Part shown: positions 1 to 64,000 of the stretch, piece after piece
Layout of the letters: every line of letters starts with the position of its first letter
Position numbering within the stretch: the first letter of the stretch is position 1
Assembly (NCBI RefSeq): GCF_900009145.1
Contig: NZ_LN889796.1
Coordinates: 313,602 to 377,601 of the forward strand
Direction of reading: 5' to 3'
Source: Planktothrix tepida PCC 9214
GTDB taxonomy: Bacteria > Cyanobacteriota > Cyanobacteriia > Cyanobacteriales > Microcoleaceae
Length of the DNA: 64,000 bases
Notes under the pieces: generated by a model
The model's input: the letters and a program-made list of their open reading frames with translations, nothing else
What the model was told of the DNA's origin: nothing
Databases searched by the model: none
Program-made: the position numbers and the translations under genes

Positions 1-14
1 GTTTCTAAACGTTT

Positions 15-1934
15 TTATTGTAAGCGTTGACGGGCCATCATGCGCCAGGTGAGTAATTCGGGTAAACGCCAGGTAACGCCGTTAGATTGTTGATCCGTTT
101 CGTCCTGTTCTAAAGCCGTTTTCCAAAATGCTAGGGCTTGTTTGTGACGGTTTTGGGCTTCTAAAACTTGAGCTAAAATATAGTAAGCTACGGCATTAGA
201 TTCTTTTAATTCTAAAGATTGACGTAACTCAACTTCAGCTTGTTTAGGATTATTTTGCAAGAAATAAGCCCAGCCCAGATTTTTATGTAAAGCAGAGCGA
301 ACTCCTTTATCTTTAACCTGTACGAGGGTTTTTTCTAATTTATCAATAGCTTCGTGGGTTTTGCCTTCTAAAATTTCTAACCGAGCTAAATTATTAACAG
401 CCGCTTGTGCTGCCCGGTTATTGTCAACATCAACGAGAATTTGATAATGTTTTTTCGCGGGTTCAAACTGTTCTAGTTTCTCGTAAGTAGACCCCAGGTT
501 ATAATGACCTGCACTTAAGGCGGGATGATAACGAACGGCTTGCAATAAATCAGTTTTAGCGGATTGGAATTCTCCTTCTAAATAGTGTTTATAACCCAGT
601 TCATTGAAGGATTTACCCATCAATTGATACCAAATTTCTTTCTTGAAATTGCTGTTAATGGTGTAACTAATGGGTTGACCTGGGACGGCTTCTAACAGCG
701 ATCGCTCGATTAAGAAATCTAAGGAAATTTGAACTTCCGTTCCGGTTTCCGAGAGGATCAAATCCGTTGCCAACTCACTTAAGGTGGCTGGTTTGGGATT
801 CACGGCTAACCAACAAACTAAACGAATTTCAAGCTCTGACAATTCTTGATCGGCTCGCAGATATTGACGAACCAATTCTTCAATCACTAAGGTATTTTGC
901 TTGATTAATTTGGTCAGATTTCCTATCGTTAAATCCGGAATTTTAGCCGACCATAATTTTAAGATTAAGGGATTACCCCCACATAAATGCACTAACTCTG
1001 ACAGGTATTTTCCATCCAAATAGAGGGTTTCCTGACCGGAAAGTAACATTTGTTGAGAGTCTTGTTCAGATAAGCCTGTTAACTGAATAGACGGTTTAGA
1101 GGCAAATTTTTGCCAGGAGGGAGGAATTTCCCAACCCATTAATAACACGCTACTGCGATGGGAAGATTCGCTCAATTGTTGCAGGAGGAATTCATAACTT
1201 TTGAAGGCTGCATCTTTACTTCCCAGTTGTGAAATATATTCCACTTCATCGATAATCAGTAAATATCGAGAATTGGATAGGGTTTTGATGAATTCAGCAA
1301 TTTGTTCCGAATCATCCCAATCTAAGGGGGGTTTTGAGGTAGCGGGAAACGTAGCGGCAATAAATTCACTGGGAGAGGGTTTATCTCGCAGCGATCGCCA
1401 AATTACTTGGTCAAAGTCGGGGGCAATTTCTTGGACTAATTTTACCCCTAATGCGGTTTTTCCAATTCCTCCAATCCCTTCCAGCATCATCAGAGGAACA
1501 CGTTCTGTCACTAATCCTTGTTTTAAGGTGGCTAAGGGTTCTGAACGGCCATAAAAAGCTCCTAATCGAGGCGCGCTACCCCAATCAATTTGGACATTAC
1601 TACTGAAACCCTGAGCATCACCCCCTCCCAGTAAGCGTTTTTTGCGACCCGATTGGCCGTTTTGTCCGCCGAGTTGATTTCCTTCCGATTGATATTCTGC
1701 TAATAACCGTTGCTGAAGTTTGGCTAACTTTCCTGGGCCAGCCCCGGTAATGTTTAATTTCCTATACACTTCTCCTAAACGTTTCTGCAAGGCGTCCTTG
1801 CGAACTCCTAAATGCTTAGAAATTGTGGTCATGGGTTCGCCTTGGATTGCCCGTGCCATGACTTCGAGTTCATTGTCGGAAATTCCTACTCTCGTGGCTA
1901 CAGTCTTTAAAAATTCTCTGGGTACCATATCCAA
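15..1934 (-). CDS. STAND-type ATPase with N-terminal HTH and C-terminal TPRs
   Basis: Predicted cytoplasmic signal-transduction ATPase of 639 aa. Residues about 20-65 resemble a LuxR/GerE-like helix-turn-helix. Residues about 125-330 form an NB-ARC-like module with P-loop GGIGKTA (about 154-160), Walker B LLIIDEVE (225-232) and a GGNPLIL motif (319-325). From about 445 to the end the sequence is helical TPR-like repeats, the usual sensor part of such proteins. In the STAND family, ATP-driven oligomerisation is switched by ligand binding to the repeats; the HTH here suggests output through DNA rather than a nuclease effector (inference). A second Met two codons downstream is an alternative start. 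A perfect 12-bp inverted repeat lies 51-90 bp upstream. The ligand is unknown. Confidence 0.8.
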   Translation of the reverse strand: MDMVPREFLKTVATRVGISDNELEVMARAIQGEPMTTISKHLGVRKDALQKRLGEVYRKLNITGAGPGKLAKLQQRLLAEYQSEGNQLGGQNGQSGRKKRLLGGGDAQGFSSNVQIDWGSAPRLGAFYGRSEPLATLKQGLVTERVPLMMLEGIGGIGKTALGVKLVQEIAPDFDQVIWRSLRDKPSPSEFIAATFPATSKPPLDWDDSEQIAEFIKTLSNSRYLLIIDEVEYISQLGSKDAAFKSYEFLLQQLSESSHRSSVLLMGWEIPPSWQKFASKPSIQLTGLSEQDSQQMLLSGQETLYLDGKYLSELVHLCGGNPLILKLWSAKIPDLTIGNLTKLIKQNTLVIEELVRQYLRADQELSELEIRLVCWLAVNPKPATLSELATDLILSETGTEVQISLDFLIERSLLEAVPGQPISYTINSNFKKEIWYQLMGKSFNELGYKHYLEGEFQSAKTDLLQAVRYHPALSAGHYNLGSTYEKLEQFEPAKKHYQILVDVDNNRAAQAAVNNLARLEILEGKTHEAIDKLEKTLVQVKDKGVRSALHKNLGWAYFLQNNPKQAEVELRQSLELKESNAVAYYILAQVLEAQNRHKQALAFWKTALEQDETDQQSNGVTWRLPELLTWRMMARQRLQ

Positions 1935-1984
1935 TTTAACCTAATAAATTTTAAGATTGAATGCCAGCTTGATGCTAAATTCTC

Positions 1985-2024
1985 CTCTTGTCAATCCGAG
2001 TAAGTTTCTATCGATTGACAAGAG
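1985..2024. promoter_or_regulatory. 12-bp perfect inverted repeat upstream of STAND gene
   Basis: CTCTTGTCAATC at 1985-1996 is the exact reverse complement of GATTGACAAGAG at 2013-2024, with a 16-nt loop. It lies in the 5' flank of the minus-strand STAND ATPase gene and is not followed by a T-run, so an operator or 5'-UTR hairpin is more likely than a terminator. Confidence 0.4.
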
Positions 2025-2597
2025 CAACAAAGGATCAATCTGGGGTGATCGTCGGACAAGGAAAATCAAGCTAGAACAAGTTTGAGTTGTGTTCCTAACT
2101 ATCCTGCCAACCCTTGAAAATAGCTCTATTCTGCATTGAGCAATTTGCCCAAAAACTCAAGAACTCTCAATTTTAAGTTTAGCATATCTTCTCGGTTTTA
2201 TGAGCTAATTTCAGAATTTTAAGTTTTTATGCTCCCAAGTTGGAAAAGAGCGATTCAGATGGAATCCGCTTTTCATCTCTGACGATAGCACCTGGAGTAA
2301 TTTTAGCTCTAGTGGGCAGAACAGTCTTTCTGATCCGGAAACCGACAACGGCCATCCCGACAACAGCCGTTTGTAATCGGATAGGTGGGTCTAAGTTAAA
2401 AGTGAAGAGGATTTCCCCCTTTCTAATGGCGGAGATCAGACAGTTTAGACCGGAAAATTCCGTTAGATTTGATCTGTTCCTCAAGCTCAACTTTGGCATC
2501 GGAATTCAACTTTTCGGGTCTGCCATCAAAACTCAAAAGGAACAGACCTAAAGAATCTAAATTTAATCTTTAAATTGTTCTCAACCTCAAAAAAACA
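2025..2597. other. Intergenic stretch without a convincing gene
   Basis: Two opposing open frames overlap here (minus 2227-2499, 90 aa; plus 2240-2551, 103 aa, TTG start). Neither has a Shine-Dalgarno sequence, a recognisable domain or a clear coding bias over the other, so I call neither. The stretch probably carries the promoter of the ketosynthase gene at 2598 and may hold old gene debris. Confidence 0.3.
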
Positions 2598-3713
2598 ATG
2601 ATAGGCTTTGGGAATATTAGCAAAGTCCAGAACAATATGGTGATTAGTCGTAGCCATCTCAATAATTCTCCCCATTTCAGGACAAAAACCCTAGAAACTT
2701 CCCAATCTGCTCATCACTTAGCCCAAGTTAGACAAGTGAAACTCTTAGCAACGGGAAAATACTTACCTAAAAATCAAGTTACTGCTGAACAATTAGGGCA
2801 AAAATTAGGAATTGAAGCCACTTGGATTGAAAAAAAATCTGGGGTCAAAGTTCGTTACTTTGTTCAAGATGAAACCGCTTCTCAAATGGGGGCAATGGCA
2901 GCTAAAAAAGCCTTAGAAACGGCGGGATTATCCTTAAATGATATTGATTGTATTGTTTGTACCAGTAGTGTTCCTGAACAGTCTATTCCTTGTACTGCTG
3001 CTTTAGTCCAAAAACAACTCGGAGGAGAGTCTTCAGGAATTGCCACTTTTGATATTAATTCAACTTGTTTAAGTTTTGTTGTTGGGTTAGATACCCTCTC
3101 TTATTTAGTAGATGCAGGACGCTATTCACGGGTGCTATTAGTGGCTTCAGAAATTGCCCTAGCTGTTGATTGGAAGGATCGAGAAACCAGTACCTTATTT
3201 GGAGATGGCGCCGCTGCTGCAATTATTGGTAAAACTAATCCCGAAGAAGGTTCAAAAATTATCTGTTCTCGCCAAGAAACTTATAGTGAAGGTGCAGATT
3301 TATCCCAATGTTTAGCCGGAGGAAATCGTTATCATCCCCGTGAATACTCGGACAATATGGATCGATTTTTATTTAAAATGCAAGGTCGGGCAATTTACCG
3401 TTTAGCCTCTCAAATTTTACCCGGATTTTTAGAACGATTGTTACAACCTGCGGGGTTAACCTTAGAAGATATTGATTTTGTCATTCCCCATCAAGCAAGT
3501 TTAATGGCAATGGGTTTAATTCGTAAAGGATTAAATATTCCTGAAGAAAAATGGATGGTTATTGCTCACAATCACGGAAATACAATCGCTGCTTCGATTC
3601 CGATGACCCTCCATGAAGCAATTCAACAGAATAAAATTCATCGAGGCGATCGCATTTTGCTATTAGGAACCTCCGCCGGATTTTCCGTTGGGGGGATAGT
3701 TTTAGAATATTAA
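2598..3713 (+). CDS. FabH-like 3-oxoacyl-ACP synthase III family protein
   Basis: Thiolase-fold ketosynthase III that would condense an acyl thioester with a malonyl- or acyl-type partner. The FabH triad can be placed: Cys157 in INSTCLSF, His298 in IPHQAS, and Asn328 in HNHGNT; GTSAGFSVGG near the C-terminus is the usual closing glycine motif. The protein is 371 aa against roughly 325-340 for FabH, because of a ~45-residue N-terminal extension; a start at Met14 (2637) or further in is possible, since homology begins near VKLLATGKYLP. The next two genes follow within 37 and 5 bp, so it is probably the first gene of a lipid or glycolipid operon rather than the housekeeping fabH (inference). Confidence 0.8.
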   Translation: MIGFGNISKVQNNMVISRSHLNNSPHFRTKTLETSQSAHHLAQVRQVKLLATGKYLPKNQVTAEQLGQKLGIEATWIEKKSGVKVRYFVQDETASQMGAMAAKKALETAGLSLNDIDCIVCTSSVPEQSIPCTAALVQKQLGGESSGIATFDINSTCLSFVVGLDTLSYLVDAGRYSRVLLVASEIALAVDWKDRETSTLFGDGAAAAIIGKTNPEEGSKIICSRQETYSEGADLSQCLAGGNRYHPREYSDNMDRFLFKMQGRAIYRLASQILPGFLERLLQPAGLTLEDIDFVIPHQASLMAMGLIRKGLNIPEEKWMVIAHNHGNTIAASIPMTLHEAIQQNKIHRGDRILLLGTSAGFSVGGIVLEY

Positions 3714-3749
3714 ACTTTTAATTTATCGCTAACTGAATAAGGAAAAATT

Positions 3750-4946
3750 ATGAATATTTTGATATTAATTTTAGGTTTAATTGGATTAGCAGAACGGGTG
3801 ATCAAATGGATTTTAATTCAACAATTTTTTCAAAAAGCTAAACTTGAGGCTGAATCTTTCCTCCCACTGGAAACCTATACAATTTCTATCTTACAACCCA
3901 TTTTAAGCGGTGATCCGACCCTATGGGACTGTCTGAGCAACAATTTAGCACTAAAAACACCCTATCAACTAGAATTTATTTGGTTAATTGATGAAAATGA
4001 TCCAGTCGCACAGGCGGGATGTCATCAATTGATAGAAACCTATCCCGATGTTAAGGTTAAATTAATTTCTCTACCTCCATCCCCCAATCAAATTAGTCCC
4101 AAAATGTTTAAACTAATTGCCGGACTGAAGGAAGCAACGGGTAATATTATTGCGGTTTTAGATGATGACACAATGTTACCCAATCAAGCTTTTGATCAGT
4201 GCCTTGCCTATTTAGAAAAACCGGAGATTGGTGTTGCCTTTGGTTTACCTTATTATGTCAATTTTTCTAATTTTTGGTCAACCTTAGTCTCTAGTGTCGT
4301 GAATGGGAATAACTTACTGACCTATATTCCCTATACTTATCTAATTAATCCTTTTACAATTAATGGAATGTTTTTTGTAATCAAACGAGAGGTGTTAGAA
4401 AAAGTGGATGGATTTGCAACTTTAGATAAATTTATTGTAGATGATTATGCAATCGCCCAACATTTCCGCAAACAGGGTTATCAACTCGCCCAAACTCCCG
4501 TTTGTCATGGAATTAGTACCCAAATTCAAGATTCTACCCACTATTTTAACCTAATCACACGCTGGTTTATTTTTCCTCAAGCCTCGATTTTAAAATCTTC
4601 CTCGGTTCAAGAATTAATTGTCTTTTACTTAATGGCATTTTTGCCCACCCTGTTTCCCTTTCTCGTCTTCCTTTATACTCTATTCTTCCCTTCCCTTTAT
4701 GGGTTAATCTATGGACTGATTTACTTTGGTTTAAATTATGCCCTATTAAGCAACTTTAATCAAAATTATCTGCGGAATGCAACACCCAAGACCCATATTA
4801 TCGTCTTAATTCTTGTGCAAATTTTACTACCCATTCATATTATTATTTCCCTGTTTTTACCCCGAAATATTAACTGGAGAGGACATATTATGCAATTAAC
4901 CGAAGAGGGAGGGTTTGAATTTATTCAACGTCGAGATTCTGTTTAA
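3750..4946 (+). CDS. Membrane glycosyltransferase, family 21/HpnI-like
   Basis: GT-A fold glycosyltransferase of the ceramide-glucosyltransferase-like group. An N-terminal hydrophobic helix (about 2-22) is followed by a catalytic domain with AVLDDDTMLP (metal-binding DxD region) and, later, FIVDDYAIAQHFRKQGYQL, matching the (Q/R)xxRW-region neighbourhood of family 21 enzymes (TRWFIFPQ follows). The C-terminal ~110 residues form several hydrophobic helices. It probably transfers a sugar from a nucleotide-sugar to a lipid at the inner membrane; the substrate cannot be read. It sits 36 bp after the ketosynthase gene and 4 bp before the hydrolase-like gene. Confidence 0.75.
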   Translation: MNILILILGLIGLAERVIKWILIQQFFQKAKLEAESFLPLETYTISILQPILSGDPTLWDCLSNNLALKTPYQLEFIWLIDENDPVAQAGCHQLIETYPDVKVKLISLPPSPNQISPKMFKLIAGLKEATGNIIAVLDDDTMLPNQAFDQCLAYLEKPEIGVAFGLPYYVNFSNFWSTLVSSVVNGNNLLTYIPYTYLINPFTINGMFFVIKREVLEKVDGFATLDKFIVDDYAIAQHFRKQGYQLAQTPVCHGISTQIQDSTHYFNLITRWFIFPQASILKSSSVQELIVFYLMAFLPTLFPFLVFLYTLFFPSLYGLIYGLIYFGLNYALLSNFNQNYLRNATPKTHIIVLILVQILLPIHIIISLFLPRNINWRGHIMQLTEEGGFEFIQRRDSV

Positions 4947-4950
4947 AGCA

Positions 4951-5826
4951 ATGATATTAGTTATAGATATTATATTCAGTGCGATCGCATTCATTCTATT
5001 TTTCACCGGAATAGAAACTATACTATGGTGGTATACCTGGCATCAACAATCTCAACAAACCCAAATACCTACCCAACCTTGGCAAACTGCGTTAGTTTTT
5101 ATCACCGGAATTAGTGACTATACCCAAGACCATTTAGACCCAGAACAAATCAATTTTATTAATAAAATTACCCAAGCTTATCAAATTGATCAAATTATTG
5201 CTGAACCCTTTCCTTGGCAACCGTTGACCCATAAAACCTTAATTTTATCCCGACTTTGGAAATTTTTACACCTTCAACCCCTACCTTTATGGGTGATGTC
5301 GTTACACAACTTTTGGCAAACGATTTTAATTTTAGGGTTAACAAATTATTATGGAAAAGATATTGCACACTGTTTATTAAACCGCCTGGGTTTACCAAAA
5401 TCTACTCCTAGTCAACTGATCTTTTTGTGCGGAAGTACAGGGACAGGAATGGCGTTAGCTTCCCTCCCTTATTTAAAACAATATCTTTCCTCTAAATTGA
5501 TTATTATTTCTTACGGAGGCGTGTTTAGGTTATCTCCAGGATTAAATGATATGGATCAGTTGTTTCATCTTGTGGGAAATCAAGATCATTGGGCAAAATT
5601 AGGTGAAATATTATTACTAAATCGAGGTCATCATTCAACGGTTTTTACAAAAGCAAAACAAGAAAATCGCTTATTCAGTGTTTCGACTGGAGAACATAGA
5701 CATCTGGATTATTTAAGCGATCGCTATTCCCAAACCAACTTTAAAACCGATCAACAATTAACCGTAGAAACTATTTTAAATTTAAAAATTTTAGGCTTGA
5801 AATCCCGTTTTGATAAATGCCCCTAG
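4951..5826 (+). CDS. Membrane-anchored alpha/beta-hydrolase-like protein
   Basis: No family is recognised with certainty. Start ATG at 4951 is chosen because it lies 4 bp after the upstream stop; an in-frame ATG at 4915 overlaps the glycosyltransferase gene. Residues about 1-25 form one membrane helix. The remaining region has a nucleophile-elbow-like CGSTGTGMA, a possible acid in GNQDHWAKLG and a late His in GEHRHLDYL, in the order of an alpha/beta-hydrolase triad, although the elbow begins with Cys instead of Gly. Its place at the end of the ketosynthase-glycosyltransferase operon suggests processing of the same lipid (inference). Confidence 0.55.
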   Translation: MILVIDIIFSAIAFILFFTGIETILWWYTWHQQSQQTQIPTQPWQTALVFITGISDYTQDHLDPEQINFINKITQAYQIDQIIAEPFPWQPLTHKTLILSRLWKFLHLQPLPLWVMSLHNFWQTILILGLTNYYGKDIAHCLLNRLGLPKSTPSQLIFLCGSTGTGMALASLPYLKQYLSSKLIIISYGGVFRLSPGLNDMDQLFHLVGNQDHWAKLGEILLLNRGHHSTVFTKAKQENRLFSVSTGEHRHLDYLSDRYSQTNFKTDQQLTVETILNLKILGLKSRFDKCP

Positions 5827-5883
5827 TGCTAAGAATCAAGCTATTACAAAAACTGACTGTTTTAAAATTCAGATATTTTGTTT

Positions 5884-6423
5884 TCAGTTGGCTTCTGGAT
5901 CTGATAAAATAGCAGATGTAGTCTCAGTTTTAATAAATGTAGTTTGACTTAAATCAGTTTCAGCTAAATTAGCTTGATTCAAATTAACCGCAAATAAAAT
6001 TACCCCCCTTAAATTAGCTCCTATTAAATTAGCATCTTCGAGATCTGTATAAATTAATTTAGCTCCTCTTAAATCAGCCCCTCTTAAATCGGCACCTTTC
6101 AAATTGGTTTTAAATAATTTAGCACAGGTTAAATCTGCCTTTCTAAGGTCGGCATAAATTAATTTAGCACTCGACAAATCAGCCCCACTTAAATTAGTTT
6201 GAATTAAGTTAGCAAATAAATGAGAATTGCTTAAATCAGCACCACTTAAATTCGCCGATTTTAAATTACTTTGCCAAAGTAAAATACTTTTTAATACGGC
6301 TCCTCTTAAATCAGCACCCTGCAAATTTACCCCAATAAAACCCCGTTTTCCTGTTGCATAACGATCTAATAATTCACGAGGACTCATTAAAATAGAGGTA
6401 GGACTATGTTCTGTTGGCTTCAT
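5884..6423 (-). CDS. Pentapeptide repeat protein (179 aa)
   Basis: Residues about 30-170 are tandem A(D/N)LxX pentapeptides, for example GADLRGADLRGAKLIYTDL, which form a right-handed quadrilateral beta-helix. There is no signal peptide or membrane segment, so it is probably cytoplasmic. Cyanobacterial genomes carry many such proteins, mostly of unknown role; some members mimic DNA and protect gyrase, but nothing here points to that. It is convergent with the hydrolase-like gene. Confidence 0.85.
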   Translation of the reverse strand: MKPTEHSPTSILMSPRELLDRYATGKRGFIGVNLQGADLRGAVLKSILLWQSNLKSANLSGADLSNSHLFANLIQTNLSGADLSSAKLIYADLRKADLTCAKLFKTNLKGADLRGADLRGAKLIYTDLEDANLIGANLRGVILFAVNLNQANLAETDLSQTTFIKTETTSAILSDPEAN

Positions 6424-6768
6424 GGGATTTATGATTAAGGGTTTATAACTATACTTCTGTTATAACTCAAAGTGGATACTGGGTAATTCTTTAATTTTTA
6501 TCCACCGAGAGACTCAGACTGATGTTATTACCAAAAGAAAAATTCTGATCAGGAACACAAGCCATTTTACGAATGAGATTATCAATAATTTATCAGTATT
6601 TATACGATTAAAAATGTATAAAAAATTACTTGAATTTACAAAAATATTTTTGTAACAAAATCCCTGAAACTCAAATTTAATCGCAATTCTGGAATTGAGT
6701 CCGTGTCAAGAATCAACGTTCAGCTAAAAAAATACTGAATTAAATGCTACTTTAATAGATCCCCATGA
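6424..6768. other. AT-rich intergenic region, nothing recognised
   Basis: About 345 bp between two minus-strand genes. It is strongly AT-rich and has no open frame of note, no strong hairpin with T-run and no RNA family that I recognise. It probably holds the promoter of the pentapeptide gene. Confidence 0.4.
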
Positions 6769-8460
6769 TTAACCTTGTCCTAGGGACTGCCAAATCGATT
6801 TGAGGGAATTTTGGGTCTGTTTTAAAACTTGATTCAGGGGTTTTTGAGCTTGAAGAAATACACGAGCACAATTGCGACCCGGCATTCCTGAAATTGACCC
6901 CCCTGGATGAGTACCTGCACCCGTTAAAAATAAACCTTGAATGGGGGTGGTATAATTCGCTAATTCAGGGAGGGGACGGAAAAAAATCATTTGATCTAAG
7001 GTCATATCAATATGATAACAATTGCCTTTATAAGACCCTAACCGTTCTCCCAATTCCGCCGGACTTTCGACCCGACGCGCTAAAATTGAATGCTTGAGAT
7101 TAGGAGAATATTCAGCAATTTTATCCAGCACTCGATCTGCGACTTTATATTTTAACTCATCCGTCCATCCGGTTCCATTTAACCCCGTTCCTTCGGCTCC
7201 TGCTATTTGATAGGGGGCAAAAAATTCAATCCATAAGGTATGTTTTCCTTCAGGAGCCATAGAGGGATCTAAGATTGTTGGAACCACTAAATAAACTGAC
7301 GGATCTTGATCAGGAATTTCCCCAACGGTACATAAATTATGGGCTTTTTCAACATGATTAACAGAATCTGCAATTAAAACTGATCCGATTAAATAACTAT
7401 CTTGATGATTATAAGCATCAAATCGTAAAGGTTCCGACAAAGCACAATCAATTTTGAGAATCGTTTCATTATTATTAATCATTTTACGGTCTAACCGTTC
7501 TCGTAAATTGGGGTCGGCTGCGTCTATATCCATCGCATCAACACATTGTAAAAATAACCGCCTCGCATCAATATTAGAAATCACTCCCCGTTTTGCTCGA
7601 TATTCTTGCTGGTTTGAAACTCTAACTCCAACAGCACGACCGTTATCAATTAATAACTTTTGAACCGGAGTGTCTGTTAAAATAACGCCTCCTAAATGTT
7701 TAACTAAATTCACTAAGGCTTGAGTTAATGCACCTGTACCCCCGCGAGGTCGAGACATTCCCGGATGATGACGCATTGCTAACATACTTGCGCCTACAGA
7801 AATGCCTTTTTGAGAGGGAGGAGCACCAATTTCTGATGCTAATCTTGCTAAAGGAGCTTTAACAATTTCCGTATCAAACCATTCATTAACTAAATCCTCT
7901 GGACTAATTAACATCGTTCTGACAAAATCTAAGATTTTATCTTTTCCTCCCAAGACCGCTAATAAATCAATAAATGCTTCTCGGTCAAAGTTTTTAGCAA
8001 TATCAATAATTGAAGTCGGAGGGGCATTAAATAAAGGGCTAACGGCATTCATTAATCGTTGCCAATACTCAACAAATTCTTTATATTTGCGGGCATCTCG
8101 TTCACTATATCGAGCAATTTCTGCACAGGTTTTTTCCACAGAACGATGAGCTAAAAAATACCGTCCATCGGGATGAGGACAAAACACAACGGGGTCACAA
8201 TATAAATACTCTAAGCCATATTTTGTTAATTCTAATTCTTCTACAACGGGGCCAAGATGGATAAATTCATGATCAATGGCACAGAGGTTAAACTTAAATC
8301 CCGGTGCATCTTCGGGAATGACTTCTTCTGTAGTAGCAGCCCCTCCTGGAACGGGACGTTTTTCTAATAGTAAAACACTATACCCAGCTTTGAGAAGATA
8401 AGCGGCACAAACCAACCCGTTATGGCCTGCACCAATGATGATGACATCATAAGTAGACAT
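6769..8460 (-). CDS. crtO: Beta-carotene ketolase CrtO type
   Basis: FAD-dependent enzyme of the phytoene-desaturase superfamily that introduces 4-keto groups into beta-carotene, giving echinenone or canthaxanthin, at the thylakoid or cytoplasmic membrane. Residues 4-35 form the Rossmann motif (IIIGAGHNGLVCAAYLL then LLEKRPVPGG). Stretches such as NLCAIDHEFIHLGPV, EWFDTEIVKAPLARL, and LTGAGTHPGGSISGMPGRN match what I recall of Synechocystis CrtO along its whole length (about 540 aa; 563 here). The alternative is a generic CrtI-like desaturase, less likely given that match. It is a single gene with its promoter in the 173 bp upstream. Confidence 0.9.
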   Translation of the reverse strand: MSTYDVIIIGAGHNGLVCAAYLLKAGYSVLLLEKRPVPGGAATTEEVIPEDAPGFKFNLCAIDHEFIHLGPVVEELELTKYGLEYLYCDPVVFCPHPDGRYFLAHRSVEKTCAEIARYSERDARKYKEFVEYWQRLMNAVSPLFNAPPTSIIDIAKNFDREAFIDLLAVLGGKDKILDFVRTMLISPEDLVNEWFDTEIVKAPLARLASEIGAPPSQKGISVGASMLAMRHHPGMSRPRGGTGALTQALVNLVKHLGGVILTDTPVQKLLIDNGRAVGVRVSNQQEYRAKRGVISNIDARRLFLQCVDAMDIDAADPNLRERLDRKMINNNETILKIDCALSEPLRFDAYNHQDSYLIGSVLIADSVNHVEKAHNLCTVGEIPDQDPSVYLVVPTILDPSMAPEGKHTLWIEFFAPYQIAGAEGTGLNGTGWTDELKYKVADRVLDKIAEYSPNLKHSILARRVESPAELGERLGSYKGNCYHIDMTLDQMIFFRPLPELANYTTPIQGLFLTGAGTHPGGSISGMPGRNCARVFLQAQKPLNQVLKQTQNSLKSIWQSLGQG

Positions 8461-8567
8461 CAGAAACCCCCCGTATTGATCACGTTGTTTAGTGTATCAA
8501 TAGATGTTGATTTTTCCTAGTCCCTGGGGTAAAAAATAGAGAAAAATTTACATCTTTTGGAGGAAGG

Positions 8568-8594
8568 ATGATTGATTTAACATCATTATCTTAG
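8568..8594 (+). other. Eight-codon ORF behind a strong Shine-Dalgarno
   Basis: GGAGGAAGG stands directly before an ATG that opens a frame of only eight codons (MIDLTSLS, then TAG). It lies 39 bp upstream of the next start codon. It may be a leader peptide or chance; nothing in its sequence suggests attenuation by a particular amino acid. Confidence 0.25.
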
Positions 8595-8633
8595 TAAAAA
8601 GATACTCAAAATTGGATATAAAATCAGGAGAAA

Positions 8634-8870
8634 ATGATGAGTCAAAATCAAACTGAAAATTCGGAGACTTTACCCGAAGAAGTCGCCCAAAATCCAGGTG
8701 CGAGAGTCGCCGCCATTAATCGTAATCCTACCATTACTCAAGAAGAAGCAAAAAATGCCAACGAAGGAAAAGGCCCCAATGGTGCGGGCGGTGTGGCTCC
8801 CAGTTCGGCTGAGTATTACGTTCCCAGTTCTTCCAACCCTAACCCAACCGATCTTCCGAGTACCACCTAA
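8634..8870 (+). CDS. Small hydrophilic hypothetical protein
   Basis: A 78-aa protein rich in N, P, S, E and T, with no hydrophobic segment and probably disordered. I do not recognise the family. AGGAG stands just before tandem ATGs (8634 and 8637), so translation is credible and the second ATG may be used. A stem-loop at 8889-8934 follows the stop codon. The overlapping plus frame from 8698 is a shadow. Confidence 0.6.
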   Translation: MMSQNQTENSETLPEEVAQNPGARVAAINRNPTITQEEAKNANEGKGPNGAGGVAPSSAEYYVPSSSNPNPTDLPSTT

Positions 8871-8888
8871 GCTGAAGAAGTTAACAGA

Positions 8889-8934
8889 AACCCCACCTCA
8901 ATTATTCCGCTTGGGGATAAACTGGGGTGGGGTT
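8889..8934 (+). terminator. Stem-loop after the 78-aa gene
   Basis: AACCCCACCTCA and TGGGGTGGGGTT flank a ~20-nt loop and pair nearly completely. There is no clean T-run after it, so it may act as a weak terminator or 3'-end stabiliser. Confidence 0.45.
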
Positions 8935-9045
8935 AGGGGTTAATAAAAGCTAATAGAAATTGTAAAAAATTCTGACCTCTGTACTTAAAGAAAAGTCATG
9001 CAGAGTTGGCAATTGAGTAAAAAAATGCTAGAATCTGATATAAGA

Positions 9046-9285
9046 TTATAAGTTTTTTAATCGTTGCCAATCGCCTAAGTTACGACACTGCCGAAATAGG
9101 GAAAAAGCGGTTCCAAAGGAACAACCCTGACGCTGGGAAAAATCTCGAATTGTTGTTACAACTTCCAGCACGGTATCAGGATCGGCATCCAGTTGAAGAT
9201 GAACTTGCTCCAACAAGGAGACAACATTTTCAGCAGGTAAACACAGACTGAGAACTTCTTTGACTTGCGTATATTTGTTGTTCAC
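9046..9285 (-). CDS. Hypothetical protein, 79 aa
   Basis: Soluble, mostly helical by composition (KEVLSLCLPAENVVSLLEQVHLQ at the N-terminus), with a C-terminal FSLFRQCRNLGDWQRLKNL segment. I do not recognise a domain. The ATG is preceded by a ~270-bp upstream gap with no other gene, which suggests its own promoter. It is convergent with the 78-aa gene. Confidence 0.5.
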   Translation of the reverse strand: MNNKYTQVKEVLSLCLPAENVVSLLEQVHLQLDADPDTVLEVVTTIRDFSQRQGCSFGTAFSLFRQCRNLGDWQRLKNL

Positions 9286-9555
9286 GAGCTCAGGTTTGGG
9301 TAAAGGGGAGACTAGATAGAATGATTCTATCTAAAGATAGATGAAAAAACGTGAAAGTTATTATATCTTATCATCTTTAAAACTCAGAAGTTGAGTTCGT
9401 TTTATTTGTTTTGATTAAACTTTAAACAGAGAATTAATAACCTTAAATCTTTATCTTTCTAGGCTAAATCAAGCTCTAATTCAACTAAATTTATTGAGAT
9501 TGAACATTCCCATTGTTCAAGAAAAATATTCCATGACCGAAGTTCGACAATGGGT

Positions 9556-11826
9556 TTAATAATCTCGATAATAATGGGTTTCTTGTTTATCTCCATTAGC
9601 AACCATTCCTAATACAGGAACCCCGGCGGTGTTAATTTCTCTCAAAGCTAAACTAAAAGCTTCTCGGTCAGTTTTTCCTAAACCCACAACCATCATTAAC
9701 CCATCCGTATGAGGTGCTAATAAATTAGCATCAGCTAACCCTAAAATTGGAGCGGTATCGTAAATAATTAAATCAAAAGATTCCTGCAATTGCTTCATTA
9801 ACTCTTGCATTTGTTTTGAGGATAATAACCGAGTCGGATCAGGATAAAAGTCTCCGGCGGTTAAGACATATAAATTATCCTCGTTAGGAGCTTGTTTAAT
9901 CACGGTTTTAAACTCTAGTTTTTCTGTAATAATATTAGTTAAACCTTGTTGATTTAAAAGCTCTAACATGGTATGAATTCGAGGACAACGTAAATCAGCA
10001 TCAACTAACAAAACCCGTTGACCCATTGCTGCTGCTCCTTGTGCTAAATTCATGGCAATGGTAGATTTTCCATCAGATGGAGTTGCAGATGTAATCACAC
10101 AGGAACGCACAGTTCCTTCAGGATTGAGTAAGCGTAAATTTGTATTTAAAGCTCGGAATGCCTCTTGGAATGGGCTACAAGCGGGATAGGTGATATTAGA
10201 AATATCAAGAGTCGGTGCAACAGAACCCGGAAGCATTAACGCCTCATTACTGGCTGGAATTACCCCTAATAAGGGTAAACCAATACTATCAGTAACTTCA
10301 TGGGTCGTGCGATAAACATTATTGAATCGTTCCAGAATTTGAGCCGTAATTGCTCCTAAGAATAATCCCGCTAATCCTCCTAATGCTAAATTTAAAGGAA
10401 CATTGGGAGAAACAGCCAGTAATTCGCCATTGGTTTGGCTGGGAATGCGAGGAGGTGCAATTAGTTCCCAAGGTTCCGGTTTCGTTTTGGGAACAACTTC
10501 TAATTGCATGGCTTGGCGTTTATTGGTGAGTTCTGTCAGTTGAGTATTCGTGGTTTTTAACTGTTGTTGTAAACTGTTATAACGACTAAAAACCACCGGA
10601 AACACTTGAGAATATTGGTTAAATTCTTGAGCCGCTTTTTCTAAAACTTCATTTCTCACCTTCAACATCTCAATATTATTAGCCGTCATCACTAACTGCT
10701 GGATGAGTTCCATTCTAATAGAATCTTGAAACCGGATAATATTAGGATCAACCTGATCAGAATTTTTTCCTAAAATCCGTTTCGCTTCCTGTTCTAATAA
10801 GGGTAATAATTGCGATCGCTGATCTAATAATACTTGAATTTGAGGAGCATTTCCTTTAAAACGGGCAGATTCAATGGCAATTTTTGTCTCTAATTGTAGT
10901 AACTCTTGCAATAAGCTTTGATATTGGGGAGATTGACTTAAGGCGGATGCGAGTAATGCTTGTTCGGGTTTTAATCCTAATTGTTGTTGTAAGGTTTGAT
11001 ATTGAGATTCCTGTTGCTGAAGTTGAGCTTGAGTTTCTAACTTTTGGGATTGTATTTGACTATTTTGTTGAGCTAAATATTGAGTTTGGAGTTGGGGGTC
11101 AATAAATTTATATTGTTGTTGTATTTTTTGAATTTCTTGCTGAAATTGCGGAATTTTTTTCTCTAATTGAGTAATTTGCTGTTGAATTAACTTGAATTGT
11201 TGTTCCCGATCTTGAGCCTTTTTATCTTCAGGAATACTATATTTTAAATAGCCCTCAGCAAGTTTTTCTAAAACAAATTGCACTTTCTGAGGTTCAGCAT
11301 CTTGATAACTTACCTCTACAATTCGAGTTGCTTTTAACGGTTTAATTGAGAGAATATCATGTTTCCAAAAGGTTTGTCCTGTTGTTTTATTAAACAGAGA
11401 ATCATAAGTCACTTCAGGATAGCGGGTTTGAATCGCTTTCAGAATTCCTGACATTAATTTAGGACTTTGTAAAATTTCGATTTGGGAATAATAATCTAAA
11501 TCGGTCTTCCCCTCTACCTCAGAGGATTTAGGCTGAAGTTGAGGCTGAGATTCAACTAAAATTTGAAACGACCCTTTATATTCAGGAGTTTGATTAATTG
11601 TCCACAGATAAACTCCAGTAGTAACGGCTGTTGTCACTCCTAAAACCGCAATAGCTCGTTTCCATAAAACCTGCCAAAAATTAAATTTTTCTCCCGGATT
11701 ATATTCCAAAGGATATAAATCTGCATCATAATATACAGGACTCCCGGACGGAATTCTTTCTACAGAATAGAGCGGTTTATTTTGAGGATGAGCAGCAGAT
11801 AACCGAGATAATTTCCTAGTTTTCAT
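9556..11826 (-). CDS. Polysaccharide co-polymerase/tyrosine autokinase (Wzc-like)
   Basis: 756-aa inner-membrane protein that controls chain length and export of an exopolysaccharide or capsule. Order: a Wzz-type N-terminal region with a membrane helix at about 55-75, a long Gln-rich coiled coil (about 200-430), a second membrane helix near 475-500, and a C-terminal bacterial tyrosine kinase with Walker A SATPSDGKSTIAMN (about 578-591) and Walker A'-like LLVDADLRCPR (about 605). The tail HYYRDY is a short tyrosine cluster, the usual autophosphorylation site, though only three Tyr remain. It lies 77 bp after the Wza-like gene in the same direction, the classic partner arrangement. Confidence 0.88.
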   Translation of the reverse strand: MKTRKLSRLSAAHPQNKPLYSVERIPSGSPVYYDADLYPLEYNPGEKFNFWQVLWKRAIAVLGVTTAVTTGVYLWTINQTPEYKGSFQILVESQPQLQPKSSEVEGKTDLDYYSQIEILQSPKLMSGILKAIQTRYPEVTYDSLFNKTTGQTFWKHDILSIKPLKATRIVEVSYQDAEPQKVQFVLEKLAEGYLKYSIPEDKKAQDREQQFKLIQQQITQLEKKIPQFQQEIQKIQQQYKFIDPQLQTQYLAQQNSQIQSQKLETQAQLQQQESQYQTLQQQLGLKPEQALLASALSQSPQYQSLLQELLQLETKIAIESARFKGNAPQIQVLLDQRSQLLPLLEQEAKRILGKNSDQVDPNIIRFQDSIRMELIQQLVMTANNIEMLKVRNEVLEKAAQEFNQYSQVFPVVFSRYNSLQQQLKTTNTQLTELTNKRQAMQLEVVPKTKPEPWELIAPPRIPSQTNGELLAVSPNVPLNLALGGLAGLFLGAITAQILERFNNVYRTTHEVTDSIGLPLLGVIPASNEALMLPGSVAPTLDISNITYPACSPFQEAFRALNTNLRLLNPEGTVRSCVITSATPSDGKSTIAMNLAQGAAAMGQRVLLVDADLRCPRIHTMLELLNQQGLTNIITEKLEFKTVIKQAPNEDNLYVLTAGDFYPDPTRLLSSKQMQELMKQLQESFDLIIYDTAPILGLADANLLAPHTDGLMMVVGLGKTDREAFSLALREINTAGVPVLGMVANGDKQETHYYRDY

Positions 11827-11903
11827 CTTAATTTTGGGGGTAATTTCAACAATTTAAGTTTTGTAATTCGTAATTCTTAATTCGTAATTCCCTATTCCCT
11901 CTC

Positions 11904-13466
11904 CTAAAAAATATTAACAAACCGAAATAATCCCAAGAAATTGTTAATCGGACTTAAGGAATTTAACACTGTTCCTAAACCATCTCGGAAGGAAGCCCCC
12001 CCCGACCGACCGACAACAATAACATCATTATTTCTCAGCTTAGGATTCGTTTCTTCGTTTACTTGCGCCGATAAATTAATCGGAATTGGTCGTCGAGAAA
12101 CTGTTCCATTGGGATGTAAGCGAATTAACTCCACCTCTTTCTTATTAGCACGAGATTCATTAAATCCCCCCGCCTCCACCAGCGCTTGATTCAGGGATGT
12201 ATTCGGAGCAACACTTTTCGCCCCTGGAGAGACCACTTCACCCACAATACTAATTTTTAGCGTATCAGGAGAAAAACTCGCGGCGGCTACTTCTGCATTT
12301 TCTTCCGTTTCAGCCGTTGTCGCCGTGGGCACAATAATTGTATCTCCCTGTTGTAACATCGCATCTTGAGTGACATCTCCTTCCTGTAAAAGTTTCCACA
12401 GGTCAACCTGAATGTGTTGTTCTGTTCCCGTCCGGGTCAGACGTCTTACCTGAATATTTCTAATATCCGCTTGGGACGTAATTCCCCCCGCCACTTTCAA
12501 GGCTTGTGTTACAGTCAATATTCCCCCACTGGCCGTTGAAACAACACCTTCAGTTAATTGACCCGGTTCTGGGGAAACTTGGGGAATGGGTTCAGCCCTT
12601 AAGGTATGGGTTCCAGGGCGATTAACCGCCCCAACAACCGCTACATTAATCGGTTGATTGTTATTACTGGCAAAATTAGCCGTAACTAATTGGGAAGATT
12701 CCAGCGCATTGTGTTCTGTGGCGGTGGGAATATATATCGTGTCACCATCGCGCAAAGTAATATCCTGGCGTAAATCCCCCGTTTGTACCAATTCCCATAA
12801 ATCCAAATTCAGAATTTTTTCTCCCCCATTTCCCAGAGAACGACGAATTTTCACCTGTCGAACATCCGCCGAGGCGGTAATTCCTCCGGCCATTTGCAAA
12901 ACACGGGTAATGGTTGGTAAACGCCCCCCCATCTTCTGCACTTCTGGAGTCGCCATTAAGGAATTGTTCGTAGAGACGCGCCATGGCGCGTCTGTACTCG
13001 CAGACAACATATAAGACCCCGGACGTTGAACCTCTCCAGTCACAGCAATTTGTAGAGGACGGGCTGCGAGTAATTGCACCGTTAATAAAGGTCGTTGTAA
13101 ATATTCCCCGTAGCGTTGTTGAACAATGGCGGTTACTTGGTCTAAGGTGAGCCCTTTCACCACCAAATTCCCAATTAAGGGCAAATTTACAGAACCATCA
13201 ATTCCAACTTGATGCTGACCATTATTGCCACTATATTCAGGAACATTAAAAATATCCAGTTGGAGCAAATCTCCTGGCCCTAGGGTATAACCTTGGCTAT
13301 CTTCAACGGGGAAATTTCCGGTTGATGGAGGAACCTGTATCGCTTGAGAAAAGGGCGATTGAGCCTGGGTTGTTGATGAATGTCCAACGATGACCGCAAC
13401 GGTCACGAAAAACCCCCATAGGGTTAATTTGGGTTTTGAAAATAGAATTTTTGCCATTGAATCCAA
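11904..13466 (-). CDS. Polysaccharide export protein with SLBB repeats (Wza-like)
   Basis: Periplasmic/outer-membrane export channel protein of 520 aa. An N-terminal signal peptide (about 5-36, ending TTQAQ) precedes a polysaccharide-export domain (YTLGPGDLLQLDIFNVPEYSG, about 60-140) and three SLBB-like repeats that each begin with a V-GEV-RPGSY/T type strand (about 150, 285 and 415). Met4 (13457) is an alternative start. A 28-bp dispersed palindrome (12970-12997) lies in frame inside the first SLBB region and encodes TDAPWRVST, so part of this coding region is probably an insertion. Upstream, a 61-bp palindromic repeat ends 10 bp before the start. Confidence 0.85.
   Translation of the reverse strand: MDSMAKILFSKPKLTLWGFFVTVAVIVGHSSTTQAQSPFSQAIQVPPSTGNFPVEDSQGYTLGPGDLLQLDIFNVPEYSGNNGQHQVGIDGSVNLPLIGNLVVKGLTLDQVTAIVQQRYGEYLQRPLLTVQLLAARPLQIAVTGEVQRPGSYMLSASTDAPWRVSTNNSLMATPEVQKMGGRLPTITRVLQMAGGITASADVRQVKIRRSLGNGGEKILNLDLWELVQTGDLRQDITLRDGDTIYIPTATEHNALESSQLVTANFASNNNQPINVAVVGAVNRPGTHTLRAEPIPQVSPEPGQLTEGVVSTASGGILTVTQALKVAGGITSQADIRNIQVRRLTRTGTEQHIQVDLWKLLQEGDVTQDAMLQQGDTIIVPTATTAETEENAEVAAASFSPDTLKISIVGEVVSPGAKSVAPNTSLNQALVEAGGFNESRANKKEVELIRLHPNGTVSRRPIPINLSAQVNEETNPKLRNNDVIVVGRSGGASFRDGLGTVLNSLSPINNFLGLFRFVNIF
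12970..12997. repeat. 28-bp dispersed palindrome inside a coding region
   Basis: The sequence from GTAGAGACGCGCC to GGCGCGTCTGTAC is self-complementary around CCATGG except for one pair. Palindromes of this kind (GTAGAGACGCGCCATGGCGC...) are scattered through many cyanobacterial genomes as small interspersed repeats. Here it is read through in frame by the Wza-like gene. Confidence 0.75.
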
Positions 13467-13475
13467 ATATTATGC

Positions 13476-13536
13476 GTAGTAAGCCCTTTAGGGCTTTTCC
13501 CCCATCTTTTGTATTCAGCCCTGAAGGGCTTACTAC
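13476..13536. repeat. 61-bp palindromic interspersed element
   Basis: Arms GTAGTAAGCCCTTTAGGGCT (13476-13495) and AGCCCTGAAGGGCTTACTAC (13517-13536) are inverted copies with one mismatch, and each arm is itself a small palindrome. It lies between the divergent Wza-like and FAD oxidoreductase genes and would fold in the 5' UTR of the former. Confidence 0.7.
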
Positions 13537-13615
13537 AAGAATTAACAAATCACCCTGACACTAAACCTGATTTTAACCGATAATTTTTATCGTTGTTTTT
13601 GTTAAAAAACTTCTC

Positions 13616-15415
13616 ATGAATCAATTACAAGCGGATGTTTTAGTGGTTGGGGGAGGAACAGGGGGAACTGCGGCAGCATTACAAGCCGCTCGTCGAGGGG
13701 CAAAGACGATTTTAGTCAGTCAATGGTCAATGTTAGGAGGAATGTTAACATCTGGGGGAGTTCCAGCGCCGGATGGTAATGAATTAGTAGCATTTCAAAC
13801 GGGAATTTGGGGGGCATTTCTCCGGGAATTAAACCAGCGTCAACCGGGAGGATTAGATTATGCTTGGGTGAGTTTCTTTACTTATCATCCCAAAATAGGA
13901 GCTAATATTTTAGCAGATTGGGTGAAAGCAGAACCTAATTTATTATGGATTTCAGGACAGTACCCTTTAGAAGTTGTTAAACAAGAAAATTCTATTACAG
14001 AGGTTCGATTTCAATCTTATATAATTAAAGCGAAAATCATCTTAGATGCAACAGAATTAGGCGACCTTTTAGAACTCGCTGAAATTCCCTATCGTTGGGG
14101 ATGGGAATTACAAACTCAATGGCAAGAACCCAGCGCTCCTCTAGGAGAATTCCCCATCATCAAAAATACCCCTATTCAAGCTCCTACCTGGGTGTTTATG
14201 ATGCAGGATTTTGGAGAAAATCAAATCGCCCCAGAAATTCCAGCACCTCCAATTGAGACTCCAGAATTATTTACAAATGCTTGGAAAAATTACGGTGCAG
14301 AATCGTTTCTCAACTATGGGAAACTTCCGGGTGAACGATTTATGATTAATTGGCCGATTCACGGAAATGATTATGATCAAAAATTAGATCGTTTAATCGG
14401 TTCCGAAACTGAACGGTTACAATTTTGGCAAGAAAGTTTTTGGCATAGTTTAAGTTTTGCCCGGTTTATTCAACAACAACTCGGACGACGTTATGGGTTA
14501 GCAACGGGAACTTTCCCCATAGAAAATCGACCTAATTTTAATACAAATCCAACTATTTTATCCGCTTTTGCTTTACATCCTTATTATCGAGAAAGCCGTC
14601 GAGTTCAAGGATTAACTACCATTCGAGAACAGGATATTTTACCGACTGACAAGGGTTATACGGCTTTATTACCCATCAATGAAAGGGGAGAATGTGAAGC
14701 GATCGCTATTGGAAATTATGCTAATGATCATCATTATACCACTTTTGAATGGCTTGTAAAACCTAAAAGTTTACGTTGGGGAGGACGTTGGACAGGAACT
14801 CCTTTTACTATTCCCTATCGAGCGTTAATTCCTATTAGTGTTGATAATTTATTCGTCTGTGAAAAAAATATTTCTGTTTCCCATATTGCTAACGGTGCGA
14901 CTCGTTTACAACCTGTGGTATTAGGAATAGGACAGGCGACAGGAATGGCAGCAGCGTTATGTATTGAACAAGGAATAAAACCCCATGAATTATCGGTTAG
15001 AACGTTACAAAATGCTTTGCTAACTGATAGAATTGCTCCGCAAGCGGTGATTCCTTTATTTAATTTAACTCCCGATCACCCTGATTGGTTAAAGTGGCAA
15101 TATTATTATTTAGATCACCCTGAATTATATCCGATTGATGCTAATTGTCCCGCATTTGGAATTTCTTCCTATCCTTCTCCGAATAGTCAGCCTTTTTCAG
15201 GTGTTTTTCAGCGTCAACAGGATCAAGATTATACCTTTACCCTAACTCAAGGAAAATTTACAGGTCAAACGGCAAAATTAGTCACGTTACACCCAGAAAT
15301 TAACGAACAATTACAAAACCTTATTAGTCCCTCAACCTTAACGCTTTACGGACGATTCAATCTTTCAGGAAATTGGTTAATTGTAGAAACCTTGAATTCC
15401 ATTCAAAACCCTTAA
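13616..15415 (+). CDS. FAD-dependent oxidoreductase
   Basis: 599-aa flavoprotein. The N-terminus has the dinucleotide fold ADVLVVGGGTGGTAAALQAARRG (about 6-28), followed by SMLGGMLTSGGVPAP, typical of the 'FAD_oxidored' family, and a later GNYANDHHY/NGATRLQPVVLGIGQATGMAA segment closing the FAD site (about 435-460). No signal peptide is seen, so it is likely cytoplasmic. The substrate is unknown; related proteins are often annotated as xanthan-lyase-associated or geranylgeranyl-reductase-like, but only the cofactor is supported here. It is divergent from the polysaccharide export pair. Confidence 0.8.
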   Translation: MNQLQADVLVVGGGTGGTAAALQAARRGAKTILVSQWSMLGGMLTSGGVPAPDGNELVAFQTGIWGAFLRELNQRQPGGLDYAWVSFFTYHPKIGANILADWVKAEPNLLWISGQYPLEVVKQENSITEVRFQSYIIKAKIILDATELGDLLELAEIPYRWGWELQTQWQEPSAPLGEFPIIKNTPIQAPTWVFMMQDFGENQIAPEIPAPPIETPELFTNAWKNYGAESFLNYGKLPGERFMINWPIHGNDYDQKLDRLIGSETERLQFWQESFWHSLSFARFIQQQLGRRYGLATGTFPIENRPNFNTNPTILSAFALHPYYRESRRVQGLTTIREQDILPTDKGYTALLPINERGECEAIAIGNYANDHHYTTFEWLVKPKSLRWGGRWTGTPFTIPYRALIPISVDNLFVCEKNISVSHIANGATRLQPVVLGIGQATGMAAALCIEQGIKPHELSVRTLQNALLTDRIAPQAVIPLFNLTPDHPDWLKWQYYYLDHPELYPIDANCPAFGISSYPSPNSQPFSGVFQRQQDQDYTFTLTQGKFTGQTAKLVTLHPEINEQLQNLISPSTLTLYGRFNLSGNWLIVETLNSIQNP

Positions 15416-15603
15416 AAGCGGTTTTCTGAAAGTTAATTGATGTCAGTTTATTGATCAGACTGATTTCTAACTTTTACACCCGTTAAAAAAGGGTTAATAC
15501 CCGGATTAAATCAGGAGAAGTCAAAAACGTTTTCCGACTAATCCTGATCTAAAGACTCAGGGTTTGTATACAGAAGTGGATAGACTTAAACGGACACTCT
15601 ATT

Positions 15604-15831
15604 ATGCAAACCTATACATCTTTAGTTTTATCAGTTTCTTTATTGATTGGTCTGACAACTAACGCTTTAGCTGTTAATCCTAGTGCCCATCAATTATCAG
15701 ATATTCTAACTGACCAACAATTACTTTCCGCCCGCACCCGACTCAATGGCCCCTATGAACCCGACCGAGGTGGTGGACGTCGGGATTTCATGGATACGAC
15801 CCATTCTAATGATGTGAATGCTCAACTTTAA
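15604..15831 (+). CDS. Small secreted hypothetical protein
   Basis: 75 aa with a signal peptide (about 1-23, VSLLIGLTTNALA). The mature part is short and polar and carries GPYEPDRGGGRRD, a motif seen in small cyanobacterial secreted proteins that I cannot assign to a function. A stem-loop follows at 15866-15898. Confidence 0.6.
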   Translation: MQTYTSLVLSVSLLIGLTTNALAVNPSAHQLSDILTDQQLLSARTRLNGPYEPDRGGGRRDFMDTTHSNDVNAQL

Positions 15832-15865
15832 TTAAGGCTTAAAAATCAATAAAAACCACGCCATC

Positions 15866-15898
15866 AGAAGCCCGGTTTCTTGAAGAAATCGGGTTTCT
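15866..15898. terminator. Bidirectional hairpin between convergent genes
   Basis: AGAAGCCCGGTTTCT and AGAAATCGGGTTTCT pair with two mismatches around a 3-nt loop. It belongs to a family of AGAAACCGGGTTTCT-like repeats also seen at 17052, 17104, 47261 and 47313. Confidence 0.6.
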
Positions 15899-17009
15899 AT
15901 AATTGTTTAAAAAAAACTAAACCACTATAAAGATGAAAGGCATTATCCCAAAGACTTTCCGATTTACGAGGTACATCAATATAAGGGATAAGACGGCCTA
16001 GAAGTTGAGTATAATCTAAGGTGGTTTCTGCAAAAGGCGTAAATTCTGACCACAGTTGAGTCTGGGTTAAAGATTGATTTAACTGTTCAGTTAACAAATT
16101 CCAGTTAATGCGAGTGGTGTTTTGGCTTTGGGGAAGGGCTTGAGTTTCCTGAGAAAATTGACTAAAATCTATTCCGTCTTGAAAATTATAACTGTGATCA
16201 CAAAATCTTAAAATACAACGTCGTTTTGGTAAATGTAAATCCAAAATTTGAGCATAATCTTGAGTCATTTCTTTATGCCGAAATCGATCTGATTTTCGAC
16301 GACGTGGATCATAATCAAACATTTCTATAAATAACGGTAATACTCCTTCAACCCGTTGACTAACTTCTTGCCAACTAAACGTCAGAGAACCCAATTGATC
16401 CTGTTCATTTTGACAAATAATTGTCGGTTGTGGCGATAAAGATTGCAGGGATTGAACCCGAAATACATGAAGATTTTGAATCTCTGTTAAGGCGACCCAA
16501 AACACAGGAATTCCCGCCTCTAACATTTCTTGACCATAGACTTTTAATTCTCCCATTTCCCCTGTTTTATACAGTCGCCAACCCCGACTTTGTAGCTGCA
16601 TTCGGGCGGTATAGGGATCGGTTTTTAACATTCGGGCAAGGGTTTTGGCGGCATTTTGCTTTTGTTCGGGGGCCAGAGGTTCTAAAATTAAAACACCGGG
16701 TTCAGTATTACTCGGATCAGCTTTAGCGTCAACAATGGCCTGTTGGCGTCGATTTTGTTCAATGGTTTCAATTCGTTGTAATCCCTGACGCGCCTGGGCA
16801 ACGATTTTAGGGTTAGTGGCATCCTTCAATAATTTTCGATAAACCTTTTCCGCCGTTTCCAGTTTATCTGTGCCTTCATACCAACGCCCCGCATACAATT
16901 TTACCCAAGGATTTTGGGGTACTTGCTGTTGCAGTTGCTTTAAGAGTTTTGCGGCTTGGCGGTAGTCCTGACGGTCTAGGGCTTCTGCCACTTGTTCAAG
17001 TTCTATCAT
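15897..17009 (-). CDS. Tetratricopeptide repeat protein
   Basis: 370 aa. Residues about 1-100 are two to three TPR-like helical hairpins (AEALDRQDYRQAAKLLKQL, then WVKLYAGRWYEGTDKLETA). The remainder is a mixed alpha/beta region that I do not recognise; it contains RRRKSDRFRHKEM and a CDHSYNFQDGIDFSQ segment. No signal peptide or membrane helix. It seems to be a conserved cyanobacterial protein of unknown role. Confidence 0.7.
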   Translation of the reverse strand: MIELEQVAEALDRQDYRQAAKLLKQLQQQVPQNPWVKLYAGRWYEGTDKLETAEKVYRKLLKDATNPKIVAQARQGLQRIETIEQNRRQQAIVDAKADPSNTEPGVLILEPLAPEQKQNAAKTLARMLKTDPYTARMQLQSRGWRLYKTGEMGELKVYGQEMLEAGIPVFWVALTEIQNLHVFRVQSLQSLSPQPTIICQNEQDQLGSLTFSWQEVSQRVEGVLPLFIEMFDYDPRRRKSDRFRHKEMTQDYAQILDLHLPKRRCILRFCDHSYNFQDGIDFSQFSQETQALPQSQNTTRINWNLLTEQLNQSLTQTQLWSEFTPFAETTLDYTQLLGRLIPYIDVPRKSESLWDNAFHLYSGLVFFKQL

Positions 17010-17051
17010 TGGTTTTACCCTATTGCCCTACTGTTATTGTGCCATTTTCTG

Positions 17052-17118
17052 AAAAACCCGGTTTCTTTGGCTTCCCCTGAACCTGAAATTAATGGATTGA
17101 TTCAGAAACCGGGTTTTT
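17052..17118 (-). terminator. Long hairpin built from two dispersed repeats
   Basis: AAAAACCCGGTTTCT (17052-17066) and AGAAACCGGGTTTTT (17104-17118) are perfect 15-bp inverted copies separated by 37 nt. It lies downstream of the secreted-protein gene at 17187-17714 and could end its transcript. Confidence 0.55.
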
Positions 17119-17186
17119 GTTTTGATAATAAAATCACCTCCCCGTGATTAACAGGAAGGTGAAAAAATAAGGAGGGTTAAATCCGC

Positions 17187-17714
17187 TTATTTGGGGCAAA
17201 CAGCAATATTATTGGCGTTGAGAACAATTGTTCCGGCTGGTTTTTGTTGAATTAAGATCGGGTTGCCTGTATCAGTTTTGATGAGTAAAGGACTTAAACC
17301 CAGACATCCTTGAATCGCTTCTCCCCATTCTTCGACTTTGCGGGTATATTCAGCCCGAATCCGGGGAACATCATCTAAGGTAATACCATTGGGGATGGGA
17401 GGTAAATTAGGGATAAACACCGTATCGGTAATCACCGCGTCACTGGTAATGCTTTTATCAACGCCTAATTCATAGATAATCGGATATTTGAATGCAGAAG
17501 GTAAGGTTCTATCCGGTAACGCTAAATCAGGTAAAGTTTCATAGATAGGGGGATCAACCCGTCCGGTATCGGGATCTTTGGGTTGATATTTATAGTCAAA
17601 GTCAGAGGGAACCACAGGTACCCCAATCGGATTTTGAGCCACAGCAGGTAATTGTGAACCTACTGCGATTAGGGCGCATAACCCACCAAGCAGTTTAGAC
17701 TTCATTGTTTTCAT
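17187..17714 (-). CDS. Secreted hypothetical protein, 175 aa
   Basis: A clear signal peptide (about 1-26, LLGGLCALIAVGSQLPAVAQ) precedes a proline-rich, soluble mature domain with two Cys (GCLGLSPLL and the terminal AVCPK) that could form a disulfide. I do not recognise the family. GAGG before the ATG is a fair ribosome-binding site. It is divergent from era. Confidence 0.65.
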   Translation of the reverse strand: MKTMKSKLLGGLCALIAVGSQLPAVAQNPIGVPVVPSDFDYKYQPKDPDTGRVDPPIYETLPDLALPDRTLPSAFKYPIIYELGVDKSITSDAVITDTVFIPNLPPIPNGITLDDVPRIRAEYTRKVEEWGEAIQGCLGLSPLLIKTDTGNPILIQQKPAGTIVLNANNIAVCPK

Positions 17715-17914
17715 CTCCTCAATCTCACCAGCGTGAATTATCTAACACCAAAGCAATCGCTTTTTGAGTTGGACTGGGTTTCTATCTTAGATCACTAAGA
17801 TAGAGTTACTTGGCAACTCTATCAAATTTTACTCTCTATATCAAGGGAGATGGGGGACAAGCAGGCCACCTATGAACCCGGTGTTCGGGAAGAGGGGGCG
17901 GAGAATCAAGTACA

Positions 17915-18892
17915 ATGAATAGAACAAAGGATTACCACATCAACGGGAACACAATATTCATGGATGGGTTTGAAGGTGTAACGATTCCCTTACCGCCAGA
18001 GGGATATAAATCGGGATTTATCGGGATTATTGGTCGTCCGAATGTCGGGAAATCAACCTTAATGAATCAGATGGTGGGTCAAAAAATCGCCATCACGTCC
18101 CCTGTTGCTCAAACGACACGCAACCGTTTGCGCGGAATTCTCACCACTCCCGACGCTCAAATTATTTTTGTTGATACCCCTGGAATTCATAAACCCCATC
18201 ATCAATTGGGTAAGGTTTTAGTTCAAAATGCTAAATTAGCGATTCAGTCTGTTGATGTTTTATTATTTGTCGTTGATAGTTCGGTGGATGCGGGCGGAGG
18301 CGATCGCTATATTGTAGAATTACTTGAACACGTCCAGGTTCCGGTAATTCTGGGACTCAATAAACAAGATCAACAACCTTCCGATTATCAATATCTTGAT
18401 CAAACCTATCAACAACTCGCCCAACCTTATCAATGGCCGATTGCTAAATTTTCTGCTTTAACCGGGGAAGGTGTTGATAATTTACAACGGTTATTAATTG
18501 ATCGTTTAGAACCTGGCCCCTATTATTATCCCCCTGATTTAGTGACGGATCAACCTGAACGTTTCATTATTGGGGAATTGATTCGAGAACAAATTTTATA
18601 CAATACCCGCGAAGAAGTCCCCCATTCTGTTGCGATTTCCGTTGACCGTGTGGAGGAAGATCCTAAAATTACTCGAATTTTAGCGACCATTCATGTTGAG
18701 CGACCTTCCCAAAAAGGAATTTTAATTGGTCATCAGGGAAGTATGCTTAAAACCATTGGAAGTGATGCGCGTCAACAAATTCAAAAGTTAATTGACGGAA
18801 AAGTCTATTTAGAATTGTTTGTGAAAGTTCAACCGAAATGGCGACAGTCCCGCAGTCAGTTAGCGGATTTAGGGTATCAAGTTGAACAATAA
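17915..18892 (+). CDS. era: GTPase Era
   Basis: Ribosome-assembly GTPase that binds 16S rRNA during 30S maturation. G1 GRPNVGKST (about 40-48), G2 region TTRNRLRGI, G3 DTPG (about 88-91), G4 NKQD (about 145), G5 SALTGEG, then a KH domain with GHQGSMLKTIG near 280. Length 325 aa is about 20 longer than usual because of the N-terminus; Met16 at 17960 (MDGFEGVTIPLPPEG) is a credible alternative start. It appears monocistronic. Confidence 0.93.
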   Translation: MNRTKDYHINGNTIFMDGFEGVTIPLPPEGYKSGFIGIIGRPNVGKSTLMNQMVGQKIAITSPVAQTTRNRLRGILTTPDAQIIFVDTPGIHKPHHQLGKVLVQNAKLAIQSVDVLLFVVDSSVDAGGGDRYIVELLEHVQVPVILGLNKQDQQPSDYQYLDQTYQQLAQPYQWPIAKFSALTGEGVDNLQRLLIDRLEPGPYYYPPDLVTDQPERFIIGELIREQILYNTREEVPHSVAISVDRVEEDPKITRILATIHVERPSQKGILIGHQGSMLKTIGSDARQQIQKLIDGKVYLELFVKVQPKWRQSRSQLADLGYQVEQ

Positions 18893-18912
18893 TAAGGTGG
18901 GTCTGAAGAAAG

Positions 18913-18993
18913 TTGATTCGTATTTATACTTAAAATTTGAGCAATCTCAATGTATCTCAGGAGTGCAGCAGAAATTGACTCCGTATTTATACT
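18913..18993. repeat. Imperfect direct repeat after era
   Basis: TTGATTCGTATTTATACT (18913-18930) and TTGACTCCGTATTTATACT (18975-18993) share 12 exact bases (CGTATTTATACT) plus the TTGA-TC start. The rest of 18893-19214 has no open frame that I can support and no recognised RNA. Confidence 0.4.
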
Positions 18994-19214
18994 GAGGAAA
19001 AACTGGGGATTTTCCGCGTTTTCTGGGTCATCAGGAAAGGAGAGAAGTGGGGACATGAGGCTGTCTTCAGGCTTGAGCGTGTCATTGATTTAGAGAACTT
19101 ATCAAATCTAAAAGTAATTCAAACCATTACAGGGTAGGCGTTTTCCAGGTTTGGGGTTCATAATAAGCAAATACAAGCAACACAAAAACTATCGTTTCTG
19201 GAGACTTAGTAAAA

Positions 19215-19358
19215 ATGAATACAGACGTAACCTACGGATTATTACTGGCTCTGATTAATGGCATGATTTGTCTGTTCTTACCTGCAATTGTGTCTTATCT
19301 CCAACGTCAACGCCAGAATAATGATCAGTCATCTGTCATGACTCAGCAGCAAAACTAA
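19215..19358 (+). CDS. 47-aa single-helix membrane protein
   Basis: Frame opens with ATG at 19215 after GGAG and ends TAA at 19356-19358. The translation begins MNTDVTYGLLLALINGM, has one membrane helix (about 7-27) and a polar Gln-rich tail. Its size and layout resemble the small subunits of photosynthetic complexes, but it does not match PetN, PetL, PsaM, PsbM or PsbX as I know them, so I give no name. It ends just where the CRISPR leader begins, and could instead be a leader-associated chance frame. Confidence 0.45.
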   Translation: MNTDVTYGLLLALINGMICLFLPAIVSYLQRQRQNNDQSSVMTQQQN

Positions 19359-19630
19359 TGAATTTTGACTACTCTAAGTTGCGACAACCTATCGCTGTTC
19401 AAAACTCATGGGGAAATTTCAGGGCTGAAACTGTTGTCTGTTGAGGGTTTGAACTCTGTTGGTTATCTTTTGAGGTTGGCGCAACTTTTGAAAGCAATAC
19501 TATATAAGGCTTTCATCGTTTTTTGGTTTTTCCTTATTGTCAAGTCGATGGCTGAAATGGTATATTCAGATCAAGTTGGCGCGATCGCACCTCGAAAACT
19601 ATATAAATTAACGGTTTCAGGAGCCTGCGG
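19359..19630 (+). promoter_or_regulatory. CRISPR leader
   Basis: AT-rich non-coding stretch directly upstream of repeat 1. It contains two copies of GTTGGCGC followed 16-17 nt later by ACTATATAA (19475-19507 and 19575-19606), 100 bp apart, the second ending 24 bp before the array. The block-wise repeat polymorphism in the array independently places the new end here. The 90-aa open frame starting at 19365 runs into the first repeat and is not a gene. Confidence 0.65.
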
Positions 19631-21275
19631 GTTATAATAACCACTAATCCCTTTCAGGGATTGAAATAATGCTGACTCTTACGACGAAGACAGCTATCAA
19701 GGTTATAATAACCACTAATCCCTTTCAGGGATTGAAATCTTGACTGCCGATGTGGCATCTGGGTAAAATTTGGTTATAATAACCACTAATCCCTTTCAGG
19801 GATTGAAATTATCAGCCCGTGATCATACTGTTCGAACAGGTGAGCGGTTATAATAACCACTAATCCCTTTCAGGGATTGAAAATTGCCCGATTATCATCA
19901 CTCTGAATCTGCCCAACGGTTATAATAACCACTAATCCCTTTCAGGGATTGAAAAGGGACTTAGGATTTCTGAGTCGGCGCGGCTTAATTAGCAAGGTTA
20001 TAATAACCACTAATCCCTTTCAGGGATTGAAAAGCATCTCTGCTTTAGTGACTCCCCGGTGTGCGAGGGGTTATAATAACCACTAATCCCTTTCAGGGAT
20101 TGAAAAGACATTAACAACTTTTGGGGATTAATAGAGGAGACGGTTATAATAACCACTAATCCCTTTCAGGGATTGAAAACACTTTATCTGAAGGCGTAAA
20201 CCTTCCCTGCCCTTGTAAGATTGAGGTTATAATAACCACTAATCCCTTTCAGGGATTGAAAACACTTTATCCTTGCCTTCTAGCAGGTAGTGTCCCGGGT
20301 TATAATAACCACTAATCCCTTTCAGGGATTGAAAACTAAACACTTGAGAAGAAGCAGCTTTTTCCCTGGAGGTTATAATAACCACTAATCCCTTTCAGGG
20401 ATTGAAAATGACTTATCAATTGGAATTCAGTCAACTATCCCTTTGGTTATAATAACCACTAATCCCTTTCAGGGATTGAAAATGTCAGCTTGTCAGAGAG
20501 ATGAAAGGGGTATTTAGGGTTATAATAACCACTAATCCCTTTCAGGGATTGAAAAATAAATTATCTAAATCTGAAGAGAAACTCTTGTTGTTATAATAAC
20601 CACTAATCCCTTTCAGGGATTGAAAACCAGATGCTTGTACCTCTTAAAAGACTATTTTGAGGGTTATAATAACCACTAATCCCTTTCAGGGATTGAAACT
20701 TTAGTTAGGGTGCGTGTTTTCTGGGTTTCGGACGTTATAATAACCACTAATCCCTTTCAGGGATTGAAACTTTTAAACACGTGCAAAGTGGTACAAGTTT
20801 GCAAAGTTATAATAACCACTAATCCCTTTCAGGGATTGAAACGTAGAATTGTTGATAACACAGGAGGCTCCTTTGCGGTTATAATAACCACTAATCCCTT
20901 TCAGGGATTGAAACTGCTAAAGGGATTTTAAAATTTGCTGAACAATTATCAGGGGTTATAATAACCACTAATCCCTTTCAGGGATTGAAACAAGATCAAC
21001 CTGATGAAGATGATGAAGATGAAGATGTTATAATAACCACTAATCCCTTTCAGGGATTGAAACTCTGGGGTGACAAACCTAATATTTCGGAGATGGTTAT
21101 AATAACCACTAATCCCTTTCAGGGATTGAAACTTTATTAGCTAGGTATTCAACTCTTTGTTTAATGTTATAATAACCACTAATCCCTTTCAGGGATTGAA
21201 ACACCAAGTTGTAGTCCTAAAAATATCGAATTAGGTGGGTTATAATAACCACTAATCCCTTTCAGGGATTGAAAC
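19631..21275 (+). CRISPR. CRISPR array, 23 repeats and 22 spacers
   Basis: Repeats share an invariant 36-nt core that begins GTTATAATAACC and ends CAGGGATTGAAA. They start at 19631, 19702, 19773, 19847, 19919, 19997, 20070, 20143, 20226, 20299, 20372, 20446, 20519, 20590, 20663, 20734, 20806, 20878, 20955, 21027, 21096, 21166 and 21239. Distances between cores are 33-47 nt, mostly 35-38. The base after the core is T in repeats 1-3, A in 4-14 and C in 15-23, so the ancestral unit is 37 nt ending ATTGAAAC, a crRNA-handle form common in cyanobacterial type I and III systems. The core has an internal hairpin (AATCCCT/AGGGATT). No cas gene lies in the window, so the subtype is not assigned. Confidence 0.97.
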
Positions 21276-21323
21276 CTAGAATAAATAAGTCCTCAGCATT
21301 ATTTATTGTAAGCAATTTTGTTC

Positions 21324-21638
21324 CTAGAAGGTTGATCTGCTTCCGGGTCTGCCTCTTGGCCAAAATCGAACCGCAAAGGAAACTAACGCCATTGCTTGGT
21401 TAAGTTGTTGCAGTTGTCGTTGAAGTTGCTTATAATTTTGCCTGAGTTGAACACTTCCCTGTTGTCCATAATCAATAAAATTCGGTGCTCTTTCTAAAAC
21501 AAATCGGGTGTTACGCTCCATTAAAATTAACCGTTTATCTAAACGATTAATCATTAAAGTAAAGAGCCAGATTTTTCGAGCGATATACAAACAGACTAAA
21601 GAAATTAAAATATTGATGATAATAACGGTAATCAGCAT
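21324..21638 (-). CDS. Membrane-anchored hypothetical protein, 104 aa
   Basis: An N-terminal membrane helix (about 2-30, LITVIIINILISLVCLYIA) is followed by a helical, probably coiled-coil region (NYKQLQRQLQQLNQAMALV) and a basic tail. The layout is typical of small conserved cyanobacterial membrane proteins, and I do not know its role. It begins 255 bp from the tRNA-Phe and ends 49 bp after the CRISPR array, in the opposite direction. Confidence 0.6.
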   Translation of the reverse strand: MLITVIIINILISLVCLYIARKIWLFTLMINRLDKRLILMERNTRFVLERAPNFIDYGQQGSVQLRQNYKQLQRQLQQLNQAMALVSFAVRFWPRGRPGSRSTF

Positions 21639-21850
21639 TCTGATACTTTGATCCTAATCAAGGATTGTATGATCTGATTCTATCCTACTAACACCCCCTC
21701 GAATTAGAAATATTATGTTCAATTTATAAATATTTGAAACAATTTAAAAGCCAGTTGTCAGCTAGAAATAAAGCTGAAACTGGGATTAGAATTTGCTTGA
21801 TACCAATACTTGTATTGGCTATATTAAAGAGATTGAGGAAGTAGAAAGGA

Positions 21851-21886
21851 AAAACCCCTCAAAATGTTAACACTTTAAGGGGTTTT
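21851..21886 (-). terminator. Terminator of tRNA-Phe
   Basis: AAAACCCCT and AGGGGTTTT pair around an 18-nt loop. Read on the minus strand it lies a few bases after the tRNA 3' end and finishes in a T-run, as an intrinsic terminator does. Confidence 0.75.
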
Positions 21887-21892
21887 ATGGAG

Positions 21893-21965
<73 letters not shown>

Positions 21966-22068
21966 TTGTTTTTCACTTTTATTAATCTAGCAAATCTAAT
22001 CGCGTTTGGCAACCCCCTGAAGAGAAATTTTTTGATACAGTGAATGAGACAGCAGATGGGATAGCAGC

Positions 22069-24573
22069 ATGAGGCACAAAAAACCCCCTGTAGAGCTCAT
22101 TGGGGTCAGCTTAATTTGGCTTTTGGTGGCGGTGAGCGATCGCATCTGGTTTAGGATGGATCGTTCGGTGCCCGCTTGGGATCAAGCCGATTATCTCAAT
22201 AGTGCCCTAGATTATTGGCGAGTGTGGCAACATCCCCAATGGTTTTCCGGGGACTGGTGGACTCAGATGTGGATGCTGTCACCGAAAATCCCACCTTTAA
22301 CCTATTTATTAACGATTCCCTTTCAAAATTTATTAGGATTAGGATCGGATCAAACCAATGCAGTTCATTTATTATTTAGTGCAATTTTATTCGCTTCGGT
22401 TTATGCTTTAGGAACCCGCTTATTTAACCCAAATGTGGGATTTTGGGCAACAGTTTTATGCGCGATTTTCCCCGGACTTTATCACCATCGCTTACAATTT
22501 CTATTAGATTATCCGTTAACCGCAATGGTGACGTTAAGTTTTTATGGCTTAACGCTGTGGTGGTTTTCTAAATCTAATCAATCTTGGCGATTTTCGATTG
22601 GATTTGGGTTAACCTTTGGACTGGCTCTTTTAACCAAACAAACCGCCTTATTTTTCCTATTTATTCCTTTATTATGGATAACAGCGACAATTTTTAAACA
22701 GCGTCAATGGCAACGTTTTTTACAATTAGCGATCGCGTTATTATTATCAATCGCCGTTATTTTCCCTTGGGCGAGAACTAATTGGTTATTAATGTTAACC
22801 TCTGGAAAAAGAGCAACCATTGATTCTGCGATCGCAGAAGGCGATCCAGCGTTAACCAGTTTAGACGCTTGGACTTATTATTTTAAATTACTTCCGGCTC
22901 ATCTTTCCTGGCCGTTATTAATTATCCCGATTATAGGATTATTATTCTATATTATCAAACATTATTCTTTGTCTGCAAATCAACAACATCATCCCTTTTC
23001 CCACTTTCCTAAATTAGACTTAAACTGGATATCCTTAAACTGGTTAGCTATATTTTGGTTTGGGGGATATTTTATTTCTACCTTAAATATTAATAAGGAT
23101 TTTCGGTATACTTTACCCTTGCTTCCGGTTTTAGCGATTATTTTAGCTTATTTTTTAACCTTATTTCCGCAACGATGGGGACGACAAATTCGCTGGTTTA
23201 CGGTTAGTTTAGGCATAATATTAATGATTTTTAATTTATGGCCCATCGGCAGTTATCCAGTTAGACAAGTTATGAGAACTTTAAACCCTGGAAATGAACA
23301 TCATGTTTATTTAGGAAAGCCTTGGCCGAATGAACAAGTGATTGCAGAAATTATTCAATCTCAACCTTATTTAAAAGCTAATTTAGGGGTATTACCTTCA
23401 ACGCCAGAAATTAATCAGCATAATTTAAACTATTATGGTTCGTTACAAGATTCTCAAGTTTACGCCAGACAAGTAGGAACCCAGAAAAAAAACGTTTTAC
23501 AAGATGTGCGGTCATTGTCTTGGTTTGTTACTAAAACTGGACAACAAGGTTCAGTAGATAGGGTTCAGGATGCTCAACAAATGACCATGCAAACTTTAGA
23601 AACCAGTCCAGAATTTAACTTAAAAAAACAATGGCTATTACCCGATAATAGTTTTTTAAATTTATATCAAAGAATCATTCCGTTTGTCAAAGTTGACCCC
23701 CTGAAACAATCCTTATCTAAAGTACAGCTAAAACAAATTTTAATTCCTAAACAAGCACCCCCAGGGATTGCGGTTCCTGTGACTTATCAATGGCAAGGAT
23801 CATTACAACAATTGCAGGAAGGAATAGTAATTTTAACCTGGAAATTGACCCTTCCTCAAAAAGAAGGTTTATCCTCTTGGATTCATGATCATGGTATTGG
23901 TATGGGAGAATTATATGGTCATTCATCAAATCAGAGTTATCAAGTGACAGAACAGATGGCGATGCTTCCTCCAGTTAATCTTATCCCTGGAAATTATCAA
24001 TTAGAAGCTACTTATTTAAACCGAAAAACAGGTGAAACTTATAAAATAGAATCTCCTAATATTACCTTAAATATTAATCCTAAAGCTCCTCCAATAACAG
24101 CACCAGAATTAGATTTAGTGACGCAGTTAAGAATATTATCAGTGAATTTACCTCAAGGAATAAAAGGGTTAGATCCGATTTTTGCCGAGGTGGGACGGAT
24201 TAATCAATATGATCCGACTCAAGATTATACCCATCAAGCGGAAATAGCGTTAGAATATCGATTAAAACAAGAACCATTCCGTTTAGATTTAGCGTATAAT
24301 TTAGGGTTAGCAAATGTTTTACAACAGGATGCAAAAGGAGCGATCACCGCTTTAAAACAAGTCACTCAACTAGACAGTAAAAACCCCAATGCTCATGCTT
24401 ATTTAGCATTTGTTTATCTGTATAATTTACAGCCAAAATTAGCAGAACAGGCGTTAAAACCTGCCTTAGAGTTAAAACCCAATCAACCGGAATTTAAAGC
24501 TTTATTAGGGGTTGCTCAATTGATGCAGGGTAATATTATTTCAGCTTGGCAAAATTTACAAGCTTTGAAGTAA
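22069..24573 (+). CDS. GT39-like membrane glycosyltransferase fused to TPRs
   Basis: 834 aa. The N-terminal half has about ten membrane helices and the family start pattern with an acidic residue in the first loop (RSVPAWDQADYLNSA, about 33-47), as in ArnT/PMT-like enzymes that use a polyprenyl-phosphate sugar donor. Residues about 530-690 form a soluble beta-rich domain, and about 720-834 are TPRs (LDLAYNLGLANVLQQDAKGAITAL). The probable job is sugar transfer at the outer face of the cytoplasmic membrane; the acceptor is unknown. The TPR fusion suggests docking to a protein partner. No operon partner upstream. Confidence 0.72.
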   Translation: MRHKKPPVELIGVSLIWLLVAVSDRIWFRMDRSVPAWDQADYLNSALDYWRVWQHPQWFSGDWWTQMWMLSPKIPPLTYLLTIPFQNLLGLGSDQTNAVHLLFSAILFASVYALGTRLFNPNVGFWATVLCAIFPGLYHHRLQFLLDYPLTAMVTLSFYGLTLWWFSKSNQSWRFSIGFGLTFGLALLTKQTALFFLFIPLLWITATIFKQRQWQRFLQLAIALLLSIAVIFPWARTNWLLMLTSGKRATIDSAIAEGDPALTSLDAWTYYFKLLPAHLSWPLLIIPIIGLLFYIIKHYSLSANQQHHPFSHFPKLDLNWISLNWLAIFWFGGYFISTLNINKDFRYTLPLLPVLAIILAYFLTLFPQRWGRQIRWFTVSLGIILMIFNLWPIGSYPVRQVMRTLNPGNEHHVYLGKPWPNEQVIAEIIQSQPYLKANLGVLPSTPEINQHNLNYYGSLQDSQVYARQVGTQKKNVLQDVRSLSWFVTKTGQQGSVDRVQDAQQMTMQTLETSPEFNLKKQWLLPDNSFLNLYQRIIPFVKVDPLKQSLSKVQLKQILIPKQAPPGIAVPVTYQWQGSLQQLQEGIVILTWKLTLPQKEGLSSWIHDHGIGMGELYGHSSNQSYQVTEQMAMLPPVNLIPGNYQLEATYLNRKTGETYKIESPNITLNINPKAPPITAPELDLVTQLRILSVNLPQGIKGLDPIFAEVGRINQYDPTQDYTHQAEIALEYRLKQEPFRLDLAYNLGLANVLQQDAKGAITALKQVTQLDSKNPNAHAYLAFVYLYNLQPKLAEQALKPALELKPNQPEFKALLGVAQLMQGNIISAWQNLQALK

Positions 24574-24585
24574 ATTAACAGTTAG

Positions 24586-24882
24586 AGGGAAGGTACAGCA
24601 GATGGACAGTTAGAACTTCCACCGGAAATCCGTTCTAAGTTGCACCCAGGAGATGAGTTTGTCCTGTGGGAAGAAGAAGATATTATTATTTTAAAAAAGG
24701 TTAAAAAGCCTTTATTAAATGAGTTTATTGAACATCAAAAAACTGTTGATTTAGAGGGATCTTTAAGTTTTTTTGAAATTGCAGATCGTCTCTCTAAACT
24801 GAATGAAATTGATCCAATTTCTGAGGAAGAAATTCAAGAGGAAATTCAAGCTTATAAGCAAGAAAAGCGAAACTTGGCTTAA
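24586..24882 (+). pseudogene. AbrB-like antitoxin with lost start
   Basis: The open frame from 24586 encodes DGQLELPPEIRSKLHPGDEF, the swapped-hairpin AbrB/MazE-type DNA-binding fold, then an acidic helical tail. No ATG, GTG or TTG precedes this motif after the stop at 24583-24585; the only usable start is a TTG at 24640, inside the fold. The 5' end is therefore probably damaged. It lies 4 bp before a broken PIN toxin gene, its expected partner. Confidence 0.6.
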
Positions 24883-24886
24883 GTTT

Positions 24887-25041
24887 ATGCGAATTATTTT
24901 AGATACTAATACTGTAATTTCTGAGCTTTTTTGGCGAGGTAAGCCTTTCCAGGTTCTCTAATGAATATTAGAGAAAAAATCCCAATTCCTATTGTAAGTG
25001 CTGGTGAGTTTTTAGATATTTTAGCAGATTCTACCAGCTAA
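24887..25041 (+). pseudogene. PIN-domain toxin remnant with internal deletion
   Basis: 24887-24961 encodes MRIILDTNTVISELFWRGKP and stops: the N-terminal strand with the first catalytic Asp of PIN ribonucleases (putative toxin family TIGR00305-like). An overlapping frame at 24961-25041 encodes IPIPIVSAGEFLDILADSTS, which looks like the C-terminus of the same family. Roughly 80-100 middle residues, including the other acidic residues, are missing and the join is out of frame. Confidence 0.65.
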
Positions 25042-25064
25042 TAAAGTTTGGCGTTGTTATAATA

Positions 25065-25121
25065 TTAGATTAGGGGGTGCGTGTGCTAGGCTTACGCACC
25101 CTACAGAAATCGCTAATCTAA
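25065..25121. terminator. Nested inverted repeat (dispersed element/terminator)
   Basis: Outer arms TTAGATTAG (25065-25073) and CTAATCTAA (25113-25121), inner arms GGGTGCGT (25075-25082) and ACGCACCC (25094-25101). The GGGTGCGTAAGCC-type core is a common dispersed cyanobacterial palindrome. It separates the toxin remnant from the convergent pentapeptide gene and overlaps that gene's stop. Confidence 0.55.
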
Positions 25122-25910
25122 GATAGCACCCCGTTGTTTGAGGTTGAGTTTTGCTTCAGGAGACAGTCCCACAACCCCTAAAAATTTAGCATTTTCCACA
25201 ATAGAATCGGTGAGATAAATACCGCTTAAATTAGAGCCACTTAAATCAGCAAACGATAAATTTGCCCCTGTTAAATTTGCTCCAATTAAGTTAGCATCTC
25301 TCAAATCGGTATAACTCAAATCCCGTTCAATTCCACCTTCGGTGACAATTTCCTGAACCAGACGCCATTTCTCACTCAGTTCGGTGGTTTCATCAATTAA
25401 AGTGCCACTTAAATTCGCACCTCTGAGATCCGCACCAGTCAGAATAGCACCCTTAAGATCTGCACCAATTAAATTAACTCCTGTGAGATTAGAATTCGTC
25501 AAAGTGGCACGGGTGAGATTGGCATTAATTAATTTAACATTCGTGAGATTAGCTCCTGTTAAATTCGCGCCAATCAATTTAGTATAGATTAAGTTAGCTC
25601 CACTTAAATAGGTATTAACTAAATGGCTACGATTGAGATAAGCACCGACTAATTTAGCCCCATTGAGATAAGCACGGCTGAGATCTGATCCGCTTAAATC
25701 CGCACCACTTAAATTAGCATTAATTAAGTTGACTCCCGTTAAATCGGCTTCACTCAAATCTGCTCCCTGTAAGTCGGCATTAATGAGATTTGCACCACTT
25801 AAATCGACGCTACTCAAATCAACACCATTGAGTTGAACCCCAATTAAGATAGCACCTCGAAAATCCCTTTCCCCGTGAGTATATTTTTCAACTAATTGTT
25901 TAATGTCCAT
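25113..25910 (-). CDS. Pentapeptide repeat protein (265 aa)
   Basis: Nearly the whole chain is A(D/N)L-type pentapeptides (GADLSEADLTGVNLINANL and so on), interrupted at about 170-195 by a non-repeat segment (TTELSEKWRLVQEIV) that often occurs in the long cyanobacterial members. No signal peptide. Role unknown. It is not closely similar to the pentapeptide protein at 5884-6423 beyond the repeat. Confidence 0.85.
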   Translation of the reverse strand: MDIKQLVEKYTHGERDFRGAILIGVQLNGVDLSSVDLSGANLINADLQGADLSEADLTGVNLINANLSGADLSGSDLSRAYLNGAKLVGAYLNRSHLVNTYLSGANLIYTKLIGANLTGANLTNVKLINANLTRATLTNSNLTGVNLIGADLKGAILTGADLRGANLSGTLIDETTELSEKWRLVQEIVTEGGIERDLSYTDLRDANLIGANLTGANLSFADLSGSNLSGIYLTDSIVENAKFLGVVGLSPEAKLNLKQRGAILD

Positions 25911-25980
25911 TCTCTAATATTTTGTTTAATTCGTGTTAGTCTGACTAGAAACTGAAGTCGGTACTGATGCCAATATCCCC

Positions 25981-28395
25981 TTATGGATCACAGGACTGTA
26001 ATTTCTTTCGAGCCCGACGAGCAGAACGCAATAATTTAACCCGGTAAGGATCGGCATCGGTACGCCAGTAGACACGATAACCCCTGATTTCAGCACAATG
26101 ATCTTCTAAACATTTTAACCAACCCAGGCGCGTCCGAATCAAACGAAAGTTATCCAACAGTCCCCATTTTTCTTCTTGGTCACTAAGTCTAACCAACTGT
26201 TGATAGTGGGGATACTCCGGCGTGACTAAGGTTTCTTTGCGATGCAATATGGGGGGATTGGGGCCATCATAGGCTTGATAGCTCACCTGAAGATCCCGCA
26301 AGTCAATTTGCATACAAGTGCTCAGAGTCGGATGAGGTTCAAGATCAAAATCGGGGGAAAATAAATAAGAAATTTTGGGGGTTTTGATATGAAACTTAAT
26401 TAAGTTTGCACCTTCGGGACGACCTAGAGTTTGACTCGCGCATCCCTCATAGAGTCGCAGTAAAGGATCAAGTTTTTCCAGCGCTGAAATATGAATCCAG
26501 AGGGAATTGGCTCGTTTTTGACCGACCGCGCTATTTTGGCAATGGTTGGCAATAATTTTAGGATCACCAAGAGTATATAACATTAGATCAGCTAAATTAC
26601 AAGATTTTTTATAACTACCGAATAAACCTTTTATATCATTTTTCATTTGTTCTGAAAGCTGAAACAGTTTAGGACGACGACCAAACCGACTTAAGGCAAT
26701 ATAAACCAGTAGATCTTGACGGCGTTTATGGGCGATTACATCCCATTCATCGGGATTTGTTGCTTGTAAAATTAGTTGAAATGCACGTTTCAGGCTGCCG
26801 AATTCTTGTTTAATCGGCTCTTCTTCTGGAAGTTCGGTTTCTACTGGTAAACGACCGCGATCGCTAACAAATTGAATCAAGGGTTGCAGTAAATCTTGAT
26901 AATCTTCAAAGCGTTTAATATTTAACCGGACTTTGGGAGAAGTTAACCGCGAACGAAAGCGAGAGGCGCGAAATTTTTCAGCTTCTGTTTCATCCCGAAA
27001 AACAATATAAATTCCTAAATCTAAAGGAATTGCATCAACATTTAACACCTGATCAATATAAACTTTGAGTTCTTCCTGTTGATAATATTTCTGAAAGGTA
27101 TTTCGACTGGTAATCACTCCATCTCCATAAACCATGATGCCTTTTTCTTGAGTATCGACTAATACTTGTGCTGCGATAATTAACACCTTTCGGGTTAAAT
27201 TCCACGCCTGAATTAACGCTTCCCGTCGTTCCGTTTGACATTCAATCACGTTAATCACATACCCTAAATTAACAATATCTGATTCAACGCGAGGGGTCTG
27301 GGGAGAATAATAAGGATCCCATCCGGTGCTAATATATCCCTGTTCTGCTAATCGTTGAATATCTCCCCCATATCCACAGCCATAATCAAAAAAAGTAGTC
27401 TCTTGTTGAAAGAGTTCTGCTTCTATGGCTAAACGAACCGGACGGGATAAGGTTTTACGAGGAAGGGCAGCACGATGACGTTCAATTTTAGGGATGAAAG
27501 CTAAGGGATCATCGGAATTAATCGGAATTAAATGATCGCCCTGATCTCCAATTTTGATCACCTGATGATCTTGAATTTCTACCCCATGTTTATTTAAGTG
27601 TTGTTGCCATCCTTTGCGAGTTCCAATGGTTCGATAGAGACGTTGTTCTGATTGAATCAATTCTGCATCCAAAGCAGAGACGGATATTCGCCGAGGTTCT
27701 AATAATCCTAATTTTTCTTCAGTTTGAGTCAGTTGGGTGAATTTTTCATAATGGGGATAATCAGCACTCACAAAGGTTTCTTTTCGATGTAAAATCGGCG
27801 GATTATCACTATTAGAATAATCCATAAGATTCACTTGTCCGGTTTTGACATTAACTTGAAAACTGGCGGTTAAAGCTGGATGGGGATCTTGATCAAAGTC
27901 AGGATAAAACAAATAAGAAATAACCGGTTGATTGGTATGAAATTTGATAAGAGTAAAGGGTTTGAGCAAGGGTAAATAAAAACGGCTTAATTGTTCATAA
28001 ACTCGTAACACAATATTTAAGTCACACAAAGCTGAACGATGAATATATAAGGCATTGGGAAGTTTTTTTCCCAAGGAACTTTGCTGACAAGATTGACTAA
28101 TAAAAGTCGGGTTTTGCAGATTTAATAACAGTTGCTCAACAATCAGACAAGTTTGTTGGTAACTGCCAAAATAATTATAAATTTCTTGTTGAATTTCTGG
28201 AGAAAAAGTCTTAAAACAGTTCAGACGAGGCGGAACTTGTCGTTGCAGAGCTTGTAAAGCGAGAAACATCAGTAAATCATTCCCGACCCGGAGATCCCCG
28301 TTGGGAGAGTTTTGTTGAGTTAAAACCTCAGAGGCAGTAAGACATTCCCAAGAATAACTCTGGGGAGGAAAAACGAGATGATGACTACTACTCAT
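25981..28395 (-). CDS. DNA phosphorothioation-associated methyltransferase-like protein with duplicated flanking module
   Basis: 804 aa. The core (about 300-480) is a Rossmann methyltransferase: HRAALPRKTLSRPVRLAIE, then motif I FFDYGCGYGGDIQRL (335-349) and GWDPYYSP. This matches what I recall of the 'DNA phosphorothioation-associated putative methyltransferase' family. A ~220-residue module occurs twice, at about 41-275 and 562-775. Shared blocks include FGSYQQTC/FGSYKKSC, LIKFH-PVISYLF-PDFDQDPHPAL/LIKFH-PKISYLF-PDFDLEPHPTL, NPPILHRKET in both, and RTIGTRKGW/RTRLGW. No dndBCDE gene lies within the window. Role (DNA modification, restriction or regulation) is unproven. Confidence 0.75.
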   Translation of the reverse strand: MSSSHHLVFPPQSYSWECLTASEVLTQQNSPNGDLRVGNDLLMFLALQALQRQVPPRLNCFKTFSPEIQQEIYNYFGSYQQTCLIVEQLLLNLQNPTFISQSCQQSSLGKKLPNALYIHRSALCDLNIVLRVYEQLSRFYLPLLKPFTLIKFHTNQPVISYLFYPDFDQDPHPALTASFQVNVKTGQVNLMDYSNSDNPPILHRKETFVSADYPHYEKFTQLTQTEEKLGLLEPRRISVSALDAELIQSEQRLYRTIGTRKGWQQHLNKHGVEIQDHQVIKIGDQGDHLIPINSDDPLAFIPKIERHRAALPRKTLSRPVRLAIEAELFQQETTFFDYGCGYGGDIQRLAEQGYISTGWDPYYSPQTPRVESDIVNLGYVINVIECQTERREALIQAWNLTRKVLIIAAQVLVDTQEKGIMVYGDGVITSRNTFQKYYQQEELKVYIDQVLNVDAIPLDLGIYIVFRDETEAEKFRASRFRSRLTSPKVRLNIKRFEDYQDLLQPLIQFVSDRGRLPVETELPEEEPIKQEFGSLKRAFQLILQATNPDEWDVIAHKRRQDLLVYIALSRFGRRPKLFQLSEQMKNDIKGLFGSYKKSCNLADLMLYTLGDPKIIANHCQNSAVGQKRANSLWIHISALEKLDPLLRLYEGCASQTLGRPEGANLIKFHIKTPKISYLFSPDFDLEPHPTLSTCMQIDLRDLQVSYQAYDGPNPPILHRKETLVTPEYPHYQQLVRLSDQEEKWGLLDNFRLIRTRLGWLKCLEDHCAEIRGYRVYWRTDADPYRVKLLRSARRARKKLQSCDP

Positions 28396-28499
28396 TCGTC
28401 TGACCCCGATTAAAACGTAGCGGTTTATTCTGATTTTAAAGCAAGAAACAGGAATGAAGAATTAAGAATGATGAAGCTTACCCTGAGAAATCTTAAACT

Positions 28500-30314
28500 A
28501 TGGCTAACGAATCCCTATTTCCGGGTCAATCCCATTATGTCACAATTGCTGAACAACAACACCCAACGATCCGACGTCGCCGGATGCACCAAAGCGTTGC
28601 TTTCTTATTATTAATCGGATGTTTTTTTAGCGGTTTAGGAATTCAACTCGCCCGGTTACAATTAATTCAAGGAGAATATCATCGAGTTCGAGCCGAAAAT
28701 AATCGCTTACGTTTGATTCCTGTGCCTGCAAAACGAGGTCAAATTTTAGATCGAAACGGGTTTTTATTGGCAGGAAGTCAACTGTCTCGCTCGGTTTATT
28801 TATGGCCCCAAGAACAATCTCCTCAAGAATGGAAAATTACCGCCCAACAACTGCAATCTATTTTAAAAGTTCCCGCTTCTGAGATTCGGGAAAAATTAGA
28901 AAAAACCGGTTATCGTTCTCGAATTCCGGTGCGGGTTAGCCCGAATTTATCCCCCCGAATGTTTATTGGTTTAGCCGAGAAAGTGGAAAATTTACGCGGT
29001 GTGGAAGTGCGGGGAGAATCCCGAAGAAGTTATCCTAATGGCAATTTATTGGCTCATATTTTAGGTTATATTGGGGAAGCAACATCGGAAGAATTAAAAG
29101 CAAATCCTGATTATCCCATGGGAATGATGGTTGGAAAAATGGGGATTGAAAAATTAGCCAATTCTAAAATCCAGGGAGTTTGGGGAAATCGATTAATTGA
29201 AGTGGATGCGAAAGGACAGGAAATTCAAGAGTTAGGATTGCAATCTCCTCAACAAGGAGAATCTATGCGTTTAACGGTAGATTTAGCTTTACAAAAAACC
29301 GCCGAAAAAGCCTTAGCCAATCGTCGAGGGGCGGTTGTGGTTTTAGATGTTAAAACCGGAGGAATTTTAGCATTAACCAGTGGGCCGACTTTTGATCCCA
29401 ATCTGTTTACTGATCAAGTGACTTCCCAGGAATGGAAACAACTCCAACGTGCTGAACAACCTTTATTAAATCGAGCCTTACAGGGATATCCCCCCGGTAG
29501 TACCTTTAAAATTGTGACGACAACGGCGGGGATTGAATCACGACAATTTTCACTCACTTCTAAATTAGCAACTGCTTCAGCGATTAATATTGGCGGGATT
29601 GCCTTTCATGAACATGGAAATGGTTATGGGGTGATTGGATTTAAAGATGCTTTAGCTTTTAGTAGTAATACCTTTTTCTATCAAGTGGGAATGAAAACAG
29701 GGCCAGAAAATATAGCAAAATGGGGCAAAGAATTGGGACTGGCGGGAACGATTAATTTAGATTTATTGGGGTTAGATGGAGCGAATCATGGGCAAATTCC
29801 TACCCCTAAAGAAAAGGAAAAGTTATATGGAGAACCTTGGTATGTAGGGGATACGGTAACGATGGCAATTGGTCAAGGTTTAGTCTTAGTTACCCCCTTA
29901 GAATTGGCGGTGATGATTTCTACTGTTGCTAATAATGGTTGGCGAGTTCAACCCCATTTATTAATGTCTCAAACAAATACATCTGAAACCAAACCGATTA
30001 AAACAAAAATTTCTGCATCCACTCTTAATCTGATTCGGGCTGGATTAATTGATGTGGTGAAAAAAGGAACGGGACGAGGATTAAATGATGGCACAATTCC
30101 TTTAACGGGGGGAAAAACGGGAACAGTTGAAATCCCTGGACAGCCGGATAATTCCATGTATGTTGGGTTTGGGCCTGCAAATAAACCGGAAATTGCGATC
30201 GCTGTGGTGGTGGAAGCGGGAGGGTTTGGAGCAGTTTCTGCGGCTCCAATTGCCCATGACATTTTTAAAACCTATTTTAGCAATCGAAACGTTCCAACTC
30301 AATCTAAACCTTAG
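28500..30314 (+). CDS. mrdA: Penicillin-binding protein 2 (elongasome transpeptidase)
   Basis: Peptidoglycan DD-transpeptidase for cell elongation. One N-terminal membrane helix (about 31-50), a dimerisation domain (about 70-240, RGQILDRNGFLLA), then the transpeptidase domain with SxxK as GSTFKI (active Ser about 337), SxN as SSN (about 392) and KTGT (about 540). It is 604 aa, as usual for PBP2. Divergent from the methyltransferase-like gene with a ~100-bp gap; no rodA is adjacent. Confidence 0.9.
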   Translation: MANESLFPGQSHYVTIAEQQHPTIRRRRMHQSVAFLLLIGCFFSGLGIQLARLQLIQGEYHRVRAENNRLRLIPVPAKRGQILDRNGFLLAGSQLSRSVYLWPQEQSPQEWKITAQQLQSILKVPASEIREKLEKTGYRSRIPVRVSPNLSPRMFIGLAEKVENLRGVEVRGESRRSYPNGNLLAHILGYIGEATSEELKANPDYPMGMMVGKMGIEKLANSKIQGVWGNRLIEVDAKGQEIQELGLQSPQQGESMRLTVDLALQKTAEKALANRRGAVVVLDVKTGGILALTSGPTFDPNLFTDQVTSQEWKQLQRAEQPLLNRALQGYPPGSTFKIVTTTAGIESRQFSLTSKLATASAINIGGIAFHEHGNGYGVIGFKDALAFSSNTFFYQVGMKTGPENIAKWGKELGLAGTINLDLLGLDGANHGQIPTPKEKEKLYGEPWYVGDTVTMAIGQGLVLVTPLELAVMISTVANNGWRVQPHLLMSQTNTSETKPIKTKISASTLNLIRAGLIDVVKKGTGRGLNDGTIPLTGGKTGTVEIPGQPDNSMYVGFGPANKPEIAIAVVVEAGGFGAVSAAPIAHDIFKTYFSNRNVPTQSKP

Positions 30315-30534
30315 ATCCAAAACCCTGGAATTGCATAGTGTTTGAAGGAAACAGAGGTGCAATCTTATGATTTAATTTCTACCAGAAAATTGGAAAATAT
30401 AGCAACTTCGCCTGACCATTATGAAATTAATAATGGCTGTGATCCTGAACCCTTAAGCATCCTTTTCATTGCTCCACTGTTGTTGAATCTTGCCTTCTGA
30501 CTCCTATTCTTCCGATTCAGATTCAGCTTAACAG

Positions 30535-30846
30535 TTAGACAATTAATAAATTAGAAACGGAACTGTTATTAAAAATTAGTTCCCGTGATTCCTGACGGAC
30601 TAATCCCTCAATAACCGCTTCTTGTAGTTTGAAAAAGGCATGGAAATCCTCCATACTGTATTTTGTTGTTTGCAAAAGGTTCCGCAAACGCTCTTCAGCA
30701 TCGACTGTTAGATAGCCTGTCTCTAAACAAGTCTCAACGATCAAGTTAATTTTATTCATTTTTGTTGACATCTCGTTACGAAATGGTGAGGTTATTGCTG
30801 TAGAAATTACGTTTTTATTCTCCGTACTTACACGGAGATAATACAT
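30535..30846 (-). CDS. Small cyanobacterial hypothetical protein
   Basis: 103 aa from the first ATG, but a start at 30771 (MSTKMNKINLIVETC) is more likely, because homology-like content begins there. The remaining ~78 residues are helical, with the pattern LIVETCLETGYLTVDAEERLRNLL. The protein at 47895-48116 has a similar pattern and length (ALSELFVKVNETGQITLAD), so both may belong to one small helical family of unknown role. Confidence 0.5.
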   Translation of the reverse strand: MYYLRVSTENKNVISTAITSPFRNEMSTKMNKINLIVETCLETGYLTVDAEERLRNLLQTTKYSMEDFHAFFKLQEAVIEGLVRQESRELIFNNSSVSNLLIV

Positions 30847-31216
30847 CTTTCTAAAGAAAGATTATTATGAACATTATTATGATTAAATCTTGATATTTGA
30901 GATAATCAGATGCAAAATCCATCTTAGACGATTCTGAAATCAGAAAGTTCCCCCTGATTTCATCACAGATCGAAATCTTCGCTTTAAAATCATGATTGGT
31001 AAACCTTCTACTGGATTTTGCACCACTCAATCTTCTAGGTAATCAATAATTTATAATGTATCTAACTTTAACTGTAGAGTTTGTTTACAGACGGTTGATA
31101 AAAGCGGGAAGCTACGAACGCCGGGGAGAAACCGTTGTGATATCTTGAGGGTTTCGCCGAAGGTTACAAAATGTACTATTGTATTAGTGATACATTGGGT
31201 TAATTTCTTTCTCTTT
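30847..31216. other. Intergenic region upstream of the phosphatase
   Basis: 370 bp. It starts with an ATCTTTCT/AGAAAGAT inverted repeat next to the small gene on the minus strand. No gene is supported. The last ~130 bp are GC-richer (GAACGCCGGGGAGAAACCG) and could be structured 5' UTR, but I recognise no riboswitch. Confidence 0.3.
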
Positions 31217-32146
31217 ATGTCATTGAATCGCCGTCAATTTTTATGGTTAAGTGGTCTGAGTGCGTGTAGTGTGATTGGATGGGACATTAAAAAGCGGTTT
31301 TTGACGACTTCTGAAACTTCACATCAAGAAATTCCGTTAACAGATCATGCGATCGCAGCAGTTCCTAGTCCTCAACCTTTATTCCGTTTTATCACGATTG
31401 GAGATACAGGGACAGGAGAGACAGGACAATATGATGTCGCTAATGCCATGTTTCGCTATTATCAAAACAATCCTTTTCAAGTGGTAACTTTACTAGGAGA
31501 TAATATTTATACAAACGGTGAAATTGAGAAAATCAACGCTGTTTTTGAGAAACCCTATCAACCCTTACTCAAAGAAAATGTTAAATTTTATGCGTGTTTA
31601 GGAAATCACGATATTAGAACAGAAAATGGAGATCGTCAAGTGACTTATCCTTTATTTAACATGAAGGGTCGTTACTATAGTTTTCAATATGATCCGGTGG
31701 AATTTTTTGTTTTAGATGCTAATCAGAATGCGGACTGGGAAAACCAAATGCCTTGGTTAGAAAACCAACTGCAAAAAAGTCAATCTCCTTGGAAAATTGT
31801 TTATAGTCATTTTCCCATTTATTCTTCTGGCTTATATGGTGTTAATGAAGAATTAATTAATCGATTAACGCCATTATTTAAAAAATATAAGGTTCAACTT
31901 TATATGAATGGTCACGAACATGATTATGAACGCACGAAACCGATTGAGGGTACCACTTATTTAACAACAGGTATCGGAGGCGCACCCATTCGCTCAGTGG
32001 GACGTTCAGAATGGACAGCAACCTCCGCTTCAACGTTAGGATTTACGGCGATTGAAATTTATGCTGATCATCTCATAATTCGCGCTATTGATCCTGAAGA
32101 TCAAGTATTTGATGAAGGGATGATTAAATTGCATGAATCGCTTTAA
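31217..32146 (+). CDS. Tat-exported metallophosphoesterase (acid phosphatase-like)
   Basis: Calcineurin-like phosphatase of the tartrate-resistant/purple acid phosphatase type. Metal-binding motifs in order: GDTGTGETGQYD, LLGDNIY, CLGNHD, YSHFPIY and NGHEHDYER. Start 31217 (ATG, MSLNRRQFLWLSGL) gives a twin-arginine-like signal; an earlier in-frame start at 31145 would add 24 residues of unlikely sequence. Probably periplasmic. Its last 23 bp overlap the end of the convergent NUDIX gene. Confidence 0.82.
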   Translation: MSLNRRQFLWLSGLSACSVIGWDIKKRFLTTSETSHQEIPLTDHAIAAVPSPQPLFRFITIGDTGTGETGQYDVANAMFRYYQNNPFQVVTLLGDNIYTNGEIEKINAVFEKPYQPLLKENVKFYACLGNHDIRTENGDRQVTYPLFNMKGRYYSFQYDPVEFFVLDANQNADWENQMPWLENQLQKSQSPWKIVYSHFPIYSSGLYGVNEELINRLTPLFKKYKVQLYMNGHEHDYERTKPIEGTTYLTTGIGGAPIRSVGRSEWTATSASTLGFTAIEIYADHLIIRAIDPEDQVFDEGMIKLHESL

Positions 32147-32663
32147 GAATTAACACACAACTTGGAGCATGGGTAATTTGGCTATTGATCACCATTTTGA
32201 CAGCTTGTTCTAAAGGAAGACAAACCGTTTCTATGGTTTCCGTTCCTTCTTGATGGGTTTCAGTAAAGCTGAACTGTTTAGCTAGAAATAAATGCACGGG
32301 ACAATGAACAATAGAGATATCTAAATCAAAGAATCCTAGCTCAATTAATGCTTCAGCTTTGATGCCAAGTTCTTCTTCAATTTCTCGTTTCGCAGCCGTT
32401 AAAGACGGTTCATTGTCTTCCACCGCACCACAAACCACTTCAATACTTTCTTGACCCAGAGCATAGCGAAATTGTCGCGTTAAATAAACATGGCGATCGC
32501 CATCTATCGGCAAAATTGCTACCCCTGGTTTCATTTTAACAGTGGCATAACTGCCCGGTTTTCCATCGGGTTGCAACACGCGGTCTTCACGGACATTAAT
32601 AAACGAATTCTCGTATTTTTGGTAAGTTTCTTCTATTGTCCAAGGGCCATGTTTTTGAGCCAT
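32124..32663 (-). CDS. NUDIX hydrolase (ADP-ribose pyrophosphatase-like)
   Basis: 179 aa, cytoplasmic. The Nudix box is exact: G-x5-E-x7-REIEEELGI at about 79-101 (GAVEDNEPSLTAAK...). The flanking ALGQESIEVVCG resembles ADP-sugar pyrophosphatases, which cleave ADP-ribose to AMP and ribose 5-phosphate, but here EVVCGAVE replaces the more common ELPAGxxE, so the substrate is open. Confidence 0.85.
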   Translation of the reverse strand: MAQKHGPWTIEETYQKYENSFINVREDRVLQPDGKPGSYATVKMKPGVAILPIDGDRHVYLTRQFRYALGQESIEVVCGAVEDNEPSLTAAKREIEEELGIKAEALIELGFFDLDISIVHCPVHLFLAKQFSFTETHQEGTETIETVCLPLEQAVKMVINSQITHAPSCVLILKAIHAI

Positions 32664-32696
32664 ATATTAGCAAATATGAAATAGGAAATAGTTTGA

Positions 32697-33029
32697 TTAA
32701 CTAATAACTGATTTAGCTAAAGGGGAATGCTCATAATGGGCTAATAAATCGGCGGGATGATCGTAAATAGCCAGTGCACCCGTCAGTTGCGAATCATCGA
32801 ACCCACCAGAACGAAAGGCAATTACACCGACGTTAGCCCCTTGAGCAGATTGGATATCGTAGGGGGTGTCGGCCAGCATCACGACCTCAGAGAAAGAAAG
32901 CTGGATTTTGCTTAATGCCACTTCTACAATGTCAGGTGCGGGTTTGGACGCTTCTGCATCATCGGAGGTTGTTGCTTGAACTTGCTGAAGCAAATCATCA
33001 ATAATTATGTTTAAACTTAAGCTTTGAGG
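32697..33029 (-). pseudogene. C-terminal half of a HAD-family hydrolase
   Basis: The frame encodes HAD motif III (SKPAPDIVEVAL) and motif IV (VVMLADTPYDIQSA), but motifs I (DxD) and II are absent. Upstream the frame continues without a start codon to a stop at 33030-33032, so the nucleophile-bearing N-terminal half has been lost. The only usable start, TTG at 32993, would give 98 aa without catalytic Asp. Non-functional as a hydrolase. Confidence 0.7.
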
Positions 33030-33147
33030 TTAGCATTTTGTTTAAAATCTCCTCTACACTAATTACTGTTAGCTTTTGAGCAAATTCAGCAGGAAAAAGA
33101 GATATCATTAATCAGAAAAAGAGTAACTTTAGAGTAAAGGGATAACA

Positions 33148-33330
33148 ATGGCTTCCTCAAGGGAAATTAAAATGCTCACAGAACTTCTGGAGCTAGAAGG
33201 AGTAAAAGTCGTCTCACGTCATCAGCATAAAGGGATTGGAATAATTTTAGAGATAGAGCCAATCCATCAGGAGTTAGATAAGCAGAGAAAACAAGAAAGA
33301 CTGAAGAACCAGTTTTCTTTACTTCCCTAA
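33148..33330 (+). pseudogene. ISL3-type transposase N-terminal fragment
   Basis: 60 aa. MLTELLELEGVKVVSRHQHKG and IILEIE match the opening of ISL3-family transposases, which normally continue into a CPxCG zinc finger; here the frame diverges into a charged tail and stops. Compare MDFQLERLLNLPNITVF at the start of the ISL3 gene at 44935. Alternative: an unrelated small protein. Confidence 0.45.
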
Positions 33331-33597
33331 GTACATACGTCAGGAAGTAAATCTGAAAGTTGACAGGGAAGGTAAGGGTAATGGTGATATGACTTATAAA
33401 TATCGTCTATTTACGGATTATAAGTAAAAATTAAGCGATCACTGTAATTTGTATAAACTATTCTAATAATATCTTTAAAGGTGAGTTACTCGTTTTGCTG
33501 TTAGTTTAAATACAAGTTGAGTAGTTTCTGAGCAACGGTATTGGGTTTGTTAGCTCAATAGTAGAGAAGATGTGTTGTAGTCAGTCGGTCAAAGCAA

Positions 33598-33669
33598 AGC
33601 TGGTGACAAGATTTGAACTTGCGACCGGCTGATTACAAATCAGCTGCTCTACCACTGAGCTACACCAGC
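33598..33669 (-). tRNA. tRNA-Thr (UGU)
   Basis: On the minus strand, acceptor GCTGGTG pairs with CACCAGC, followed by T discriminator. D-arm AGCTCAGTGGTAGAGC, anticodon stem CTGAT/ATCAG with loop TTTGTAA (anticodon TGT), and T-loop GTTCAAATC. 72 nt, no encoded CCA. Confidence 0.95.
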
Positions 33670-33730
33670 AACGTCTTCTACTATAGCAAAAGTTGTTAAT
33701 TTTGATCAACTCCTTTTGCAGTTTTTTAAA

Positions 33731-34111
33731 TTATAAGGTTTCGAGATAACTCAACAGGTCAGCCATTTCCTTAATATTGGGTTGAAACTTAGGCATGGGA
33801 GGGGTATTACCGCCAATAACTTGCTGAATAATCCCGACTTCTGACTTCCGTTGGGAAACATCATGCAGACTTGGCCCTACTTGACTACTCGCTTGCCAAG
33901 CATGACACCCAGCACAGTTATAGAGGAAAATGTCCTGTCCCCTTACCGGGTCGCCTTTAAGGGACAGAACACTTTCCACATAGGGATCAAAAACCTGTAG
34001 CTTAGGAAGGACAAAAATCCAACCCAGGATAAAAACCATCAACGCTAGGCTGACGACGGTGGCCCGTTTAATCAGGACTTCAATTTGTGTAATCGCAAGC
34101 TGGTTATCCAA
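33731..34111 (-). CDS. cytM: Cytochrome cM-like c-type cytochrome
   Basis: 126-aa membrane-anchored class I c-type cytochrome. One N-terminal helix (about 16-36, VVSLALMVFILGWIFVLP) anchors a single haem domain with CAGCH (about 66-70) and a distal Met in PPMPKFQPN (about 103-111). This fits cytochrome cM, a minor cyanobacterial electron carrier linked to respiration/photosynthesis switching; other monohaem proteins are possible. It is divergent from petG, sharing a ~160-bp promoter region. Confidence 0.72.
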   Translation of the reverse strand: MDNQLAITQIEVLIKRATVVSLALMVFILGWIFVLPKLQVFDPYVESVLSLKGDPVRGQDIFLYNCAGCHAWQASSQVGPSLHDVSQRKSEVGIIQQVIGGNTPPMPKFQPNIKEMADLLSYLETL

Positions 34112-34203
34112 GGTGTTTCTAATAATTTGAGAATTATCTACAAAAATCTTTACACTGTAACTAGCTTATAGCGTTGATGAGTGAAGAGCAAGAGCGCCCA
34201 ACA

Positions 34204-34225
34204 GTTAACCGTTAACCGTTAACGG
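34204..34225. promoter_or_regulatory. GTTAACC repeats in the cytM/petG divergent region
   Basis: GTTAACC at 34204, GTTAACC at 34211 and GTTAACG at 34218 stand in perfect 7-bp phase and end in the palindrome CCGTTAACGG. They lie between the two divergent starts. They could be an operator or a short heptameric tandem repeat of the cyanobacterial kind. Confidence 0.35.
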
Positions 34226-34269
34226 TATCATAGAGGGTTATTGCTCAAGTTAACACCGAAGGAGATCCA

Positions 34270-34386
34270 GTGGTAGAACCATTACTGTCAGGAATTGTTC
34301 TGGGTTTAGTTGTCGTGACGCTGTTAGGGTTATTTTTCGCAGCGTACCAACAATATCGTCGGGGAAACCAACTTAATATCGACTAA
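34270..34386 (+). CDS. petG: Cytochrome b6f complex subunit V (PetG)
   Basis: 38 aa with GTG start at 34270, preceded by GGAG. The translation begins [18 protein letters not shown] and continues into [12 protein letters not shown]; this is the canonical PetG start and layout, with one membrane helix. PetG is needed for assembly or stability of the b6f complex in the thylakoid membrane. Confidence 0.95.
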
Positions 34387-34450
34387 ATCTCCAGAATTTC
34401 CACTCACCCTTGGTTGAGCCTTCTGGGTTCAACGGGGGTGAACTTATTTC

Positions 34451-35752
34451 GTGAATTCTATGAGTCAGCTAGGGATGGATCTGATATCAGTAGGAACAAT
34501 GCTCCTCATCGTGGTGATTGTGATCCTTCTAATTCTTTATTTTCGAGGGGTTTTTCGAGACAAACACCACTATCAGATTAGAAATTTACCCCCACCCACC
34601 GCCGATAATTTTGCTTTTACCGTTGCCTGTCTATCGGATTCCTACATTACCGCAGGACAAGTCACCGGGTTTTGGGTCGAAGCGGATCAAATTTATGCAG
34701 CCCGACTGGATGCTATTCGCAAAGCCCAAACGGTGATTCAGTTTGAAACTTATATGATGACACCGGGGCGACGGGCTAATGAGTTTGCAGCCGCCTTGGT
34801 TGAACGCGCTCAAGCGGGGGTTAGAGTTCAACTGTTAGCGGATAATTATGGCAGCCAATCGATGTCTCCCGACTATTGGCAACGGTTGGAAGCCGCCGGG
34901 GTGGAAGTTGAATTATTTAATGAATTAAGTTGGAAAGATTTAAGCTATCATCTCAAACGCAATCATCGGAAGTTATTGTTAATTGATCAACATCTAGCGA
35001 TGATTGGAGGGGCGGGAATTTCCGATGAGTGGGATGGTTTAGATGGGAATGGTTGTTGCTGTCCTTGGTTTGACTATGAAATTGCCTTTGAAGGCCCTCT
35101 AGTTGCCCGGTTACGGGGTATTTTTCTACAACATTGGATGGATGGTGGCGGTGTGGCGGATTTGGCTTTAGATCCTTTGGTTTTGACTCCTGAACATGAA
35201 CCGAAGGTAATTATTACCCCCGGAGAAGATCCGAGTTATCGAGATTCAGAAATTCGCTCTTTATATCAATCTTTAATTCAGGCTTCTCAATATCGACTTT
35301 GGATTGCTAGTCCCTATTTTTTACCTGATCCGAGTTCCCGTAGAGTTTTATTTGAGGCGAAGCGCAGAGGGGTAGATATTCGGATTTTAACGATGGGAAA
35401 AACCTGTGATAAACCGTTTGTTCATTATACGTCCCGTGAATTGTACGGTTATTTATTGCAGGGAGGAATTGAGATTTATGAATATCAAAAAAGCATGATG
35501 CACGCTAAGGCGTGGTTAGTTGATGAGCATTGGGTGAGTTTAGGTAGTGCTAATTTTGATCCGCGTAGTTTGTTTAAGAATGATGAGTTAAATCTTTCTA
35601 CGTCTGAACCTGAAGTGATTCCCCAAATAGAAACGTTTTTTAAACAGGGTTTTGCCAATAGTTATTTGGTGAATCGCAAAGATTGGCAACGTCGGTCTAG
35701 GGTGGAACGGTTAATCGGACAATTCTGTTTATTATTTTTCTGGCAACTTTAA
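34451..35752 (+). CDS. Phospholipase D family protein (cardiolipin synthase-like)
   Basis: 433 aa. An N-terminal membrane helix (about 10-30) precedes two HKD motifs: HRKLLLIDQHLAMIGG (about 173-188) and MHAKAWLVDEHWVSLGSAN (about 350-368). Two such motifs and the membrane anchor are typical of bacterial cardiolipin synthases, which join two phosphatidylglycerols; other PLD-family phosphatidyltransferases remain possible. Met4 (34460) is an alternative start. The stop codon is followed immediately by a heptameric repeat tract. Confidence 0.8.
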   Translation: MNSMSQLGMDLISVGTMLLIVVIVILLILYFRGVFRDKHHYQIRNLPPPTADNFAFTVACLSDSYITAGQVTGFWVEADQIYAARLDAIRKAQTVIQFETYMMTPGRRANEFAAALVERAQAGVRVQLLADNYGSQSMSPDYWQRLEAAGVEVELFNELSWKDLSYHLKRNHRKLLLIDQHLAMIGGAGISDEWDGLDGNGCCCPWFDYEIAFEGPLVARLRGIFLQHWMDGGGVADLALDPLVLTPEHEPKVIITPGEDPSYRDSEIRSLYQSLIQASQYRLWIASPYFLPDPSSRRVLFEAKRRGVDIRILTMGKTCDKPFVHYTSRELYGYLLQGGIEIYEYQKSMMHAKAWLVDEHWVSLGSANFDPRSLFKNDELNLSTSEPEVIPQIETFFKQGFANSYLVNRKDWQRRSRVERLIGQFCLLFFWQL

Positions 35753-35753
35753 T

Positions 35754-35837
35754 CAGTTATCAGTTATCAGTTGTCAGTTGTCAGTTGTCAGTTATCAGTT
35801 GTCAGTTGTCAGTTATTAGTTGTCAGTTATTAGTTAT
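35754..35837. repeat. Heptameric tandem repeat, 12 units
   Basis: Twelve 7-bp units of CAGTT(A/G)T (two units start with T) run without interruption from one base after the phospholipase stop codon. Short tandem heptamers of this kind are well known in filamentous cyanobacteria. Confidence 0.9.
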
Positions 35838-35846
35838 TAACTTACA

Positions 35847-35999
35847 ATAAACAACAGTACCCAAATCCGGTTTCCTCAGTGATTTCCTCTCCTGTGTTGG
35901 ATGATGTAGAGTTGCACTAAGGTTTAATGCTTAGTTGCATTGCTCCCTTTACCATAATTGGGGGAAGTGTAAGGATTAACGATGGGTACTGTTGTTTAT
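35847..35999. mobile_element. Possible 153-bp MITE with 17-bp perfect inverted ends
   Basis: ATAAACAACAGTACCCA (35847-35863) is the exact reverse complement of TGGGTACTGTTGTTTAT (35983-35999). The interior is non-coding and contains a smaller hairpin (TGCACTAAG/CTTAGTTGCA). No matching flanking duplication is evident. Confidence 0.5.
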
Positions 36000-36523
36000 A
36001 TTCGACTTCGACGAAACAAATTGTTTTGACGTTTAACAGCGTAACCTACCTCCTAGTCAAACTGAGGAATTTCCTCATTTACAATTTATCAAATTCGGAG
36101 TTGTAAACTTGTTAATCACGAAGCTACATTGCTCCCGGTTGATTCACTTGAGGAAATATCAGCAACCAAAGGAAGAGGTGCTGCGGAAGATGACAGACGT
36201 TAGATGAAACAGTATTTTTACCTCCTAATTTCACTCAACTTCGATGCCCAATAAAACGTTTTTATGACCTCCTTTTAGATGAGATATAACCGTTTGAACA
36301 TCGTTTGCTTATCTGTCAGGGAAGCTTTCTTTGCTTCTGTTAATACTGTAATAAACCTTCCTCTGAATTGCAAGTGAAATCAACTAAAGTTAATCATTTG
36401 ATTCATTAACACTCTCTCAAATGTAAAGTTAAGTAACATTAAATTCTGCGTGGAATAGGCTTCTAATTTTGATATAGAGGGGATACCCACTGCTCAAACC
36501 GTTAATCAAGATTAACTCAAAAT
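36000..36523. other. Intergenic debris
   Basis: Short open fragments occur (for instance PPSQTEEFPHLQFIKFG near 36050) but every frame is interrupted within about 60 codons. Together with the repeats before it and the broken frame after it, this looks like decayed accessory DNA. Confidence 0.3.
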
Positions 36524-36715
36524 ATGGCCCAACCAAAATCGAAACCATTGCTTGAGGCTGCAATTTCAGCGTTTCACAATCAGATTGAAGTTCTTCGAGA
36601 GGAACATCAATAGATTTCTATTGACCTTAATAATGCACCCCAGGCTCTCGCAGAAGCTTACCGTCACCAAGCTCGGCAAATGGTACAACAGTCCGCAATG
36701 CGATCGCAGCCTTAG
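36524..36715 (+). pseudogene. Small ORF split by an in-frame TAG
   Basis: ATG at 36524 opens MAQPKSKPLLEAAISAF... and meets TAG at 36611-36613 after 29 codons; the same frame then continues for 33 codons (LNNAPQALAEAYRHQARQM) to TAG at 36713. Both halves have plausible amphipathic composition, which suggests one former ~63-aa protein. No family is recognised. Confidence 0.3.
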
Positions 36716-36797
36716 AACAATAACGGTACTGGAAATAGCAGTAATAGTTTTAAAATGCAGTCTAAATATTGATCAGCTTAAGCCCTAAAATTAAGGA

Positions 36798-36821
36798 TAG
36801 GGAACCCTTCAGGGTTCCCTA
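36798..36821 (-). terminator. Terminator-like hairpin after serS
   Basis: TAGGGAACCCT and AGGGTTCCCTA form a perfect 11-bp stem with a 2-nt loop, 4 bp past the serS stop codon. Confidence 0.6.
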
Positions 36822-36825
36822 CGAA

Positions 36826-38103
36826 TTAGAGGATTTCTCGTCCTAAATAGGGTTGTAAAACGTCAGGAATACGGATGGTTTCATCGGGTTGTTGATAATT
36901 TTCTAAAATCGCAGCCATAGTGCGACCAACGGCTAACCCAGAACCATTTAACGCATGAATATATTGTGTGCCTTTTTTACCCGCTTCTTTAAAGCGAATA
37001 TTGGCACGTCGAGCTTGAAAGTCCTTAACATTGGAACAACTAGAAATCTCGCGGTAGGTTCCCGCCGAGGGCAACCACACCTCAATATCATAACATTTTG
37101 CGGCGGAAAATCCTAAATCTCCCGTACATAATTCTATCACCCGATAAGGTAATTTTAACGCTTGTAAAACCCCTTCGGCATCCTGTACTAATTTCTCATG
37201 TTCTGCTTCGGATGTTTCAGGATGAACCAGTTTCACCATTTCCACTTTATTAAATTGGTGTAACCGAATTAACCCCCTGGTATCTTTCCCATAACTTCCG
37301 GCTTCTCGACGAAAACAAGGGGTATAGGAACAATGATAAATGGGTAATTGTTCTGCGTCTAAAATCTCATCTCGATACAAATTCATCACGGATACTTCAG
37401 AGGTTGGAATTAACCATAAATCATCGGAATCACATTTAAAACTTTCTTCGGCAAATTTCGGTAGTTGACCCGTTGCAGTTAAGGATGTACTATTAACTAA
37501 TAACGGGGGCATGATTTCAATATAACCGTTATTCGTATGGCGATCTAACATAAATTGAATTAATGATCGTTCTAAGGCAGCACCTGCACCTTTTAACGCT
37601 ACAAATCGGGTTTGAGCGACTTTAACCGCCTGTTTAAACTCTAATAAATTCAGTTTTTCTCCAATATCTGCATGATGCAAAATATTAGGATTTTGGGGAA
37701 TATATTCATCCCCCCAGCGTCTAATTTCTACATTCTCCCGTTCATCTTTTCCTACCGGAGTAGATTCACTGGGTAAATTAGGAATGGGTAATAATAATTG
37801 AGTGATTTGAGCATCAATTTCTTTTTCCTTCGGTTCCAATTCACTCAACTGGATTTTGAGTTGTTGACCTTCCTCTCTTAAGGCTTTAATTTCTTCCCCT
37901 TTCGGGTCACATCCTGATTTAATTTTCTCCCCAACTAATTTACCAATATCATTACTTCGGGTTTGCAATACAATGCGTTCCTGTTCCAGTTGGCGGCGTT
38001 GTTCATCTAAGGTTAAAATCGGTTGCAAATCATACTCGCCTCGTACCTTTAGGCGTTCTTGCACTTCGACTGGATTTTCCCGAATTAATTTAATATCTAA
38101 CAC
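36826..38103 (-). CDS. serS: Seryl-tRNA synthetase
   Basis: Class II aminoacyl-tRNA synthetase that charges tRNA-Ser and tRNA-Sec. The N-terminal ~110 residues form the tRNA-binding coiled coil ([19 protein letters not shown]). Motif 2 is [21 protein letters not shown] (about 264-284, read in two parts) and motif 3 is [19 protein letters not shown] (about 388-406). Length 425 aa is standard. Confidence 0.96.
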
Positions 38104-38212
38104 GGCGTTCCCTTCAATACTGCTTGATTTTGGATTATGGGTTTATCTTTATAGTCTACTCCATTCAGGCAACATCAAATAGAAGGGAACCCAAAAGTTA
38201 TCGATTCATCAA

Positions 38213-39592
38213 TTATCTCCACCCTTCCCAAGGCGTAACTTCCAGCAGTCCAGAGGGGGATAAGACAACCTGGAATTGAGCAAAAGATTGAGAGAGAGAT
38301 TGAGCATCTGGTTGGAACAAGGGGGCGGTTTTTTGCATTTTCTGAACGGCAGCTGAGTTAAAAGGTTTATAAGCAATAATTTTCCCTTTTTCATTTAAAG
38401 TAACTTGATAAATCAAAGTATCCTTAAGCATTAAATTAGCTTGCCAACGTTGATCAATTGTATCATAAAGTTGTTGATTTAAGTGTTGAATAGATTCCCT
38501 ATTGGTGATGGGGATAGGTGCTTGTTGTACTGAAGGTTGAGAAGTAGTAGAAGCAGAAGGCTGAACATGAACCATTGACCAAAGTTTAATTGTTTCATCC
38601 CCACTGGCACTCGCTAAAATTGTACCTTTAGGATTAAAAACTAATGACCAAACGGGATGATGATGTTCGGATAACTGATTTAGGAGTCCTCCTGTATTCG
38701 GATTCCATAAATTAATGGTTTTATCATAACTACCGGTCGCTAAAATATCTCCTTTGGGGCTAAAAATAACACACAAAACGTCGGCGGAATGGTGATTTAA
38801 GGTATGTAGAACTTTCCCGGTTTTAAAGTTCCACAATTTCACGCTATGGTCTGCACTACCACTGGCTAAAATTTTGCCATTGGGACTAAAAGCTAAGGCG
38901 TGAACCCTTGCAGAATGCTGCATTAAGGTATACTTTCCTTCATCGGTTAAAGACCAAATTGTAATATTACCATTTTCGCTTCCCGTTGCTAAAGTTTGAC
39001 GATCAGAACTAAAGGCAATGGAAGTTACCCAATCTTTATTATCAAGGATTTTTAGAAGTTGACCTGTAGACAAATTCCACAACCGAATGGTTTGATCTGT
39101 ACTCCCAGAAGCTAATAGTTTACCATCGGGACTAATGGCAATTGCCTTAATATCATCGCTATGACCTTTGAGGCTTTGAATCAGTTGACCTGTTGTAAAA
39201 TTCCACAGTTTAATTTCATTATCCCAACTCGCACTAATAAGCATTTTTCCATCAGGACTCAGGGCTAAAGATTCAACGGCATCAACGTGAGCGTTTAAGG
39301 TTTTTTGTAATTGACCCGTTTGCAAATTCCAAATTTTAATTAACCCTCCATAACCTCCACTAATTAATGTTTGACTATCGGGAGTCATTGCAATCGCATA
39401 AATCCATCCTGAATGATCTTTTAAGGTTTTCATAGAGGACAACGATAAACTCGATTTAAGATCAGGAGATGTTGCGTTTAATCTTGAGAAATTCTTTGCT
39501 AATGGAACACCCATCACGACTGCGGTTGTAATCGCTAAAGCCGTTGATATTTTCCAATTTAATTCTTTAACAAACATCTGATGTGACTCCAT
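38213..39592 (-). CDS. Membrane-anchored WD40 protein
   Basis: 459 aa. A hydrophobic helix at about 13-32 anchors or exports the protein. Seven WD repeats follow (about 50-340), each with the pattern LAxSPDGK-LASGSxDxTIKLWN, forming one beta-propeller. The last ~100 residues (DTIDQRWQANLMLKDTLIYQV...) are a separate domain found in other cyanobacterial proteins. Probably a scaffold on the periplasmic side; partner unknown. It is 25 bp after the ferric-reductase-like gene in the same direction. Confidence 0.8.
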   Translation of the reverse strand: MESHQMFVKELNWKISTALAITTAVVMGVPLAKNFSRLNATSPDLKSSLSLSSMKTLKDHSGWIYAIAMTPDSQTLISGGYGGLIKIWNLQTGQLQKTLNAHVDAVESLALSPDGKMLISASWDNEIKLWNFTTGQLIQSLKGHSDDIKAIAISPDGKLLASGSTDQTIRLWNLSTGQLLKILDNKDWVTSIAFSSDRQTLATGSENGNITIWSLTDEGKYTLMQHSARVHALAFSPNGKILASGSADHSVKLWNFKTGKVLHTLNHHSADVLCVIFSPKGDILATGSYDKTINLWNPNTGGLLNQLSEHHHPVWSLVFNPKGTILASASGDETIKLWSMVHVQPSASTTSQPSVQQAPIPITNRESIQHLNQQLYDTIDQRWQANLMLKDTLIYQVTLNEKGKIIAYKPFNSAAVQKMQKTAPLFQPDAQSLSQSFAQFQVVLSPSGLLEVTPWEGWR

Positions 39593-39617
39593 GAAGATTG
39601 TAGAATAAAGACATCAA

Positions 39618-40163
39618 TTAAGATTTTACAGAAACTCGATTTTTAGATTGATGATGAACAATCCATTGACGATAGAGAAATAAAATAATAACGATTAACA
39701 TTACTACAATGCCAATGGGTGTTAAATATGTCCAATGGTGAGCCATAATTGCCCAAATATGCCAGGTTAATAAAAACATTGCTAAATAGGTTAACTGTTG
39801 TAATTTCTTCCAATTTTTCTTGAGGCGTTTAACACTCCAATCATTAGAAGTAATTGCCAATAACGTAAAAATCGTTAACGTTGAAGTGCCTTGAAAATAG
39901 AACCAATAGGTTTTAATATCTAACCAATCAAAATTTCTTTGTTTAATATAAATATAAGCATGACCAACCGCTAAACAAAATGATAAAAGACCAATCCAAC
40001 GCCGATATTTCAACAACCATTTAGGAATCCCTGTTTTAGTCGTGGCTGGGAAAACAATTCTTAACGTGGTTGGAAGTAATGTTAAAATATAAGCACCAAC
40101 CGCTAAAAATCCTAATAAAGCTGCAAAAGAAACTGGATTAAATTCAAGTTGAAATAGTTGCAT
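39618..40163 (-). CDS. Ferric-reductase-like haem membrane protein
   Basis: 181 aa with about five membrane helices. Paired His residues lie in opposite helices (FCLAVGHAYIY and FLLTWHIWAIMAHH), as in the haem-binding ferric reductase-like domain (MsrQ/YedZ, NOX). No FAD or NAD domain is attached, so an electron partner is expected. It shares a divergent promoter region with the two-component system that follows, whose regulator may control it (inference). Confidence 0.72.
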   Translation of the reverse strand: MQLFQLEFNPVSFAALLGFLAVGAYILTLLPTTLRIVFPATTKTGIPKWLLKYRRWIGLLSFCLAVGHAYIYIKQRNFDWLDIKTYWFYFQGTSTLTIFTLLAITSNDWSVKRLKKNWKKLQQLTYLAMFLLTWHIWAIMAHHWTYLTPIGIVVMLIVIILFLYRQWIVHHQSKNRVSVKS

Positions 40164-40285
40164 GGCTTAATTCCCTCATCCTGAATAGTTCTATTAAGCC
40201 AAGCTATAATTACCGCTTCCTTTCACGGAGATTACAAATTTGTAATATTATAAACTGATTAATCCCATTATTATTAAGGAAGCTT

Positions 40286-40318
40286 TCATCAAATTCTCAT
40301 CCAATTCTCATCAAACTT
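40286..40318 (+). promoter_or_regulatory. Three 11-bp direct repeats abutting a start codon
   Basis: TCATCAAATTC (40286-40296), TCATCCAATTC (40297-40307) and TCATCAAACTT (40308-40318) are head-to-tail with exact 11-bp phase, the spacing typical of OmpR/PhoB-family binding sites. The last unit ends at the base before the ATG of the response regulator and takes the place of a Shine-Dalgarno sequence. Confidence 0.6.
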
Positions 40319-40996
40319 ATGAATGTCCTGTTGATTGAAGATCAACCCAAAATCGCCAATTTTGTACAAATGGGTTTGAAAGAACAAGGGTTTGTAGTCA
40401 ACTATTGTGACAACGGCGATGACGGGTATTTAGAAGCGATGAACAATGACTATGATGTGATTGTTCTCGATATTATGATCCCCGGAAAAGATGGATTAGC
40501 CATTCTCAAAAGTCTCCGCAAAGCCGGACGGAATATTCCGGTTATTTTACTCACCGCACGCAATGAATTAGAAGACCGACTGGAAGGACTTAATTTAGGT
40601 GCAGATGACTATATTTCTAAACCTTTCTTTGTCGAAGAATTAATCGCGCGAATTCATGCAGTTGTCCGTCGGAGCATCGGAGAACGCCAAAATATTATTG
40701 CTTATGGCCCTCTAAAATTAGATCGAATTACCAGAGAAGTGACCTGTGATCAACAAATTGTTGAACTCACCACCCGTGAGTTTAATTTATTAGAATATTT
40801 GATGCGATCACCAGGACGAGTCTTAACTCGAACCCAAATTTTAGAACACGTTTGGGGGTATGATTTTAACCCGAATACAAATGTTGTCGATGTCTGTATT
40901 CAACGAATTAGAAAAAAAATTGATTGTATTGGAGGAAATGATTGTATTGAAAGTGTGCGCGGTGTAGGTTATCGCTTTCGGAAACCGGAGCCATGA
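40319..40996 (+). CDS. OmpR/PhoB-family response regulator
   Basis: 225 aa. Receiver domain with phospho-acceptor Asp51 (DVIVLDIMIPGKDG), switch Thr in LLTARN and Lys in ISKPF, followed by a winged-helix output domain (about 125-222, TREFNLLEYLMRSPGRVLTR). The kinase gene overlaps its stop codon by 4 bp (ATGA), so the two are translationally coupled. Repeats directly upstream suggest autoregulation. The signal is unknown. Confidence 0.92.
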   Translation: MNVLLIEDQPKIANFVQMGLKEQGFVVNYCDNGDDGYLEAMNNDYDVIVLDIMIPGKDGLAILKSLRKAGRNIPVILLTARNELEDRLEGLNLGADDYISKPFFVEELIARIHAVVRRSIGERQNIIAYGPLKLDRITREVTCDQQIVELTTREFNLLEYLMRSPGRVLTRTQILEHVWGYDFNPNTNVVDVCIQRIRKKIDCIGGNDCIESVRGVGYRFRKPEP

Positions 40997-42501
40997 ACAT
41001 GAAACGCCACTCTTTTCGAGTCCGTATTGCTCTATTATCAGCAACCCTTACCGGAGCTTCTCTAATCGCTTTTAGCGTGGTATTTTGGTGGCTGATATAT
41101 AAGGCTTATTTAGGACGTTTAGATGCAGAACTCAAAAATCAATTATTACAAACCAATCATCTACAAGAGCAACCTTCATTACAAGTTTATGAAACTCGAT
41201 TAACCCATAATTTTAACGATACTCCGATCATATTTTGGCTAATTGATAGAGAGGGTTTTACTCAATATCGCTCCCCCAATATGCCAAATCTTAACCTCCA
41301 GATTTCTAATTTTCCCCAGTCTTCTGATCCCCCTCCTCCTGATTTTCCCCATACTCCCGATAGGCCTCGTCCCCCTGATTTTCCCCATACTCCCCGTCGT
41401 CCGCGCCGTCCTCCTCATAATTTTGAGTCCCATTTCCCTCCCCCCCCTCCTCCCCCTCCTCCTCAACTTAAAATTATGACCCGACGGTCTTCTTCGGGAT
41501 TGTGGCGTGTCGGTTTAGTGACGTTTCCCCATCAAAAAGTAGCAATCGCCGTGAGTTTAAGTGGGATTGATCAGGAAATGGCATCAATCCGAAATGGGTT
41601 TTTAGTGTCAATTCCCATCCTGTTATTAATGATTGTAGGTGCTTCTTGGCTTTTATCAAGTAGTGCATTACATCCGATTCAACGATTAACAAAAAGTATC
41701 CAGCAAGTGACAGTAAAAGGATTAGATCAGCGCGTTCCTATCAACACAACAGATATTGAATTTGTCGAATTAATTCAAGTGTTTAATCAAATGTTAGAAC
41801 GTTTAGAACGTAGCTTTAAACAAGCGTCTCGCTTCAGTGGGGATGCGGCTCATGAACTCAAAACTCCCCTGGCTATTCTTCAAGGAGAATTAGAACAAAT
41901 GTTACAAAAAGCAGAAACAGAATCATCTACACAGCAAGCCTTAAGTCATCTTTTAGATGAAGTTAGACGTTTAGGAGGAACAACCCGAAAATTATTATTA
42001 TTATCCTTAGCTGATGCTGGACAAATGCGATTGTATCAAACCCCGGTCAATTTATCTTCAGTGTTAGCAGACCAGATAGAAGATATAGAATTATTAGCCC
42101 CCCATTTAATCATTCAAACCGAAATTAATCCTGAATTAATGGTATCAGGAGATCAAGATTTATTAACCCAAGTTTTACAAAATTTAATTGGTAACGCAAT
42201 TAAATATAATTTGCCAGAAGGTTGGATCAAAATTCAAGGCTATAAACGGGGTAAAAAGGTTATCATTACTGTTAGTAATACCTCAAAAGATATTCCCCTT
42301 AAAGATCGAGATCGTTTATTTGATCGCTTCTATCGAGGTGATCCGGCGCGAACTCGCCAAATTGAAGGTATCGGATTAGGATTAAGTTTAGCACGGGAAA
42401 TTGCCCGCGCCCATCAAGGAGATTTGACGTTAGATCCCCCTCAATTGGGTCAAACCTCCTTTACCTTGACTCTTCCCCAAGCGGGGTCAAAATTGGTGTA
42501 A
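40993..42501 (+). CDS. Sensor histidine kinase with Pro-rich periplasmic segment
   Basis: 502 aa, inner membrane. Helices at about 12-34 and 198-222 enclose a periplasmic region whose middle (about 105-155) is highly Pro-rich, with PDFPHTPDRPRPPDF-type repeats and a run of nine Pro. HAMP follows, then HisKA with the phospho-acceptor in DAAHELKTPLAIL (about 285-297), and HATPase with N-box NLIGNAIKYN and G-box GIGLGLSLA. Partner of the overlapping regulator gene. The Pro-rich part differs from ordinary CHASE/Cache sensors and may span peptidoglycan or bind a metal via its His residues (inference). Confidence 0.9.
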   Translation: MNMKRHSFRVRIALLSATLTGASLIAFSVVFWWLIYKAYLGRLDAELKNQLLQTNHLQEQPSLQVYETRLTHNFNDTPIIFWLIDREGFTQYRSPNMPNLNLQISNFPQSSDPPPPDFPHTPDRPRPPDFPHTPRRPRRPPHNFESHFPPPPPPPPPQLKIMTRRSSSGLWRVGLVTFPHQKVAIAVSLSGIDQEMASIRNGFLVSIPILLLMIVGASWLLSSSALHPIQRLTKSIQQVTVKGLDQRVPINTTDIEFVELIQVFNQMLERLERSFKQASRFSGDAAHELKTPLAILQGELEQMLQKAETESSTQQALSHLLDEVRRLGGTTRKLLLLSLADAGQMRLYQTPVNLSSVLADQIEDIELLAPHLIIQTEINPELMVSGDQDLLTQVLQNLIGNAIKYNLPEGWIKIQGYKRGKKVIITVSNTSKDIPLKDRDRLFDRFYRGDPARTRQIEGIGLGLSLAREIARAHQGDLTLDPPQLGQTSFTLTLPQAGSKLV

Positions 42502-42554
42502 TTTTTGATAAATTTATCTACAATAGTATTACCTCTTAATTGTTATTGTTGTTT

Positions 42555-43034
42555 ATGAATCACACTCTAGAAACCCTGAACCCCTCTTTGAACACATCAA
42601 CTTCTTGGAAAATTAAATTGCTTTATGATGGTGAATGTCCCTTATGTTTACGAGAAGTAAATTTTTTACAGAAACGGGACGCAGGACGAGGATTAATTGC
42701 CTTTGTTAATATTAGTGATATTAATTATCGTCCTGAAGATCATGGTGGGATTTCCTTTGAAGCCGCAATGGGACGAATTCATGGCTTACTTCCTGATGGC
42801 ACAATCATCCAAAATTTAGAAGTATTTTATCAAATTTATCAACTTTTGGGGCTGGGTTGGATTTATGCACCCACTCGCTGGCCATTAATTGGCGCAGTCA
42901 TGAATACACTCTATGAAATTTGGGCTGACTGGCGACTAAAGTTAACGGGACGGCCCAATTTAGCCACATTAGTTAAACTGCGTCAGGACTCTTTAACCTC
43001 TGAAACCCCATCAGAATGCCGTTGTCAGCGTTAA
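42555..43034 (+). CDS. Thiol-disulfide oxidoreductase-like DCC family protein
   Basis: About 159 aa from the ATG at 42555; an in-frame TTG at 42540 is less likely. The DCC family signature is clear: LLYDGECPLCLREVNFL (about 23-39) with a CPLC redox-type motif, and a later GLGWIYAPTRWPLIG segment. The exact reaction is unknown for most members. Confidence 0.8.
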   Translation: MNHTLETLNPSLNTSTSWKIKLLYDGECPLCLREVNFLQKRDAGRGLIAFVNISDINYRPEDHGGISFEAAMGRIHGLLPDGTIIQNLEVFYQIYQLLGLGWIYAPTRWPLIGAVMNTLYEIWADWRLKLTGRPNLATLVKLRQDSLTSETPSECRCQR

Positions 43035-43195
43035 TTGCAGTGAAATTTCCTGCAAAACAAGGGGTTTTTACAATAGGGGGTGACACCCCTCATTTTATGT
43101 GTTATACTTCAATCATTAAGTAGATGCACCCTGAATTTATCTCCCGCAGTGCGAACTGAGAGGGAGATTTTTGTTTAGATTGGTTTTCAACTCCT

Positions 43196-43432
43196 ATGGT
43201 GTCTTTCAATCCTAAAGGACAATTCAGCCGACCTATCTTCCAATATGGTCTTCTAGCGCTGATGACTTTAATACTCGGTGTAACTTTACCCCAGTTACCG
43301 TTTTGGGATCATTCCCATGTTCCCCACTCCGGGAAGGAAGTTTTGGTGCGTCAATTCCTGTCCCATGCGTCTGAACTCGCTATCCGTTATCAACAAAATC
43401 AAACGATTTCTTCCGTTTCCACCCAGAATTAA
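43196..43432 (+). CDS. Small single-helix hypothetical protein
   Basis: 78 aa with one hydrophobic segment (about 15-33, FQYGLLALMTLILGVTLPQ) that could be a membrane anchor or uncleaved signal. The mature part is polar with several His. No family recognised. A strong bidirectional terminator follows 12 bp after the stop. Confidence 0.5.
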   Translation: MVSFNPKGQFSRPIFQYGLLALMTLILGVTLPQLPFWDHSHVPHSGKEVLVRQFLSHASELAIRYQQNQTISSVSTQN

Positions 43433-43444
43433 TATAACCTCAAT

Positions 43445-43480
43445 AAAAAACCACCTCGGTTAGTTCCGAAGTGGTTTTTT
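43445..43480. terminator. Bidirectional intrinsic terminator
   Basis: AAAAAACCACCTCGG and CCGAAGTGGTTTTTT pair over 15 bp with one G-U, with a 6-nt loop and A/T runs at both ends. It separates the small membrane ORF from the convergent tmRNA gene. Confidence 0.85.
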
Positions 43481-43494
43481 AGGGTGTAAGGGAA

Positions 43495-43880
43495 TGGAGC
43501 ATATGGGAATCGAACCCATGTCCAGAACAAGTATTTACTCCTTGCTCATTCACAGACTTAGCCTTTCTGATCCTCAAGGCGGGAACCCTTCATTATCCCG
43601 AAGGGTGGGATGCACTGGTTAAATCTTAGCTAACTCTCAACCAGAGGAACGAAGTTAGAGCATCCGTTGGGGGTTGGTCTATTGTCCTTAACGGAGTCAA
43701 ACGATAGACGCTCGAACCTACAAGAGGTGTTTAGGCAGCAACAGCGGCTGATTTACGAGCAAAAGGAACGATATTGTTCGCAGTTACATTTTGTTTGAGC
43801 CTGGATTTACGAGAGGTGACTCACTCTCGGCCTGCATCACTTGGTAGCTTTCCTTACCCTGTCGAAACCAGTAATGCCCC
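43495..43880 (-). ncRNA. ssrA: tmRNA (trans-translation RNA)
   Basis: On the minus strand the 5' end GGGGCATTACTGGTTTCGACA and the 3' end GGTTCGATTCCCATATGCTCC-A form the tRNA-Ala-like half, here shown in two parts. The tag reading frame is at 43781-43731: GCG AAC AAT ... GCC TAA, giving ANNIVPFARKSAAVAA and stop, a typical cyanobacterial tag ending in the AA degron. It rescues stalled ribosomes. CCA is encoded in part (…CCA). The 78-aa plus frame at 43774-44010 is antisense noise. Confidence 0.95.
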
Positions 43881-44038
43881 TTGCACTATTACTATAGTAG
43901 ACAATATTTTGGCAATCGTCAAGTTTTGGTTAATGTCGTTTATCACATTATTTGTCGTTTTTCACAAATTAGTGTCGTTTTTCACACTTGATTGTCGTTC
44001 AACAGGCTGATTAACAAATTAATGTCGTTTAACTTAAT

Positions 44039-44996
44039 GGCTCTCCTATACTTAGGGTTATAAGTAAGGCTTATATAAAAAGACAGGCTAGTAGCTTTTG
44101 GCGCATCATCTCAAAATTTTTGAAGCCATAGCTTTGACGAAGAATTAATTTGATCCGGTTGTTTAATCCCTCCATAACTCCACTGGTTGTTCGATTAATA
44201 AAATAATGGCAAATATCGGGAAGATGGTGTTTAAGAGTTTGGGCGGTTTTTCCAAAAACAATAAGAGCCGAATTGAGCCATTTCTTTAATCTTCTCATTC
44301 CCATAAGAACCGTTGTACTGCTTTCATAAATATCTCGGAGTTCCTCTTTTAATTCATAAGCGATACTCAAACAGGGGGAGGCCTTTAACAACAGTTTCAG
44401 ATCCCTTCTCTCTTCGGGGGTTAAATCGACATAATTTTTCAGCAGTAAGCACCGATTTTTTAAGCCTTTTAGTTCTAATTTAAGTCGAAGTTGATTCAGA
44501 GAACTGTTGACTAACTTCATCACATGAAATCGGTCAATGACAATTAAAGCATTAGGAAAAACTTCCCGAATCACTTTTTTAAATCCTCCCCACATATCCA
44601 CAGAAACCTCTTTGACCTTGGCTCTCATTATAACGAATGGTGTAATTCCTCCTTTTCTCTACAAATTCTAAGGGTTCTGTTGGATATTTTTTACATCCAG
44701 CACAATAAAATTGGCGACGGGGTAGATGCAGATAAACTCCCTGCCCACAAATAGATAGATCTCGGATTAACATCGAGCGAGTTTGATGAATATGATCGGT
44801 ATAATTTTGACAATGTGGACAAGTAATTCCCTCGTTTAATAAGTCTAATTTAAGAACAATAAAACCTTCTTGTTCTTGACAAGTGAACACCGTAATATTC
44901 GGGAGGTTGAGCAAACGCTCTAGTTGAAAGTCCATATTCAGTCGGAGTGTAAAACGTAGCTTACGCTACATTTTACACTATTTATTGAGGAGAGCC
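44039..44996 (-). mobile_element. ISL3-family insertion sequence, internally deleted
   Basis: Ends GGCTCTCCTATA (44039) and, inverted, GGCTCTCCTCAA (ending at 44996) share nine exact bases in the style of ISL3 termini. Inside is a single broken transposase gene. No 8-bp target duplication is found. At 958 bp it is shorter than a usual ISL3 element because the gene has lost its middle. Confidence 0.65.
44071..44935 (-). pseudogene. ISL3 transposase with frameshifting internal deletion
   Basis: The N-terminal piece (44935-44579) starts MDFQLERLLNLPNITVF and has the zinc-binding CPHC and CAGC pairs. The C-terminal piece (44628-44071) starts at RAKVKEVSVDMWGGFKKV and has VIDRFHVMKLV and TTSGVMEGLNNRIKLI, where the second and third catalytic acids lie. 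The join follows YTIRYN directly with a shift of frame, and the ~80 residues that should carry the first catalytic Asp (DEIS-type motif) are missing. Not active. Confidence 0.8.
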
Positions 44997-45291
44997 ATCA
45001 GGAGAATCTATCTGAGCAGAACATAGGGCCAAGGCTAAAGTTGAATCAGAGAAGTTGACCCTTGCATCAAATTGATTACCTAATCAATATTATAGAAAAC
45101 GACATCTATTTTGTGGAAAGTAGAAAACTACTCAAAATTGGCATTTTTCTAAGAAACGACAACTAAATTGTTAAATTCTCAAAGAGCGACACATAATGTG
45201 TGAATCTGAAGCGAAGGGTCTTTTACTCAAAAAAATGCTATAATGCTTATCAATAAAGGGTTTTAGTCCTGTTTCTCAAAGCGACATTAAT

Positions 45292-45672
45292 GTGGTAAAT
45301 GCGACATTTAATTTGATAACCGACAAAACCGCAGACGTTTATTATTATCCTGATATTATGGTAACTTGTGACTCCCGCGACAGAAATAATGGTTATTTTA
45401 AACAATATCCGAGTTTAATTATTGAAGTATTATCTGCCTCAACTGAAGCCTTTAACCGAGGTGATAAATTTGCCGACTATCGACAGATTGAAACCTTACA
45501 AGAATATGTATTGATTAGCCAAAATAAAATTAATATTGAATGTTTTAGACGAAATTCAGACGGACGATGGGAATTGTTTACCTATAAACCCCAGGAAACT
45601 CTTCAATTAGAAAGTATTAATTTTAGTTGTTCTGTCTCAGAAATTTATGAAGATGTATTAGGATTGAATTAA
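45292..45672 (+). pseudogene. Uma2-family nuclease-like gene, 5' truncated
   Basis: From about 45326 the frame encodes the C-terminal two-thirds of a Uma2 (DUF820) protein: YYYPDIMVTCDSRD, PSLIIEVLSASTEAFNRGDKF, YRQIETLQEYVLIS. The conserved PD-(D/E)xK-like residues D and E are in this part. The N-terminal third is replaced by the right end of the Tn7-like element; the GTG start at 45292 lies in that end. The missing part is not found on the other side of the element. Confidence 0.7.
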
Positions 45673-45765
45673 ATGAGTATAATTACGCCCTAAATATTCC
45701 TAATTTTCCAAAGATTTAATTAAATTGTACTCATTTAACAAAAATTGTGATACCATTTTCAGCTA

Positions 45766-47250
<1,485 letters not shown>

Positions 47251-47259
47251 TTCAATAAG

Positions 47260-47327
47260 TTAGAAACCGGGTTTCTAAAGTAGTTCTTCGTTGGAGCTAA
47301 CATTCTGGCGATAAACCCGGTTTCTAA
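47260..47327. repeat. AGAAACCGGGTTTCT repeat pair after thiC
   Basis: TTAGAAACCGGGTTTCTAA (47260-47278) is itself a palindrome; an inverted partner, AAACCCGGTTTCTAA, lies at 47313-47327. Together they can form a long stem downstream of thiC and may terminate it. Same repeat family as at 15866 and 17052. Confidence 0.6.
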
Positions 47328-47388
47328 TTGTTTACTTTTTAGGTTAAAATGAATTCAAAGAGGTGGTGCCAAGGCAAAATAACGGTGT

Positions 47389-47856
47389 ATGAATTATCAA
47401 CGAATTTTAGTTGCCATTGACCAGTCAGTACAAAGTAAAATGGTATTTGAAACTGCGTTAGAATTAGCGCGGAAATCATCGGGACAGTTGATGATTTTTC
47501 ACCGTTTGTCTTTGGACGAACCGGAAAGTTATACTTATACCAGTGTGCAAGTTGAAAAGATTGTTCACCATTATAAATTTGTTCAAGAGAAGTTAGAACA
47601 AGATTTAGAAAAAGTGCGGTTATGGTTAACTGGGTTAGAAAACCGTGCCATTGAAGCAGGAATTCAAGCCGAATGGGATTGGAAAGAAGGGAATGCAGGA
47701 CGTTTGATTTGTCAGGTCGCTAAAAATTGGAATGCTGATATTATCGTCATGGGAAGACGTGGAAAAAGTGCGGTTATGGAAACACTTTTAGGGAGTGTGA
47801 GTTATCATGTTGTCCATCATGCCCCCTGTGCGGTATTGATTGTTCAAGGGAAATAG
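47389..47856 (+). CDS. Universal stress protein (UspA family)
   Basis: 155 aa, cytoplasmic. Begins with the family strand YQRILVAIDQS and ends with the ATP-binding signature G-2x-G-9x-G(S): GRRGKSAVMETLLGSVSYHVVHHAPCAVLIV (shown in full only as a pattern; about 118-150). Probable nucleotide-binding stress regulator; trigger unknown. Confidence 0.9.
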   Translation: MNYQRILVAIDQSVQSKMVFETALELARKSSGQLMIFHRLSLDEPESYTYTSVQVEKIVHHYKFVQEKLEQDLEKVRLWLTGLENRAIEAGIQAEWDWKEGNAGRLICQVAKNWNADIIVMGRRGKSAVMETLLGSVSYHVVHHAPCAVLIVQGK

Positions 47857-47894
47857 GGTGTTGGCAAATGAACTTACAGAGATTGAATCACAAT

Positions 47895-48116
47895 TTACTC
47901 TTGAAGGCTAGAAATTTCATCCACCACTTCAATTTGTTTGCGTGCAATAGACCGATAAATTCGACTGAGCGATCGCAATTCCTCTTCCGTTAAACTCTCA
48001 TCAAAAATTGCAGCCAATAACCCATAGCGATCAGCTAATGTGATCTGACCTGTTTCATTAACTTTAACGAACAATTCGCTGAGTGCGGACTCAATTAAAC
48101 AAATAGGTGGTTCCAT
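47895..48116 (-). CDS. Small helical hypothetical protein
   Basis: ATG at 48116 (MEPPICLIESALSEL) is preferred over one at 48182 whose first 22 residues look non-coding. About 73 aa, helical, with GQITLADRYGLLAAIFDES and LTEEELRSLSRIYRSIARKQ. This layout is shared by many small cyanobacterial proteins and, more loosely, by the protein at 30535. Role unknown. Confidence 0.6.
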   Translation of the reverse strand: MEPPICLIESALSELFVKVNETGQITLADRYGLLAAIFDESLTEEELRSLSRIYRSIARKQIEVVDEISSLQE

Positions 48117-48386
48117 GATCCGGTTAGTTGGGATAACTGAATTGATGTGATGATGGAGAATCGAGAATTTGGAAAACTCCACAGATTTAGAGATAATTCT
48201 GTAGAGTTTTAGCCTGTAATTCGATGAGAACTATTAAATAAGGGGGTTTGAACTTTTAATCTTTACAGCTATTATTTCAGAGTTTGGGCTTCAAAGACGT
48301 GATTAAACCTCAATAACAATTGTGATTCTTAGGATGTTATACTGTGATCTCAATCATGCCTAGCCAGTGATTTGACTCATACAAAC

Positions 48387-48593
48387 TTAATTTAATTTTA
48401 AGGCACTGACAGGAACATCATCCCAAGATTCAACGGTTCTCAGAATAGCAACCCAACCTTGTTGTTTTTGGATTTCTGTTAAGTTTCTTTGAAAGGACTG
48501 ATGGCAATCTTGAGCTTGCTTCTCATCACAACAAGCAATACAAGAATAGACGATTCCCATCGGATCAAGTTGTTCATTTACCCAAATGGTCAT
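48387..48593 (-). CDS. Small Cys-containing hypothetical protein
   Basis: 68 aa: a short strand MTIWVNEQLDPMGIVYSC leads to CIACC-like cysteines (SCIACCDEKQAQDC) and a helical middle. Five Cys in 68 residues suggest metal binding or redox chemistry, but only this composition is seen. GGAG before the ATG supports translation. Confidence 0.55.
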   Translation of the reverse strand: MTIWVNEQLDPMGIVYSCIACCDEKQAQDCHQSFQRNLTEIQKQQGWVAILRTVESWDDVPVSALKLN

Positions 48594-48681
48594 TGTAAAT
48601 TTTCTCCTGACTCAATACCCATGAATGGCTTTTATTTTATCAACATTCAAGCACAAGGCTCAAAAAAGTAAAAAGGACAGA

Positions 48682-49170
48682 TTATTTTGGGTTTCCCAAT
48701 GCTGCTAAAGAAGCTCCAGTGACCCGACAAATGCGCCAGTCGGGGAAAATTTTCGCGCCTATTTTTTCATAAAAATCAATAGCGGGTTGATTCCAATCTA
48801 AAACAGACCATTCTAAACGTCCACACCCTCTGGATACTGCTAATTCTGCTACATGAGTGATTAAGGCTTTACCAATCCCTTGACGACGATATTCAGGAAG
48901 GACAAATAAATCTTCTAAATAAATTCCAGGTTGGGTTAAAAACGTAGAATAGTTATGAAAAAATAAGGCAAAACCAACGGCTTTTCCTTTAACTTCAGCT
49001 AAAATTGCTTCTATATAGGATGGAGAACCCAATAAATGTTGTTTTAAGTTTTCCGCACTTCCACTCACTTCATGGGATAGGTTTTCGTATTCCGCTAAGG
49101 CTTGAATCAGTTGGAATAAAACAGGAATATCCTCAAGGGTTGCTGGTCTTAAAATTGCTGATTTTGACAT
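48682..49170 (-). CDS. GNAT-family N-acetyltransferase
   Basis: About 162 aa from ATG 49170 (MSKSAILRPATLEDIP), the usual GNAT opening; an upstream ATG at 49203 would add 11 residues. The acetyl-CoA pyrophosphate loop is RRQGIGKALI (about 91-100), preceded by YLEDLFVLPEY. It resembles diamine/amino-acid acetyltransferases (WSVLDWNQPAIDFYEKIGA); substrate not known. Confidence 0.85.
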   Translation of the reverse strand: MSKSAILRPATLEDIPVLFQLIQALAEYENLSHEVSGSAENLKQHLLGSPSYIEAILAEVKGKAVGFALFFHNYSTFLTQPGIYLEDLFVLPEYRRQGIGKALITHVAELAVSRGCGRLEWSVLDWNQPAIDFYEKIGAKIFPDWRICRVTGASLAALGNPK

Positions 49171-49268
49171 ATCCGATTTTGAACAGTTGATAATGACAAT
49201 CAAATTTTTTCTAACGTGTTAGATTTTTGTCAGTATACAACAATTCAAATCAATCCTACCGGAAAAAA

Positions 49269-50267
49269 TTATTTAATCCAACCTTTTAACCGTTCTGCAA
49301 TATGAGGACGACGTAACTTTCGCATGGCTCTGGCTTGAATTTGTCGCACTCGTTCCCGTGAAAGATCATAAAGACCACTCACTTCTTCTAAGGTGTAAGG
49401 AACTCCGGTGGTTAATCCAAATCGCAAAGCTAAAACATCTTTTTCCCGTTCCGTTAAAACCGTTCCTAAAACTTCCAATAAATCCTGACGCATCATCATT
49501 TCATTCATTTGAGCTTCAGGGGTTTGAGTTTCTTGATCTTCTAAAATATCCATTAATTCCGAGTTCTCTTCCGTCCCAATTCGGTGATTTAATGATAGAG
49601 ATTTCCGATGAACTTGTTCAAGAATGCGAATTTGTTGGGGGGTAATCGCAACAGCTTCTGCTAATTCTTCTTCCGTAGGTTTTCGTTGAAGCGATCGCTT
49701 TAAATCTCGGTAAGCTATCTTGAGTTTATTCAATTGTTCAACAACATGAACGGGTAATCGAATGGTGCGTCCTTGATTAGCAATGGTTCGGGTAATCCCT
49801 TGACGAATCCACCAATAAGCATAGGTAGAAAATTTATATCCTTTATCTGGATCAAATTTCTCCGTAGCGCGGTTGAGTCCTAAAGCCCCTTCTTGAATTA
49901 AATCTAAAAACGGAACCCCTCGATTAATATAACGTTTAGCAATAGAAACCACTAACCGTAAATTAGAACTAATCATCCGACTTTTAGCCGCCGTTCCTAA
50001 TTTTAGTTGATGTTTGAGTTCTGTTTCCGTAATGCCTAGAAACGTGGCGAGTTCTACGGGAGTAGGTAAGTACCCTAATTCCAGGGTCAGTCGAGTTTGT
50101 AATTCTTCAATTTTAACCAGGGTTTGAATATGACGACCGAGTTCTATTTCTTCATTGGGTTTGAGTAAAGGATAACGCGCCATGCGTTTAAATAATGCAG
50201 CAATTGCGTCATCTCCCGCTACAGTGGTTTCTGTAATCGGAAAAAACGTCGAATTCTGTGGATTCAT
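49269..50267 (-). CDS. RNA polymerase sigma factor, sigma-70 group 2-like
   Basis: 332 aa. Region 1.2/2 with [29 protein letters not shown] and [19 protein letters not shown]; -10 recognition region [14 protein letters not shown]; region 3; region 4 with the -35 helix-turn-helix [20 protein letters not shown] near 290-310. It lacks the long N-terminal part of the principal sigma, so it is probably an alternative group 2 factor (SigB/C/D/E type) for stress, light or nutrient response. Exact class not settled. Confidence 0.9.
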
Positions 50268-50572
50268 GGTTATATCCTCCAGTTGACGATCTAAATTTGA
50301 ACAGTTCGCTTGCAGTTTTCCCCATCGTCAAAATCTTCTGTCAGATCAGAAGACAAGGAAATCCCATCTATCACTACTTTATGTTGGTTCCATTATAGAA
50401 GACTCTTTTAAAAAACTGGGAGAATTAATCCTATCTCTACAGAAGCCAGGAGATAGGTGTTCGGTGTTTTCACCTCAAAAGTTAAAGCTCAAAATTCAAA
50501 ATCCAATTTCTTGAACTTTGAATCATGAGCCTTGATAAAATTCGGCAAATTTGAGAGGAATAACTCTAATCC

Positions 50573-50938
50573 TTAACTCCACATTCCTACACTCTTAGTG
50601 GGTCGAGGAACAAAAGGAGGAATATCCGAATCAGAGTCAGATGGAACAGCAGGAGTTGTTGGGGGGGAAGTAAATTCCGACGTGGGAATACCTTTAGGTT
50701 CTGCATCGGGTTCATCGGGGCAAAATTCTAAACGAATCCGAAACTTCCCGGTTTGCCAAGATTTACCAGGACGTAGCAGTTGACACTCGATCCCTTCCTT
50801 AAATAAATTTTCCTCCTCTAACTTAGATTCCATAATAGACAAAAATTCACTAGCTTTAAATGTGCATTGAAACATCAAGGCACTTTCACTGGTATTAATC
50901 ACATCATCATCATTGAGAATATAAGTTGAATCGCTCAT
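50573..50938 (-). CDS. KGK domain protein
   Basis: 121 aa. Residues 1-75 match the cyanobacterial KGK family: LNDDDVINTS at the start, then LRPGKSWQTGKFRIRLEFCPDEP (pattern GKxWxxGK). The C-terminal ~45 residues are Pro/Ser/Asp-rich and probably disordered. Function of the family is unknown. Upstream gap of ~60 bp to ccsA, which is transcribed the same way. Confidence 0.75.
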   Translation of the reverse strand: MSDSTYILNDDDVINTSESALMFQCTFKASEFLSIMESKLEEENLFKEGIECQLLRPGKSWQTGKFRIRLEFCPDEPDAEPKGIPTSEFTSPPTTPAVPSDSDSDIPPFVPRPTKSVGMWS

Positions 50939-51000
50939 TTCTGTGTCCTGTAAATTGTCTTTTGTGCAAGGGAATTACCCTCAAAAGGGTTCAAATTCAT

Positions 51001-52032
51001 TTAGAAGAACCAACCGTAGGAATGTAACCCTTTTCCTAATAGATTAACTCCTAAATAGCACACCCACACCACGACGAATCCTGTGGCTGCTAAAATAGCA
51101 GGTTTCCGTCCTTGCCAACCGCGAGTAATGCGTGCGTGTAAATAAGCGGCGAACACTAACCAAGTAATTAACGCCCAGGTTTCTTTGGGATCCCAACTCC
51201 AATAGGAACCCCAAGCTTCATTCGCCCAAACAGCCCCAGCGATAATCCCAATGGTTAAAAGCGGAAATCCTAATCCAATAATCCGATAACTGATATTATC
51301 AATCGTTTCCACTAACGTTAATCGCTGTGGAGACAGAGGTTGAACAGAGAGAAGATTATCTGTGAGTTTAACCGCTTCTAAGACAGCCGTTGTACTATTT
51401 CCATTCGTTGTTAACCCTTGGGGGTTGGAGTCTGTAACCGTGGACAGAGAATAGGTGACTAAATTAGTAACCGGTTTCTGATGATTTCGAGAAATGCGGG
51501 TTCCGAGAGAACTACCACTTAATTCAACTTCCTGTCCCCGTGTCAGAATTAAAAAGGCGATCGCTAACAAAGAACCGACCATTAAGGTGGCATAACTTAA
51601 CATCATGACGCTGACGTGCATCATTAACCAGTTAGATTTTAAAGCGGGTACTAACGGTTCAGCCACGCGCATTTGGGGCGGTAATTTTAAAGCTGCAAAG
51701 GCTACAATTGCCATCGCCACAGGAGAAGTTACAACTCCCACTAAACGGCTACGACTCATATTTTCAGCAATCAGATGAATCGTTGTAATACCCCACGTTA
51801 GGAAAAATAGCGATTCATATAAATTACTAATAGGAAAGTAACCTGCCTCAATCCATCTCGCTCCCAATAGGGCTGCAATCGAAAGATTAGCGATCGCCAT
51901 TCCTGCGGTTCCCAACGCCCAGAGATAAGGAATATTAGGAAATGCAGCCCCCACCCAATACAATAACAGGGTGGCAAATAAAAGGGCAAAGGATATATTA
52001 TCTAATCCATTCTGGAGTATAACCAGACTCAT
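51001..52032 (-). CDS. ccsA: Cytochrome c synthase subunit CcsA
   Basis: System II cytochrome c maturation protein, thylakoid/cytoplasmic membrane; with CcsB it moves haem outward and joins it to CXXCH motifs of cytochromes such as c6, f and cM. 343 aa with about eight membrane helices. The haem-handling WWD-type motif is [13 protein letters not shown] (about 267-279), with conserved His in the C-terminal LHSYGWFF. CcsB is not in the window. Confidence 0.93.
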
Positions 52033-52397
52033 GAACGATTCTCCTGGTAACGGTATGAATTACCGAGTTTTTTCAGAACTCTATCTCTACTGATCCTACC
52101 GATTCCTGGCGATCTTGGGTGATGTTTCCGTTGAGATCCTGATTTCGTAAAGTTCGGACATTGCGCTGATTCCATCAGCAACAACCGAACCCAATTGCCT
52201 TAAAAACCTTGATACCTTGTAAGTAAAGATTAAGCAGCACTGAGATAGGGGATGTTGAGCGTCGGGAAATCCAGCCTGATTAAACCCCTAAATTGAGATC
52301 AGGAGCAGCTTAGGAAATTAATCTGCTGAACTATATTAAAGAATATTAATCAAAAAACAACTGGCTTCAGGATCACTGTATTGAGGAGAGGGGAAGA
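52033..52397. other. Divergent promoter region, ccsA/dnaJ-like
   Basis: 365 bp between divergent genes. No gene or RNA family is recognised. GAGGAGAGGGGAAGA just before the ATG at 52398 is a strong ribosome-binding site for the chaperone gene. Confidence 0.35.
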
Positions 52398-53408
52398 ATG
52401 CCTGGGACTGACTATAAAGACTACTACGCGATTTTAGGATTGGAGAAAGTGGCAACGGCTGATGATATTAAAAAAGCCTACCGTAAACTTGCCCGGAAAT
52501 ATCACCCGGATATGAATCCAGGGAATAAACAAGCCGAAGCCCGTTTTAAAGAAGTGAACGAAGCCTATGAAGTTTTGTCCGACACTGATAAACGGGGAAA
52601 ATACGATCAATTTGGTCAATATTGGAATCAAGCCGGAAGTGCCGGATGGCCCGGTGGGGCAGGTTCCAACGTAGATTTTAGCGGATTTGACTTTAGCCAA
52701 TTTAACAGTTTTGATGAATTTATTAATGCTCTTTTAGGCCGTGCGGGTGGAGGGCCAAGACCTGGAGCAAGTAGCAGTCGCAGTTATTCCTATCGTACCC
52801 AACCCGGAAATCCTTCGGGATTTGGAGGGGGTGCTTATAATGATTTTTCCTCTGGATTTAATAGCCGCAACACTTCTGCCATCGCCGATTCGGAAGCGAT
52901 TGTCACGCTCTCTCTCAGTGAAGCCTTTCATGGAACCCAAAAACGCTATGGAACCGGGGAAGTCACGATTCCGGCGGGAGTAAAACCGGGGAGTAAAATT
53001 AGAGTTCGTGGTCAAGGTCAACTCGATCCCTACACCCAACAACGGGGGGATTTATACCTGAAAGTGGAACTGCAACCCCATCCTTTTTTCCAATTTGACG
53101 GGGAAAATTTGGTTTGTGAACTGCCTTTAACCCCGGATGAAGTGGTTTTAGGAACCTCTGTTGAAGTTCCTACACCCGATGGGATGGTAACGATGAATAT
53201 TCCACCGGGAATTCGTTCAGGACAGTCCTTGCGATTGCGAGGCAAAGGATGGCCAAAACCCAAGGGAGGAGGACGCACGGATCAATTAGTTAAAATTGTT
53301 GTAGTTCCCCCTAAAGAACTTAATCCCAATGAACGAGAATATTATGAAAAAATTCGCGCGACTCGGACGTTTAATCCCCGCAGCAGCTTGAAAGAAATGA
53401 AACTCTAA
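52398..53408 (+). CDS. DnaJ-type co-chaperone without zinc finger (CbpA-like)
   Basis: 336 aa. J domain at about 5-70 with the essential HPD ([10 protein letters not shown]) that stimulates Hsp70 ATPase. A Gly/Phe/Ser-rich linker (about 75-165) follows, then two beta-barrel client-binding domains ([49 protein letters not shown]). The four CxxCxGxG zinc repeats of type I DnaJ are absent, so it is type II/CbpA-like. Confidence 0.92.
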
Positions 53409-53496
53409 AAATGTTTAAACCGATCAGAAGCATGGTGTCCTGATCGGTTAATACTGTGAACTTGCATAAATTGTTGAATGTTTTTGGACGATAAAA

Positions 53497-53676
53497 CTAC
53501 TCATTCACCCATTGGCAAGAAAGCCGAGAATTTTCATCCTTTACCCAACGCGCCACTAATTGTCCTTTTTTGGCGAGGCTTTTGCTTTGGGTCTGGGTCA
53601 AAATCGGCGTTTCTAGGGTCGGTTTTTCTAGGTGTGGATGAGAAAGGGGTTTCCTCCAGTAAAGATTGATAAACAT
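53497..53676 (-). CDS. 59-aa conserved-looking small protein
   Basis: ATG at 53676, TAG at 53497-53499. The translation starts MFINLYWRKPLSHPH and ends LVARWVKDENSRLSCQWVNE, a terminal block I recall from small conserved cyanobacterial proteins. Soluble, basic N-terminus. The overlapping plus frame at 53478-53669 is its shadow. It is convergent with the DnaJ-type gene. Function unknown. Confidence 0.6.
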   Translation of the reverse strand: MFINLYWRKPLSHPHLEKPTLETPILTQTQSKSLAKKGQLVARWVKDENSRLSCQWVNE

Positions 53677-53845
53677 TGTAGGTTTTCCTCCCCAAACTTT
53701 TCTATTTCTTTTTTAATTCCACTTTATCCCTTATCGAAATTTTGTTACGAAAATGACAAATACTTTAACAGTTGTGCAAAGTTTTGTAAATAAACCGTTA
53801 AGAATTGAAAGACGTTTGGGGAAAGAAACTATCAATCATTTACCT

Positions 53846-54931
53846 TCAGTTTTGAATCTGTTCCCAAGCGGTAATAATAGTGCGTAAGGGTTGGGGGAGA
53901 AATTGAACGTTTAAATCGGCATAGCGGGTTACGGTGGCTTGTCCCACTAAGGTTACGGTGATGAAATCAGCGGCTCCTGAAGGCGCGGGAAAACTGAGAC
54001 GATCATATTGAGTGAACGGTTGTGTAGTCAGCAGTCTTTGGAAAGCCTGAACTTCTTGGGGTGGAATCCAATTCCGTTTAATGATAGAAGGTTGACCTCC
54101 GTTTAATTGTTGGGAAGTAATCCATCCATCTGACCACAACGTTACTTTAGACAAACCTCCCGTAATTCCCCCAGAAGAAATGGTCTGAAATACAGCACCT
54201 CTGGGTAAGGAAGGAGAGACTTCAGTGGGACTAAAGGGAATCGGTTGCAGGGTTCCAATATTGCTATTTCCTTGAGCCGTGGTGCTATAAAGTCGGACTT
54301 GAAATCCATCCTGATTTGTATGGTAAATCCAACGTTGACCCCTACCTCTGACGGTGATTTGCCAACCGAAAATTGCAATTTGAGGACACATTTGATCAGG
54401 TTGATGAACGCCTAAACATCCATCCCAAAGACGAGAATTGGCTTGAATAATTTGAAGTTGATTCCGGGGAATTCCTGACTGGGACTGTGCCGCTTTTAAT
54501 ACGGCTTCTTTTACAGAAACAGGTAAAACACTCAAACCATTTTCCAGATAAATTGTATTCCCTCGGTTATTCGTGCGAAATAGTAAACCTTTTTCGCCAC
54601 TCTTAACGGTGACTAACCAGCCTTCGACTTGGCTTTGGGAACAGGCGATGTCGGGAAAGGAAAGACCTAAACAGCCATTAGGCCAGATGCGACGTTCTGC
54701 ATTGAGAAGGGTGACACTCGATGCAGGAACACCAGTAAGTTCCATAGCTTTTTGTTTGACCAAAGCTGCAAGGGATATTGGAAAGTCAGAAGTCAAAGGA
54801 TTAGAGGGATTCACAAACTGAGCAACAGGAACTGAATTGTTGTTTGCTTGGAGGGGAAAGGCATAGAGGGGTTCAGCCGGAAGTAAACACAGAACACCGA
54901 GTAGAGCAATGAATCGAGGATGAACTCTCAT
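53846..54931 (-). CDS. Secreted protein with two ~60-aa repeats
   Basis: 361 aa with a signal peptide (about 1-24, LLGVLCLLPAEPLYA). Two similar units follow: LNAERRIWPNGCLGLSFPDIAC...GWLVTV...RTNNRGNTIYL (about 80-135) and IQANSRLWDGCLGVHQPDQMC...GWQITV...HTNQDGFQVRL (about 155-210). Each has a Cys pair that could form a disulfide. The C-terminal ~130 residues form another domain (ISSGGITGGLSKVTLWSDG). Periplasmic or surface; role unknown. Confidence 0.65.
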   Translation of the reverse strand: MRVHPRFIALLGVLCLLPAEPLYAFPLQANNNSVPVAQFVNPSNPLTSDFPISLAALVKQKAMELTGVPASSVTLLNAERRIWPNGCLGLSFPDIACSQSQVEGWLVTVKSGEKGLLFRTNNRGNTIYLENGLSVLPVSVKEAVLKAAQSQSGIPRNQLQIIQANSRLWDGCLGVHQPDQMCPQIAIFGWQITVRGRGQRWIYHTNQDGFQVRLYSTTAQGNSNIGTLQPIPFSPTEVSPSLPRGAVFQTISSGGITGGLSKVTLWSDGWITSQQLNGGQPSIIKRNWIPPQEVQAFQRLLTTQPFTQYDRLSFPAPSGAADFITVTLVGQATVTRYADLNVQFLPQPLRTIITAWEQIQN

Positions 54932-55839
54932 AGCAGAAGAAAGCTAAACGCTTCAGAGGAATCTTTAACCGGATCTTTCCTTCGGCTGGCCTACAGATTC
55001 AGGAAATTTTGGGGATGGAGAGTTACAGCATTACTTTTTGAATACAATTTTGAAAATATTGGCTACATTTTTTGTATCATCTTCTGAATTTTGTCTACAA
55101 AAACACCCATTTGTGTATATTGACAAAATACACAAAATATGTGTCTTTGCTCCCAATGTACAAGGATCAGTAATTTTACAGATGCAACTTGTTAACTTTA
55201 TGGATTTTCAAGCCTCTAGTTTCATTGAGATAATAGGCGCACAGTAGCAGAGAGATGTGTCCTATGCACTTAAGGAATTTCTAGGTTAGAACTTAATCTC
55301 CTTAAGTGACTCAGAGGAGCCAGATGTAGACTCAATCCGGTAGCATCCCTGTTGAAAGATGTGGTAGCGGGTTTGTAAGTAGGGGCGGAAGTAGATAAAA
55401 TCGAAGTTCCCATCAATCTGAGCTTTGATTCCCCCCTACACTTTTTTTTAAGAAATAGAAGCACTGGGGTATTTATTAGAGGAAGTTAGTGATTAAAAAA
55501 CGAAATAGAGAATAATAAAAAACAAAATTAGCCTTTAAAAATCAGCACCTATAGCAATCCCAAATAGATTGTAATCATTTACAACTGACATGAAACAGCC
55601 AGAAGTATTATCTCTGTTCCTTGTTCCCTTCAGAAATTGAAAAGGGTATGAGATCAGTCTGTCTACGGATAGAAAATCTAAGTATTTGTTAAATGAATGT
55701 GACATTAGAGTCAAGCCTGCATCACAATCAAAATAGGCGATGTAAGTCTGATCCGCTCAGAAAGAGTAATAATTGAAGTAGCCCAGATCACTTATTGTCT
55801 ACCTGCGTTCCTAATCATCAGACGTTCGATTATGCCTCT
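54932..55839. other. Long intergenic region, no gene supported
   Basis: About 900 bp. It includes a perfect 9-bp inverted repeat, TTTGTGTAT/ATACACAAA, at 55110-55136, and an AT-rich stretch. The frames at 55038-55247 (plus) and 55270-55464 (minus) lack ribosome-binding sites and recognisable content. The 3' part should carry the promoter of the hybrid kinase. Decayed mobile DNA is possible around 55250-55450. Confidence 0.35.
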
Positions 55840-58800
55840 ATGAAGCGTAAATGGCTCTATAAGTTCTTGTCACCCAATCGGCAGATTGTTCCTTATCTCG
55901 TTCTGTTAAGCACATTGCTGCTGACGGCACTGGCAACCTATTATGTGGAATCTACGGCGCGTACTCAAGATCGGTTGCGATTTGACTCTTCTATCCAACG
56001 CACAGAAAATTTAATCCGAGATCATGTTAAAACCTATATTGCCTTACTGCGGGCGGGAAGTGGATTATTTGCGGCTCAAGAGACTGTAGATCGAGAAACG
56101 TTTCGCGCCTACATGGAACGGTTACAACTGCGTGAAGAATATCCGGGTATTCAAGGGATTGGATTTAGTATTCGGTTTTCGCCCTCGGAAAAAGATCAAT
56201 TAATTGACCGAATGCGACAGGAAGGGATGTCCAACTTTACGCCTCATCCTGATTATCCTCGCCCGGAATATTATGCCATTATCTACCTAGAACCCTTAGA
56301 TCAACGCAACCAAGCCGCTATTGGTTTTGATATGTTTAGCGAACCTGTGCGTCGTAAGGCGATGGAACGTGCTCGTGATGCGGGTCTACCCATCGCATCC
56401 GGTCGAGTCATTCTTCGCCAAGAAATTGACCAGAAAAAACAAGCGGGTTTTTTAATCTATTTTCCCATTTATCAAGGCAATTCTATTCCGCCAACGGTAG
56501 CAGAAAGACGGCAGAAATTACGGGGATTTATCTATAGTCCATTTCGGATGGGAGATTTGATGCAAGGACTTTTCGGGAGTAATCGAGAGTCTTTGATTGA
56601 TTTTGAAATTTATGATGGTTTAGCGATTACCCCAGCCCATCTTTTGTATGATTCTAATTCTCAGCAGCATCCCTTTGGATTCAAGCCTCGATTTGAGCGA
56701 CGGAAAATGATTTCGATTGCTGGACAAACTTGGACAATTAAATATACGTCTCGCCCGGAACTGGATTTTAATTCTCAACGTTTGATTGCTCCCTATATTG
56801 CCTTGTCAGGGAGTTTAGTCGGTATTATTTTATTTGGATTAATGCGATCGCAAATTCAAGCCCGACGCATTGCTGAAAAAACGGCAACAGAATTAAGAAA
56901 ATCCGAAAAAGCGTTGCGAGATAGTGAAGCCCGATTTCAAGCTTTTATGGATTATAGTCCAGCCAGCGCTTGGATTTGCGATCGCCAAGGTCGAATGTTA
57001 TATTTTAGTAAAAGCTATACTCAAACCTTTAATGTTTTCAAGGAAGCTTTAGGAACAACAGTTGTTGATCTATTTCCTTCCCACTTAGCTTCAGAATTCC
57101 TCGATTGTATTTCTATTGTTGCTTCAGAAAACCGTGTTTTAGAAGTGATTAAGTCTGTCCCTAGACGGGATGGCACTATGGGAGAATTTTTAGTTTATCA
57201 ATTTCCGATTTGGGATGCTTACGGACAGCCGTTAGTCGGGGGGGTGGCGATTGACCGCACAGAAAGCCGTCAAGCGGAAGCTTTATTACGTCGTTCAGAA
57301 GTGCAATATCGAACGATGGTTGAACAATCTCCTTTGAGTATTTTAATTTTATCGGTAGATGGCTCTGTTCAGCGTGTCAACCGGGCCTGGGAAGATTTGT
57401 GGGGAATTAAAGGAGAAAATATCAAAGATTACAATCTTTTTAACGATAAACAATTCATTGAAAAAGAAATTATCTCTTATATTAAACGGGGATTTGCTGG
57501 GGAATCGGTGACCATTCCTCCGATTTTGTATGATCCCCATGAAACCTTCCCAGGATTATCTCGTTATAGCTATGCTCAACGTTGGATACAAGCTTATATT
57601 TATCCGGTGCGGGATGAAATTGGTCAAATTCGGGAAGTGGTTTTTATCTATGAAGATATTACAGAACGAAAACACGCAGAAGAAGAATTACAAGAAAGTG
57701 AAGCTCGGTTTAGAACGTTAATTGAAACGACGTTTGATGGAATTATTATTCATGAAAATGGGATGATTTTAGAGGCTAATCAAGGGGCAGCTATTATGTT
57801 TGATTGCTGTTTAGAAAACATGATTGGAGCGTCTTTTTTAGATTTTGTTACTCCTGATAGTCACGCTTTAATTTTACACAATTTGCGGAAGAATTTAGAA
57901 GCTCCAGTTGAGGCTTTTGGCTTAAAAAAAGATGGGATAAAATTTAATTTAGAAATTATCGGTCGTCCCCATGTTTATAAAGGACGTCAAGTTCAAGTAA
58001 CGGCTTTACGCGATATTACCAACCGTAAACAATTAGAAGCTCAACTCCGCACCCGTGCGGAAGAGTTAGCGGAAGCAAACCGTCTCAAAGATGAATTTTT
58101 AGCAACACTTTCCCATGAATTACGAACACCGTTGAATGCCATGTTGGGATGGACACAACTATTAATGTCGAAACATTTAGATGCAGAAACTTTTAATCGA
58201 GCTACAGAAACAATTAACCGCAATACCCGTTCTTTAGCTCAACTCATTGAGGATTTATTAGATGTCTCTCGAATTATGAGTGGCAAATTACATTTAAGTC
58301 TGGCTCCAACTTCTTTAATTCCAATTATTGAAGCTGCCATTGACACAGTACGTCCGGCGGCGGAGGCAAAAAATATTAAGATTCATGTTTCTCTTCAATC
58401 TAATATTGGGATTGTGATGGGGGATAGCAATCGTTTACAGCAGGTGATTTGGAATCTACTCACAAATGCAGTGAAATTTAGCTCAGAAGGCGGAAAAATT
58501 GAAGTGCGACTTGGTAAGTTTCAAGAGGAAAATTCCGGTTCTCGTTTAGATTCTCTAACTCAACGGAATGGGTCGTTTTCGGAAGGAGTTGAAAAGGTAG
58601 AATATGGAGAAATTCAAGTGAGTGATACAGGACAAGGAATTAGTCCAGATTTTTTACCTTTTGTATTTGAGCGTTTTCGACAAGCTGATGGTTCTATTAC
58701 TCGCAAACAAGGGGGATTAGGATTAGGATTAGCCATTGTGCGTCATTTAGTTGAACTGCATGGGGGAACTGTTAGCGTTGATAGTCCTGGGTTAGGACAG

Positions 58801-59310
58801 GGTACAACCTTTACGGTCAAGTTACCTTTTATGACATCAGAGTTATTAGAAGAAAATGATGATTTTCAAGATTTTCTCAGTGACAATGATTTGCTCCTAG
58901 AAAGTTGTTTTAAATTAAAAGGAATACGAGTGTTAGTCGTTGATGATGAAGTTGATGCTCGTGATTTAGTGGCTCATATTTTACAAAATTGTGGGGCAAA
59001 TGTGGTGACGGCAGGTAGTGCTGAAGAAGCATTTAATTTATTAAAAGACAACAGTAGTACATCTCCATTTCATATCTTAGTGAGTGATATTGGAATGCCT
59101 CAAGGAGACGGTTATTCTTTATTACGTCGAATTCGTTTATTACCCCCAGAAGAAGGAGGTCAAATTCCGGCTTTAGCGTTGACGGCTTATGCCAAAGCTG
59201 AAGACCGCACAGCAGCATTTTCGGCAGGATTTCACGCTCATTTGGCAAAACCTGTAGAATCCCATGAATTATTGTTTACAGTTGCCAATTTAGTTGGAAT
59301 TATTGGATAA
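55840..59310 (+). CDS. CHASE-PAS hybrid sensor histidine kinase
   Basis: About 1156 aa from ATG 55840 (MKRKWLYKFLSPNRQ); a TTG at 55795 would add 15 residues. Two membrane helices (about 18-40 and 318-338) flank a periplasmic CHASE domain. Then three PAS units (about 365, 490 and 615), HisKA with LATLSHELRTPLNAML, HATPase with NLLTNAVKFS and QGGLGLGLAIVRHL, and a C-terminal receiver with IRVLVVDDEVDARD, phospho-Asp in LVSDIGMPQGDG and KPVES. Probably passes phosphate to an external phosphotransfer protein or acts through its own receiver; ligand unknown. Confidence 0.9.
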   Translation: MKRKWLYKFLSPNRQIVPYLVLLSTLLLTALATYYVESTARTQDRLRFDSSIQRTENLIRDHVKTYIALLRAGSGLFAAQETVDRETFRAYMERLQLREEYPGIQGIGFSIRFSPSEKDQLIDRMRQEGMSNFTPHPDYPRPEYYAIIYLEPLDQRNQAAIGFDMFSEPVRRKAMERARDAGLPIASGRVILRQEIDQKKQAGFLIYFPIYQGNSIPPTVAERRQKLRGFIYSPFRMGDLMQGLFGSNRESLIDFEIYDGLAITPAHLLYDSNSQQHPFGFKPRFERRKMISIAGQTWTIKYTSRPELDFNSQRLIAPYIALSGSLVGIILFGLMRSQIQARRIAEKTATELRKSEKALRDSEARFQAFMDYSPASAWICDRQGRMLYFSKSYTQTFNVFKEALGTTVVDLFPSHLASEFLDCISIVASENRVLEVIKSVPRRDGTMGEFLVYQFPIWDAYGQPLVGGVAIDRTESRQAEALLRRSEVQYRTMVEQSPLSILILSVDGSVQRVNRAWEDLWGIKGENIKDYNLFNDKQFIEKEIISYIKRGFAGESVTIPPILYDPHETFPGLSRYSYAQRWIQAYIYPVRDEIGQIREVVFIYEDITERKHAEEELQESEARFRTLIETTFDGIIIHENGMILEANQGAAIMFDCCLENMIGASFLDFVTPDSHALILHNLRKNLEAPVEAFGLKKDGIKFNLEIIGRPHVYKGRQVQVTALRDITNRKQLEAQLRTRAEELAEANRLKDEFLATLSHELRTPLNAMLGWTQLLMSKHLDAETFNRATETINRNTRSLAQLIEDLLDVSRIMSGKLHLSLAPTSLIPIIEAAIDTVRPAAEAKNIKIHVSLQSNIGIVMGDSNRLQQVIWNLLTNAVKFSSEGGKIEVRLGKFQEENSGSRLDSLTQRNGSFSEGVEKVEYGEIQVSDTGQGISPDFLPFVFERFRQADGSITRKQGGLGLGLAIVRHLVELHGGTVSVDSPGLGQGTTFTVKLPFMTSELLEENDDFQDFLSDNDLLLESCFKLKGIRVLVVDDEVDARDLVAHILQNCGANVVTAGSAEEAFNLLKDNSSTSPFHILVSDIGMPQGDGYSLLRRIRLLPPEEGGQIPALALTAYAKAEDRTAAFSAGFHAHLAKPVESHELLFTVANLVGIIG

Positions 59311-59333
59311 TAAAGCGGGGTTATAATTGGAAA

Positions 59334-60119
59334 TTAACTTGATGCGCTGGTATAGTATTTTAAAGCAAATTCCCAAAACTTTGCCGAAAATATTAATAGC
59401 CCTAAAGCTAATAATCCTGAACCCATCACCCAGGAGATTTGCGTTCGTCCTAAAATAGATTCGGCGGGAATTGTTGTTAAAAATGCGACGGGAACAATAA
59501 AGGTAAAAAAGAAACGATAAGCCATGGGATAAGCCACCATTGGATATCGTCCGGCTTCTAATAATCCCCGTAATACCTCGGTGACATTATAAATTTTAAC
59601 AAACCAAATACTGGTTGCTCCTAAGATAAACCATATACTGTATAAACTCATAATGCCAAAGGATAAAGGCAATAAACTATCGAGATAATCTCTTCCAGTT
59701 AAGCCGAGTTTATTACCTTCATAGACAACAATTGAACAACCAAAAATTAAATCTGGGGTTCCCCAAGGAGAAATCATCCGGGTGGATAGCCAAAATTGAC
59801 TACTGAGGGGTTTAAGTAAGACAAAATCTAAGGTTCCATCTTGAACATGGGTAACAATTCTGTTTAAATTGGGAACTAATATTGTTGTAGAAATTCCTTG
59901 TAAAATTGTAAAAATCCCCAGAACAATTAAGGCTTCTTCCCAACTCCATCCTTCAAAACTATACCCGGTTCTATAAAATAGAAACAGGCTAAACATACTG
60001 CCAATTAAACTCCCTAAGCTAGTGATAGCAGAAATCAAAAAATTTACCCGATATTCTAGTTCTGCCGAAATCGCAGTTTCCCAAAATAAGGTTAAAATTT
60101 TAAAATAGCGTTGCATCAT
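59334..60119 (-). CDS. ABC-2 family transporter permease
   Basis: 261 aa with about six membrane helices. The LDFVLLKPLSSQFWLSTRM block and the overall layout match the ABC-2 permeases of COG3694/COG4587 type, which work in pairs with a second permease and an ATPase, neither present here. It is 23 bp downstream of hisC on the same strand, probably by chance of transcription rather than shared pathway. Substrate unknown. Confidence 0.75.
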   Translation of the reverse strand: MMQRYFKILTLFWETAISAELEYRVNFLISAITSLGSLIGSMFSLFLFYRTGYSFEGWSWEEALIVLGIFTILQGISTTILVPNLNRIVTHVQDGTLDFVLLKPLSSQFWLSTRMISPWGTPDLIFGCSIVVYEGNKLGLTGRDYLDSLLPLSFGIMSLYSIWFILGATSIWFVKIYNVTEVLRGLLEAGRYPMVAYPMAYRFFFTFIVPVAFLTTIPAESILGRTQISWVMGSGLLALGLLIFSAKFWEFALKYYTSASS

Positions 60120-60142
60120 AACTTCCTGTTGTTCCCTTGTCC

Positions 60143-61273
60143 CTATAAAATAGAAAATAACCGTTCAATGGTGCGTTGATTTTCATCAGGACGACCAATG
60201 GTAATTCGCAGTCCTCCTCCAGTGTGACGGACTAATGTTCCTTTGGTTTTTAATTGTTGCATGATCTCGTTTAATGCAGGTTCAGAATTGCGTTCATCAG
60301 TGAGTCTAATATAAATAAAATTAGCATCACTTCGCCAAAGCTTTAACTGTTTATTTTGAGCTAAAGTATTAATTAAACGAGTGCGTTCTCCCAATATTTC
60401 AGGAATAACGGCGAGTAACTCTTGACGGTGATTTAAAGCTAATAACGCTGCGGTTTGTGTGAAACTGGGGAGATTATAGGGAAGACGAACTTTTTCTAAT
60501 GCAGTGATCAATTCAGGATGAGCGATCGCATATCCAGCGCGTAATGAAGCCAAGCGAAAAGCTTTAGAAAAGGTGCGTAAAATCACCCAATTGGGATGCT
60601 GTTTTAACTCCTCGACAACACTGGTTTGACTAAACTCAAAATAAGCTTCATCAATAACCACTAAAATATCTTTGGGTAAGCTTCTTAACCAGTCTAATTC
60701 ATCTTCTGTTAAAGCATTAGCCGTTGGGGAATTAGGATGCACCACAAATACAACTCGAATGGGAGAATTTTGTGTGGTTTCAATTGTAGTTTTAGCGGCT
60801 TTTAAATCCATTTCAAATGTGTCTTCATCCCGTCCCACGTTCACAACTGGAATCCCTAAAGTTTGAGCAATAATTCCATACATGGAAAAGGTGGGATTAG
60901 CCACTAAAATTGACCCTTCTCCCCCTAAAGAAGTGGCAATTAAGATGGAGCGAATTAATTCATCCGACCCATTCCCTACAGAAATTTGCTCAGGATTAAC
61001 ATAGGCTTCCGAATTAGAAATGATTTCATTAATATAGCTTGCGATCGCTAGTTTTAACGGGAAATGACTGCCATCAGGATAACGATTCGTTTCAATTTCA
61101 TGTTGATACGTCCACGCCAGCTTTTGTTTTAACGCTTCTGGTAAATCATAGGGACATTCATTCGTATCCAAACGATCCAAAATTTCAGCCTCCACCGGAC
61201 TACCGGAACTTCCCCCAGGGTGAGGAGTATAGGCGTTAATTTGGTTGAGGTCGTTGCGGAGAAAAGACAGCAT
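60143..61273 (-). CDS. hisC: Histidinol-phosphate aminotransferase
   Basis: PLP enzyme (fold type I) that converts imidazole-acetol phosphate to histidinol phosphate in His synthesis. Start ATG 61273 ([21 protein letters not shown]) is preferred; an upstream ATG at 61309 would add 12 residues. Family marks: [40 protein letters not shown] and the PLP Lys in [16 protein letters not shown]. Final R in [11 protein letters not shown] binds substrate carboxylate. Confidence 0.92.
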
Positions 61274-61382
61274 GGCGTTGACGTGATCGTAATTTTTTCT
61301 TAAGTTCACACAAACTCTATTATCTCTTAATTTAGACTAAAATAACATCCAAAAACTAATATTCTTCTGATTGAATTGAACT

Positions 61383-61982
61383 ATGGCAGCCAAACAAATT
61401 TTAATGCTCGTGGGTGACTTCGTTGAAGATTACGAGTGCATGGTTCCGTTTCAAGCCTTGCAAATGGTCGGACATACGGTTCATGCAGTGTGTCCGGGAA
61501 AAAAAGCAGAGGAAAAGGTAAAAACTGCAATTCATGACTTTGAAGGCGACCAAACCTATAGTGAAAAACCCGGTCATAATTTCACCTTAAATGCCACATT
61601 TGATCAAATTAAACCCGAAAATTATGATGCGTTAGTGATACCCGGTGGACGGGCACCAGAATATATTCGGTTGAATGCAGATGTTATTAAAATGGTGCAG
61701 TATTTTGCTCAAACGAATAAACCCATTGCTGCTATTTGTCATGGTGCTCAACTGTTAGCAGCAGCCGATGTTTTACAGGGAAAACGGTGTTCTGCCTATC
61801 CTGCTTGTGGGCCTGATGTGATTCGCGCCGGAGGAGAATATGCGGATATTGCTGTTGATGATGCCATTGTTGATGGAAATTTAATTACCGCTCCCGCTTG
61901 GCCGGCTCATCCCCGTTGGTTAGCTGCATTTTTAACGGTATTAGGAACAAAAATTGAGCATTTAGAATTGGCAAAGGTTTAG
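61383..61982 (+). CDS. DJ-1/PfpI family protein
   Basis: 199 aa, class I glutamine amidotransferase-like fold. The nucleophile elbow [10 protein letters not shown] carries the reactive Cys (about 120) followed by His, and [15 protein letters not shown] supplies the preceding loop. Members include proteases, glyoxalases/deglycases and stress proteins; the exact activity is not fixed by sequence. A 14-bp-stem hairpin follows. Confidence 0.88.
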
Positions 61983-61996
61983 TTTCCCAATTCGAG

Positions 61997-62044
61997 GCTT
62001 ACGCAGATATCATACACTTAATTTTATCTAATATCTGCGTAAGC
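61997..62044. terminator. 14-bp hairpin between convergent genes
   Basis: GCTTACGCAGATAT (61997-62010) and ATATCTGCGTAAGC (62031-62044) are perfect inverted copies with a 20-nt loop, 15 bp after the DJ-1 stop codon. Likely terminator or dispersed repeat. Confidence 0.6.
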
Positions 62045-62117
62045 TTATGATTCAAAAACAGGGTTTCTTGAACAATATATAAATTCTCGATATCAATGAC
62101 GGGAATACTCAAGCGTT

Positions 62118-62906
62118 TTACAAAGATTGAATGTCTTCAATACTTAATCCCGTTGCTTGAATCACTTGCTCTAAACTAAAACCCATTCGCAATAAATTTA
62201 AAGCAACTTCTTCCTTAGCTTCCAATTTCCCTTCAATTTTCCCTTCTAATTTCCCTTGCAATTTCCCTTGCAATTTCCCTTCTTGTAGGATTTCTTGATA
62301 AATCACTGAATTTCGCATAAGATCACTCCTTAAAATTCTTTTCACGGTATCTTGATTTAAAATTAAACCCGCCAAAATTGCCGAAGCAGCCGTAAGATTA
62401 CTTTGAACTTGTTGATCTGTAATTCTGTTAATCACTTCAGCCACTTGACTTAATATCATTGTCGGATCATCCGTCTGACTCAGTACCGCAAAGGGTAACA
62501 GTCCTAATACATTTAAAAACTCTTCAGGTGGTTGTTCCCAAAGACGAATCACCTCAAACTGATGAAATGTATTCTCTAGGCGAAAACTATTTTCTTGGAC
62601 TAAAGGAGAGTTAGTGCGATCCAGATAAATCACCACCTGACGCATGACTTTATTAGGAAAACGGCGATAGACCCTTACTCGATAATCTAACATCCGAAAA
62701 GGGATTTTAGCATCGGGTTCCGTTTGAAATTCTGTATGCAAGACCAGATCATCCGATTGCAGTAAGATCAGGGAATCAGCCCGAATGGGTTCCAAGGATA
62801 ACTCTTGGGGACTTAACTCTGTTAACGCAACGGGAGAACCCAACAACCAACTCGCTAAATCTTGAGAATAATTTTCAGCCAAAAACTTGCAAATACTGTC
62901 AAACAC
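62118..62906 (-). CDS. Rpn-like PD-(D/E)XK family protein
   Basis: 262 aa. The N-terminal ~120 residues match the cyanobacterial Rpn/YhgA-like group: IRADSLILLQSDDLVLHTEFQTEPD with the D...ExQ catalytic-type residues, then RMLDYRVRVYRRFP. Rpn proteins of E. coli are recombination-promoting nucleases. Near the C-terminus lies a short internal repeat (GKLQGKLQGKLEGKIEGKLE, five units of four residues), mirrored in the DNA as a TTTCCCTT-rich tandem repeat that could vary in copy number. Confidence 0.78.
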   Translation of the reverse strand: MFDSICKFLAENYSQDLASWLLGSPVALTELSPQELSLEPIRADSLILLQSDDLVLHTEFQTEPDAKIPFRMLDYRVRVYRRFPNKVMRQVVIYLDRTNSPLVQENSFRLENTFHQFEVIRLWEQPPEEFLNVLGLLPFAVLSQTDDPTMILSQVAEVINRITDQQVQSNLTAASAILAGLILNQDTVKRILRSDLMRNSVIYQEILQEGKLQGKLQGKLEGKIEGKLEAKEEVALNLLRMGFSLEQVIQATGLSIEDIQSL

Positions 62907-63012
62907 CCTTGATTATCCCTCCCGAATCTCCTCATCTATTCATTTTACAATGTGCTCAATCTAAACTACTATAGCTAATTGATGGGTTCAACCAGAATTA
63001 TCAGGTTAATGA

Positions 63013-63855
63013 TTAATTTTTCAGTTCCCCTTTTAATAACCAAAATCCACTGAATGTCATTCCCGAATCATCCGGTTGAACTAATAAAAAATGTAATCCT
63101 TTAGCTAACTGCTTTCTCACTTCAAAGGTTTTAGCAGCTTCTATGACCTCTGCATCTTCAAAAGTGGCTATTACCCAACGATCAATTAACCCCGATTCTA
63201 AAATTAATCCATCGGGTGAACCCGCTATATAATTGCAAGAAAAAGGTTTAATTTCGGCTAACCATCGCGCTAACGGCATCGATTTTTTACCCCCATCAAT
63301 CACAATCCCAGGAATGGCAACTACAGATGCTAATCCTAAATTTAACGGTAAAAATTCATCCGGTGTTTGTAAAATTGGAATCGGACTATCTGCAAAAAAC
63401 GCTTGCAAATTTCCCGCAGATAGGTTAGCAAATCGCCAGCGATCACCCCATAAATTTTCAGGTAAAGGTAAAGGGGGGGGTTGATCTAACGTCACAGGAT
63501 TATAGGGTTCCCCCGTATAATTTTCTAACTTAGAATAGACTTTTGAACGTTCCTCTAACCACTGTTTTAAAGCCATAGTATTTCGAGAGGGTTCTACCGA
63601 AATTCCTAATGCTTTGCCAGCCATTTCTAATAAACTGAAAGACTGGGGACGAAAGACTTGAATTCGCTCCGGTTTTTGGATTACAATTGCTTGCTGTAAC
63701 TGTTCAATTAACCAAGTCGAATTCGCTTGCGATTGAGGACACATCGCTATAAACTCAACTTGGCGAGTCTGATCACAGACTAATAACTCCCAAAGGGGTT
63801 TCCCAGTGGTATCCTTCAGGGGACGACGATAAAAATCAGCTTGCCAGATCACCAT
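63013..63855 (-). CDS. Tab2/Atab2 family RNA-binding protein
   Basis: About 280 aa from ATG 63855 (MVIWQADFYRRPLKD); an upstream ATG at 63876 adds seven residues. The opening, KPLWELLVCD, FRPQSFSLLEMAGKALGI and VEPSRNTMALKQWL follow the Tab2 family. Plant and algal members bind 5' regions of photosystem mRNAs (psaB) and promote translation; the cyanobacterial role is less clear. No membrane helix. Confidence 0.82.
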   Translation of the reverse strand: MVIWQADFYRRPLKDTTGKPLWELLVCDQTRQVEFIAMCPQSQANSTWLIEQLQQAIVIQKPERIQVFRPQSFSLLEMAGKALGISVEPSRNTMALKQWLEERSKVYSKLENYTGEPYNPVTLDQPPPLPLPENLWGDRWRFANLSAGNLQAFFADSPIPILQTPDEFLPLNLGLASVVAIPGIVIDGGKKSMPLARWLAEIKPFSCNYIAGSPDGLILESGLIDRWVIATFEDAEVIEAAKTFEVRKQLAKGLHFLLVQPDDSGMTFSGFWLLKGELKN

Positions 63856-64000
63856 AGACACAAAAACCCCTAACATTCTGATTGAAACTATTCTGTATTT
63901 TCAATTCTAAGGTTAAGATTGATCAAATGAAGATTAACAGGGATCAAATTCCATTGCTGAGGTTTTGGGTATCAGATTTCGGGTTATGATTCTGCCTGCC

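Follow-up and report, generated by a model that had tools for sequence, protein, structure and literature searches.

A gene-less pair of type V-K CAST-like ends upstream of ssrA in Planktothrix tepida, probably left by two insertions of one element family

The window considered here is a 64,000-nucleotide stretch of contig C40 in the 6.78-Mb draft genome of Planktothrix tepida PCC 9214 (G000), which comprises 191 contigs. It carries the tmRNA gene ssrA on the minus strand, placed at 43495..43880 by ARAGORN and at 43492-43880 by Rfam (RF00023, 118 bits). Upstream of the gene, at 43894..43922 on the same strand, a consensus scan picks out a promoter-like site, TTGACG-17-TACTAT; such sites number seven in the stretch against 4.8 +/- 2.3 in shuffled sequence, which is not above chance. 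About 12 bp upstream of this site, leaving it whole, begins a unit that spans 43934..45325. Its left end (LE) lies upstream of the 5' end of the tmRNA, rather than downstream of a tRNA gene, with 53 bp between it and ssrA, the distance given in an initial annotation that had been made from the sequence alone.

The unit is bounded by the inverted arrays of short sites that had first drawn attention to it. On the left, TGTCG occurs on the plus strand at 43934, 43953, 43973, 43993 and 44023; on the right, CGACA occurs at 45321, 45302, 45282, 45187, 45157 and 45100. The outer spacings, 19 then 20, are identical at the two ends, which also agree in 15 of their 19 outermost bases. A pattern of three sites, TGTCG-N13..16-TGTCG-N13..16-TGTCG, has two matches in the window, these being the two ends of the unit, and none across 100 windows drawn from a first-order Markov model. 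A cluster of six TGTC at 7- or 14-bp steps, found at 35772-35821, is a different short repeat.

Between the arrays, the LE (43934..44038, plus strand), recognized by its sites and by a sequence match to the LE of an element in G112, is followed by an insertion sequence (IS) of 958 bp (44039..44996, minus strand), by a short interior of about 90 bp of non-IS sequence (44997..45088), and by the right end (RE; 45089..45325, minus strand), which was delimited by alignment and site map against elements in G094 and G112. A palindrome at 45071-45088 resembles by eye the sequence that precedes tnsB in G094, and a consensus scan detects a promoter-like TATAAT inside the RE, directed inwards, where CASTs place tnsB. 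The insertion sequence, which the initial annotation had correctly set apart, is of the ISL3 type and shares PF01610 and PF14690 with that family; here, however, it is a passenger whose transposase is split over two overlapping frames (44071-44628 and 44579-44935, minus strand). Its lack of a target duplication was considered as proof of recombination inside the IS and then dropped, since other copies of the same IS show none either. Once the IS is subtracted, 434 bp remain. The flanks of the unit itself differ, being GTTAA on the left and AAACC on the right, and a 5-bp target duplication is absent.

Relationship of the ends to type V-K CASTs

A search with the window LE through 388 genomes of the order gave matches in 63, the window's own included, and the elements among these matches bear cas12k and/or tnsB-tnsC-tniQ. 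One LE match led to the reference element, in G047 (L041), whose proteins match the PADLOC V-K models for TniQ, TnsC and TnsB. Its effector scores best against a model that bears the name Cas12j (1e-260), with two Cas12k models next (2e-249 and 7e-218); the V-K matches of the neighbouring proteins are the reason for taking it as Cas12k.

At the other end, the window RE is 64% identical to that of G094 over 239 bp (E 2e-16) and to that of G112 over 236 bp (E 2e-13). The six sites fall at 0/19/39/134/164/221 in the window and at 0/19/38/133/163/220 in both relatives, so that the spacing agrees to within 1 bp. In G094 and G112 alike, tnsB, tnsC and tniQ adjoin the RE, with cas12k additionally present in G112; the stretch fetched from G094 holds tnsBC-tniQ only. 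The available text of PMC9938897 describes the same arrangement for V-K elements, tnsB-tnsC-tniQ coming first when counted from the RE. Over 99 bp, the window LE shares 75% identity with that of the cas12k-bearing element in G112, whose matching 5-bp flanks, CCTTA/CCTTA, indicate that the end boundaries have been read correctly. From this homology, and from site maps shared with elements that carry tnsBC-tniQ or cas12k, both ends of the unit are assigned to type V-K, in agreement with the initial annotation. Ends derived from a non-CRISPR transposon of the Tn7 or Tn5053 kind that merely resemble those of V-K elements are barely credible: the outermost TGTCG does depart from the TGTACA found at the outer end of several of the V-K elements fetched, but TGTCG outer ends and cas12k occur together in G112, G081, G097 and G060, and the full RE site map is shared with two elements carrying V-K-like tnsBC-tniQ.

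The unit therefore has the LE and RE site arrays, and the spacing, of the V-K elements examined, and its LE likewise faces a structured-RNA gene; a GTN stands at a distance that would fit, as it would by chance at 30% of positions. Unlike a type V-K CAST, it is without tnsB, tnsC, tniQ, cas12k and an anchor spacer, its flanks are exchanged, and it is anchored upstream of ssrA, as opposed to the 3' end of a tRNA gene. The absence of transposition and cas genes had been remarked upon at the outset. Within the unit only the ISL3 frames matched Pfam, and tblastn with nine CAST proteins at E 0.01 returned no match in the window or in the stretches of contigs C46, C47 and C56.

Cas12k was found in none of the ten genomes of the window's genus and in nine of the 59 genomes searched overall. 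Mu-transpos_C, the C-terminal family of TnsB, has no match in G000 and has matches in three of the ten genomes of the genus. Elements with the same kind of ends and with transposition genes are present in other genomes (G094, G112). With neither Cas12k nor TnsB found in G000, the unit is probably immobile now. The LE has one match in G000 and one elsewhere in the genus, in G008 (L033 7306-10128), where an LE 88% identical to that of the window stands beside tRNA-Ala(cgc) and a 30-residue TniQ tail lies about 2.7 kb inside from it. The G008 locus is a decayed V-K CAST, and so a V-K donor probably once existed in the genus.

Junctions on the two sides of the unit

The sister species G002 is 96-99% identical to the window, depending on the stretch, through the ssrA region as far as 43933, where it diverges. 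From 45326 onward it is again 95-96% identical, on a different contig from its ssrA site. Both breaks are base-exact and coincide with the boundaries of the unit. Comparison with an empty site thus confirmed the left boundary upstream of ssrA to the base, but it also revealed that the two flanks represent two loci. The right flank opens with the 3' part of a Uma2-family gene (45326..45672, plus strand), cut by the insertion that left the window RE. In G002 the Uma2 gene is whole and has hisIE upstream of it. As hisIE adjoins Uma2 also in G005, and Uma2 adjoins thiC in G003 and G009, the gene order of G002 at this locus is probably the old one. The window RE belongs to a second insertion, inside the Uma2 gene. 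Just downstream of the cut gene, a TPP riboswitch stands intact before thiC (45763-45862).

The sequence that borders the ssrA site on its right in G002 is present in G000 on another contig, C47, directly after a remnant of an RE and the hexamer GGTTAA. The remnant is 30 bp long, ends in CGACA and differs from the window RE by one base. GGTTAA also constitutes the last six bases before the window LE (43928..43933, plus strand), and its repetition after the C47 remnant (L056:4924-4929) completes a 6-bp target duplication for the insertion at ssrA, divided between C40 and C47 (5 bp in G112). This assigns the LE in the window and the RE now on C47 to one insertion at ssrA. On the far side of the C47 remnant are hisIE and an apparent piece of an IS630-type transposase, the latter named by eye. 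The joints at present are therefore ssrA-[LE..RE]-Uma2 3' part-thiC on C40 and hisIE-[RE remnant]-GGTTAA-methyltransferase on C47. The ssrA locus was retrieved from eight congeners, and of these only G002 has the methyltransferase beside it.

These junctions overturn the view of the initial annotation that a single element had inserted at ssrA, as the right boundary of the unit was left by the Uma2 insertion and the RE of the ssrA insertion is on C47. Instead, two insertions of one element family appear to have exchanged flanks. That the contig merely jumps, through an error of assembly, between two copies of a repeat is highly improbable: the breakpoint is indeed a repeat and the genome a draft of many contigs, but the C47 side has only 30 bp of RE, with one base different and other adjoining sequence. 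G001 and G009 have both loci on a single contig, with ssrA and thiC in the same orientation; in G003 the two are opposed. Starting from the arrangement of G001 and G009, an exchange would produce a deletion or a circle, not an inversion.

A third copy of the RE, without an LE, is found on C46 (L055 5012-5292). Besides the RE, it has part of the ISL3 element and the short interior that the window unit also contains (94% over 103 bp). To the right, its flank agrees with G002:C1 exactly as far as the end of the RE; to the left, its flank agrees with G002:C11 and breaks off at the ISL3 left end. The site is intergenic and lies beside what appears, by eye, to be a GNAT acetyltransferase gene. All three RE copies found in G000 are thus at joints whose sides are non-adjacent in G002, which is a lead and not an enrichment. 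No second intact unit with both LE and RE was found, the genome itself showing one LE and three RE copies. In G005, a 41-bp piece (L255 3120-3160, on G005:C191) matches the inner right end (45234-45274 of the window) at 93% identity, and the surrounding 500 bp showed no end-like sites. Plasmid searches with the window stretch gave matches to ISL3 and other weak matches, thiC among them.

Origin of the unit

Taken together, the unit is best read, at a probability of about 0.7, as an orphaned, gene-less pair of V-K CAST ends derived from two insertions of one element family. As the junctions show, a V-K-type element inserted 54 bp upstream of the 5' end of ssrA, just outside the promoter-like site and with its LE towards the gene, duplicating GGTTAA, and another copy inserted in the Uma2 gene elsewhere in the genome. 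The two copies then exchanged flanks, presumably either by homologous recombination between them or through one unresolved intramolecular replicative transposition, two routes that leave identical joints. The ISL3-type IS also entered the unit, presumably after this exchange. The inserted elements themselves were most likely non-autonomous miniatures, consisting of LE and RE with no genes between and moved in trans by a V-K CAST since gone from the lineage, although the odds for this part of the reading are about even.

MITEs and other non-autonomous derivatives are made up of ends without genes and depend on a transposase encoded elsewhere. Units of this kind with V-K ends are found in g62, a genus of another cyanobacterial family, where ten gene-less LE+RE units of about 340-426 bp occur in five of the eight genomes searched. 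Three are in G170 (371, 366 and 366 bp, one of them with a weak LE of 19 bits), four in G142 (372, 372, 342 and about 340 bp) and one each in G235, G158 and G110 (426, 341 and 341 bp, respectively), so that they span more than one size class. Their loci are L114 432-804 and 1228-1599 (G142), L290, L292-L294, L297, L302, L303 and L307; on L303, the RE of one unit is about 13 bp from tRNA-Gly. The LE part of the g62 miniatures aligns over 132 bp, at 86% identity, with the LE of a V-K CAST in G110, a member of g62 that carries cas12k and tniQ. Matching 5-bp flanks surround one of the ten units, that of G110, and the other nine are without them. A facing end pair within 800 bp was present at three of 29 LE loci of the order, all of them in g62, and a plasmid search with a g62 miniature gave one 41-bp LE-like match, to Nostoc sp. 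HK-01 plasmid6. Since these LE+RE units are multicopy, V-K miniatures, or ‘CAST MITEs’, are a real class.

The suggestion of the initial annotation that the unit is a CRISPR-transposon MITE is accordingly strengthened in one respect, in that V-K-type miniatures exist, and the unit without its IS is comparable to those of g62 in size. It falls short in another, there being no second intact LE+RE unit in the genome or genus of the window, so that the case for movement as a miniature rests on another genus. Like a MITE, the window unit has ends without genes; unlike the multicopy family of g62, it has an ISL3 insertion, chimeric flanks and no second intact copy found in its genus.

The alternative is nearly as likely and stands itself somewhat below even odds. 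In this case, two full V-K CASTs, or large remnants of them, one at ssrA and one in Uma2, would have lost their genes by deletion and IS insertion, and their leftovers would have become fused, perhaps by recombination between ISL3 copies, without a miniature ever having existed. Such a course would account for LE and RE flanks that derive from two loci, and for an IS that occupies precisely the gap between the two end portions. It would also fit the C46 copy of the RE, whose ISL3 left end adjoins a flank drawn from a further locus, and the locus in G008 shows a CAST beside tRNA-Ala decayed to an LE and a TniQ tail. Against it, Cas12k, TnsB, TnsC, TniQ and the MerR regulator are all unmatched in the stretches of the three copies, and miniatures of like size do exist in g62.

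ssrA as a target site

Type V-K elements are known for their association with tRNA genes. According to the available parts of PMC9938897, the LE is usually, though not universally, downstream of a tRNA gene, the elements carry a truncated repeat with a 17-nt anchor spacer, and a GTN PAM lies 46-82 nt from the LE, with one exception at 147; PMC11406308, as far as its text was available, likewise describes V-K att sites as mostly tRNA genes. Among the 29 best LE loci fetched from the order, that of the window excluded, 17 adjoin a tRNA gene and none a tmRNA gene, a count that covers the best LE matches and not the weaker ones among the 63 genomes. As a more direct survey, a pattern placing an end-like site pair 45-75 bp from TGTCGAAACC, a conserved motif at the 5' end of tmRNA, was run over the 388 genomes. 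It occurs in 17 of them, with four rows at ssrA (G000, G018, G023 and G160), and only G000 shows an array there; the motif is present in 24 of 29 fetched ssrA loci, and the pattern misses ssrA genes without it. Another scan of contigs from ssrA to LE gave at least 119 stretches, of which two were checked by ARAGORN (L126 and L163) and contained no tmRNA. The concern that TGTCG repeats might belong to every ssrA promoter of the group was not borne out: none of the nine other congeners matches the ssrA-to-array pattern, one of the nine being G004, which is 73% complete and has no ssrA match. The description of ssrA as an unusual anchor is thus supported.

In G007 and G006 (L006 and L009), AATTATTTATC and AATTATTTGTC upstream of ssrA weakly resemble the outer left end. 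This likeness may be chance or an old scar, and it was not counted because it consists in part of host sequence that G003 and G009 share.

How the element came to ssrA is a separate matter. A GTA at 43871..43873 (plus strand) is a candidate Cas12k PAM, with a spacer start at 43874 that is 60 bases before the LE. The candidate 17-nt protospacer, 43874..43890 (plus strand), would cover the 5' end of ssrA and promoter sequence, and is put forward from its position only. A crRNA running outward from the 5' end of ssrA might then have guided the insertion. For comparison, 34 left ends were searched for a repeat-flanked spacer matching the flank. Such a spacer with a clean GTN was found for 15, the spacer start being 43-64 bases from the LE, and in 11 of these 15 the distance is 58-64; two of the 15 (G058 and G112) share only 13 nt. 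In three of the remaining left ends the match is shifted by a base, and 16 are without a spacer match. Two CASTs whose LE has no tRNA gene found nearby are among those with matching flanks: in G110 (L082 / L111) the repeat-adjacent spacer matches over 23 nt with a GTT at 61, and in G112 (L110) over only 13 nt with a GTA at 60. These two are perhaps array-guided jumps.

At the window's own ssrA site, the predicted spacer was absent from 19 CAST or remnant loci within two mismatches, the best having three, and no anchor spacer was seen in the unit, its interior sharing no run of at least 11 nt, in either orientation, with the 250 bp before the LE. The position and orientation of the LE are weakly suggestive of RNA-guided insertion at ssrA, with which they are compatible.

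That the ssrA neighbourhood is a coincidence, V-K elements also inserting without a fitting guide and the genome having at least three such insertions, falls barely short of an even chance. Neither of the other two insertion sites, in the Uma2 gene and in the intergenic region on C46, is an RNA gene. At the Uma2 site the range 58-64 is without a GTN, one being present at 47, and the C46 site has two (59 and 62) within a GT-rich repeat. By chance, 30% of positions would have a GTN at 58-64, and four of the ten g62 miniatures have one, which is the chance level. The considerations on the other side are that the tRNA neighbours at 17 of the 29 best LE loci make RNA genes the usual address of the family, that the LE faces the RNA gene at ssrA as it does in the tRNA cases, and that the distance of 60 falls within the range of the 15 clean-GTN spacer matches. 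Six of the ten miniatures also have a GTN at 57-61, against 24% expected, in a range picked after the data had been seen.

No literature joining Cas12k with ‘miniature inverted’ or ‘tmRNA’ was found within a scope that left out preprints and most subscription papers. In the text available of PMC10293859 the terms ‘tmRNA’, ‘MITE’, ‘ssrA’ and ‘cointegrate’ are absent, and in that of PMC12452197 ssrA appears solely as a qPCR reference gene. The available text of PMC11406308 reports that V-K elements are without TnsA and a resolvase and that cointegrates form in E. coli, and leaves open whether V-K CASTs can cope with cointegrates in their native hosts.

A wider and rather less likely reading is that V-K CASTs regularly spawn gene-less miniatures which their machinery moves in trans, with ssrA as an example of a new RNA anchor sometimes reached, and which rearrange the native chromosome as they go. 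Miniature copies would be expected to leave the chromosome rearranged because the V-K machinery is without TnsA and a resolvase. If this is true, the GGTTAA split over two contigs would be the trace of a natural replicative event that was never resolved. Regardless, P. tepida provides a natural case of V-K ends lying between exchanged flanks, which bears on the question of native-host cointegrates raised in the part of PMC11406308 referred to above. Gene-less V-K units would, in addition, suggest that the machinery acts in trans on very small donors in nature, an activity that bears on the use of V-K systems as a tool.
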